From: Muribaculaceae bacterium
GTDB lineage: Bacteria > Bacteroidota > Bacteroidia > Bacteroidales > Muribaculaceae
Assembly: GCA_017453505.1 (NCBI GenBank)
Contig: JAFTEU010000032.1
Span: 1 to 38,324, forward strand
Direction of reading: 5' to 3'
Length of the DNA stretch: 38,324 nucleotides
The translations under genes and the position numbers were made by a program. Under the pieces are notes generated by a model. It saw only the letters and a list, made by a program, of their open reading frames with translations, had not been told where the DNA came from and did no database searches. The first letter of the stretch is position 1. The number at the start of each line of letters is the position of its first letter. Of this stretch, positions 1 through 38,324 are shown piece after piece.

Positions 1-65
1 TATTATATAAAAATACGTTAAATACAAATAAATATCCGCAATTAGAAGAGAAAATGCAAAAATAG

Positions 66-81
66 GCTGCCGAATGGCAGC
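66..81 (-). terminator. Hairpin terminator of the DUF4421 gene
   Basis: On the minus strand GCTGCC and GGCAGC form a 6-bp stem around a 4-base loop, followed by CTATTTTTG. It lies about 50 bases beyond the stop codon of the DUF4421 gene and reads as a weak intrinsic terminator. Confidence 0.55.
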
Positions 82-132
82 ACAAAACTTATCATTAACT
101 TAACAGCCTAGAACCGTCCCCGTGTCCCACTT

Positions 133-1335
133 TTAGAAGCGGATGCCGACGAGGGCGGTGAAGTCGAGGATTGATCCCACGAAATAGTAATGGTCGGTGT
201 GGTATCGGTGGATGTCGGCATAGCTCTGGATGCCCACAAAGTATTGCTTGTGGTTATAGACGGCTCCCATGCGTGCCCGCATATTGATCGAGACGGTGCT
301 GATTCTATTCTCGAGCTGCGTGGCAAGTACATGGCGGTAACCCACATAGGGGGCCATCGTGATGTTGAAGAGCCAGCTCTTGCTGATGACCCAGTTGTAG
401 CCGTATCCCACCATGAGGCAGTAGTCATTATAGAGGAAGCGAGGCATCTCCACACCCTCAGGAAGCTGGTCCTGGACGACTTGAGGGAACTCCTCGGTAT
501 TAAACTGCAGGTCACGGTGCTGCAGGTTGAAGCCCGCAATCAACGAGCCCGCACTGCGTTTCTGGTACTTGGAGAAACAGTAGGCGGCCGCCTGGGCATA
601 GCGTCGGTTGTTGAAAAAGTAGTAGGCATCCATGCCATAGGACTTGCGCTTCAATCCATTAAAGTTGCGGATGGTGCCCTTGTATTTCTCATCATCGGCA
701 TTATGCCTGTAGTCCATGGTGGTGGCACCGACATTCTCCATATAATAGGCCTCGGCGGCAAATCGCGCACAAGTGAACGAGAAGTCCACTTTCTTGGACT
801 TGCCCTTGCCATGAATCAGGTCGGTCACTCCCATCGTGAAGCCCACGCTCACTGCCATGAACGACAGCTGCAAACCGATATTGGAAGTCAGGTTACTGCG
901 GACAAAGATGTGTGAATTAGGCACAGGCTCGCCCGAATAGGTGTCGGCCCAGTTCATCGACTTGAGCATCAGTTTCCAGTTTTTGCCTGTTCCGACGACA
1001 TAGGCTGAATCATAGCTGTTGAAGGCCTTGTCGCCCCACTTGTAAGTTTTCCAGGCAAAGCGCAGGAACTTGGGATAATTGATGGTCTTGCCCGTCAAGT
1101 CCACAACACCGTGCTTCATCGCACGCCACCAGTAGCCGCCGTCACGGATGGTGTCATAGGGCTCGTTCATCTTCTTCTCGACGCGGTCACGGATGCGCTC
1201 CTTGAACTGCTGGAACTTGTTCAGGTGCACGGTAGTGTCGGCCACAGCGGCCGTGTCGGCAGGCACGTCCTGACCTAGCGCCGACAGCGAGACCAGCGCG
1301 ATGATTAACAAGAGTATGTGACGAAGGCATCTCAT
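133..1335 (-). CDS. DUF4421 family secreted protein
   Basis: A 400-residue protein with a clear signal peptide (residues 1-22, hydrophobic LLLIIALVSLSA, then ALGQ). The stretch from about residue 58 (YDTIRDGGYWWRAM, then aromatic-rich segments) to the end resembles DUF4421, a Bacteroidetes family of unknown function. Many alternating aromatic/polar segments and the C-terminal GIRF-type ending suggest an outer-membrane beta barrel, which is inference. It is transcribed alone on the minus strand, diverging from the dehydrogenase at 1538. A TACCTTTG box lies only 8 bases upstream of the start, so the leader would be extremely short if that box is used. The start is supported by the signal peptide. 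Molecular function is unknown. Confidence 0.8.
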   Translation of the reverse strand: MRCLRHILLLIIALVSLSALGQDVPADTAAVADTTVHLNKFQQFKERIRDRVEKKMNEPYDTIRDGGYWWRAMKHGVVDLTGKTINYPKFLRFAWKTYKWGDKAFNSYDSAYVVGTGKNWKLMLKSMNWADTYSGEPVPNSHIFVRSNLTSNIGLQLSFMAVSVGFTMGVTDLIHGKGKSKKVDFSFTCARFAAEAYYMENVGATTMDYRHNADDEKYKGTIRNFNGLKRKSYGMDAYYFFNNRRYAQAAAYCFSKYQKRSAGSLIAGFNLQHRDLQFNTEEFPQVVQDQLPEGVEMPRFLYNDYCLMVGYGYNWVISKSWLFNITMAPYVGYRHVLATQLENRISTVSINMRARMGAVYNHKQYFVGIQSYADIHRYHTDHYYFVGSILDFTALVGIRF

Positions 1336-1343
1336 TCAGGCGA

Positions 1344-1351
1344 CAAAGGTA
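1344..1351 (-). promoter_or_regulatory. Candidate -7 box (TACCTTTG) for the DUF4421 gene
   Basis: The minus strand reads TACCTTTG, matching the Bacteroidetes -7 consensus TAnnTTTG. No good TTG lies 19-21 bases upstream. The G is only 9 bases from the first base of the ATG, implying a near-leaderless transcript. Confidence 0.5.
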
Positions 1352-1454
1352 CAAAAAATCCTCCATTCACCATCTAAGGGCTTCATGCAAGTTGATAACA
1401 ATGTGCCGCCGAGCCATGAATCACAAGGCGGTTTAAAAAAAATCAGGGTCAGTG

Positions 1455-1485
1455 TTGCACAATATTGAGAATTGGTGTATTTTTG
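1455..1485 (+). promoter_or_regulatory. Promoter of the threonine dehydrogenase-like gene
   Basis: TTG at 1455-1457, 20 bases, then TATTTTTG at 1478-1485: a good match to the Bacteroidetes -33/-7 promoter. It predicts a leader of roughly 50 nucleotides before the ATG at 1538. Confidence 0.7.
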
Positions 1486-1537
1486 TGCCACATTTAACGA
1501 GACATAAACCTGAACTTAATTTTATACAGATACTACA

Positions 1538-2497
1538 ATGAAAAATATCTTGATCATCGGCTCGACGGGACAAATCGGTTCCGAGCTGACAATGAAACTG
1601 AGAGGCATCTACAGTGGCAATGTTGTGGCTGGTTACATCCCTGGTGCCGAGCCCAAGGGCGAACTGCTGGAGAGCGGTCCCTCGGAAATCGTTGACATCA
1701 CCAATGCCCAGCAGATTGGCGCCGTGGTGGACAAGTACAACATCGACACCATCTATAACCTGGCTGCCCTGCTGAGCGCCGTTGCCGAGAACAAGCCCCA
1801 GCTGGCATGGCACATCGGCATCGATGGCCTGATGAACGTGCTCGAGGTGTCACGCGAGAAGCACTGCGCCGTGTTCACCCCCAGCAGCATCGGCTCGTTC
1901 GGCCCCAATGCGCCCAAGGACGGCACTCCCCAGGACACCATCCAGCAACCGCGCACGATGTACGGCGTGACCAAGGTCACCGGTGAGTTGCTAAGTAACT
2001 ACTACGCCCTCAAATTCGGCGTGGACACCCGCTCGGTGCGCTTCCCTGGCTTGATCAGCTATGTCACTCCTCCGGGCGGTGGCACCACCGACTACGCCGT
2101 GGATATCTATTACAGCGCCGTACAAGGCAAGAAGTTCATCTGCCCCATCGCTGCCGGCACCTTGATGGACATGATGTACATGCCCGATGCCCTGCGTGCC
2201 GCCATCGAGATCATGGAGGCAGACCCGACCCGTCTGGAGCACCGCAACTCGTTCAACATCGCCTCGATGAGTTTTGATCCTGAGTGCATCTACCAGAAGA
2301 TCAAGGAATACATTCCTGAGTTCGAAATGGAATACCAGGTTGACCCGTTGCGTCAAGGTATCGCCGACAGCTGGCCTAACAAGCTGGACGACACCTGCGC
2401 CCGTGTCGAGTGGGACTGGAAGCCCGAGTATGACCTGGATGCCATGACCCAGGATATGATCGAGAAGCTGCGCATCAAGTTCGGTATCAATAAGTAA
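1538..2497 (+). CDS. NAD-dependent epimerase/dehydratase, L-threonine 3-dehydrogenase-like
   Basis: A 319-residue extended short-chain dehydrogenase. The Rossmann motif GSTGQIG is at residues 8-14 and the catalytic pair is Y142 and K146 in YGVTK, after a SS-rich segment at 116-117. Length and conserved blocks (FTPSSIGSFGP, TMYGVTK, RFPGLIS) match the SDR-type L-threonine dehydrogenases known from Bacteroidetes and animals, which oxidise threonine to 2-amino-3-ketobutyrate using NAD+. The next enzyme of that route, Kbl, is encoded at 14743, not adjacent but consistent. It has its own promoter and is followed 14 bases later by a small lipoprotein gene, with which it is probably co-transcribed. 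A UDP-sugar epimerase role is a less likely alternative. Cytoplasmic. Confidence 0.85.
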   Translation: MKNILIIGSTGQIGSELTMKLRGIYSGNVVAGYIPGAEPKGELLESGPSEIVDITNAQQIGAVVDKYNIDTIYNLAALLSAVAENKPQLAWHIGIDGLMNVLEVSREKHCAVFTPSSIGSFGPNAPKDGTPQDTIQQPRTMYGVTKVTGELLSNYYALKFGVDTRSVRFPGLISYVTPPGGGTTDYAVDIYYSAVQGKKFICPIAAGTLMDMMYMPDALRAAIEIMEADPTRLEHRNSFNIASMSFDPECIYQKIKEYIPEFEMEYQVDPLRQGIADSWPNKLDDTCARVEWDWKPEYDLDAMTQDMIEKLRIKFGINK

Positions 2498-2511
2498 GCA
2501 AGAACTACCTG

Positions 2512-2868
2512 ATGAAACGGTCCATCCATGTCCTGTGCTGCCTGCTGTGCCTGTTGCTGAGTTCCTGCTCGGGCAACAGCTACAAGCTGGCCAAGGAATA
2601 CCAGACCCGGGACACCTTCGGCTACCTCGTGTTTGTGAGCGAGTCAGGTCGGCAATACGACGACCTGTGGGTCAATATTTCGGGACTGGACAAGACATTC
2701 CTGGCCTCGACGGCCCATGTTGTTGACGGAGAAGTCAAGGGCATGAAATATGGTGCGCAGCAAGGCACCCGCAAGGTCATGATTCGCCAGCAGAACGAGC
2801 GACTGCTCTATCAAGACATTGTCACCATCCGCGCCGGCGAGGACACCATCATCAAGTTCAAGGACTGA
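2512..2868 (+). CDS. Small lipoprotein, function unknown
   Basis: A 118-residue protein whose N-terminus is a lipoprotein signal: MKRS, a Leu/Cys-rich hydrophobic run, then the lipobox LSSC with Cys19 as the likely acylated residue. The mature part has no motif I recognise; it is polar with short beta-like segments and ends KFKD. It starts 14 bases after the dehydrogenase stop, so it may be co-transcribed, although a functional link is not evident. A hairpin terminator follows at about 2884. Function unknown; an envelope location is the only firm inference. Confidence 0.7.
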   Translation: MKRSIHVLCCLLCLLLSSCSGNSYKLAKEYQTRDTFGYLVFVSESGRQYDDLWVNISGLDKTFLASTAHVVDGEVKGMKYGAQQGTRKVMIRQQNERLLYQDIVTIRAGEDTIIKFKD

Positions 2869-2883
2869 TATTCATCCATCATC

Positions 2884-2932
2884 AATAAATACAAGGGACA
2901 ACTTCAATTAGAGCTGTTCCTTGTTTATTTTT
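2884..2932. terminator. Convergent hairpin terminator
   Basis: ACAAGG (2891-2896) pairs with CCTTGT (2919-2924), extended inward by ACA/TGT, with flanking A-rich and T-rich tracts (TTTATTTTT at 2924-2932). It sits between a plus-strand and a minus-strand gene and could stop transcription from both sides. Confidence 0.7.
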
Positions 2933-2950
2933 AAAGGCATTGGTCATTAA

Positions 2951-3574
2951 CTATATGACCGAATTGATTGTCTGCTGTAAATCATTCAGGAAACGAGCCG
3001 CGTGCGCACCATCCATCTGCGTGTGGTGAAACTGGAAGGAAAGCTTGAGCGTCGTTTTTATCCAGTGCTTCTTGTACCTGCCCCATATCAGGAAAGGGTT
3101 ATTGAAGATGCCACTATACATCCCAATAGCCCCATCAATATCACAATCTACTAAGGCCGAAGTGCCAATGACCATGCTATCTGGCAGGTCATGATTGATG
3201 CAGCTCTCGGCCACCTGACGTGTCAGGCACTGATAATTGTGATTGAACTCCTGCAAGTCATGTGAGAACGGGATGTCGCATGAACTGACTTCACCTTGAC
3301 TATTGATGACGATGGTATTCACTGCAAGCGTGTTATATTGCATCAGTTTGCCATCAACGGGCAACAAATAAAACTCTTTGATCCCGCTTGCGGCCTTGCC
3401 GATGCACCAACACATGAGCATGTTGAACTTTAATCCATGCTTGCGACTGGTTTTCACCAATCGTGACACGTCAAGCGTCTTGAGCAGAGTCACCATGGGC
3501 ATCGGTGCCTTTATCCACATGTCGAAGGCATAGGCCCGACTGGTCTCGCTGGGATTGACTTCGGTTTTCATCAA
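2951..3574 (-). CDS. CatA-like O-acetyltransferase
   Basis: A 207-residue protein of the chloramphenicol acetyltransferase fold. The catalytic motif HHxxxDG is present as HHTQMDG (H183, H184, D188, G189), and a serine in GTSAL (S139) sits where CAT enzymes have the active-site Ser of their SAL motif. It is slightly shorter than typical CatA, and the N-terminal IDxxxWxRxEHF signature of true CatA is absent, so it better fits the CatA-like family whose natural acceptor is unknown. It should not be read as a resistance gene. It follows the GNAT/zinc-ribbon gene by 23 bases on the same strand, suggesting an operon of two acyltransferases. Cytoplasmic. Confidence 0.8.
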   Translation of the reverse strand: MMKTEVNPSETSRAYAFDMWIKAPMPMVTLLKTLDVSRLVKTSRKHGLKFNMLMCWCIGKAASGIKEFYLLPVDGKLMQYNTLAVNTIVINSQGEVSSCDIPFSHDLQEFNHNYQCLTRQVAESCINHDLPDSMVIGTSALVDCDIDGAIGMYSGIFNNPFLIWGRYKKHWIKTTLKLSFQFHHTQMDGAHAARFLNDLQQTINSVI

Positions 3575-3597
3575 AACTCACTTTCAATTGCTTGTTT

Positions 3598-4485
3598 TTA
3601 CCGCCAACGCTTGAGACCGGGAAAATACTGGCGCAGCACCTCTTTATATTCCTCGGGCGTGAGGTTTTGGCCGGTGTTCTCATTGAAATGGTCAACAAAC
3701 TGGGCGCAATGATCTATCATCCCGTCCATTGTGAGGTCTTGAAGAAAAGCGCCCTCATGATAACAGTAACGGCAATAGTCAAAATTGGTACTGCCGTCGG
3801 CATTGGTGCTAAAATCCTCGACGTGTGCCAAAGGCATGCCGCAACTCTGGCAGAATTGGGGTAACTGGCCGTCGTTGAAGGCTTTTTCCATCTCGGGAAA
3901 TGTCGCCTCGTAGGCTTCAAAGGCATCGGGGTGCTCATCGGCAACAAAGTAGCCCCGAGGCGGCTGGTAGGTAGCCTCGGTCACTCCGTTATCATGTAGC
4001 CACCCGGGGATGAGTTCCTGGGCAAGGAAATAGGGCACCACTGCATCGCGCGGTTCGGTATGATAATGGATGCCAAACTTGCTGGCCAAGTCAAAGCCCG
4101 CATGGCGGTAGAAATTGATATTTCCCTCCATGCACAAGAAGCCGATACCCAGTTCACGGGCCTTCGCCAACGCAAAATTCAGCAATTTCAAGCCAAAGCC
4201 CTGACGCTTGAGGTCGGGGAGGATGCTGATGGGGCCAAAGGTCCAAGACGGGAGATGCGTGCCATCGTCAAGGACGAGTTCTGCCCTCGAGAACATCACA
4301 TGGCCAATGATGCGTCCGTCCTGCTCCATCACCCAGTCAAGCTCGGGTATGAAGTCAGGATTATTCCTGTACTGATTGAGAACAAAGTGTTCAGCACATC
4401 CCGGCCGATACACATTCCAAAAGGCCTCGCGGGTGAGGTTTTCCACCTCACGGTAATCATTGGATTGTTCTAATCTGATTGTCAT
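3598..4485 (-). CDS. GNAT N-acetyltransferase fused to a zinc-ribbon domain
   Basis: A 295-residue two-domain protein. Residues about 1-165 are a GNAT domain, with the acetyl-CoA-binding loop at LKRQGFG (92-98) and the following NFYRHAGF strand-helix. Residues about 205-290 carry a treble Cys arrangement: C212 and C215 in QSCGMPL, then C238 and C241 in CRYCYHEG, followed by MDGMIDHC. This matches the putative zinc-ribbon family (Zn_ribbon_2 type) usually seen as a small separate protein. The substrate is unknown; the ribbon could bind nucleic acid or a protein substrate, which is inference. It is the first gene of a probable operon with the CatA-like enzyme. No strong -7 box was seen in the 197 bases upstream. 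Confidence 0.82.
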   Translation of the reverse strand: MTIRLEQSNDYREVENLTREAFWNVYRPGCAEHFVLNQYRNNPDFIPELDWVMEQDGRIIGHVMFSRAELVLDDGTHLPSWTFGPISILPDLKRQGFGLKLLNFALAKARELGIGFLCMEGNINFYRHAGFDLASKFGIHYHTEPRDAVVPYFLAQELIPGWLHDNGVTEATYQPPRGYFVADEHPDAFEAYEATFPEMEKAFNDGQLPQFCQSCGMPLAHVEDFSTNADGSTNFDYCRYCYHEGAFLQDLTMDGMIDHCAQFVDHFNENTGQNLTPEEYKEVLRQYFPGLKRWR

Positions 4486-4682
4486 AGCGCATTAAATTGA
4501 GGTTAAGGTTTTGCCTAGAACACATCGGGGGCGGTTGTCGCTTCGCAATGCTGGCTTGCGCTGACGTAACCAACAGGGACAAGCTGGATGTCATCCTTGG
4601 GGTCCTGGTCACGATACATGCTCTCGGCATTTTAGCGGTTCACCTTTTTGCACACAAAGTAATAAATATTGCATCTTTCACT

Positions 4683-5294
4683 TTATTGGTTTTCAAATTC
4701 CTTTAACTCTTCTAATCCCTGTTCAATCTCCAGCAATTGATGGGTATGGTGACGACGCACCCACAGCGCCAGTATATAACCGAGGCCAAAAGTCAGCACC
4801 GATAGTCCTAATGGCAGTAACATCTTCATGCCCAACTGATAATTCACCTGATCATTAAAGGCAAGTTCCGAGATGTAAAAAACAATCATGGCAAATGCAA
4901 CCTCGCCAATGCCCCAAATCACCTCTTGATGGCAAATCTTCTTGTAGCGTAACACCAAGCCCATGAGCTCGTTGCAACATTTACCCTCAAGATTGAACCG
5001 CAACAACAGGGATAATTTCATGATCTGGGGAATGAGACCTATCACCATAGCAGCCTCGACAACCACAAATGAAAACATCCTGATGGGCGTATTCATGTAC
5101 ACATAGGGGAATATCCCAATAATGAGGACGATGCACACGACCAGGTTGAAGTAGTTGTGCCTGCACACGCCGTCAAATGCCGAGCGGGTCTTACGGGTAA
5201 TCATTTCCCGCACGGCGCGCAGGCTGACAACCTCACTATCACTCAAGCGGTTGTCAAGCGTGCTCCAACTGGCTTTTAATTCGTCAAGTTCCAT
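4683..5294 (-). CDS. Four-helix membrane protein, probable ECF partner/anti-sigma
   Basis: A 203-residue protein: a soluble N-terminus of about 45 residues (MELDELKASW), then hydrophobic segments near residues 48-65, 70-90, 127-145 and 155-178, and a charged C-terminal helix rich in Glu/Leu. It starts 15 bases after the ECF sigma gene on the same strand. The module at 28580 has the same architecture (soluble coiled N-terminus, four membrane segments in two pairs, charged tail) and the same 15-bp spacing to its own sigma gene. By position it is probably the membrane-bound regulator of that sigma factor; no classical zinc anti-sigma or FecR domain is visible. Confidence 0.7.
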   Translation of the reverse strand: MELDELKASWSTLDNRLSDSEVVSLRAVREMITRKTRSAFDGVCRHNYFNLVVCIVLIIGIFPYVYMNTPIRMFSFVVVEAAMVIGLIPQIMKLSLLLRFNLEGKCCNELMGLVLRYKKICHQEVIWGIGEVAFAMIVFYISELAFNDQVNYQLGMKMLLPLGLSVLTFGLGYILALWVRRHHTHQLLEIEQGLEELKEFENQ

Positions 5295-5309
5295 ATCGAG
5301 ATGTTTTTT

Positions 5310-5801
5310 TTAACTGTTAGACATTTTTTTAAGTTTCTCCTTGACACGAGTGAGTTTCACGGCGACATTGCCCCTGGAGAGGCCCAAGATATCGGCCATT
5401 TCCTGGTAACTGCGCTCTTCAAGCCAGAGGAGAATCAGCGCGCGTTCCAATTTTCCCAGTTGGTTGATGAGACGATACAGTTGCCGCAGTTGACCTGTTT
5501 TGCCTTCTTCATCGATCAAACTCCCCGCCACATCGGCTGTGATAGGGACGGTGGAGGGGCGGGTGCCAGATCGACGCAGGAAGGTGATACAGGTATTCAT
5601 GGCGATGCGGTAAACCCATGTCGAGAGTTTGCTATCCCCGCGATAACGCGGAAATCCTTTCCACAGGTTAAGCACCACCTCTTGGAATAGGTCGTTCAAG
5701 TCATCCTGATCTTTGGCATAGACATAACACACCTTGTAGATGGTGCGCTTCTGCCCAGCAATCAGTTCCAGGAAATCATTCTCTAGGTTCTTTGTCTCCA
5801 T
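5310..5801 (-). CDS. ECF RNA polymerase sigma factor
   Basis: A 163-residue sigma-70 family protein of ECF type. Region 2 covers about residues 20-85 (DDLNDLFQEVVLNLWKGF, then TWVYRIAMNTC) and region 4 about 105-160 (ERSYQEMADILGLSRGNVAV, a helix-turn-helix, then KLTRVKEKLKKM). It would direct RNA polymerase to promoters with an AAC-type -35. Two such candidate promoters lie directly upstream (5827-5856 and 5891-5921), suggesting autoregulation. The protein is clearly paralogous to the sigma at 28091 (for example LLWLEERSYQEMA versus LLWLENMSYDEIA). Its downstream neighbour is the putative membrane partner. Confidence 0.9.
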   Translation of the reverse strand: METKNLENDFLELIAGQKRTIYKVCYVYAKDQDDLNDLFQEVVLNLWKGFPRYRGDSKLSTWVYRIAMNTCITFLRRSGTRPSTVPITADVAGSLIDEEGKTGQLRQLYRLINQLGKLERALILLWLEERSYQEMADILGLSRGNVAVKLTRVKEKLKKMSNS

Positions 5802-5826
5802 TGTTGAAAATCATTCGTTCTCTACA

Positions 5827-5856
5827 TTAGTCGCACTGGTCGCTAAAAAGTTACAC
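5827..5856 (-). promoter_or_regulatory. Candidate ECF-type promoter, proximal
   Basis: The minus strand reads GTGTAACTTTTT (5856-5845), 10 bases, then GCGACTAA (5834-5827). An AAC -35 and CGWCTA -10 fit ECF-dependent promoters in general. It lies about 25 bases before the sigma start, and a similar arrangement precedes the paralogous sigma at 28091. Confidence 0.5.
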
Positions 5857-5890
5857 GCACGATGCGACAAAATGCACATCCCGACATTAG

Positions 5891-5921
5891 ATAGACGCAC
5901 ACACGCCTCAAAAAGTTGCGC
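5891..5921 (-). promoter_or_regulatory. Candidate ECF-type promoter, distal
   Basis: The minus strand reads GCGCAACTTTTT (5921-5910), 11 bases, then GCGTCTAT (5898-5891). It repeats the layout of the proximal site 65 bases downstream, so the sigma gene may have two tandem autoregulatory promoters. Confidence 0.45.
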
Positions 5922-6000
5922 GTGCAAAGCCATAATCACTTATATCAGTAGTGGAAAGCAAGGAGGCGTCTTGAGGGGTAAAGTGTGTTCCGGTCCTGTA

Positions 6001-7035
6001 TCACTTGGCTTGAAAGTTCTTGTATCGTGACCACTCATCCCGCACCCCGGCTCCATAGTCGCCCAGGAAGAAGTCGGCTTGCAGATTATCCTTAAACGGG
6101 GTCCAGTTGCCACAGATGACACCGTCACGGGCTATCACGGGCTGGAAGATGCCGGTGCTGTTGTGCGCCCTGTGGCGATGGTCGGGCGAGAGCACGATGT
6201 CACGGCTCTTGTAACTGATGAGGTACTCGTCATACGGGGGAATCAGCAGATAACGTCCCCTGCGCATGCCGCGCGTGCGCACGTCGTCGGTCACATACCA
6301 GTCACGCCCTTGCCATTTCTCCTGATGAATCGCGTTGCCCATGAGGGCAATGCCGCGGCGGCAGTCGCCGATGTTGAGCCCCGACCACCACACGAAGTCC
6401 TCGAGTGTCGCGGGCTGCCGGCTCTGGAAATACTTGCGGGTCAGGGTCAGCAAGGCCTCGTCATGGTCAACCACAACGCGAGAGCCTACCTTTTGGCTCA
6501 CGAGTGAATAGGTGGCCTTCATGGGCAGCAATTCACCACTGCACAGGATGCCCGACAGTTCGGCCATGCGCAGGTGATAGGACAAGCGGTGTTCATCCAT
6601 GACAACACCTTTATCCTTCAAGGCTTGAACGAAATCCTCCTTGACGGCACTGCCCTTGTCGGCAGCAGTCTGGACAAGGACTTCGCGGACACGCGCCAAC
6701 TCTTCCTCGCCGATGGCGACGTGGTTACTGCGCATCCAGCCATGTATCACGGCAATCGCCTTTGGGGCACACAATTGGAGCAAGAGCCAGTAGTCCTGGG
6801 CCGCCACCAGTTGCCAGGTGCCACGCATCAGGTGCAGTCTGACGATCTGCCCGCTGTCAAAGGCCTGCTTGAAAGCCCGGGAAGACGGCTTGCGAGTGCG
6901 CATCGCCACGGCCCAGCGCATCATGCGATACTCCTGGGCCTGGATGGCACCCATGTAACGGACCACATCGGCAGGGTCGCTGTATTGAGGGCTGATGAGC
7001 TGCTGGTTGAGCAGCCGTGTAGCTATCGGATTCAT
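6001..7035 (-). CDS. Winged-helix DNA glycosylase-like protein (HTH_42, AlkZ/YcaQ superfamily)
   Basis: A 344-residue protein of the HTH_42 winged-helix family that includes AlkZ and YcaQ, glycosylases unhooking interstrand crosslinks or bulky adducts. The N-terminal block RYMGAIQAQEYRMMRWA carries Q32-A-Q34, matching the catalytic Q-x-Q motif reported for the AlkZ-like branch (from memory; the YcaQ-like branch is described as Q-x-D). Other family blocks are HLMRGTWQL (about 93-101), FVWWSGL (about 219-225) and DRH near the C-terminus. Length is near the family norm. It lies 18 bases downstream of the sirtuin gene on the same strand, so the two are probably one operon. Activity on any lesion is inferred. 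Confidence 0.8.
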   Translation of the reverse strand: MNPIATRLLNQQLISPQYSDPADVVRYMGAIQAQEYRMMRWAVAMRTRKPSSRAFKQAFDSGQIVRLHLMRGTWQLVAAQDYWLLLQLCAPKAIAVIHGWMRSNHVAIGEEELARVREVLVQTAADKGSAVKEDFVQALKDKGVVMDEHRLSYHLRMAELSGILCSGELLPMKATYSLVSQKVGSRVVVDHDEALLTLTRKYFQSRQPATLEDFVWWSGLNIGDCRRGIALMGNAIHQEKWQGRDWYVTDDVRTRGMRRGRYLLIPPYDEYLISYKSRDIVLSPDHRHRAHNSTGIFQPVIARDGVICGNWTPFKDNLQADFFLGDYGAGVRDEWSRYKNFQAK

Positions 7036-7053
7036 CAGTCGCCACGCACGGGG

Positions 7054-7764
7054 TTAGCCGCGCAGAATGTCAATCAGTTCGGCAACGCCCTGGGTAGCAG
7101 GTTTCTGAATGACGGTTACCCAGTCGGGCACTGAAGCTGGCTTGGGGTCAATGTAGTAGATGGGCACACCGCGCCTGACATACTGGATGAGTGCCGCAGC
7201 AGGATAGACAACCAGCGAGGTGCCAATGACGACAAAGATGTCGGCATCATGCGCCAGCTGAGCCGCAGCCTCCATGTTGGGCACCGCCTCGCCAAAGAAC
7301 ACGATGTGAGGACGCACCGGGTCATCATAGGGGTCACGCGTGTCCACACTGGTTTCCAAGCCCTTGTCGGTCAACTCGTCGCATGGCAAAGTGTACAATC
7401 GGTCCTCACGGCGCAATGAGCGCACCTTCATCAACTCGCCGTGCAGGTGTAGCACACTGCTGCTGCCCGCACGCTCATGCAGGTCATCCACATTCTGGGT
7501 GATGACACGCACGTCAAAGTCCTTCTCAAGATCCACGAGGCCCAGGTGGGCGGCATTGGGCTGCGCATCCTGCAATTGCAGGCGACGCTCATTGTAGAAC
7601 TTGTGGATGAGCGACGGATTGCGCAGGAATCCTTCATGACTTGCCACATCCATCACGGGGTAATTCTCCCACAGGCCATCAGCGTCACGGAAGGTCTTGA
7701 TACCACTCTCGGCGCTGATGCCGGCACCCGACGAGATCACTAATTTCTTCTTGCTCATAGTCAT
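7054..7764 (-). CDS. cobB: NAD-dependent protein deacylase (sirtuin, CobB-like)
   Basis: A 236-residue sirtuin. Visible motifs: the NAD-binding loop GAGISAESGIKTFR starting at G13; QNVDDLHERAG with Q90, N91 and D93; the catalytic His in HLHGE (H108); and GTSLVVYPAA (171-180). Y57 and R60 in YNERR match the Tyr/Arg pair that binds acidic acyl groups in class III sirtuins such as E. coli CobB, implying desuccinylase activity as well as deacetylation. Only one cysteine (C128) occurs in the segment that normally holds the four zinc ligands, so the structural zinc site appears lost. The first ATG follows AGGA by a few bases; an in-frame ATG two codons later is also possible. First gene of an operon with the glycosylase-like gene. 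Confidence 0.9.
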   Translation of the reverse strand: MTMSKKKLVISSGAGISAESGIKTFRDADGLWENYPVMDVASHEGFLRNPSLIHKFYNERRLQLQDAQPNAAHLGLVDLEKDFDVRVITQNVDDLHERAGSSSVLHLHGELMKVRSLRREDRLYTLPCDELTDKGLETSVDTRDPYDDPVRPHIVFFGEAVPNMEAAAQLAHDADIFVVIGTSLVVYPAAALIQYVRRGVPIYYIDPKPASVPDWVTVIQKPATQGVAELIDILRG

Positions 7765-7813
7765 TTGTCCTGATTAAGTTGTGATTGTAGAGATTCGATT
7801 AATAATGTGATAG

Positions 7814-7821
7814 CAAAAATA
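7814..7821 (-). promoter_or_regulatory. Candidate -7 box (TATTTTTG) for the sirtuin operon
   Basis: The minus strand reads TATTTTTG, giving a leader of about 45 nucleotides to the sirtuin start. No TTG was found at the usual distance upstream. Confidence 0.45.
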
Positions 7822-7863
7822 GTAAAAATTTTCTAAAAATGTACACCCAATCACATAAATCAC

Positions 7864-7871
7864 TATCTTTG
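7864..7871 (+). promoter_or_regulatory. Candidate -7 box (TATCTTTG) for the FKBP cluster
   Basis: TATCTTTG matches TAnnTTTG and lies 32 bases before the first FKBP start codon, in a divergent intergenic region shared with the sirtuin operon. The -33 element is not obvious. Confidence 0.55.
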
Positions 7872-7903
7872 CACCGTTTTTTTAAAATATAGATAACTAT
7901 TCA

Positions 7904-8491
7904 ATGGATAAACTGAGTTACGCATTAGGCCTGAGCATGGGTGGAAACTTCATCGGTTCGGGTATCAAGAAACTGGATATCAACGATTTTGCCGATGGTT
8001 TGAGAGCCATCTTTGAAGGCGCTGAGCAGAAGATGACCTTTGACGAGGCCAAGCAGATTGTCACCGAATTCTTTACCAACCTCGAGAAAGAGGGCGCAGA
8101 GCAGAACGAGCGCCTGGGTCGTGAGTTCCTTGAGCAGAACAAGAACGCCGAGGGCGTCAAGGTGACCGCTAGCGGCCTGCAGTATCAGGTTGTGAAAGAG
8201 GGCGACGGCCTTCAGCCTGGCCCTAACGACGTGGTTACCGTTCACTATACCGGCAAGCTAATTGACGGCACCGTGTTTGACAGCAGCGTGGAGCGCGGCG
8301 AACCCGCCACCTTTGCTGTCGGACAGGTCATCCCCGGTTGGGTAGAAGGTCTGCAATTGATGCGTGAGGGTGCAGCCTACAGGCTGTTCATCCCCAGCAA
8401 CCTGGCCTACGGCCCCCACGGCACGGGTCCCATCCAGCCCAACTCAACGCTCATCTTTGATGTCCAGCTCATCAAGGTCGAGAAGAAGTAA
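7904..8491 (+). CDS. FKBP-type peptidyl-prolyl isomerase (FklB-like)
   Basis: A 195-residue protein with no signal peptide, so probably cytoplasmic. Residues 1-75 are an FKBP N-terminal dimerisation helix region (LSYALGLSMGGNF, then FEGAEQKMTFDEA) and residues about 105-195 are the FKBP fold: [31 protein letters not shown] and SNLAYG, which supply the aromatic pocket residues. This matches FklB/FkpA-type isomerases that speed cis-trans isomerisation at prolines. It is first in a row of three FKBP genes, 51 bases before the second; their FKBP domains are similar enough to suggest tandem duplication. Confidence 0.92.
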   Translation: MDKLSYALGLSMGGNFIGSGIKKLDINDFADGLRAIFEGAEQKMTFDEAKQIVTEFFTNLEKEGAEQNERLGREFLEQNKNAEGVKVTASGLQYQVVKEGDGLQPGPNDVVTVHYTGKLIDGTVFDSSVERGEPATFAVGQVIPGWVEGLQLMREGAAYRLFIPSNLAYGPHGTGPIQPNSTLIFDVQLIKVEKK

Positions 8492-8542
8492 AGGCGAGTA
8501 TTCATCCCACAAGATATATTTTCTAACTTTTACATTGACACG

Positions 8543-9073
8543 ATGAAAAAGGTATTGTTTATGGCAACGGCGGCCATGCTTCTCACAGGCATGACCAGCT
8601 GTGGCAACAACAGCGAGACGAGCAATGAGAGCACGGCCAACACCGAGCAGGTTGTCACCGGCGATGACGAGATCAAGGATAACCTGACCCTGGGACGCGA
8701 ATTCCTCGAGCAGAACGCCAAGAACGACAGTGTCATCCAGACCGAGAGCGGTCTGCAGTACATGGTGCTGAAAGAGGGAACAGGTGCCAAGCCCGATTCC
8801 ACCGACAAAGTGACGGTTCACTATACTGGCAAGCTGATTGACGGCACGGTGTTTGACAGCAGCGAGGAGCGCGGTGAGCCCGCCACCTTCCCCCTGAATA
8901 GAGTCATTGCCGGCTGGACCGAGGGTCTGCAACTCATGAGCGAAGGCTCAGAGTACCGCCTATTCATTCCCAGCGAACTTGCCTATGGAGCTGAAGGCGC
9001 TCCCGGCGGACAGATTCTGCCGAACTCAACGCTCATCTTTGATGTCAAGTTGATTAAGGTTGAGAAACAGTAA
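8543..9073 (+). CDS. FKBP-type peptidyl-prolyl isomerase, lipoprotein
   Basis: A 176-residue protein with a lipoprotein signal (hydrophobic [11 protein letters not shown]; Cys20 the likely acylated residue), a short Asn/Ser/Thr/Glu-rich linker to about residue 45, and an FKBP domain from about 80 to 175. [24 protein letters not shown] is almost identical to the first FKBP, indicating recent duplication or conversion of the catalytic domain. It lacks the long N-terminal helical domain. Expected on the periplasmic side of a membrane, assisting folding of envelope proteins. It probably shares a transcript with its neighbours (51 and 50 base gaps). Confidence 0.92.
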
Positions 9074-9123
9074 AAACATTTTATATAACAACATTCAAAA
9101 ATCATTTAAACAGTTTTATTATT

Positions 9124-9999
9124 ATGAAGAAGATTTTAGCAATTGCAGTTGCCGGTCTGTTGACCGCAGGTTTTGTAGGCTGCAATAGCAAGTCAGGTGC
9201 CAGCAGCGAGGCTATGGATTCGCTGAGCATGGCATTTGGTGACCTGTATGGTGCCGGTATGGGCCAGCAGTTGCGCGGCATGGATTCCACCATCAACATG
9301 GAGGAGGCCCTCAAGGGTATGGAGTATATCGCTAATGCCGACACCAGCAAGAACTTCATGGCTGGTCTGCAGATGGGTATGCAGATTGCACAACTTTATC
9401 AGGGCATCGAGCAGCAGTGCGGTATGCCCATCAACAAGAGCCTCTTCATGAAGCACCTGCGCGATGCCATCATGAAGACCACCCCCATGGGACAGGAAGA
9501 GATGATGGCCATGCAGAGCAAGATTGAGCCTCTGCTGAACAAGGCTATGGAGCAGTCCCCCAAGGCCATCGCCAACAAGAAGGCCGGTGAGGAATATATG
9601 GCAAAGCTCAAGGGCGACAAGAGCTACACCTTTACCAAGAGCGGTATCGCCTACAAGGTGATCAATGCTGGTGAGGGCAAGAACTTCGCTGACAGCGATG
9701 TCGTTAAGGTGAACTACGTTGGTCGTCACCTCAATGGTGAGGAGTTTGACAAGAGCGGTGAGAACCCTGTGCCCTTCAACCTCAAGCAAGTCATCCCCGG
9801 CTTCGCCGAGATGATCCAGCTGATGAAGCCCGGCAGCAAGGTGACCGTTGTCATCCCCGGTGAGCTGGCTTACGGTCCCCAGGGTAACCGCGGCATCGAG
9901 CCCAACGAGACCCTGATTTTTGACATCGAGACCCTGGGTGTTCAGGAGAAGAGCGAGCAGCCCATGCGTCCTCAGATGCCCCGTCCCGCTAGCAGGTAA
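9124..9999 (+). CDS. FKBP-type peptidyl-prolyl isomerase, lipoprotein with N-terminal domain
   Basis: A 291-residue protein with a lipobox at AGFVGC (Cys20), an FKBP N-terminal helical region rich in Met and Gln (about 25-170), an FKBP domain at about 175-275 (VKVNYVGRHLNGEEFDKSG, QVIPGFAEMIQLM, GELAYG) and a Pro/Met/Arg-rich tail. It is a periplasm-facing prolyl isomerase resembling FkpA/Mip types, in which the N-terminal domain dimerises and acts as a chaperone. Its FKBP domain is more diverged than those of the two upstream genes. A strong terminator follows at 10032, closing the cluster. Confidence 0.9.
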   Translation: MKKILAIAVAGLLTAGFVGCNSKSGASSEAMDSLSMAFGDLYGAGMGQQLRGMDSTINMEEALKGMEYIANADTSKNFMAGLQMGMQIAQLYQGIEQQCGMPINKSLFMKHLRDAIMKTTPMGQEEMMAMQSKIEPLLNKAMEQSPKAIANKKAGEEYMAKLKGDKSYTFTKSGIAYKVINAGEGKNFADSDVVKVNYVGRHLNGEEFDKSGENPVPFNLKQVIPGFAEMIQLMKPGSKVTVVIPGELAYGPQGNRGIEPNETLIFDIETLGVQEKSEQPMRPQMPRPASR

Positions 10000-10031
10000 T
10001 TCCTAAGCAGGATATTTATCCTACGATACAG

Positions 10032-10071
10032 AAAACCGCTTGTGCCTCCGATGTGTGGCTCAAGCGGTTTT
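10032..10071. terminator. Strong convergent terminator
   Basis: AAAACCGCTTG (10032-10042) pairs perfectly with CAAGCGGTTTT (10061-10071). It lies between the FKBP cluster on the plus strand and the methyltransferase-like gene on the minus strand, and can serve both. Confidence 0.85.
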
Positions 10072-10102
10072 GTTATATCTCCTTAACGGGTCGCTGAAAC
10101 GG

Positions 10103-10807
10103 CTACAGCCACAGCGAGAAATCTTCCCGCTGCAACTTGGGGTTGGGTAACAACAGGGCGATTTTGCCGTTAGTGTAGGTTTGCCCCATGGACATGTATT
10201 CACTGCACATCTCGAACAGCCGCCGCATCGACTCGTCTCTGCTCAGATTGCGCATCACGAGCACGACGTGGGCAGCCAGCAGGCGCTCAAGCACAGCTTC
10301 ATCGACTGGCACGTTGATCAAGGCCACAGCCGACGGTTCATCGGTTGACGCTCCGTCAAGAAACTCACTTGCCGCCACCATCATGTCGTCATAGCACTCT
10401 ACCCTATCCAGCTGAGATTGCAGCACACGCACGGCGAGCGGTTTCATCTCCAGCCGCGGGTCATAGAGGTAGAGGCGGCTTGCCCGATTCACCTCGAGCA
10501 TCGCCACACTCTCTATACCCGTGGCGGCTCCCACCTGCAGCAAGCGGTCAGGATTGAAAAAGTTGGTCACCCTGAACAACAGCCTTGCTTCCTTCCCGTC
10601 AATAAGATCCAGTTCACGGCGCTGAGCTCGTGAAGTGCCGCCCTTGACGGTAGCGATGAGCTGATGGAGCCCCTCATAGGCATAGTAGGGCAACGGCTGC
10701 CGCCACACGTGGCGCACAAACTGGTAGGCAAAGGGGGAATGAATGCCGAAGCCGCCACTACGGTGGTGGCGGCTCCAGGCAGTCAGATATCGTTTTAATC
10801 GGGTCAA
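10103..10807 (-). CDS. Putative class I SAM-dependent methyltransferase-like protein
   Basis: A 234-residue protein. The N-terminal GGFGIHSPFAYQFV block (about 18-31) is a signature I associate with a Bacteroidetes family usually annotated as SAM-dependent methyltransferase. LLQVGAATGIESVAML (about 89-104) resembles methyltransferase motif I, and an acidic residue after the next strand (LYLYDP) fits motif II. The later motifs are weak, so catalytic activity is uncertain. It starts 11 bases after the YfhO-like gene ends, making it the last gene of a minus-strand operon with the YfhO-like protein and cytidine deaminase. Substrate unknown. Confidence 0.6.
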   Translation of the reverse strand: MTRLKRYLTAWSRHHRSGGFGIHSPFAYQFVRHVWRQPLPYYAYEGLHQLIATVKGGTSRAQRRELDLIDGKEARLLFRVTNFFNPDRLLQVGAATGIESVAMLEVNRASRLYLYDPRLEMKPLAVRVLQSQLDRVECYDDMMVAASEFLDGASTDEPSAVALINVPVDEAVLERLLAAHVVLVMRNLSRDESMRRLFEMCSEYMSMGQTYTNGKIALLLPNPKLQREDFSLWL

Positions 10808-10818
10808 GTGTATCGCCC

Positions 10819-13356
10819 TTAATCGTTATCGACCGCAGCCTTCTCCTCTTGCTTCTTGAACAGCTTGTCGCCAAACAAAGCGTAATTCAATGCCAACAAG
10901 AGCAACACGTAGATGGCAATGACAGCGATGCTGGCCCACGTCTGGGTCTTGTTCACCGAGTCGGGATCAAACTTGAAGTCAATCTCATGGTCACCAGCAG
11001 GCAACTGCAGGGCACGCAGCACATAGTTCACACGGCCCATCTCGACGGGCTTGCCATCGACCGTCACCTTCCAGCCCCAGGGGAAGTAAATCTCGCTGAA
11101 GACCGCCAGGCCGCCAGCGGCGCTGTGGCTCTTGTAGGTCAGGTGATCGGGGGCATAGGAAGTCTCATAGATGGTATCTCCAGGCTGCACGGCACGGGCC
11201 TGGCCCAACTGCTGCTGGAACTTGACATCGGCCACTGCACTCACGGCGGGATTGAAGTCATCCATGAAGGCCATCTCCTCGTCGGCAGTCTTGACATAGG
11301 TCAACGAATCGACAAACCAGGCGTTGCCCAGTGCATCGGGATTGCGTTGAACGGTCTGGTCATCGACAATGACATAACGCGTGTTGAGCATATTGAGCAC
11401 CTGGATATTATTCTTTGCGATCTGGTTGTTGATCAAATCGTTGTACCGGGTCAACTTGGCAGCATGATATCCGCCGATGGTCTTGTGGAAATAGCTGGGC
11501 ATGGCTTCACCGAAGTGCTGCACATCCATCACACGGTAGTTCAAATCCTTGTCTTGCATGATCTGCTGGTCGGCAGGACGCGGTGTGAAGGTCTGCTCAC
11601 CCACTTCATAACGTGAGGTAAAAGTCTCGGAGTCGATATAGCGCTTGTTGATGGCATACATGTCCACCAGCACGATACTAGCCACAATGAGGGTGGCGGC
11701 CATCTCGTTGAGTTTGCCCTTGAGATAAGCAAAAATCACGGCAAAGCCCAGCACAATGATCAGCAGGCTGCGCCATGCATCACCACTCACCAGAGCACCT
11801 CGCACGGTTGCGATAGCGGCATCCACACTGGGGAATTGCTGTATCTGACCGGTAGCAACAAGCTGCTCGTTCTCTTGAGCAGAGAAGTGACCGAACATGC
11901 CAGGGAACACCGCCAGCAACAGGCAGATGAACGCGCAAAGGCCGAAGGAAATAATCAACGGCAAGCGGTAACGGCGCCAGCCATCGGCATCCTTGAACAG
12001 TTCGCGCAAGCCCAGCACAGCCAGAATGGGCATCGTAATCTCGGCAATGACAAGTATGGAGGCCACCGTGCGGAACTTGTTATACATGGGGCAATGGTCA
12101 ATCATCCAGTCGGTGAGCCACATCATGTTGTGTCCCCACGAGAGCAGGATGCTGATGATGGTGACGATGAGTAACGCCCACTTCACCGGGCCCTTGACAA
12201 TGAAGCAGCCCAGCAGGAACAGAGCGCAGATGAGCGCGCCGACATAGACGGGGCCATTGGTCATCGGCTGGTCACCGAAGTATTGCGGGAACTGACTCAG
12301 AATCTGGACATCCTGCTGGTTCATCTGGCCCGTGTTGGCCAGTTTTTCGGCCTTCGGGGTCTCGTTCAGCACCAGCACCCGGTTATCGCCATGCTCGGGC
12401 TTGATGGTGGCACCACCCTTGACATTAGGGATCAACAGGGTGAGAGTCTCGTCCTTGCCATAGCTCCACTGGGTGATGTAATCCTTGTCCAGACCACCCT
12501 TGGAGGGGTTGGCGCTAACGGCATCCTCGCCCTTGGTGGTGAGTTCACTGTGGCCGCCGCGCATGGTCTCCTTGGAGTACTGATAGGTCAAGTAGAGGTT
12601 AGGCGAGTTGGCCAGCAAGGCCAGCCCAGCGGCAACGGCCAGAGCACCAGTGGCGATGCACCAGCGCCCCACCTGCTTGTCGATAATGGCCTTGACCAGG
12701 AAGGCAATGACCAGGGCCACGATGATAAACATCGAGTAATAGGTCATCTGCACATGGTTACTGGCCAGCTGCAAGGCAGCGAAGAACGCAGCCAGTGCCA
12801 TACCACTCAAGTACTTACCGCGGTAGCACCACACGATACCGGCCATCGTGGGCGGGATATAGGCGAGCACCATCAGTTTCCAGATGTGGCCGGCACCCAT
12901 GAGGATGAAAAAGTAGCTCGAGAAAGCATAGCCGATGGCTCCCAGCACGGCATAGTACCACTTGACCTTGAACGCCAGCATCAACAGGAAGAAGCCCAGC
13001 ATCAGGACGAACAGCCAGCTCACCGGCGTGGGGAAATACAGGCGGTAGAGTGCCGAGGCCGGAGTCAGATAGGTCGTGCCCTTGTAGGAGGGCGCGATCT
13101 GGAACGTGGGCATGCCGCCGAAGAGGGCATCGGTCCACAATGGCTTCTCGCCGGTCTGTGTCTCAACCAGGTTGGTCTCATGAGAGTTGGCAATACCCTG
13201 CATGACATCATTCTGCTGCAGCACGTCACCGTTCACGTCATTGGGATAAAAATAAATCCATGAGATAAAGGCAAAGGCCAGTACAGCTATCACAAAATGG
13301 ATCACGTCGGCAAGCGACAATGACCCAATCAATTTCTTTTCAAATTTGCTTTTCAT
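10819..13356 (-). CDS. YfhO family multi-pass membrane protein
   Basis: An 845-residue membrane protein. After a short basic N-terminus, a first helix at about residues 17-37 is followed by a soluble loop containing YPNDVNGDVLQQNDVMQG, then roughly a dozen further helices up to about residue 560. A large soluble domain at about 575-800 ends with a last helix (VIAIYVLLLLALNYALF). This is the pattern of the YfhO/GtrC-like family, polytopic proteins tied to glycosylation of envelope polymers in Firmicutes; the role in Bacteroidetes is not established. It sits between cytidine deaminase (44 bases upstream) and the methyltransferase-like gene (11 bases downstream) in an apparent operon. Confidence 0.82.
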   Translation of the reverse strand: MKSKFEKKLIGSLSLADVIHFVIAVLAFAFISWIYFYPNDVNGDVLQQNDVMQGIANSHETNLVETQTGEKPLWTDALFGGMPTFQIAPSYKGTTYLTPASALYRLYFPTPVSWLFVLMLGFFLLMLAFKVKWYYAVLGAIGYAFSSYFFILMGAGHIWKLMVLAYIPPTMAGIVWCYRGKYLSGMALAAFFAALQLASNHVQMTYYSMFIIVALVIAFLVKAIIDKQVGRWCIATGALAVAAGLALLANSPNLYLTYQYSKETMRGGHSELTTKGEDAVSANPSKGGLDKDYITQWSYGKDETLTLLIPNVKGGATIKPEHGDNRVLVLNETPKAEKLANTGQMNQQDVQILSQFPQYFGDQPMTNGPVYVGALICALFLLGCFIVKGPVKWALLIVTIISILLSWGHNMMWLTDWMIDHCPMYNKFRTVASILVIAEITMPILAVLGLRELFKDADGWRRYRLPLIISFGLCAFICLLLAVFPGMFGHFSAQENEQLVATGQIQQFPSVDAAIATVRGALVSGDAWRSLLIIVLGFAVIFAYLKGKLNEMAATLIVASIVLVDMYAINKRYIDSETFTSRYEVGEQTFTPRPADQQIMQDKDLNYRVMDVQHFGEAMPSYFHKTIGGYHAAKLTRYNDLINNQIAKNNIQVLNMLNTRYVIVDDQTVQRNPDALGNAWFVDSLTYVKTADEEMAFMDDFNPAVSAVADVKFQQQLGQARAVQPGDTIYETSYAPDHLTYKSHSAAGGLAVFSEIYFPWGWKVTVDGKPVEMGRVNYVLRALQLPAGDHEIDFKFDPDSVNKTQTWASIAVIAIYVLLLLALNYALFGDKLFKKQEEKAAVDND

Positions 13357-13400
13357 TATCTATCAAACTAATAGTAGTTGCTTGAACAGGCATCGAAATG

Positions 13401-13865
13401 TCAAAATTCGGTAAAGGACAGCGGCATGGTGTCGCTGAAGCTGTCGAGTATATAAATCTTCTCTTTTCCAGCCAAGATAAGCTCGATGGGATGACCATTC
13501 TTCTCAAACTCCAGGAAAGCCTGTCGGCACACGCCACAGGGTGCGGTGGGTTCCTCGACAAACTCTTCGCGGGTATAGGAAGTGATGGCGACCGACTTGA
13601 CAGGCACGCCGGGATACTTGGCCCCTGCGGCATAGAGTGCCGAGCGCTCTCCACAGATGCCTGCAAATGCCGCATTTTCCTGATTAGCACCGATAAACAC
13701 CTCGCCATTATCCAGCATCAATGCCGCTCCCACCTTGAAGTGACTATAGGGGGAATAGGAGTGTGAAGTGGCCTCTCTAGCCATGTCCACTAATTTTTTT
13801 TGCTCTTCGGTTAGTTCATTATAAGAATAAACCCTTACCTTTGTGGTGATTTTTTTTTCGGTCAT
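13401..13865 (-). CDS. cdd: Cytidine deaminase
   Basis: A 154-residue homotetrameric-type cytidine deaminase (pyrimidine salvage: cytidine or deoxycytidine to uridine or deoxyuridine). The catalytic Cys-Ala-Glu-like block appears as GICGERSAL, with the zinc ligand Cys and proton-shuttle Glu, and the second zinc pair as PCGVC near residue 105. SYSPYSHFKVGAAL is the substrate loop. The longer open frame reaches 13928, but MTEKKITT at 13865 is preferred because it gives the usual length and keeps a good promoter (13895-13924) upstream of the start. The start codon is only 9 bases from that of the divergent glucosaminidase gene. Confidence 0.9.
   Translation of the reverse strand: MTEKKITTKVRVYSYNELTEEQKKLVDMAREATSHSYSPYSHFKVGAALMLDNGEVFIGANQENAAFAGICGERSALYAAGAKYPGVPVKSVAITSYTREEFVEEPTAPCGVCRQAFLEFEKNGHPIELILAGKEKIYILDSFSDTMPLSFTEF
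13836..13843 (+). promoter_or_regulatory. Candidate -7 box (TACCTTTG) for the glucosaminidase gene
   Basis: TACCTTTG lies inside the 5' coding region of cytidine deaminase, about 30 bases before the first glucosaminidase start at 13875. No TTG occurs at the standard distance upstream. Confidence 0.5.
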
Positions 13866-13874
13866 AGAAAAATT

Positions 13875-14624
13875 ATGAGTTTTAACTTGGAACGCAAAAT
13901 TAAAGATTTTTTCTCGATAAACAAGCAAATATCGCTTTTTTGCTTGATTTTTATGGCATTTTCGGCCATTTCAGCATCAGCACAGACCAAACATCAACGA
14001 TATCTTGACTATATCGAGCGCTACAAGCATGTGGCGCTCCAGTCCGAGCGTGAATACGGCATTCCCGCCAGCATCACCCTGGCACAGGGGTTGCTCGAGA
14101 GCTACGTGGGCCAGAGCAAAATGGCCAAGGAGGCAAATAACCACTTCGGCATCAAGGCCTATCACTGGAAGGGTGAGGTCTATGGTGCCTGCGACTCCCT
14201 CAAGCAGGTGGGCTACCGCAAGTATGGCGCACCCGAGGACTCATTCCTTGATCATGCCAAGTTCCTCAAGGGGCCACGTTACAGTATCCTCTATGAGTTT
14301 GACGTGACCGATTACCGCAGCTGGGCCCAAGGGCTCAGGGACTGCGGCTATGCCGAGGACGAGAATTATCCCACCAAACTCATCAACATTATCGAGCAAT
14401 ACGAACTTTATGCCCTGGATGGCGGCAAGCGGATGGACGGCAGCAAGGCCTCAGAAACCGCTATCGAGGAAGACGCCGAGACCACCGATAACGGCCGCTG
14501 GTACCACCGCAAGCGCCGCAACCACGGCCAGCAGGAAGCCAGCATCGCACAAGACCAGGAACACCCTGCGGCCAACCCGCCCGCGCGCCCTGGCCGTGTG
14601 CTCGCAAGTGCCGATAATGATTAA
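13875..14624 (+). CDS. Glucosaminidase-domain peptidoglycan hydrolase
   Basis: A 249-residue secreted protein. A basic N-terminus and hydrophobic run (ISLFCLIFMAFSAISASAQ) form a signal peptide of about 37 residues; a shorter version could start at Met27 (13953). Residues about 40-175 form a glucosaminidase domain: YGIPASITLAQGLLESYVGQS contains the catalytic Glu, followed by NNHFGIKAYHW and YRKYGAPEDSFLDHAKFL, typical of FlgJ/AcmA-type enzymes cleaving the glycan chain. The C-terminal 60 residues are low complexity, charged and His/Arg-rich, with no LysM repeat. It probably acts in the periplasm on cell-wall turnover. Its start region overlaps the promoter region of the divergent cytidine deaminase. 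Confidence 0.87.
   Translation: MSFNLERKIKDFFSINKQISLFCLIFMAFSAISASAQTKHQRYLDYIERYKHVALQSEREYGIPASITLAQGLLESYVGQSKMAKEANNHFGIKAYHWKGEVYGACDSLKQVGYRKYGAPEDSFLDHAKFLKGPRYSILYEFDVTDYRSWAQGLRDCGYAEDENYPTKLINIIEQYELYALDGGKRMDGSKASETAIEEDAETTDNGRWYHRKRRNHGQQEASIAQDQEHPAANPPARPGRVLASADND
13895..13924 (-). promoter_or_regulatory. Promoter of cytidine deaminase
   Basis: On the minus strand TTG (13924-13922), 19 bases, then TAATTTTG (13902-13895). It predicts a leader of about 23 nucleotides. It lies within the signal-peptide region of the divergent glucosaminidase if that gene starts at 13875. Confidence 0.65.
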
Positions 14625-14641
14625 GCCTGAATGATAAAACT

Positions 14642-14669
14642 ATTCACTGTTAACTGTTCATTGTTAACT
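14642..14669. repeat. Four 7-bp repeats upstream of kbl
   Basis: Consecutive heptads ATTCACT, GTTAACT, GTTCATT and GTTAACT occupy the gap 18 bases after the glucosaminidase stop and end about 10 bases before the kbl -7 box. They resemble the heptads at 15934 and 34025. Confidence 0.6.
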
Positions 14670-14679
14670 AAAAAAATAC

Positions 14680-14687
14680 TACCTTTG
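14680..14687 (+). promoter_or_regulatory. Candidate -7 box (TACCTTTG) for kbl
   Basis: TACCTTTG lies 55 bases before the kbl ATG. A TTG at 14661 is 16 bases upstream, shorter than usual and inside the heptad array. Confidence 0.5.
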
Positions 14688-14742
14688 TGGTCATAAATAA
14701 GAACCTAACATTAATGTCAAACCTTTAAATAATTGTATTATC

Positions 14743-15933
14743 ATGTTTGGAAAATTTCAGGAACATCTCCAGAAGGAGCTCGCCGACATCCAGGCTGCCG
14801 GTTTGTACAAGAACGAACGTATCATCACCACGCCGCAGCGCGCCGACATCAAGGTGCAGCCCAATGACGAGGTGCTGAACTTCTGTGCCAACAACTATCT
14901 GGGTCTGAGCGACAACAGCCGCCTGATCAAGGCCGCTACCGAGACCATGTCTCACCACGGCTACGGCATGTCGTCGGTTCGCTTCATCTGCGGTACCAGC
15001 GATATCCACAAGGAACTTGAGGCCGCTATCGCCGACTATTTCCACACCGAGGATGCCATCCTCTACGGCTCATGCTTTGACGCTAACGGTGGTCTGTTCG
15101 AGGCCCTGTTGACCGACGAGGATGCTATCATCAGCGACTCGTTGAACCACGCTTCGATCATCGACGGTGTGCGCCTGTGCAAGGCTAAACGCTACCGCTA
15201 TGCCAACGCCGACATGGCCGAGCTTGAGGAGTGTCTGAAGCAGGCTCAGGAGCAGCGCTTCCGCATCATTGCCACCGACGGTGTGTTCTCGATGGACGGC
15301 AACGTAGCTCCCATGGACAAGATCTGTGACCTGGCTGAGAAATATGACGCTATGGTGATGGTCGATGAGTCGCACTCGGCAGGTGTCGTTGGCCCCACTG
15401 GCCACGGTGTAGCCGAGCAGTACAACATCTATGGCCGCATCGATGTCTTCACCGGTACGCTGGGTAAGGCATTCGGCGGCGCTATGGGCGGTTTCACCAC
15501 TGGCCGCAAGGAGATTATCGACATGCTGCGTCAGCGCTCACGTCCCTACTTGTTCAGCAACAGCATCGCTCCCGGCATCGTGGGTGCCAGCATCGAGATG
15601 TTCAAGATGCTCAAGGAGAGCAATGCCCTGCACGACAAGCTGGTCGATAACGTGAACTACTTCCGCGACAAGATGCTGGCTGCAGGCTTTGACATCAAGC
15701 CGACTCAGAGCGCTATCTGCGCCGTGATGCTCTATGATGCCAAGCTGTCACAGGACTTCGCTGCCGAGTTGCAGAAGGAAGGCATCTACGTTACCGGTTT
15801 CTACTATCCCGTTGTGCCCAAGGGCCAGGCTCGCATCCGCGTGCAGGTTTCGGCTGGTCACGAGCGTGAGCACCTCGACAAGTGCATCAACGCCTTCATC
15901 AAGATCGGCAAGCAGATGGGAATCATCAAGTGA
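14743..15933 (+). CDS. kbl: Glycine C-acetyltransferase (2-amino-3-ketobutyrate CoA ligase)
   Basis: A 396-residue PLP enzyme of the alpha-oxoamine synthase family. Features: NFCANNYLGLSDN near residue 46; the GSCFDANGG segment; the MVDESHSAG block with the cofactor-pairing Asp; and the PLP lysine in FTGTLGKAFGGAMGG (about 237-251). Length and sequence match Kbl, which cleaves 2-amino-3-ketobutyrate with CoA to glycine and acetyl-CoA, completing threonine degradation begun by threonine dehydrogenase (candidate at 1538). Very regular codon use suggests high expression. 8-amino-7-oxononanoate synthase is a related alternative but less likely. A dense array of heptads begins directly after its stop codon. 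Confidence 0.92.
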   Translation: MFGKFQEHLQKELADIQAAGLYKNERIITTPQRADIKVQPNDEVLNFCANNYLGLSDNSRLIKAATETMSHHGYGMSSVRFICGTSDIHKELEAAIADYFHTEDAILYGSCFDANGGLFEALLTDEDAIISDSLNHASIIDGVRLCKAKRYRYANADMAELEECLKQAQEQRFRIIATDGVFSMDGNVAPMDKICDLAEKYDAMVMVDESHSAGVVGPTGHGVAEQYNIYGRIDVFTGTLGKAFGGAMGGFTTGRKEIIDMLRQRSRPYLFSNSIAPGIVGASIEMFKMLKESNALHDKLVDNVNYFRDKMLAAGFDIKPTQSAICAVMLYDAKLSQDFAAELQKEGIYVTGFYYPVVPKGQARIRVQVSAGHEREHLDKCINAFIKIGKQMGIIK

Positions 15934-16037
15934 GTTAGGAGTTAGGAATTAGGAATCAGGAATTAGGAATTGGCATCCGCCAACTGACAACTGACAACTA
16001 AAAACTGACAACTGACAACTGACAACTAAAAACTACA
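15934..16037. repeat. Double heptad-repeat array after kbl
   Basis: The array begins at the base after the kbl stop. First part (15934-15974): six 7-bp units of GTTAGGA/ATTAGGA type. After a short spacer, the second part (about 15981-16037) has about eight 7-bp units of CAACTGA/CAACTAA/AAACTGA type. The two parts use roughly opposite strands of a similar core (GTTAG versus CAACT). Confidence 0.8.
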
Positions 16038-16062
16038 ATCATTTTAACACCCAGAGAAAAAA

Positions 16063-16108
16063 CCTCATGATGAGGGTGTGCTATCATTCATTAATAGCCC
16101 ACCCTCAT
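16063..16108 (+). promoter_or_regulatory. Two mutually exclusive hairpins before the phosphatase gene
   Basis: ATGAGGGTG (16070-16078) can pair with CACCCTCAT (16100-16108), or its TGAGG can pair with CCTCA at 16063-16067. No T-tract follows, so a simple terminator is not clear; it may be a weak kbl terminator or a leader switch. Uncertain. Confidence 0.3.
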
Positions 16109-16247
16109 TGATTAAAATGCCAGCTGAAGTATGCAATGCAACGGCGGCATCAGCATCTTACCAATAGTTTCCTTTGGATTAAGACGGGCAATAACTGATT
16201 AGCATTATATTTTTTATTATCAACACTAACAAATCATCTTTATTGTT

Positions 16248-17123
16248 ATGAACAGAATCAACAAGTTTTTATTAGCCTCCGCCATCTTTGTTTTGTGTGG
16301 CACGATGACGGTCTTTGCAGCCCAAGACGAGAAAAACGGACATGCCTATTTCACCCAGGCGGAGTTGCCTGACATGACAAACTTCCTGCCGGCACCTCCT
16401 GATTTTGAAACGGCGCGCTTTGTTGCCGATGAGACCCAGTACCTGTGGGGCATTCGTCAACGCCAAGACCCTGAACGCACCGCGATGGCCATTCGTGACG
16501 CTGATTATGGTATGCAAACTATCATTCAGGAGTACTGCCCCATCTTGGGCCTCGAAATCACCAAGGAAGGTACGCCCGAGTTATACACCCTCATGCAGGA
16601 CGTTGGCGCCACGTGCGACAGCATCAGCGACCGCGCAAAAAAGTTCTATAAACGCACTCGCCCCTTTGTGTACTACAATCAGCCGACCCTCGTGCCCGAA
16701 CAAGAGGAGTCTCACCGCACCAACGGCTCGTACCCCTCGGGACACACCGTTCTGGGCTGGACGATGGCCCTGTTGTTATCGGACATCAACCCTGCCGTTG
16801 CCGAAGAACTGCTGGCTCGCGGCTATGAGTATGGCCAGAGTCGCGTCATTGCCGGATACCACTGGCAGAGCGACGTGGATGCCGGACGACTGGCAGCGTC
16901 AGTGCTTTATGCAAAACTGCAAGGCAATGAGCGCTTCCGCGAGCAGCTGGCAAAAGCCCAGCAGGAGTTCAAGGAGCAGACTGGCGGCGCAAGCCATGTG
17001 AAAGAGAACACAATCGTCGCACCCGTCGGCACCTCAAGGGCTTACACCATCACCGGCGTTCCTGCCACGAGCGAGACCAGGGGCATCATCATCCAGAACG
17101 GCCAAAAGATCTACAGGCCATAA
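16248..17123 (+). CDS. Class A nonspecific acid phosphatase (PAP2 superfamily)
   Basis: A 291-residue secreted phosphatase. A signal peptide occupies residues 1-25 (LLASAIFVLCGTMTVFAA). The three PAP2 motifs are complete: KFYKRTRP (Kx6RP) near residue 132, GSYPSGHT with the PSGH core near 163, and SRVIAGYHWQSD (SRx5Hx3D) near 203, the last His being the phospho-acceptor. GSYPSGHT is the class A nonspecific acid phosphatase signature (PhoN/PhoC type), enzymes that release phosphate from many organic esters in the periplasm. The last 60 residues are an extra tail without a known motif. A strong hairpin terminator follows at 17165. Confidence 0.9.
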   Translation: MNRINKFLLASAIFVLCGTMTVFAAQDEKNGHAYFTQAELPDMTNFLPAPPDFETARFVADETQYLWGIRQRQDPERTAMAIRDADYGMQTIIQEYCPILGLEITKEGTPELYTLMQDVGATCDSISDRAKKFYKRTRPFVYYNQPTLVPEQEESHRTNGSYPSGHTVLGWTMALLLSDINPAVAEELLARGYEYGQSRVIAGYHWQSDVDAGRLAASVLYAKLQGNERFREQLAKAQQEFKEQTGGASHVKENTIVAPVGTSRAYTITGVPATSETRGIIIQNGQKIYRP

Positions 17124-17164
17124 GCCTAGTTATCACTAAAGTCAGAGAAAGAAACTCATTTTTT

Positions 17165-17198
17165 TGACGGTCGCAGGTGCATCCACCCGCGACCGTCA
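17165..17198. terminator. Terminator after the phosphatase gene
   Basis: TGACGGTCGC (17165-17174) pairs with GCGACCGTCA (17189-17198), with further pairing GGTG/CACC inside. A T-run precedes it and TTCTT follows. Confidence 0.75.
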
Positions 17199-17308
17199 TT
17201 CTTATCAAATTGATTTGGAATTTAATATCTGTTGTGCTTTACTATTTGACGAATATTGAAAGTATAATGTCACATAAATAGATTACAAGTATATATTAGA
17301 AACTAATG

Positions 17309-17677
17309 GTGTCCGGGAAAGACTTCGAAGATGTCAGCGGTTCGAAGAACCGATTTCTATGAAAAAGACCATGCAAGAACCTCGCAGAGGTTTGCAGCTT
17401 GGTCATAGAGCTGAATGCCATAAGTGCCTCGAAGAGGAACTTTGTGATTGACCGTCGTTTGAACTACGTGGAAGTTCGTCTTCGACGCACCCCATAGTCA
17501 TCAGTTGTCCACCAAGCTTCGGGCCTTCGACCCACTCGCATGGTGTTTTCCATTGAAATCGGGTCATCGACCCGATCAGCCTCTTTCGAGGCAAAACCAA
17601 GCCCCATTTTGGAGAGCTACAGCTAATCACCTAATTTACAATACATTGACGGGGAACGCACAAATTTTACCGGACAG
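17309..17677. mobile_element. Non-autonomous MITE-like element
   Basis: A 369-base segment without a credible gene. Its ends are inverted: GTGTCCGGGAAA at 17309-17320 and TTTTACCGGACAG at 17665-17677 (core TGTCCGG/CCGGACA). It is flanked by the direct repeat TAATG (17304-17308 and 17678-17682), a 5-bp target duplication. Inside are at least five perfect short hairpins: 17338-17352, 17378-17392, 17427-17437, 17558-17576 (8-bp stem, 3-base loop) and 17579-17592, several centred on TCGA. It ends just before the stop codon of the receptor pseudogene. The parent transposase is not in this window. Together with 17124-17308 it fills the only gene-free stretch over 300 bases; the rest of that stretch, beyond the terminator, shows nothing. 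Confidence 0.75.
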
Positions 17678-17683
17678 TAATGA

Positions 17684-20266
17684 TTAGAAACTGCCTGTGT
17701 CAGAGTCCTTATTTCGCAGTTTACGATCTATCTTAATATTCTTTCCTGTAGAGAAGTCGTAACTGAAACCGAGGACAAACATCGACTTGTTGTCGTCAAT
17801 CCAGGTTTTATAGGTACTTTGCAGAATGCTGGTCGGCAAGCTGTAGCCTGAATAACGGGAGCGGGTGAAGAGCCAATAGTCAGCGGCAAAGATGCGCAAA
17901 CCCTTCTTTTGCCAGTAAACCTGCAAGTAAGACTGATTCTCTCCGGCATCCAGTGTCGATCCGTCAAGGCGTTTTGACACGATGTTCCCTACATAGGAGG
18001 CACCCCAGTTGCCCTTCCGGAACTGAATGGCATAGTAGAGCGGTGCCCACGTGTGATGGTAGTGTCCAATAATGGGGCTACTGACCGTTTGACGAGAGAC
18101 GTAGCCCTGAATGGCAACCGTCAGCACCTGACTCTTAAAGGGGCTAACGACCAACAGGTATGACCCACCCAGATCACTGCTATAGTTGGCATTTTCGTTT
18201 GTGCCCACAATAAATTGCAGGCCGTTAATCTCTTGCTGTGTATAGTAGCGGTTGATGGGAGAATCGGAATATGAATAGTATAGTCCAACTTGGGTCTGAA
18301 GCCAGCCGAGGTTCCACTTGTGGATAAGTTCCGACCGATAGGTGTTATAACTCTTCAGATACGGGTTGCCAATGCTCAGCACACCAGGAATGACAAGGCT
18401 GGCATTGTTGCTGAGTTGTGAGATGGGTGGTGTGTTCGATTGTGACGAGGTAATCCATTGTAGGCTCATCGTCTTTGATAGATTTGTACTCAGGATGAGT
18501 TTTGGTGTGAAGAGCCAGTGAGAGTCGTGGGCATCAGTATTGTCTTGGGTCACTTGTGTGGCTCCGGCACCAATACGGTACATCAGTTTGCCGAGATTAC
18601 CACTATACTCGGCATACATATAGTGCTGATAACTGGCTGACGAGTATTCATAGTCCTTATAATCTGAGAGCACGTTGCTGATGGTGGCGTTCGAGCGTCC
18701 GAACGATCCACGATAGCCCAGGCTCAGGTTGCTCTTTTCCCATTTCTTCGTATAAGCCAGCTCTCCGATAAAGGAGTACTTGTTGTTCTGCTGCTCTTGG
18801 TTGTCTGACAGCCATACCTCACCGTCGCTGACTGCCGTCTCCTCAGCCCAGTTCTTGCTGTTGTTGTGATAATAGGTGCCCACGAGGTCGATCGACAGTT
18901 CCTGATTCTTCGGCAGTGTTTTCTGGACATATACGTTCAGCTCTGGACCAAATGTGCTCATGCGACTGCCAAATTCACCTTTCCCTGCAACGGTGGGGTT
19001 AAGTGTTGATGTGTTTTGGATATCACTCTGTCCATCGCTATGGCTATGATTGAAATGAGGTGTTGCCACTATCTGTACCGCTATGTCGTCAGATTTGTTG
19101 TAGGTGTACTTAATGACGGGATCGTTCAAAGTATAGCCGAATTTGTCGTGGGTCTTTTTTTGATAGTTGTAATGAACAGGAGATGCGGGTGCTGCGCCGT
19201 CGGTAAGGTACCTTTGCAGTGTATAGTCGTAAGTCCGTTCGCCAAAGCGCTTCGTATAGTTGCGCAAGCTGAACGAATAAGAGAGTGAAAGCTGATGGTT
19301 GCCCGAAGTCAGGTTCAGGTAGGCCTCATCGTCTGTAAAACCCGTCGTGAATGCTGTCCTCGCCTCGATGCCTGCATTGATGCCCGTCTCCATCCGCTTG
19401 GTAATCACGTTGATGAGTGTGCCGGCATCGGCATAGCGGGCAGGAGGAATGTTGTAATATTCTACCTTTGAGATTTTATTGGCAGGAATGCCCTTCAGGT
19501 CAATGTCTGAGGCTGCCAGGCCATTGATGAGTATCTTCACGCTGCCGCCGTCCATGCGCTGAATCTTATTGCTCACCGGATCGATCTTCAAGTCTTCAAC
19601 GTGCTCCAGCAGGTCACGGACATTACGGGCTTGCCTTATTTGCTCAATAGTAAAGGTGTGGACTGACTTATCCACATAGTTCATGATACGGGTACCCTCT
19701 ACTGTTACACCGTTGATGATATACTCAGCAGGTCGCATCTGGATAGTCCCTACATCGCCTGCTTCGCAATGACGATAGTAGGTGCGATAGCCGACAAAAC
19801 TGCACTATACGATGACACGGTAGGCCTCAGTAGGAATCACAAAGCGACCGCTCTCATTACTGACGCCTCCCGTGAGCAGCGTTGAGTCGGCAGGGTTAAG
19901 AAGAGCAATGGTTGCATAGGGTAAGGGATGGCCTGTCTCGTCAATGACGGTGCCCTTGCAGCGCGTGGAGGTCTTTTGCGGGCATTCGACGGCGATGTCC
20001 TTGCCCTGCACGGTCATCTTGATGGGATAGAAACCGATCAACTGCTGGATGGCATCGGGCACCGACTTGTTCTTGACACTGGTCGTCACCCTGAAGTCCT
20101 CCAGATCGTTATAAAGGAAACTGATGTTGTATTCCCCGCCCTGCTCATTGAGCCACTTGAGCGCCTCGCTCATCGACACGTCATTGAACGACCGCGTCAC
20201 CCGCTGCCCATGTAACGGGGTAGCCACAACGAGCATCAGAAATAGATATAGTATTAACTTTTTCAT
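17684..20266 (-). pseudogene. STN/outer-membrane receptor interrupted by an in-frame TAG
   Basis: Two open frames, 19805-20266 (153 residues) and 17684-19738 (684 residues), are one gene in a single reading frame. The first has a signal peptide, an STN domain (about 22-85) and the start of a carboxypeptidase-regulatory-like domain, and stops at TAG (19805-19807). Reading on in frame gives CSFVGYRTYYRHCEAGDVGTIQM, which aligns without gaps to the intact paralogue at 22266 (ITYVGYRPVYRHC, then LGTIKM), the stop falling on an Arg codon there. The rest is an OMP_b-brl_3-type beta barrel. The break is therefore a single nonsense substitution; no frameshift is seen. TAG is an ordinary stop elsewhere here, so recoding is unlikely. 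A barrel fragment might still be made from Met at 19738, but without a signal peptide. Confidence 0.85.
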
Positions 20267-20287
20267 TCTTATTTTATTGATAATATG

Positions 20288-20318
20288 TTTGTTGATACCA
20301 AAATAGTTTGTAATTTTG
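20288..20318 (+). promoter_or_regulatory. Promoter of the PIN toxin-antitoxin pair
   Basis: TTTG (20288-20291), 19 bases, then TAATTTTG (20311-20318): a full Bacteroidetes promoter, about 24 bases before the antitoxin start at 20342. Confidence 0.7.
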
Positions 20319-20341
20319 CGACAAGAATAATAGTTTTAATT

Positions 20342-20581
20342 ATGGCCGAAGGAATAAACATACCCAATGGAGCATTTTCTCCATTCCAGATGCAGATGCT
20401 GGAATTGGTATCACACGTGCAGTCACAGGAGGAGATGGACGACATTCGTCGTATGCTGGCAGAATACTTTGCTAAACGTGCCGAAGACGAAATCGACCGC
20501 CTGTGGGACAAAGGCATTCTCAATGATGAGGTCATGGAAGAGTGGAAACACGAACACATGCGTACACCATATCGCCAATAA
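20342..20581 (+). CDS. Putative antitoxin of a PIN-domain module
   Basis: A 79-residue protein starting MAEGINIPNG. It is highly charged and helical (EEMDDIRRMLAEYFAKRAEDEIDRL) with a Trp-containing C-terminus, and has no obvious DNA-binding motif. The frame is open upstream to 20285, but the promoter at 20288-20318 requires the 20342 start. Its TAA overlaps the ATG of the PIN gene by one base (TAATG), the tight coupling typical of type II toxin-antitoxin pairs. Such helical partners often occur with this PIN subfamily. The antitoxin role is inferred from order, size and coupling. Confidence 0.65.
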   Translation: MAEGINIPNGAFSPFQMQMLELVSHVQSQEEMDDIRRMLAEYFAKRAEDEIDRLWDKGILNDEVMEEWKHEHMRTPYRQ

Positions 20582-20988
20582 TGAATGTAGTCCTTGACAC
20601 GAACTGCTTGCTGATGTCGCTCTCGCGCCGCAGTCAATACTATCCCGTATGGCGTAGTCTTGTCCGTGGTGAATATGTGTTGTGCTACTCCAATGAGATA
20701 CTCACTGAGTATGAGGAAATCTTGACTCAGAAAATGGGTCCAAGAATTGCAAGCAACATCATTTCGGCCATCCTCAACCTTCCCAATACATTGCAAGTCC
20801 AGGTTTATTTTCACCTGAAGCTGATCCATCAAGATCCAGACGATGATAAATTTGTGGATTGCGCCTTCAAGTCCAATGCTCGTTTCATCGTCACACAAGA
20901 TCATCATTATGATATACTGCGAACTATTAGTTTCCCTAAAATCAATGTGATCGACATTGATAGTTTTATAAAAGAATTGAGTAAATAA
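20581..20988 (+). CDS. PIN-domain toxin (putative toxin of a type II pair)
   Basis: A 135-residue PIN-domain protein beginning MNVVLDTNCL. Acidic metal-binding residues are in place: D6 in LDTN, Glu residues in SNEILTEYEE (39-46), DDDKFVD (87-93) and D107 in VTQDHHY. This matches the family annotated as toxin component, PIN family. PIN toxins are Mg-dependent ribonucleases that often cleave tRNA or rRNA. An upstream in-frame ATG at 20542 would lengthen it, but the coupling to the antitoxin stop and the canonical N-terminus favour 20581. It lies between two degenerate receptor copies and reads against them. Confidence 0.82.
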   Translation: MNVVLDTNCLLMSLSRRSQYYPVWRSLVRGEYVLCYSNEILTEYEEILTQKMGPRIASNIISAILNLPNTLQVQVYFHLKLIHQDPDDDKFVDCAFKSNARFIVTQDHHYDILRTISFPKINVIDIDSFIKELSK

Positions 20989-21010
20989 GCCATCTATCGC
21001 AATACCCACC

Positions 21011-21102
21011 TTCCACCCTCTCGCTGTCGCTGGTGAGAGGGTGGATTGCATTGGGCGATATGTTGAATCCATTACCTGCATGTCGTTGATTAGAGGCGGT
21101 TG
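21011..21102. repeat. 92-bp repeat, copy A (receptor 3' end and hairpin)
   Basis: Differs at about 6 positions from 22187-22278. It contains the last codons of a receptor gene (NRL, stop) and downstream DNA with an inverted repeat CCACCCTCTC (21013-21022) / GAGAGGGTGG (21035-21044), possibly a terminator for the minus-strand receptor. Confidence 0.85.
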
Positions 21103-21347
21103 ATTTCTATCAACTGCTGGATGGCATCGGGCACCGACTTGTTCTTGACACTGGTCGTCACCCTGAAATCCTCCAGGTCGTTATACAGGAAACTGATGCT
21201 ATATTCCCCACCCTGCTCATTGAGCCACTTGAGCGCCTCGCTCATCGACACGTCATTGAACGACCGCGTCACCCGCTGGGCATATACAGGTATTGCAAGA
21301 GAAAAAACGATTAGAAGATATATGAGTTTAAAACGATTCATTATCAT
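21090..21347 (-). pseudogene. Receptor remnant: STN domain joined to the last codons
   Basis: An 85-codon frame with a signal peptide (MNRFKLIYLLIVFSLAIPVYAQ) and an STN domain nearly identical in DNA to those at 20041-20200 and 24585-24745. After QQLI it jumps to EINRL and stop. In the intact receptor QQLI is residue ~80 while the final NRL is residue 846-848, and the DNA beyond this stop matches the DNA beyond the intact receptor (92-bp repeat). The carboxypeptidase-like domain and whole barrel have therefore been deleted internally, leaving both gene ends. A secreted STN-only peptide could still be made, but a function is doubtful. Confidence 0.85.
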
Positions 21348-21404
21348 AATATTCTATGAGATTAACATGAAATATTAGGCAATCTTTAGAAATTTCCAAT
21401 TTAA

Positions 21405-21436
21405 TTTGGCATTTCAATCTATTGGCACTAATTTTG
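21405..21436 (+). promoter_or_regulatory. Promoter of the small protein/DUF6169-like pair
   Basis: TTTG (21405-21408), 20 bases, then TAATTTTG (21429-21436), the same -7 sequence as the PIN module promoter. About 32 bases precede the ATG at 21469. Confidence 0.7.
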
Positions 21437-21468
21437 CAAAAAGAAAACACAAAACACAATTTGATGAT

Positions 21469-21645
21469 ATGGACGGAAATGAACCCATAAGGAAATTCAC
21501 ACGTGAGGACTTCCTTGCGTTGCTGGCTCGCGGCCGTGAAATCAAAGCAAGGCGGCAGAAAGAAGCCGAAGAATGGTACGCAGAACGTCAACGCCGCAAA
21601 AAAGAAGCGGCAGAATCTGGTTATTATGATATTGAGTGGAATTAA
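21469..21645 (+). CDS. Small charged protein, first gene of a TA-like pair
   Basis: A 58-residue protein (MDGNEPIRKFTREDFLALLARG) followed by a long Arg/Lys/Glu-rich helix containing EEWYAERQRRKKEAAES, probably a single amphipathic or coiled-coil helix. No family recognised with certainty. It precedes the DUF6169-like gene by 3 bases and has its own promoter, the layout of a small antitoxin with its partner. It is AT-rich in codon choice compared with the housekeeping genes, as is its partner, consistent with acquisition. Role inferred only from context. Confidence 0.6.
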   Translation: MDGNEPIRKFTREDFLALLARGREIKARRQKEAEEWYAERQRRKKEAAESGYYDIEWN

Positions 21646-21648
21646 GTC

Positions 21649-22143
21649 ATGAATTCCCTTAATATCAATAACATTAATCTGCTGTCGCCATATACTGTAG
21701 CAGATATTTCGGGTCGCCTGCATTTTAGGACTGATCATGATGTAGAATATATCGTAACTTTTGACCAAGAGGATAATCCATTCTTCTCGGTATTCTGGTT
21801 CAATCTCACCAATCCCAGTCATATCAAATCTCCTAATGATCCCAAGATACCTAAGACCATCATCTGCATCATTGAAGAGTTTTTCAGAGAGAATCCTGAC
21901 ATACTTCTTTACTTTTGCAGTTCTGAAGGAGGGAAACAAGCCCAACGTGCAAGGCTTTTCCTGAGATGGTTTAATGGTGCAGAACAACAGAAGCACTACA
22001 TCATACGAACAGCAGAGGTCAACGGAGAAGAAGGTCAAAGTGAATATATTGCATTGATTGCTCAACGTTCCAATCCTCATATAACTGAAATACTCGATCT
22101 GTTTGACAGCGACATTGCAATGTTCAACGAGATGAAGCCTTGA
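21649..22143 (+). CDS. DUF6169-like protein, partner in a TA-like pair
   Basis: A 164-residue protein. The central block IPKTIICIIEEFF, then ILLYFCSSEGGKQAQRARLFLRWF (about 64-106), resembles DUF6169, a Bacteroidetes family of unknown function; this is recognition by memory. There are no signal peptide or membrane segments, so it is cytoplasmic. The conserved GKQAxRxRLFxRWF could be a nucleic-acid-binding or catalytic surface (inference). It begins 3 bases after the 58-residue gene. The pair sits, like the PIN pair, on the opposite strand between two receptor copies. Alternative: an unrelated two-gene cargo rather than a toxin-antitoxin system. Confidence 0.6.
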   Translation: MNSLNINNINLLSPYTVADISGRLHFRTDHDVEYIVTFDQEDNPFFSVFWFNLTNPSHIKSPNDPKIPKTIICIIEEFFRENPDILLYFCSSEGGKQAQRARLFLRWFNGAEQQKHYIIRTAEVNGEEGQSEYIALIAQRSNPHITEILDLFDSDIAMFNEMKP

Positions 22144-22186
22144 TAAGAGTGGTACATCAGATTGATGCGCAAATGAACAGCCCATA

Positions 22187-22278
22187 TTCCACCCTCTTGC
22201 CGTTGCTGGTGAGAGGGTGGATTGCATTGGGCGATATGTTGACTCCATTACCTGCATGCCGTTGACTAGAGGCGGTTG
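22187..22278. repeat. 92-bp repeat, copy B (receptor 3' end and hairpin)
   Basis: Partner of 21011-21102. It holds the last codons of the intact receptor and an inverted repeat (22189-22198 with 22211-22220) that may terminate minus-strand transcription. Confidence 0.85.
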
Positions 22279-24812
22279 CGCTCGCTCTGTCCGGCATGGC
22301 TGCCTTTGTAGCGGCTCTTGGTGGCATTGAACTTCCAGGAGAGGTCGATGCCAACGAGGCGGGCATCTTTATACTCGTGGTATTGGGTGCGGAAGTTGAT
22401 GCCGCCATAGGCAATGCGTTCCATTGATTGCGTGTGCAGGATATCCTTGGCAACAAGGGCGACATTCAGACTCTTGTCTTTCAGGAATTGTTTACCCACA
22501 CGCAGGTTGAGGCTTCCACTGGCCTCGGTCTTGCAAGGGCCAGACTCGTTGTAAGGCAAGATGCGTCCATTCACATTCAGGATCCAATCATGGGGAAATG
22601 TGAATGTGTTATCAAGCGAGAACTGGGTAATTAGCCCGTTCCACTTGTGAGTGATGCCTAACGGATAAACATCATCGTTGCAAAAGTAGAGTTCTGCCGA
22701 ATAGTTCATCTGCCAGATGCCCATCTTGGGCGAAAAGTTCAACACAATGCCATAATACTCCTGCTTGGGCGTATTGCGATAGTCCATGATGACAACGCCG
22801 GGATGGTTCACGTCGTCATAGGCCGTCTGGAAAGAACGTATACTGTTCTTGTGGTACTCGTAGAAGACCTCGGCATAGATCCACTTCCATGTGGAAGTCC
22901 AGGTAAAGAAATGGTTAGTCTGTGGCTTCAAAAACGGATTACCTGTGTCATACTCATACTTGCTGCGGTAGTTGACCATGGTGGATAACAGTTGGTAGTG
23001 CGGATTCAATCGGGTAGATCTATAAGCCAACCGATGCTGCCAATTTTCGGTAGTATAGGTGACCGAGAGGAGCGGAATCAGTACGGAATAATCAGGACTC
23101 ATTTCAGCATTATGTTGCTCGTTACTTTCATACTGGTTATACTCGTTCTGCCAGCGCAGGCCAGCATTGATTGAAAATTTGCCCAGTTTTAAGGCGTAGT
23201 TGGCAAAAAGTGACCAAATGTAAGTCTGCTGGCAAACATGGCCATCTGCCGAGAAACCGCTCTGAACGAAGTCCTGGGTGGGATGGACAGAGGAGGCCTC
23301 TTCGCCAAAGGTCAATTCGCCCTTGGGAACAGGTGCCGTGAGGATCAGTTTCTCGGCCAACAGACGATCATTGGAGTTGGTTTGGCTACTGACGGTGGTC
23401 GAGCCCTCGGTGCCGCCTTCCATCTCTTTAAGAGAGGCTGACTGATAGAAATCTGCACTGAAGTCGATGTTCCACTTGCCGACATTCCCAACGTAGTAAG
23501 CATTCAGCGTGTGGCTCATGCGTGGCTTATCTACCGTATTGGTCATGCTGTGGCCTCCATCAACGAGGATGCCGTCACGCCATGTCTGCTCGTCCATCTC
23601 GCGACGGGTGAGACTGTTACCGATGTAATTGAAGGCTGTATAGGTAAGACCCACCGAATGGTGTTCATTAATTTCCCAGTTCCAGCCAAGGTCGGCAAAG
23701 TAGTACTTCACCTTGAAAAGCCACGAGGGTTCTTTCTGGTAATCCCATGTGGAGGAGGCCTGCAATTGATCCTGGGATGTTGCATCAATCCTCGTATTGT
23801 TCTGGGTCAAGTAACCACGGGCAAAGAAATCCATGCCGCTATGGGTGCGGTAGTTGATTGCAGCATTGACGTTGGTATAGTTTTCTTTGCTCCTGCGGTA
23901 GGCTGCCGAGAAATTGCCACTCCATCCATCTCCCACCTTGCGCACGGTCTTCAGGCGGATGACAGAAGTCACATCGGCACCGTATTCGGGGCCTGGATTG
24001 GTGATGATCTCTGCCAACAGGATTTCATCGGCACGATAGCGGTCGAGTTCGGCCTTGTTGCGCACTTTCTTGCTATTGATGTAGATTTCGGGGGTGCCAT
24101 GACCAGCAATCTTGCCGTCACTCATCATTAACGGAAGGTGAGTCAGCATCTCGGTGACCGAGCCGAATTGTTCCAATACAGTGCCTTGAACATTGGCCAG
24201 CAGGCCACGATCGGTGGGGCGGACAAGTTGCTTGGAACCCTTGACGGTGACACTCCCCAGGGCATATTGGTCGGGCTGCATCTTGATGGTGCCCAGGTGG
24301 GGCGACTTGCAGTGGCGATAGACGGGGCGGTAGCCCACGTAGGTGATACGGGCCAGCACACCGCTCTGCTCACAGGGGATGACAAACAGGCCACTCTCGT
24401 TGGTCACGCCACCAGTAATCACCGTTGAGTCGCGCGGCGAGAGCAACGCGACGTTGGCGTAGGGCAACGGCTGGCCCGTCTCGTCGATGACGGTGCCTTT
24501 GTAACGAGTCGCTTCACGCAGGGGGCATTCCACGGCGATTTCCTTGCCCTGAACCGTCATCTTGATGGGATAGAAACCTATCAACTGCTGGATAGCATCG
24601 GGCACCGACTTGTTCTTGACACTGGTCGTCACCCTGAAGTCCTCCAGGTCATTATACAGGAAACTGATGCTATATTCCCCACCCTGCTCATTGAGCCACT
24701 TGAGCGCCTCACTCATCGACACATCATTAAAATTGTGCGACACCCGCTGGCCAAAGGCAGCCGTGGCGATGCACAGGCATGCCACGAGATAAATCAAACG
24801 CCTCGCCATCAT
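22266..24812 (-). CDS. Outer-membrane receptor with STN and carboxypeptidase-like domains
   Basis: An 848-residue receptor: signal peptide (1-21); STN domain (about 25-85), which in signalling transporters contacts the anti-sigma factor; carboxypeptidase-regulatory-like beta domain (about 98-185); a plug-like region (TDRGLLANVQGTVLEQFG onward); and an OMP_b-brl_3 barrel from about 290 to the end. Its ATG overlaps the FecR-like stop by 4 bases (ATGA), so it is the last gene of a sigma/FecR-like/receptor operon for cell-surface signalling. Ligand unknown; no SusD partner is present. It is the intact member of a three-copy local family (see 17684 and 21090), whose STN-coding DNA is almost identical between copies. 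Confidence 0.88.
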   Translation of the reverse strand: MMARRLIYLVACLCIATAAFGQRVSHNFNDVSMSEALKWLNEQGGEYSISFLYNDLEDFRVTTSVKNKSVPDAIQQLIGFYPIKMTVQGKEIAVECPLREATRYKGTVIDETGQPLPYANVALLSPRDSTVITGGVTNESGLFVIPCEQSGVLARITYVGYRPVYRHCKSPHLGTIKMQPDQYALGSVTVKGSKQLVRPTDRGLLANVQGTVLEQFGSVTEMLTHLPLMMSDGKIAGHGTPEIYINSKKVRNKAELDRYRADEILLAEIITNPGPEYGADVTSVIRLKTVRKVGDGWSGNFSAAYRRSKENYTNVNAAINYRTHSGMDFFARGYLTQNNTRIDATSQDQLQASSTWDYQKEPSWLFKVKYYFADLGWNWEINEHHSVGLTYTAFNYIGNSLTRREMDEQTWRDGILVDGGHSMTNTVDKPRMSHTLNAYYVGNVGKWNIDFSADFYQSASLKEMEGGTEGSTTVSSQTNSNDRLLAEKLILTAPVPKGELTFGEEASSVHPTQDFVQSGFSADGHVCQQTYIWSLFANYALKLGKFSINAGLRWQNEYNQYESNEQHNAEMSPDYSVLIPLLSVTYTTENWQHRLAYRSTRLNPHYQLLSTMVNYRSKYEYDTGNPFLKPQTNHFFTWTSTWKWIYAEVFYEYHKNSIRSFQTAYDDVNHPGVVIMDYRNTPKQEYYGIVLNFSPKMGIWQMNYSAELYFCNDDVYPLGITHKWNGLITQFSLDNTFTFPHDWILNVNGRILPYNESGPCKTEASGSLNLRVGKQFLKDKSLNVALVAKDILHTQSMERIAYGGINFRTQYHEYKDARLVGIDLSWKFNATKSRYKGSHAGQSERNRL

Positions 24813-25432
24813 TCCACCACGATTGTATTGCCCTCGATGCTGACGGACACACGGTCGAACATATTCAAGCGCTCAACGACACTGTTCAAGTCCTCGCCTG
24901 GATGTAACTCGAAGTAGAAACGCAGGTCACGAGCCTCCTCGTTGCGGAACTCGACGCTCTTACCATAGCGGGAAGCAATATTGTCCAGCATTTGTTCAAG
25001 CGGCTGGTTGTCATACACGACGGGGGCTACCACTTCTTCTACGGTATCGGCCACGCCAAGGCGAGGCCCTACTGCCGACTCAGCCTGCGTTGTTGTAACA
25101 ATACTCTGGGCAGTTTCTTCGGCTTTATCAATGGGATTGTTGCGAACAGCCTGGATAGCGGCGTAGGTGAAAGCCGAGAGCATGAGCACACCAATAAACA
25201 TGGCGGCGACCTTGAGCCAGCGGCGGTTTTTCACTGGAGCGAAATGTTCTCTCTCGAAGCGTTGCCACTCGGCATCGACATCGGGCTCGGGAATGTCGGT
25301 CATGGCTCGCTTGGCTGTGGCCAATTGTTCTTGCATTTCGTCATCGAGCATGGTGGCCAGCTGCTCGTCGGCATAATTCTCGGGATGCTCGTGCATGTCG
25401 AGCAGACGGTTGATGTTATCGTTCTGTTCCAT
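24809..25432 (-). CDS. Compact FecR-like anti-sigma factor
   Basis: A 207-residue inner-membrane protein: cytoplasmic N-terminus of about 75 residues (would bind sigma), one membrane helix at about 76-95 (VAAMFIGVLMLSAFTYAAI) and a periplasmic part. The last 70 residues (YDNQPLEQMLDNIASRYGKSVEF through SIEGNTIVVE) match the STN-like DUF4974 end of Bacteroidetes FecR proteins. The central FecR domain normally between helix and DUF4974 is missing, so the protein is about 100 residues shorter than usual. It lies 5 bases after the sigma gene and overlaps the receptor start by 4. Confidence 0.8.
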   Translation of the reverse strand: MEQNDNINRLLDMHEHPENYADEQLATMLDDEMQEQLATAKRAMTDIPEPDVDAEWQRFEREHFAPVKNRRWLKVAAMFIGVLMLSAFTYAAIQAVRNNPIDKAEETAQSIVTTTQAESAVGPRLGVADTVEEVVAPVVYDNQPLEQMLDNIASRYGKSVEFRNEEARDLRFYFELHPGEDLNSVVERLNMFDRVSVSIEGNTIVVE

Positions 25433-25437
25433 AACGT

Positions 25438-25935
25438 CTATTGTTTTGTGTTGTTGAAGTAAGCGTTGATTTTCTCCAATGACTGTGACAAGTGGTGATG
25501 GACCGTCACGCGGCTCACGCCCACGACATCGGCAACCTGCTGGCAGGTCATGTCGTGCAGGTAGCGCAGGGTGAAGATGCGACGCGACAGCGGCGGCAGA
25601 CCTTTGTTGATGTAATCCCGCAACTCATTGAGCATGAGGGAATCGTCAGGGCCATCGGAAAGCGGCTCGGCCTTGTTCGAATAGAGCCTGATGAAGCGTT
25701 CCCGCATGTGCTTGTGGCGGATCACATTGATACAACTGTTGCGCACACACGTCAGCAGGAAGCCGCGTGCATTGTCGCTGCGGATGGCCATTCCGCCGTC
25801 GAGCAGCGAGGCAAAGACATCGCTCACGACATCCTTGCTCTCGTCCTCGTCGTAGAGTAACGACATCGCCAGACGGAACATCGCCGCGTAATGCGTCTTG
25901 AACAGTATTTCCAATTCACTTGTTGTCATAGTCAT
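25438..25935 (-). CDS. ECF sigma factor of a cell-surface signalling operon
   Basis: A 165-residue ECF sigma. Region 2 at about 8-75 (FKTHYAAMFRLAMSLLYDED, VSDVFASLL, then GFLLTCVRNSCINVIRH) and region 4 at about 105-160 (LPPLSRRIFTLRYLHDMTCQ, then VADVVGVSRVTVHHHLSQSL, helix-turn-helix). It resembles the Bacteroidetes FecI-like group paired with FecR and SusC/STN receptors. It should be released or activated when the receptor signals through the FecR-like protein, and drive receptor expression. Two ATGs (MTMTT) are possible starts. It is only distantly related to the two other ECF factors in this window. Confidence 0.9.
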   Translation of the reverse strand: MTMTTSELEILFKTHYAAMFRLAMSLLYDEDESKDVVSDVFASLLDGGMAIRSDNARGFLLTCVRNSCINVIRHKHMRERFIRLYSNKAEPLSDGPDDSLMLNELRDYINKGLPPLSRRIFTLRYLHDMTCQQVADVVGVSRVTVHHHLSQSLEKINAYFNNTKQ

Positions 25936-25952
25936 GGGTCAATTACACTTGA

Positions 25953-25981
25953 TAGACGTTTCAGGACGTGGAAATGTAAAC
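25953..25981 (-). promoter_or_regulatory. Possible ECF-type promoter of the signalling operon
   Basis: The minus strand reads GTTTACATTTCC (25981-25970), then 11 bases, then CGTCTA (25958-25953). The -10 matches those proposed for the other two ECF genes; the -35 is only loosely similar. It would give a leader of under 20 nucleotides. Confidence 0.35.
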
Positions 25982-26001
25982 CCGTTTTCACAGTTTTCTT
26001 A

Positions 26002-26009
26002 CAAAGGTA
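26002..26009 (-). promoter_or_regulatory. Candidate -7 box (TACCTTTG) of the signalling operon
   Basis: TACCTTTG on the minus strand, about 65 bases before the sigma start. A TTG is 23 bases upstream, slightly too far. Confidence 0.5.
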
Positions 26010-26072
26010 GCTTGTTTTCTTCACATACGAGCCAATGGCTCGCACTACTTAACAACACGGACGAAGGGCGGA

Positions 26073-26122
26073 GCCGAGAGAAATGGCAAGAAAAAGGTGT
26101 TTTTCTTGCCATTTCTCTCGGC
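26073..26122. promoter_or_regulatory. Perfect 23-bp inverted repeat overlapping a promoter
   Basis: The left arm 26073-26095 (begins GCCGAGAGAAATGG, ends AAAAA) and right arm 26100-26122 (begins TTTTTCTTGCC, ends CTCGGC) are exact reverse complements around a 4-base loop GGTG. The right arm contains the -33 TTG of the exporter promoter. It is an operator or structured DNA candidate; the loop-to-promoter placement argues against a simple terminator for the exporter gene. Confidence 0.75.
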
Positions 26123-26136
26123 TTGCACTACCTTTG
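26106..26136 (+). promoter_or_regulatory. Promoter of the ABC exporter gene
   Basis: TTG (26106-26108), 20 bases, then TACCTTTG (26129-26136). The ATG begins 5 bases after the -7 box, so the transcript would be leaderless or nearly so. Confidence 0.65.
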
Positions 26137-26141
26137 CGGTT

Positions 26142-27964
<1,823 letters not shown>

Positions 27965-27968
<4 letters not shown>

Positions 27969-28018
27969 ATATTCTAGATTATCTAGATTAACTAGATTAA
28001 CTAGAGTGTCTAGAAAAA
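27965..28018. repeat. Six-unit CTAGAnnnn array (9-bp period), copy 1
   Basis: CTAG starts at 27965, 27974, 27983, 27992, 28001 and 28010, exactly 9 bases apart, each followed by A. Units: CTAGATATT, CTAGATTAT, CTAGATTAA (twice), CTAGAGTGT, CTAGAAAAA. The first unit contains the exporter stop codon; the last ends 10 bases before the candidate ECF promoter of the sigma gene at 28091. Confidence 0.9.
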
Positions 28019-28028
28019 AATATTATTT

Positions 28029-28059
28029 GTGTAGTTTTTCAGTTCCCACCTGCGTCTAA
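28029..28059 (+). promoter_or_regulatory. Candidate ECF-type promoter of the second ECF module
   Basis: GTGTAGTTTTTC (28029-28040), 11 bases, then GCGTCTAA (28052-28059), 31 bases before the sigma ATG. It closely parallels GTGTAACTTTTT and GCGACTAA at 5856-5827 upstream of the paralogous sigma. Confidence 0.5.
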
Positions 28060-28090
28060 CGGGCAAATAATAACTGATTCAGTAAGGACA

Positions 28091-28564
28091 ATGGAACTTA
28101 ACGAAGCCAACTTTGCGCGCATCATCCGCGAGAACAAGGGCACAATTTACACCGTGTGCTACATGTTCTCCAAGGACAAGGAGGAGGTCGATGACCTCTT
28201 CCAGGAGGCGCTCATCAAGTTGTGGCAGGGCTTTGCCTCCTTTCAGGGCAAGAGTGACTTGAAGACATGGATTTACAAGGTGACCCTGAACTCCTGTATC
28301 TCCATCGACCGCAAGAAGAAGAGCCGTAAGACTCAACCGCTCATGGAAGGCATCGACCTGTTTGACAAGAATGATGCCGACAACCGCCAGACCGACATGC
28401 TGCATGAGCGCATCCAGCGGCTTCAACCCTTCGACCGCGCCATTGTGCTGCTGTGGCTCGAGAACATGAGCTATGACGAGATTGCCCAGATCGTGGGCAT
28501 CAACGTCAAGAATGTGTCGGTGCGCCTCTACCGCATCAAGGAACAACTCAAACAGATGAACTAA
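28091..28564 (+). CDS. ECF RNA polymerase sigma factor (paralogue of 5310)
   Basis: A 157-residue ECF sigma: region 2 about 15-85 (KEEVDDLFQEALIKLWQGF, then TWIYKVTLNSC) and region 4 about 100-155 (FDRAIVLLWLENMSYDEIAQ, then IVGINVKNVSVRLYRIKEQL). It matches the sigma at 5310 in length and in most region-2 and region-4 blocks. It is followed after 15 bases by a membrane partner and preceded by a candidate autoregulatory ECF promoter and the CTAGA array. Confidence 0.9.
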   Translation: MELNEANFARIIRENKGTIYTVCYMFSKDKEEVDDLFQEALIKLWQGFASFQGKSDLKTWIYKVTLNSCISIDRKKKSRKTQPLMEGIDLFDKNDADNRQTDMLHERIQRLQPFDRAIVLLWLENMSYDEIAQIVGINVKNVSVRLYRIKEQLKQMN

Positions 28565-28579
28565 AACTACACAACCAAT

Positions 28580-29200
28580 ATGGAAGACAACATTAACAAC
28601 TTCAACGAGATTGAACTCGATGACCTGCGCCGCCAAATCAATGATCTCAAACAAAAAGTTGATCAGCAGGGCCGGCTCAACGAGGATCTGGTAAAAAAGG
28701 CTATTCAGGGCAAGATGAGGGGGCTGCATCACAGCCTGCTCATCTACTGCTTGGTCGTTGGTCTTTTTGTGCCATTTATGATTTGGGACTTCATTGAATC
28801 AGGATTTTCTTGGGCATTCATCATCTTCACAATCCTGATATTTGCGTGCTCATTCATCGCGGAGTATTTTATTAACCAGATGAAAATCAGCAATATGGGG
28901 GAGGACCTTGTAGAGACTGCCCGCAAACTGTTGCAGATGAAGAAAAACCGCAAGACCCAATTGGCTGTCGGCTTCTGTGCCATCGCCATCTGGATTCCAT
29001 GGTACATCTATGAGATTTACAAGAACATCGTTTCTCAGGTTGCCCCAGAGTCAGTCACCTTCTTCTTGACGTGCGTCATCATTGGCATGGTCATCGGTGG
29101 AGCCATCGGGCTTGCCATCGGCTTGACATTCTACCGCCGGCTGCAACGCACCAACGACGAGATGATCGACCAGATTAACGAGCTAACCCGCGAGCAATAA
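28580..29200 (+). CDS. Four-helix membrane protein, probable ECF partner (paralogue of 4683)
   Basis: A 206-residue protein: coiled soluble N-terminus of about 45 residues (FNEIELDDLRRQINDLKQKV), membrane segments near 50-68, 75-95, 125-142 and 155-182 (last one Gly/Ile rich: IIGMVIGGAIGLAIG), and a charged C-terminal helix (RTNDEMIDQINELTREQ). It has the architecture and 15-bp sigma spacing of the pair near 5 kb. Probably it tethers or controls the sigma factor in response to a membrane or envelope cue; this is inference, since no known anti-sigma domain is seen. Confidence 0.7.
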   Translation: MEDNINNFNEIELDDLRRQINDLKQKVDQQGRLNEDLVKKAIQGKMRGLHHSLLIYCLVVGLFVPFMIWDFIESGFSWAFIIFTILIFACSFIAEYFINQMKISNMGEDLVETARKLLQMKKNRKTQLAVGFCAIAIWIPWYIYEIYKNIVSQVAPESVTFFLTCVIIGMVIGGAIGLAIGLTFYRRLQRTNDEMIDQINELTREQ

Positions 29201-29283
29201 TCACACCACGCGCCATTGTTACACTTTTTTGACAAAAGAGTCATTAATTGTCCTATCAAAGAGATATTTTGCAGAAAATAGTA

Positions 29284-29291
29284 TATCTTTG
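29284..29291 (+). promoter_or_regulatory. Candidate -7 box (TATCTTTG) for the M16 peptidase
   Basis: TATCTTTG, about 115 bases before the ATG at 29406, giving a long AT-rich leader. No TTG at the usual distance. Confidence 0.5.
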
Positions 29292-29405
29292 CAGGTTAGT
29301 TTGTTTGAATTCCCCATCGTTTGCAACCAAATGGTGATTTAAAGAGTCTGATAATAACAAAGAACAACTGTATAACTAACTATTTTATAAAACATTTTTT
29401 ATCAC

Positions 29406-32240
29406 ATGAAGATGAAGAAAATCTTTGCTGCAATGTTCATGATGCTCATGGCATTCAGCGTAAACGTGACCAAGGCACAATCGATGGGCCCAATGCCCGT
29501 TGACGATGCGGTACGCGTCGGCAAGTTGGATTGCGGATTGACCTACTACATCCGCCACAACGACTATCCCGAGCACCGTGTGAACTTCTACATCGCCCAG
29601 CGCGTGGGCTCCATCCAGGAGGAAGAGAGCCAGCGCGGTCTTGCCCACTTCCTGGAGCACATGGCCTTCAACGGCAGTGAGCACTTCAACGGCGAGGGAA
29701 AGAGCATTATCGACTATACCCGTTCGCTGGGTGTAGCCTTCGGTAAGGACTTGAATGCCTATACCAGCATTGCCGAGACCGTCTATAACATCAACGACGT
29801 GCCCAGCACCCGCCAGAGCGCTATCGACTCCTGTCTGCTCATCCTCAAGGACTGGAGCAACGGACTGCTGCTCACCGACGAGGAGATCGACAAGGAGCGT
29901 GGCGTCATCCACGAGGAGTGGCGTCTGCGCCGCAGCGCCCAGCAGCGCATGCTCGAGAACCAGCTCGAGACACTGTACCCGGGTTCGAAGTATGGCAAGC
30001 GCATGCCCATCGGTCTGATGGAAATCGTGGACAACTTCCCCTATCAGGTGCTGCGCGACTACTACCACAAGTGGTATCGTCCCGACAACCAGGCTCTGGT
30101 CATCGTGGGTGACGTAGATGTGGATCACATCGAGGCCCAGATCAAAGAGCTCTTCAAGGACATGCCCGCCCCCGACCCCAATGCAGCCCAGGTGGTTGAC
30201 GAGCCCGTGCCCGACAACGAGCAACCCATCATCGTCATCGACAAGGACAAGGAGCAGCAGTACAGCCAGGTAACCGTGATGTTCAAGCACCCGACCATGC
30301 CCAAGGAGATGAAGAGCGACATGTCTTATCTCGTGCTGGACTATGCCAAGGATATGATGAGCAGCATGCTCAACGAGCGCCTGTCCGAGAAAGCTCAGGA
30401 GGCCGACTGCCCCTACCTGCAGGCTTATGCCTACGACGGCAACTACCTGTTTGCCAACACCGTTGATGCCTTCACCCTGGGCATCATGCCCAAGGAGGGT
30501 CAGACCGAGGCTGCCACTCAAGCTGTTGTCACTGAGGCCATGCGTGCTGCCAAGCACGGCTTCACCGCTACCGAGTATGAGCGCGCCAAGGAAGAGTATA
30601 TCAGCCGCCTCGAGAAGCAGTACAACGAGCGCAACAAGATCCCCAACGCACGTCTTGCTGCCCAGTACTACCGCAACTACCTCGACAACGAGCCCATGCC
30701 CTCGATCGAGCAGGAGTACCAGATCATGAACATGATTGCCCCCCAGCTGCCCGTTGACATCATCAACCAGATGTTGCCCGGTCTCATCAGCACCGATGGC
30801 AAGAACCTCGTTGTGATGAACTTCAACCAGGAGAAGGACGGTGCCGTTTATCCCACCCCCGAGGGTCTGAAGGCCGCCGTTGATAACGGCTTGAACGCCC
30901 AGGTCGAGGCATTTGTTGACAACGTGAAGCAGGAGCCCCTCATCACCAAGCTGCCCAAGAAGGGTAAAATCAAGAAAGAGAGCTACAACAGCCAGTTTGA
31001 CTACAAGGAACTCGAACTGAGCAATGGCGCACGCGTCATCCTCAAGAAGACCGACTTCAAGGAGAACGAGATCCGCATGACCGCACGTGCCCGCGGTGGT
31101 CAGTCGCTCTATGATGAGAAGGATTGGGCCAACACCGGACTGCTGTCCTATATCACCATGATGAGCGGTAAGGGCAACTTCTCATTCACCGAACTGCAGA
31201 AGGCTACCGCTGGCAAGCAGGCTAGCGCAGCTCTGAGCATGAATCCATATACCGATGTCGTTAGCGGCCAATCGACCGTAAAGGATCTGGAGACCATGTT
31301 CCAGCTCACTTACCTCACCTTCACCGACATCCGCAAGGACGAGAAGAGCTACGGCCAGTTGATGAGCCAGCTCGAGACCATGCTCAAGAACCAGGGCCTC
31401 ACCCCCGAGTCGGCCTTCAGTGACTCGGTAGAGTACACCCTCAACAACCATGACTGGCGCAGCAAGCCCTTCCATGTAGAAGACCTGCAGAACGTGAACT
31501 ATGACCGCGTGCTCCAGATTGCCAAGGAGCGCACGGCCAATGCCGCCAACTACACCTTCTTCTTTGTGGGCAACTTTGACGAGGCTGTGATCCGTCCGCT
31601 CATCGAGCAATACATCGCCAGCCTGCCCGGCAAGAAGGGTAAACTGAGCAACTGGGTGAACAACGACACCCACCCCGAGGGCGAGGTACTCAACCACTTC
31701 ACCCGCAAGATGGAGACTCCCAAGGCTAATGCCCAGATCTACTGGTATGACACCAAGACTCCTTATAGTCTCGAGAACGACATCAAGGCCAGCATGCTGG
31801 GTCAGGTACTGAGCAAGATCTACCTGCAGAAGATCCGTGAGGATGCCAGCGCCGCCTACTCGGCTGGTGCCCATGGCTACTCCACCATCAACGGTGACCG
31901 TCCCTTCACTGTAGTGATGGCCAATTGCCCGATGAAGCCCGAGATGAGCGACGTTGCCCTCAAGATCATGAACGAGGAGATCGTTGAGGCCTGCAAGAAC
32001 ATCGACGCTACCACCCTCAAGGAGATCAAGGAGCTCATGATCAAGGACCACAACACCGAGATCAAGGAGAATGGTTACTGGATGCAGACGCTGATCTCCT
32101 ACGTTGGCCGTGGCCTCGACGACCACACCGGCTATGAGCAGATCGTCAATGCCCAGACTCCCGAGACCATCGCTGCCTTTGCCCGCCAGATGTTGGCCGC
32201 AGGCAACAAGGTAGAGGTTGTCATGCTCCCCGAGGAGTAA
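29406..32240 (+). CDS. M16 family zinc metallopeptidase (two-domain, PqqL-like)
   Basis: A 944-residue exported peptidase. A signal peptide covers residues 1-25 (FAAMFMMLMAFSVNVTKA). The inverted zinc motif HxxEH is H81-FLE-H85, with the third ligand in the downstream ERGVIHEEW block (about 164-172). A second, inactive-type M16 domain starts near residue 535 (ELSNGARVILKKTDF). Length and two-domain layout match PqqL/insulinase-like bacterial M16B proteins, which degrade peptides in the periplasm or at the surface. Codon use is strongly biased, suggesting high expression. It stands alone, with a terminator at 32278. Confidence 0.92.
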   Translation: MKMKKIFAAMFMMLMAFSVNVTKAQSMGPMPVDDAVRVGKLDCGLTYYIRHNDYPEHRVNFYIAQRVGSIQEEESQRGLAHFLEHMAFNGSEHFNGEGKSIIDYTRSLGVAFGKDLNAYTSIAETVYNINDVPSTRQSAIDSCLLILKDWSNGLLLTDEEIDKERGVIHEEWRLRRSAQQRMLENQLETLYPGSKYGKRMPIGLMEIVDNFPYQVLRDYYHKWYRPDNQALVIVGDVDVDHIEAQIKELFKDMPAPDPNAAQVVDEPVPDNEQPIIVIDKDKEQQYSQVTVMFKHPTMPKEMKSDMSYLVLDYAKDMMSSMLNERLSEKAQEADCPYLQAYAYDGNYLFANTVDAFTLGIMPKEGQTEAATQAVVTEAMRAAKHGFTATEYERAKEEYISRLEKQYNERNKIPNARLAAQYYRNYLDNEPMPSIEQEYQIMNMIAPQLPVDIINQMLPGLISTDGKNLVVMNFNQEKDGAVYPTPEGLKAAVDNGLNAQVEAFVDNVKQEPLITKLPKKGKIKKESYNSQFDYKELELSNGARVILKKTDFKENEIRMTARARGGQSLYDEKDWANTGLLSYITMMSGKGNFSFTELQKATAGKQASAALSMNPYTDVVSGQSTVKDLETMFQLTYLTFTDIRKDEKSYGQLMSQLETMLKNQGLTPESAFSDSVEYTLNNHDWRSKPFHVEDLQNVNYDRVLQIAKERTANAANYTFFFVGNFDEAVIRPLIEQYIASLPGKKGKLSNWVNNDTHPEGEVLNHFTRKMETPKANAQIYWYDTKTPYSLENDIKASMLGQVLSKIYLQKIREDASAAYSAGAHGYSTINGDRPFTVVMANCPMKPEMSDVALKIMNEEIVEACKNIDATTLKEIKELMIKDHNTEIKENGYWMQTLISYVGRGLDDHTGYEQIVNAQTPETIAAFARQMLAAGNKVEVVMLPEE

Positions 32241-32277
32241 TCCAGACCCAAAGTGCCACCAGGCACTAGCTACCACA

Positions 32278-32318
32278 GTAACCGAGGGTTTGCAACCGCA
32301 ATCCTCGGTTACCTTTTT
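32278..32318 (+). terminator. Terminator of the M16 peptidase gene
   Basis: GTAACCGAGG (32278-32287) pairs perfectly with CCTCGGTTAC (32303-32312), followed by CTTTTTAT. A smaller hairpin GTGCC/GGCAC lies upstream at 32253-32266. Confidence 0.85.
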
Positions 32319-32332
32319 ATCTACAGTGCACT

Positions 32333-32386
32333 CTAGATGCACTAGAGCATCTAGATCGTCTAGAATATCTGGAATTTCTAGAAAAA
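32333..32386. repeat. Six-unit CTAGAnnnn array (9-bp period), copy 2
   Basis: Units start at 32333, 32342, 32351, 32360, 32369 and 32378, exactly 9 bases apart: CTAGATGCA, CTAGAGCAT, CTAGATCGT, CTAGAATAT, CTGGAATTT (one deviation) and CTAGAAAAA. The array ends 4 bases before the rbfA -7 box and so occupies the -33 region. Confidence 0.9.
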
Positions 32387-32390
32387 GTTG

Positions 32391-32398
32391 TACCTTTG
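32391..32398 (+). promoter_or_regulatory. Candidate -7 box (TACCTTTG) for rbfA
   Basis: TACCTTTG, 31 bases before the rbfA ATG. No TTG lies at -33; that position is taken by the CTAGA array. Confidence 0.6.
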
Positions 32399-32429
32399 CA
32401 GCCGCAAAACAATAGATAATCAATAAATA

Positions 32430-32801
32430 ATGGATACTACAAGACAACAGAAAATCAGCCGCCTGGTGCAGAAGGAACTCAGCGAGATCTTCCGCCGCGA
32501 GACCGCCAAGACACGAGGCACCCTGGTCACCGTGAGCAGCGTTCGCGTGTCGCCCGACCTGAGTGTGGCTAACGTGCGCTTGAGCATCTTCCCCAGCGAG
32601 AATGCCCAGGCCATCATGGACAACATCAACCAGAACGAACGCGGCATCCGCCACCAGCTCGCCCAGCAGACGCGTTACCAGCTGCGCCGCTGCCCCGAGC
32701 TCAAGTTCCACATCGACGACTCCCTGGACTACATCGACCACATCGATGAACTCCTCGCCAAGGACAAGAAATCCGAGAGCTCCGAGAACTCTGAGAACTA
32801 A
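32430..32801 (+). CDS. rbfA: Ribosome-binding factor A
   Basis: A 123-residue protein with the RbfA fold: QQKISRLVQKELSEIFRRE at the N-terminus, then VSSVRVSPDLSVANVRLSIF, RGIRHQLAQQTRYQLRRCPEL and the closing FHIDDSLDYIDHIDELL. RbfA is a KH-type protein that binds the 30S subunit during 16S rRNA 5'-end maturation and cold adaptation. Length is typical, with a short charged tail. The permease gene begins 2 bases after its stop, a gene order I recall as common in Bacteroidales. Its promoter is fronted by the second CTAGA array. Confidence 0.92.
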   Translation: MDTTRQQKISRLVQKELSEIFRRETAKTRGTLVTVSSVRVSPDLSVANVRLSIFPSENAQAIMDNINQNERGIRHQLAQQTRYQLRRCPELKFHIDDSLDYIDHIDELLAKDKKSESSENSEN

Positions 32802-32803
32802 CC

Positions 32804-34030
32804 ATGAGCCTTCCGTTGAAGATAGCGTGGCGCTACCTGGTGTCCAAGAAGGGGCATCAGGCAGTGAACATCATCTCGATAGTCGCCGTGTGCGGTGTCG
32901 TGGTGGCCACGGCCGCACTCATCTGTGTGCTGAGCGTGTTCAACGGATTCCGTGGGCTCATCATGGGCAAGCTGGCCATGCTTGACCCGCAGGTGGCCAT
33001 CACTGCGGCTATGGGCAAGACCATCAACGATGCCGACAGTGTCATTGATGCCATCAGTGCCATTCCGGGGGTGGAACGCGCTGTCCCCGTCATCGAGGAC
33101 CAGGCACTGGCCATTTACGCCCAGATGCAGATGCCCGTGCGTCTCAAGGGTGTCCCCGATGACTACAACACGATGAACGACATGGACTCGGTCATCGTTG
33201 ACGGCACCTGGAAACTGCGTGACGAGGTGTCGCGCTATGCCGTGGCCGGGGCAGGGCCTGCTGTGAGGCTGATGGTGAGACCCGAATTCCTGGGCATGGT
33301 GCGGCTGTATGCGCCACAACGGCAAGGCCGTGTCAACATCGCCAACCCGATGGGTGCCTTCAGGCAGGACTCGGTGTTCGTGTCGGGTATCTTCCAGCTG
33401 CAGCAGAACAGCTATGATGCCGACCTGATCTACATTCCGCTCGACATGGCGCGCGACCTGTTCGACTATGATAGCGAGGCGACACAGGTCGAGGTGAAGC
33501 TGCAAGCCGGAGCCGATGAGCAGCAAGTGATGCGACACATCACTCAATTGCTGGGCAACAGCTACCAAGTCAAAAACCGGCTGATGCAGCAACGCGAGGC
33601 ATACCGTCTTGTCAACATCGAGAAGTGGATGGCCTTCCTGCTGCTGGCCTTCATCCTCGTGATCGCCACGTTCAACGTCATCAGCACCCTGTCGCTTCTC
33701 ATCATCGAGAAGGACGAGAGCATCGCCACACTGCGGGCACTGGGTGCCAACGACAGCCAGATCTCACGCATCTTTGTCCTGCAGGGCTGGCTCATCACCC
33801 TGGCTGGTGCCGTCACCGGTATCGTCATCGGCCTCGTGCTGTGCCTGTGCCAGCAACAATTCGGTTTGTTGCGCCTCAGTGGCGACCCAGCCAATATGAT
33901 TATCAGTGCCTATCCCGTTGAGGTGCAATGGAGTGACGTACTCGTCACCCTTGCCCTTGTAGCCGCAGTCGGCCTGCTAACCAGCATGGTTACAGCCCTG
34001 ATCATGCGCCGCCGCCTCACATCAAACTAA
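32804..34030 (+). CDS. FtsX-like ABC permease (LolC/LolE-like)
   Basis: A 408-residue permease: first helix at about 20-45 (INIISIVAVCGVVVATAALICVL shortened here in description to its core AVCGVVVATAAL), a large periplasmic domain (about 50-265), then three helices near 275-300, 320-350 and 375-400. This is the MacB/FtsX topology of the LolCE complex that hands lipoproteins from the inner membrane to LolA. The N-terminal LPLKIAWRYLVSKKG matches LolC/E proteins. The partner ATPase is not in this window. It is translationally close to rbfA (2-base gap). Its stop codon lies in a heptad array. Confidence 0.85.
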   Translation: MSLPLKIAWRYLVSKKGHQAVNIISIVAVCGVVVATAALICVLSVFNGFRGLIMGKLAMLDPQVAITAAMGKTINDADSVIDAISAIPGVERAVPVIEDQALAIYAQMQMPVRLKGVPDDYNTMNDMDSVIVDGTWKLRDEVSRYAVAGAGPAVRLMVRPEFLGMVRLYAPQRQGRVNIANPMGAFRQDSVFVSGIFQLQQNSYDADLIYIPLDMARDLFDYDSEATQVEVKLQAGADEQQVMRHITQLLGNSYQVKNRLMQQREAYRLVNIEKWMAFLLLAFILVIATFNVISTLSLLIIEKDESIATLRALGANDSQISRIFVLQGWLITLAGAVTGIVIGLVLCLCQQQFGLLRLSGDPANMIISAYPVEVQWSDVLVTLALVAAVGLLTSMVTALIMRRRLTSN

Positions 34031-34059
34031 CAACTAAAAACCAACAACTAAGAACAACA
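34025..34059. repeat. Five 7-bp repeats between the permease and MaoC-like genes
   Basis: Units AACTAAC, AACTAAA, AACCAAC, AACTAAG and AACAACA run from inside the last codons of the permease gene to 2 bases before the MaoC-like ATG. The permease stop TAA is in the first unit. Confidence 0.7.
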
Positions 34060-34061
34060 AT

Positions 34062-34523
34062 ATGCTTACTATCAACTCTTACGAAGAATTTGCCGCCCAC
34101 CTGGGCGAAGAACTCGGTGCCAGCGAGTGGCTCACCGTGGATCAGGACCGTATCAACATGTTTGCCGATGCCACGCTCGACCACCAGTGGATCCACGTGG
34201 ACGTGGAGCGCGCCAAGGCCGAGAGTGCCTACCACAGCACCATCGCCCACGGCTACCTCACCATGTCGCTGATTCCCCACCTGTGGAACCAGATCATCGA
34301 CGTGCACAACATCGACATGCAGGTCAACTACGGCATGGACAAGATGCGCTTTGGCCAGCCCGTCATCACCGGCAGCCGCGTGCGCCTCGTGACCAAGCTG
34401 CACAACATTGCCGACCTGCGCGGCATCTGCAAGGCCGAAATCGAATTCAAGATGGAAATCGAGGGTCAGCGCAAACCCGCCTTGAGCGGCATCGCCTCGT
34501 TCCTGTACTACTTCAAGAAATGA
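34062..34523 (+). CDS. MaoC-like hot-dog dehydratase
   Basis: A 153-residue hot-dog-fold protein. The catalytic region FADATLDHQWIHVD (about 31-44) has the Asp/His arrangement of MaoC-type (R)-specific enoyl-CoA hydratases, followed by ESAYHSTIAHGYLTMSLIPHLW. Single-domain length matches the family. Likely reaction: hydration of trans-2-enoyl-thioesters; the true substrate is unknown. Its TGA overlaps the aroQ ATG (ATGA), so the two are translationally coupled, although they are not in the same pathway. Confidence 0.85.
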   Translation: MLTINSYEEFAAHLGEELGASEWLTVDQDRINMFADATLDHQWIHVDVERAKAESAYHSTIAHGYLTMSLIPHLWNQIIDVHNIDMQVNYGMDKMRFGQPVITGSRVRLVTKLHNIADLRGICKAEIEFKMEIEGQRKPALSGIASFLYYFKK

Positions 34524-34948
34524 ATATCCACATCATCAACGGCCCAAATCTGAACCTCGTCGGCCTGCGCGAGCCCGAGGTCTATGGCAACCGTTCGCTG
34601 GACCAATACCTGCGGGAACTGATTGAACAGTTCCCGCAGCACACCATCGATGTGTACCAGAGCAACATCGAGGGCGAGATTGTGGACCGTCTGCAAGAGG
34701 TGGGCTTCGACCAGGATAGCGGCGTCGTGCTCAATGCCGGCGGCTACACCCACACGTCGGTCGCCATCGCCGATGCAGTTGCAGCCATCACCGCCCCCGT
34801 GGTCGAGGTACACATCAGCAACATCTATGCCCGCGAGCCTTTCCGCCACAAGTCATTGTTGTCACCCGTCTGCCAGGGCATCATCGCCGGCTTCGGCCTC
34901 GATAGCTACCGCCTAGCCCTCCACTCCTTCATTATCAAACAACCTTAA
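34520..34948 (+). CDS. aroQ: Type II 3-dehydroquinate dehydratase
   Basis: A 142-residue enzyme of the shikimate pathway (3-dehydroquinate to 3-dehydroshikimate). NGPNLNLVGLREPEVYG (about 7-23) holds the catalytic Arg and Tyr, NAGGYTHTS is at about 72-80, and the catalytic His is in VEVHISNIYAREPFR (about 96-110), all hallmarks of the dodecameric type II enzyme. The frame is open far upstream, but MNIHIINGP at 34520, coupled to the MaoC-like stop, is the standard start. Its last codons fall in the ACAAC array that borders the GxxExxY gene. Confidence 0.93.
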   Translation: MNIHIINGPNLNLVGLREPEVYGNRSLDQYLRELIEQFPQHTIDVYQSNIEGEIVDRLQEVGFDQDSGVVLNAGGYTHTSVAIADAVAAITAPVVEVHISNIYAREPFRHKSLLSPVCQGIIAGFGLDSYRLALHSFIIKQP

Positions 34949-34973
34949 CAACTGGATAGACAACTATAACAAC
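34939..34973. repeat. ACAAC array, left side of the GxxExxY gene
   Basis: ACAAC starts at 34939, 34948, 34960 and 34969 (spacing 9, 12, 9). It spans the aroQ stop and ends 5 bases before the next ATG. Its first 17 bases (ACAACCTTA, ACAACTGG) recur in inverted orientation at 35431-35450 with a 3-base insertion. Confidence 0.7.
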
Positions 34974-34978
34974 TCTTT

Positions 34979-35419
34979 ATGTTTGATCTTAAAGAAGAAA
35001 AAAGGAAATTTTTTGATATCATCGGCGTCATTCATGAGGTTCACAAGTATTTGGGGCCGGGATTGAATGAGTCATGTTATCAAGAGGCAATGGAATTGCA
35101 ACTGAAAAATGACGCAATTCCATATCAGCGAGAGATGACATTCCATCCGACATACAGGGGTATTACACTTCAAGCCACGTTCCGCATTGATTTCCTATGC
35201 AAGAATGATATTATTGTGGAATGCAAATCAGTTCCCGAGTTCAGTCCCAACCATAGGGCCCAGTTATTTAACTACATGCGATTATTAGAAAAACCATGTG
35301 GCATATTGGTGAATTACCTACCAGGATATGCTGAAATTGAGCGTTATCTCTATGATAAGGAAACGAAGAACATCTTGGGAATGGATGGTCGCATTATTAA
35401 AAACTTTATTGACATTTAA
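34979..35419 (+). CDS. GxxExxY protein (PD-(D/E)XK nuclease-like)
   Basis: A 146-residue protein. The defining motif is GLNESCY (G-x-x-E-x-x-Y, about 28-34) after IIGVIHEVHKYLGP. FRIDFLCKNDIIVECKS (about 66-82) looks like the D-x(n)-ExK core of PD-(D/E)XK nucleases, with Asp in RIDF and E-C-K in VECKS. The biological role of the family is unknown. Codon use is clearly more AT-rich than in the flanking aroQ and methyltransferase genes, suggesting transfer. It is bracketed by inverted short-period arrays (34939-34973 and 35425-35487), so it may be a small mobile cassette. Nuclease activity is inferred from motifs only. Confidence 0.85.
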   Translation: MFDLKEEKRKFFDIIGVIHEVHKYLGPGLNESCYQEAMELQLKNDAIPYQREMTFHPTYRGITLQATFRIDFLCKNDIIVECKSVPEFSPNHRAQLFNYMRLLEKPCGILVNYLPGYAEIERYLYDKETKNILGMDGRIIKNFIDI

Positions 35420-35424
35420 TATCA

Positions 35425-35487
35425 GTTGTGCCAGTTGTTATTAAGGTTGTTAATGTTGTCTGAAAAAATCAAAGTTGTCTATGTTGT
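35425..35487. repeat. GTTGT array, right side of the GxxExxY gene
   Basis: GTTGT starts at 35425, 35434, 35446, 35455, 35474 and 35483 (spacing 9, 12, 9, 19, 9), beginning 5 bases after the GxxExxY stop. The first four copy the 9-12-9 spacing of the left array in inverted orientation. The downstream ATG (35481) lies inside the array. Confidence 0.7.
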
Positions 35488-36128
35488 CTGAGAAGAATGA
35501 GGAGTTAGAGGAGTATATTTTGGGGCATATTGATGAGGAGCCAGCGGCGCTGGCCCGCATCGACCATGATACCCATGTGCAGAACTATTACTGGCACATG
35601 TGCTCGGGACACCTGCAGGGACGGCTCATCAAGATGCTGACGCGGATGATCGGGCCCAGGCGTGTGCTGGAGCTGGGCACCTTCAGCGGCTACTCGGCAC
35701 TATGTCTGGCCGAGGGGCTAGCCGATGACGACTGCCTGGTCGACACCATCGAGGTCAACGACGAGCAGGAGGACTTCATCCGCGAACACCTGGCATTGTC
35801 CCCCTATGGCCAGCGTGTGAGGCTCCACATCGGTGACGCACGTGACATCGTCCCCACACTGGGCGGACACTATGACCTGGCCTTTATCGATGCTAACAAG
35901 CGACAGTATGTCGAGTACTATGAGCTGGTGATGGAGTACCTCAAGCCAGGCGGATTTATCATCGCCGACAACACACTGTGGGCCGGCAAGGTCGTCGATC
36001 CTAAAGCGCAGCGCGAGGCTCAGACCCGCGGCATCCTCGCCTTTAACGACCGTGTCAAGCAGGACGACCGTGTCGAGCGGGTCATCATCCCCTTGCGTGA
36101 CGGGCTGACCCTTATCCACAAGCTATAA
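35481..36128 (+). CDS. Class I SAM-dependent O-methyltransferase
   Basis: A 215-residue methyltransferase of the caffeoyl-CoA/catechol O-methyltransferase type. Motif I is VLELGTFSGYSALCLAEGL (about 60-78), the acidic residue after strand 2 is in DTIEVND, and DLAFIDANKRQYVEYYE plus GGFIIADNTLWAGKV (about 135-170) carry the metal-binding Asp/Asp/Asn set of this family. Length is typical. Acceptor unknown. The TTG at 35475 could also start translation, but the ATG at 35481 is preferred; both lie in the GTTGT array. A convergent terminator follows at 36133. Confidence 0.87.
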   Translation: MLSEKNEELEEYILGHIDEEPAALARIDHDTHVQNYYWHMCSGHLQGRLIKMLTRMIGPRRVLELGTFSGYSALCLAEGLADDDCLVDTIEVNDEQEDFIREHLALSPYGQRVRLHIGDARDIVPTLGGHYDLAFIDANKRQYVEYYELVMEYLKPGGFIIADNTLWAGKVVDPKAQREAQTRGILAFNDRVKQDDRVERVIIPLRDGLTLIHKL

Positions 36129-36132
36129 CAAG

Positions 36133-36165
36133 AAATCCCGCGAGCATCGATGGCCTGCGGGATTT
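36133..36165. terminator. Convergent terminator
   Basis: AAATCCCGC (36133-36141) pairs with GCGGGATTT (36157-36165), between the O-methyltransferase (plus) and the small secreted protein (minus), with A/T-rich flanks on both sides. Confidence 0.8.
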
Positions 36166-36190
36166 GATTTCTCTAGGAAATGGTATCCTG

Positions 36191-36715
36191 TTAGTTCTGG
36201 ATGGTTGCGAAACGCATAAAGTTCAGCGTGTGCTCGCCGTCGTTCATCTCAAGGGCCGAGTCGGTGATCTTGACGGTGCAGTTCTCCACTTCACCGAACT
36301 GATTCTTGAACTCTGCGCTGTTGAGCATCTGCTTGATCTGTGAAGTAACCATCGGGTTGCTTGTTACCTTACCGTTCATCGACACGCTGAGCAGGTCAGC
36401 CTTATAGGTGTCCAGATTGGGAGTCAAAGTCAGCTTATCGCCCTCAAGGGTATAAGTGCCCTTTACCTCGACAGTCATCGCAATCTCCAGAGCCATCGTG
36501 GGAGCGGGCTCCGACGACTCGGTAACCTCGCTGACAAAGGAGTAATTGCCGTCTTCATAGAAAGTGTAGGTAAAGCTCTGAGTCTCGAATGAACCATCCT
36601 CAGCAGTTTCTACAACGGGTTGCATCGTGCGCCAGGTAGCGCAGATGGATTGTGCCTGTACGGTCATGACCGTCATCAGGGCAACGAGTGAAAATAAAAT
36701 CTTCTTCATAATCAA
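36191..36715 (-). CDS. Secreted lipocalin-like protein, function unknown
   Basis: A 174-residue protein with a signal peptide (KKILFSLVALMTVMTVQAQ, residues 4-22) and a mature part made of short beta strands: SICATWRTMQPV, then SFTYTFYEDGNYSFVSEV, GTYTLEGDKLTLTP and VKITDSALEMNDGEH. The order W-x..., YTFYEDGNY, GTYTLEGDKLTLT is typical of the lipocalin-like small envelope proteins common in Bacteroidetes. No ligand can be named. Either of two close Met codons may start it (MIMKK). It is transcribed alone, with a TACCTTTG box at 36737-36744. Confidence 0.7.
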   Translation of the reverse strand: MIMKKILFSLVALMTVMTVQAQSICATWRTMQPVVETAEDGSFETQSFTYTFYEDGNYSFVSEVTESSEPAPTMALEIAMTVEVKGTYTLEGDKLTLTPNLDTYKADLLSVSMNGKVTSNPMVTSQIKQMLNSAEFKNQFGEVENCTVKITDSALEMNDGEHTLNFMRFATIQN

Positions 36716-36736
36716 TTGACTTGTTGGTTATCGCCG

Positions 36737-36744
36737 CAAAGGTA
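36737..36744 (-). promoter_or_regulatory. Candidate -7 box (TACCTTTG) of the secreted protein gene
   Basis: The minus strand reads TACCTTTG 21 bases before the ATG. A TTG is 16 bases upstream, shorter than usual. Confidence 0.5.
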
Positions 36745-36891
36745 ATCACAATTTTCATGCCAACGTGTTCCTTTGCGATTTTTTTTTGATTATTTCGGGA
36801 GGTTGGGGCTTTTGGGGCACCATTTAAGAAGGACTTTTGGCACAAAGACGATTTTTTCATATCATTTTTTCGGCTATTCATAATAATTTAT

Positions 36892-36899
36892 TACTTTTG
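36892..36899 (+). promoter_or_regulatory. Candidate -7 box (TACTTTTG) of the CD225/DUF2752 pair
   Basis: TACTTTTG, 79 bases before the ATG at 36979. The -33 element is unclear. Confidence 0.45.
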
Positions 36900-36978
36900 T
36901 CAGCAATAGCACTCAGCATATGCTGAATGCTCCGACAAGAAATCGCATACTTTACTTTTATAAACACTTATTATCATT

Positions 36979-37317
36979 ATGAACAACCAGAACCAACCAC
37001 CGTATCAGCAGCAGCCGCAGCAAGCTTATTATCAGCCCAACTATGCCCAAGGTCAACAACGTCCTCCCAAGCCCGACAACCATCTGGTATGGGCCATCTT
37101 GAGCACCCTCCTGTGCTGTCTGCCCCTCGGCATCGTCTCGATCGTCTATTCATCCAAGGTTGACGGCTTGTACAACTCAGGAGACTACCATGGAGCACAA
37201 GATGCCGCTAACAAGGCCAAGAACTTCGCCATCTGGGGCGCTGCCGCTGGCGTTATTGGCGTTATCCTGTACATCTTGCTCTTTGTAGTCCTCGGCACCG
37301 CTGGAGGCTTGCAATAA
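36979..37317 (+). CDS. CD225/dispanin-domain membrane protein
   Basis: A 112-residue protein. Residues 1-33 are Gln/Pro/Tyr-rich and disordered; residues 34-110 form a CD225/dispanin domain with an intramembrane segment (VWAILSTLLCCLPLGIVSIVYSSKV), the loop DGLYNSGDYHGAQDAANKAKNF, and a second helix (GVIGVILYILLFVVLG). The family includes animal IFITM proteins; in bacteria its role is unknown. It is followed after 7 bases by a DUF2752 gene, a pairing I recall from other Bacteroidetes, suggesting the two act together in the membrane. Confidence 0.87.
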   Translation: MNNQNQPPYQQQPQQAYYQPNYAQGQQRPPKPDNHLVWAILSTLLCCLPLGIVSIVYSSKVDGLYNSGDYHGAQDAANKAKNFAIWGAAAGVIGVILYILLFVVLGTAGGLQ

Positions 37318-37324
37318 TCTCATC

Positions 37325-37714
37325 ATGCGCAGCAGGGTTGACAAAACAATGTCAATTGCCTTCCCGATGATCTTGATTTCGCTGGGCATTTTCTATTATT
37401 TTGTCAATCCTGCCGTGCAACAATTTCCCATCCAGTGCCCATGGCACTTGTTGACAGGCACGCAATGTCCCGCATGCGGCACACAGCGCGCCTTGAGTGC
37501 TCTTGCCCATGGCCATGTGTCACAGGCGCTGAGCTATAACTACTTCTTCATCCTCTCCATCCCCTATGCCCTCATCGCCGTGCTGGTCTCGTGGTACAAC
37601 TACGGCCACCGCCTCGACGGCTTGAAGCGTATCGCCTTCCACCCCACGGTCCTCAAGACCTACGTCGTCCTGTTCTTCGCCTGGTGGATAGTCCGCAACC
37701 TGCTCCACATCTAG
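37325..37714 (+). CDS. DUF2752 membrane protein
   Basis: A 129-residue protein with three hydrophobic segments (about 10-28, 70-90 and 108-126). The diagnostic block CPWHLLTGTQCPACGTQRAL (about 39-58), with its CPxCG-T-R core, defines DUF2752. The Cys pair might bind metal or form a disulfide; function unknown. It is 7 bases downstream of the CD225 gene and ends with TAG. Confidence 0.87.
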   Translation: MRSRVDKTMSIAFPMILISLGIFYYFVNPAVQQFPIQCPWHLLTGTQCPACGTQRALSALAHGHVSQALSYNYFFILSIPYALIAVLVSWYNYGHRLDGLKRIAFHPTVLKTYVVLFFAWWIVRNLLHI

Positions 37715-37800
37715 TTCCACATCCCGTCATCGCCACAACCTGACGTGTCATTCACTATCATTAGGGTGTCCGTGTAATTTCAGTGTTGCTGTATAATGTA

Positions 37801-37822
37801 GGGCCTCGCCTTGGCGTGGCCC
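37801..37822 (+). other. Imperfect hairpin downstream of the DUF2752 gene
   Basis: GGGCCTCGCC and GGCGTGGCCC pair with one mismatch around TT. There is no T-tract. It may help terminate or stabilise the CD225/DUF2752 transcript. Confidence 0.4.
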
Positions 37823-37862
37823 CACAATCTGCCACTTAACGCGCTCGATGGCTAACAATAGC

Positions 37863-37901
37863 AAATCGGGGCCGCTCCAGCATGGTGGGCAGTCCCGATT
37901 T
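37863..37901. terminator. Convergent terminator between DUF2752 and enolase genes
   Basis: AAATCGGG (37863-37870) pairs with CCCGATTT (37894-37901), placed 36 bases past the enolase stop on the minus strand. Confidence 0.75.
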
Positions 37902-37937
37902 TGGTGATTTGTTCCCTAATCGCTCGGTGTGGAGGGA

Positions 37938-38324
<387 letters not shown>

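Follow-up and report, generated by a model that had tools for sequence, protein, structure and literature searches.

We studied a small gene of the GxxExxY family located between aroQ and an O-methyltransferase gene in a Muribaculaceae bacterium (contig JAFTEU010000032.1; the whole stretch of 38,324 nucleotides that was analysed is called the window here). This locus is probably a gene-bearing copy of a mobile family of small DNA elements, REPIN/RAYT-like in its organization and built on an unrelated nuclease. The element would consist of two inverted arms, each made of a few iterated units (mostly 8-10 nt), placed around the GxxExxY gene or around a short loop; the gene-less forms are called minis below. 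It looks like a type of selfish DNA that has so far not been described; mobility, binding and cleavage are what we infer.

Organization of the locus

The gene was bracketed by ACAAC iterons on the left and by GTTGT iterons on the right (Table 1), and both series had the spacing 9-12-9. The initial annotation had reported these inverted arrays, and their positions were confirmed, as was an inverted pair within them (34939-34955 against 35431-35450, with a 3-base insertion). None of 5000 shuffles produced a mirrored array of four 5-mer copies, and in a scan of 3763 window positions a single one had it, the GxxExxY locus itself. The inverted-arm score of the two 110-nt flanks was 34, as compared with 31 or less in 5000 dinucleotide shuffles. 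The gene had also been described as AT-rich, and its GC content was indeed 38.1%, against 58.3% in aroQ and 58.0% in the O-methyltransferase gene. As for the cassette proposed between these two genes, the order of the parts holds but its ends overlap the host genes: the left array starts within aroQ, whose C-terminus and stop codon (34946-34948) are encoded by the first part of the left arm, and the right end reaches the O-methyltransferase gene, the likely ATG of which (35481) lies inside the second copy of the right end.

Table 1 Features of the GxxExxY locus and of related arrays in the window
Feature	Position	Strand	Remarks
aroQ, type II 3-dehydroquinate dehydratase, left host gene	34520..34948	+	NF003807 5.1e-56, PF01220 6.3e-54
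Left arm	34935..34974	+	TCAAACAAC end and ACAAC iterons at 34939, 34948, 34960, 34969; from inverted alignment
GxxExxY protein gene, 146 aa, PD-(D/E)XK fold	34979..35419	+	TIGR04256, PF13366
Right arm	35424..35463	-	GTTGT iterons at 35425, 35434, 35446, 35455, ending GTTGTCTGA; inverted counterpart of left arm
Second copy of right end	35468..35494	-	81% identical to 35440-35466; GTTGT at 35474, 35483
O-methyltransferase, right host gene	35481..36128	+	PF01596 5.2e-45
Gene-less mini, two inverted arms, loop of 5	27949..28016	.	Other unit (TCTAGATTA, period 9)
Period-7 arrays without gene, TTAGGAA then CAACTGA	15935-16038		Like TIGR02436-family arrays
Period-7 array without gene, AACTAAC	34024-34060		Like TIGR02436-family arrays

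Other 9-bp arrays had been mentioned in the window. Tandem Repeats Finder placed arrays of period 9 at 27964 and 32767, but those at 15935, 15981 and 34025 had period 7. These neighbouring arrays carry units other than ACAAC, and the period-7 ones resemble the arrays of the TIGR02436 family (see below). The 9-nt array at 32767-32799 (AGAACTCCG) is the 3' end of gene 32430-32801, which we take to be RbfA, and it encodes an SSENSEN tail. Farther to the left, one N-terminal segment, presumably STN-like, is repeated three times (19805-20266, 21090-21347 and 22266-24812), and among the other ORFs between the segment copies is gene 20542-20988, presumably PIN-like.

The GxxExxY protein

The window protein matched the profiles TIGR04256 (3e-34, 117.9 bits against a cut-off of 35) and PF13366 (1.5e-30, 106.4 bits against a cut-off of 22), the only matches in Pfam and NCBIfam scans, which returned no transposase domain. 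The residues of its GxxExxY motif are G28, E31 and Y34, and a putative active site was located in conserved columns at D71 and E81-x-K83. The AlphaFold2 model (pLDDT 93.9) showed a PD-(D/E)XK fold, so that the PD-(D/E)XK-like core first suggested is supported by profile matches, conserved columns and model. The catalytic residues were conserved: among 191 copies with 95 aa or more and no stop codon, the GxxExxY motif was intact in 188 and the D...ExK core in 187. Broken copies of the gene with stop codons also occurred. With the window protein as query, seven of 72,556 plasmid records carried a match, all of them predicted non-mobilizable, and none of 50,697 phage records did.

Mirrored arms at other GxxExxY loci

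At least one GxxExxY match was found in 55 of the 61 genomes of the genus; there were four such genes in the window genome and up to nine per genome. For the related genomes, 93 of 100 rows were kept, corresponding to 91 loci after two split genes had been merged, and 87 of these had flanks long enough to be scored; two fragments at contig edges were excluded, as were, for falling below the cut-off, a further fragment and four rows of a single genome (G040). The arm score was the best inverted match between the left and right flanks of a locus. Its median over the 87 loci was 42, versus 19 for flanks of mismatched loci (n=2175) and 18 when positions were shifted inside each locus (n=333). Of the 87 copies, 51 scored above the 99th percentile of the mismatched pairs, as did one of the 333 shifted controls; 36 copies did not exceed it, and a few (L014, L034, L030, L088 and L018) lacked clear arms. 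Matches in direct orientation were near their control (median 21 versus 19).

Chance or low complexity as the source of the arms was ruled out by the shuffles, the mismatched pairs and the shifted controls. That the locus is an ordinary AT-rich spacer with short tandem repeats, its inverted match being a low-complexity by-product, is accordingly very improbable: the reversed-pattern control was low for ACAAC (see below), and the inverted match, not the direct one, rose far above its controls. Short arrays are nevertheless common in these genomes, and the direct score was higher than the inverted score in 19 of the 87 copies, with two ties. The direct-orientation excess at one locus (L001) was explained by a neighbouring mini when its flank was read.

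The layout extended beyond the close relatives. Of 30 loci read among the matches from the wider Bacteroidota, 29 were usable; 15 of these scored above the 95th percentile of the mismatched pairs, and the median was 31 versus 20. A further set was composed of 80 named loci, out of at least 585, from 18 phyla; 48 of its 77 usable loci exceeded all 275 shifted controls (maximum 29), and those 48 span 15 of the 18 phyla. The units at these loci (L184-L263) were mostly of the CACAGAG or CGCAAAG type. Because most of the 77 loci share one unit type, mismatched pairs also scored high (95th percentile 35, 99th percentile 44, against the set's own median of 37), and only the shifted controls separated well. 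The single archaeal locus (L199) presented no mirrored arrays. A tree of the 80 loci had few supported branches and does not decide on transfer between phyla. Flanking inverted arrays are thus enriched at other GxxExxY loci, in related genomes and across phyla, so that the first refuting outcome named in the initial annotation, a lack of such enrichment, does not apply. The self-bounded cassette of that annotation is well supported, since most of the other copies that were examined show its layout, with units specific to each locus.

Repeat units and protein lineages

The units seen at related loci included ACAAC, GACAAG, AATACAAG, CGCTAAG, CACGAATG, CGAATT, CAGATT and ACATAAG, and CACAGAG was also among the units that differed from copy to copy. 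In the related genomes the most frequent period was 9 (42 of 72 arms), followed by 8 and 10; in the named loci from 18 phyla it was 8 (22 of 51 arms). The A-rich strand of the unit was located 5' of the gene in 55/74, 13/17 and 43/51 cases in three GxxExxY sets; that it always lies there is contradicted by these counts.

In a tree of the 87 proteins the copies tended to cluster by unit and less by chromosomal site. Protein identity and arm similarity were correlated in pairs of copies from different sites (Spearman 0.22; 72 loci, 2468 pairs), above the maximum of 0.147 in 500 permutations, although related species are not independent and the figure is uncorrected for kinship. The median arm score of such pairs was 14 at protein identity below 0.5, 20 at 0.5-0.6, 23 at 0.6-0.75 and 41 at 0.75 or more (nine pairs). 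The nine copies at the aroQ site were rejected as one clade (p-AU 0.009); at the second site tested, one clade was not rejected (p-AU 0.094). Copies of the GACAAG/AATACAAG type from two sites grouped together (support 91/84.8, not starred). Two genomes, G021 and G024, had near-identical copies at three other sites (protein identity 0.92, 0.95 and 0.96), with L014/L034 as a fourth near-identical pair. Their copies at aroQ were of different types (arm score 21 at a protein identity of 0.60), and so were those at the second site (16 at 0.62). Unit and protein therefore co-vary, and the unit tends to follow the protein lineage more than the chromosomal site.

Gene-less arrays and minis

The aroQ site was compared in 30 of the 55 matching genomes. 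In 25 of these the aroQ gene was at least 81% identical to that of the window, and 19 of the 25 loci had the GxxExxY gene; the six without it comprised four short arrays or hairpins, one remnant and one rearranged neighbour. The five more distant aroQ loci were four with aroQ near the methyltransferase gene and no arrays, and one (L123) with an array and no gene. At another site (that of L046) the GxxExxY gene was present in none of the 23 other species read; these had hairpins there, of GAATT or as other minis, arrays of the ATCCGTTTT type or of period 7, or nothing. At a third site (L008/L012), a mini was nested within a mini in nine of the 24 species read; the inner one was of the GAATT type in eight of them and of the ACAAC type in the ninth (G060). 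Gene-less minis thus exist, and they differ between species at one and the same site. In 288 kb of the window genome, window included, there were 33 inverted pairs versus four in one shuffle, and six or seven of the 33, judged by eye, were gene-less hairpins of period 8-9.

Three-unit ACAAC arrays reached 69 per genome, with 17 at most for the reversed pattern, and in many genomes they far outnumbered the GxxExxY genes. They were commoner in genomes with an ACAAC-type gene copy (p 0.0006, 11 versus 14 genomes), and the reversed-pattern control leaned in the same direction (p 0.07). The presence of a GAATT-type copy did not go with more GAATT arrays in a genome (p 0.23), and for some genomes the reversed GAATT control gave high counts (as many as 24, in G067; in G000 it gave 8, versus 0 for GAATT itself). 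The initial annotation had suggested that the protein may act on such arrays or generate them. For an action on the arrays, support comes from the co-variation of protein and unit and, for the ACAAC unit, from the number of arrays per genome; the GAATT comparison was not significant, and the action itself is something that we infer. That the protein generates arrays is speculative.

Adjacent arrays of opposite orientation were convergent in 21 cases and divergent in one, as counted over 71 listed places in two genomes that were entered by hand after merging overlapping matches. Six minis read in one genome (G041) had the ends TCAAACAAC and GTTGTTTGA, resembling the left end in the window. In another (G005), at least seven of 13 minis lay within a larger repeat, so that their ends were blurred; a gene-bearing copy there (L363, G005:C112) had beside it a mini that was repeated in tandem together with its flank. 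Reading 19 mini flanks by eye revealed no evident target-site duplication. Gene-less arrays, initially listed as evidence against a cassette, do exist; many of them, however, are mirrored hairpin minis.

At six loci (L265, L266, L267, L276, L277 and L289) the right end of a mini read in open frame into the next, exported-looking protein, and the same read-in was seen at L283 and L290 beside another gene. The arms encode a hydrophobic stretch in such fusions, for example SIYCTYCLPF, and from their reading frames minis may be a source of signal peptides for adjoining genes.

Selection, orientation and expression

Twelve same-site pairs were named for the selection test, of which four were skipped for unequal core length. 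All eight scored pairs had dN/dS values of 0.00-0.15, that is, the gene is under purifying selection. Such strong selection at conserved sites fits a resident useful gene as well. In that alternative, the nuclease would bind the flanking iterons for self-control or for recognition of foreign DNA, and the gene-less arrays would be decayed remnants that never moved. Besides purifying selection, the persistence of the gene at one site, in most of the aroQ loci of at least 81% identity, and a weak Cas4-like similarity agree with a resident module. This reading does not account for the large excess of ACAAC arrays over genes in many genomes, for minis, some of them nested, at sites without the gene, or for the different lineages found at one site in different species, and a regulator does not need a mirrored array behind its gene. 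We consider it quite unlikely.

Orientation relative to the host genes was biased. Both neighbours were co-directional with the GxxExxY gene in 58 of 73 genus copies, the remainder being mixed or uncalled, and both were opposite to it in none or one, depending on slightly different stretches. In 51 of 62 cases the upstream stop codon fell in the interval from 60 nt before to 20 nt past the point where the left arm starts. Given these neighbours and the position of the stop codon, the GxxExxY gene probably depends on transcription of the host operon.

DNA sites or RNA stem

The co-directional arrangement is also a feature expected of an element acting in RNA, in the manner of the intervening sequences of 23S rRNA: the arms would pair in the transcript, a ribonuclease would cut the stem, and the gene would be excised or its expression set. 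The window transcript folded with paired arms (z -2.45, one of 100 shuffles as low), and the layout is shared by the TIGR02436 family (see below). However, G-U-compatible arm mismatches were not in excess at 142 GxxExxY loci (203 versus 198, p 0.84), the linkers between the ACAAC cores of the window were only partly complementary, and gene-less minis are abundant. The G-U asymmetry in 22 four-helix-bundle loci likewise gave no signal. The absence of G-U bias in the arm mismatches favours DNA sites over an RNA stem. The RNA-level reading is weakened and we regard it as unlikely, but retain it as a rival in view of the orientation bias and the window fold, which both point to RNA.

Mirrored arrays around TIGR02436 genes

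Genes of the four-helix-bundle family TIGR02436, whose relatives are known from 23S rRNA intervening sequences, had the mirrored-array layout in the same genomes. In the 30 loci read among the matches (L124-L153), 29 of them usable, the median arm score was 39, versus a control median of 18 and a control 95th percentile of 30. The period was 7 in 17 of 22 scored arms, the A-rich strand was 5' of the gene in 7 of 22, and both neighbours were co-directional in 19 of 22 genus copies. Some of these genes had a GxxExxY gene no more than a few kb away (G001:C66, G008:C96 and G036:C400). Since two unrelated proteins share the layout and differ in period, the comparison suggests that array period reflects the protein.

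A broader reading is possible, if somewhat doubtful: a general parasite class of iteron-bounded operon elements in which the GxxExxY nuclease and the four-helix-bundle protein would each propagate their own unit as mirrored arrays. The unit would then be a recognition code co-evolving with the protein, and the CACAGAG/CGCAAAG arrays in many phyla would be traces of this class.

Proposed mechanism and implications

No movement of the elements was observed. For the mobile family that we favour, the PD-(D/E)XK protein would recognise the unit of its own lineage at the DNA level, and the nuclease would cut or nick at the units. Repair or replication could then copy the arm-bounded DNA, either the full element or a mini, into other intergenic sites, among which would sometimes be the loop of a mini already in place. 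The GxxExxY gene would be expressed by read-through from the host operon, a reliance that would account for the direction shared by most copies with the adjacent genes.

If true, this would give a likely role to a nuclease-like family known by little beyond a sequence motif, and an origin to the short tandem arrays common in intergenic DNA. The natural variants of protein and unit, taken together, would tabulate the DNA specificities of a PD-(D/E)XK protein of very small size. Host genes, too, have parts of the elements at their ends, as with the stop codon in the window and the apparent leader peptides in relatives.

Comparison with known systems

A search of the open-licence PubMed Central literature yielded no description of mirrored arrays around GxxExxY genes, which does not imply their absence from print; the portions covered of PMC8934634, PMC10910872, PMC5524665, PMC3733652, PMC2817692 and PMC8049555 do not describe them.

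The closest PD-(D/E)XK nucleases named were Cas4 (SSO0001, 4ic1), lambda exonuclease and the Hjc resolvase. Like a homing endonuclease gene, the nuclease gene could spread by cutting gene-less alleles; in contrast to such genes, the arrays stay on both sides of the GxxExxY gene, and arrays without the gene are present at other places. A small ORF between inverted repeats is likewise found in the intervening sequences of 23S rRNA, but their four-helix-bundle protein is unrelated, and the arrays of the TIGR02436 family have period 7, whereas that of the GxxExxY arrays is mostly 8-10. The GxxExxY element lies in an operon spacer (aroQ/O-methyltransferase) and not in rRNA, and an Rfam scan of the window found no match above the gathering score. 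A G-U pairing signature was not seen in its arms, although the window transcript is predicted to fold with the arms paired. With IS elements and MITEs it shares terminal inverted repeats, gene-bearing and gene-less forms, and nesting. It differs from them in that Pfam and NCBIfam revealed no transposase domain (DDE, HUH, or tyrosine/serine recombinase) and in that its gene is mostly oriented in one way with respect to the adjoining genes. At the 19 mini flanks read by eye, target-site duplications were not apparent.

REPINs are described as dispersed short paired inverted repeats found mostly downstream of genes, with several types per organism; the REP palindromes measure 20-40 bp and bear a GTAG or CGTC tag, and a RAYT gene can be flanked by REPIN-type repeats (PMC3733652). 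The likeness lies in dispersed, gene-less paired inverted repeats in intergenic DNA that are related to the arms flanking a gene. The differences are that the GxxExxY protein is of the PD-(D/E)XK type whereas RAYT is a tyrosine (HUH, Y1) transposase, that the GxxExxY arms are iterated units of mostly 8-10 nt and REPs are single GTAG-tagged palindromes, and that the GxxExxY unit changes between lineages, several of which are present in one genome. In our best reading, the element would be most like a REPIN/RAYT pair, yet with another class of enzyme and another type of repeat.
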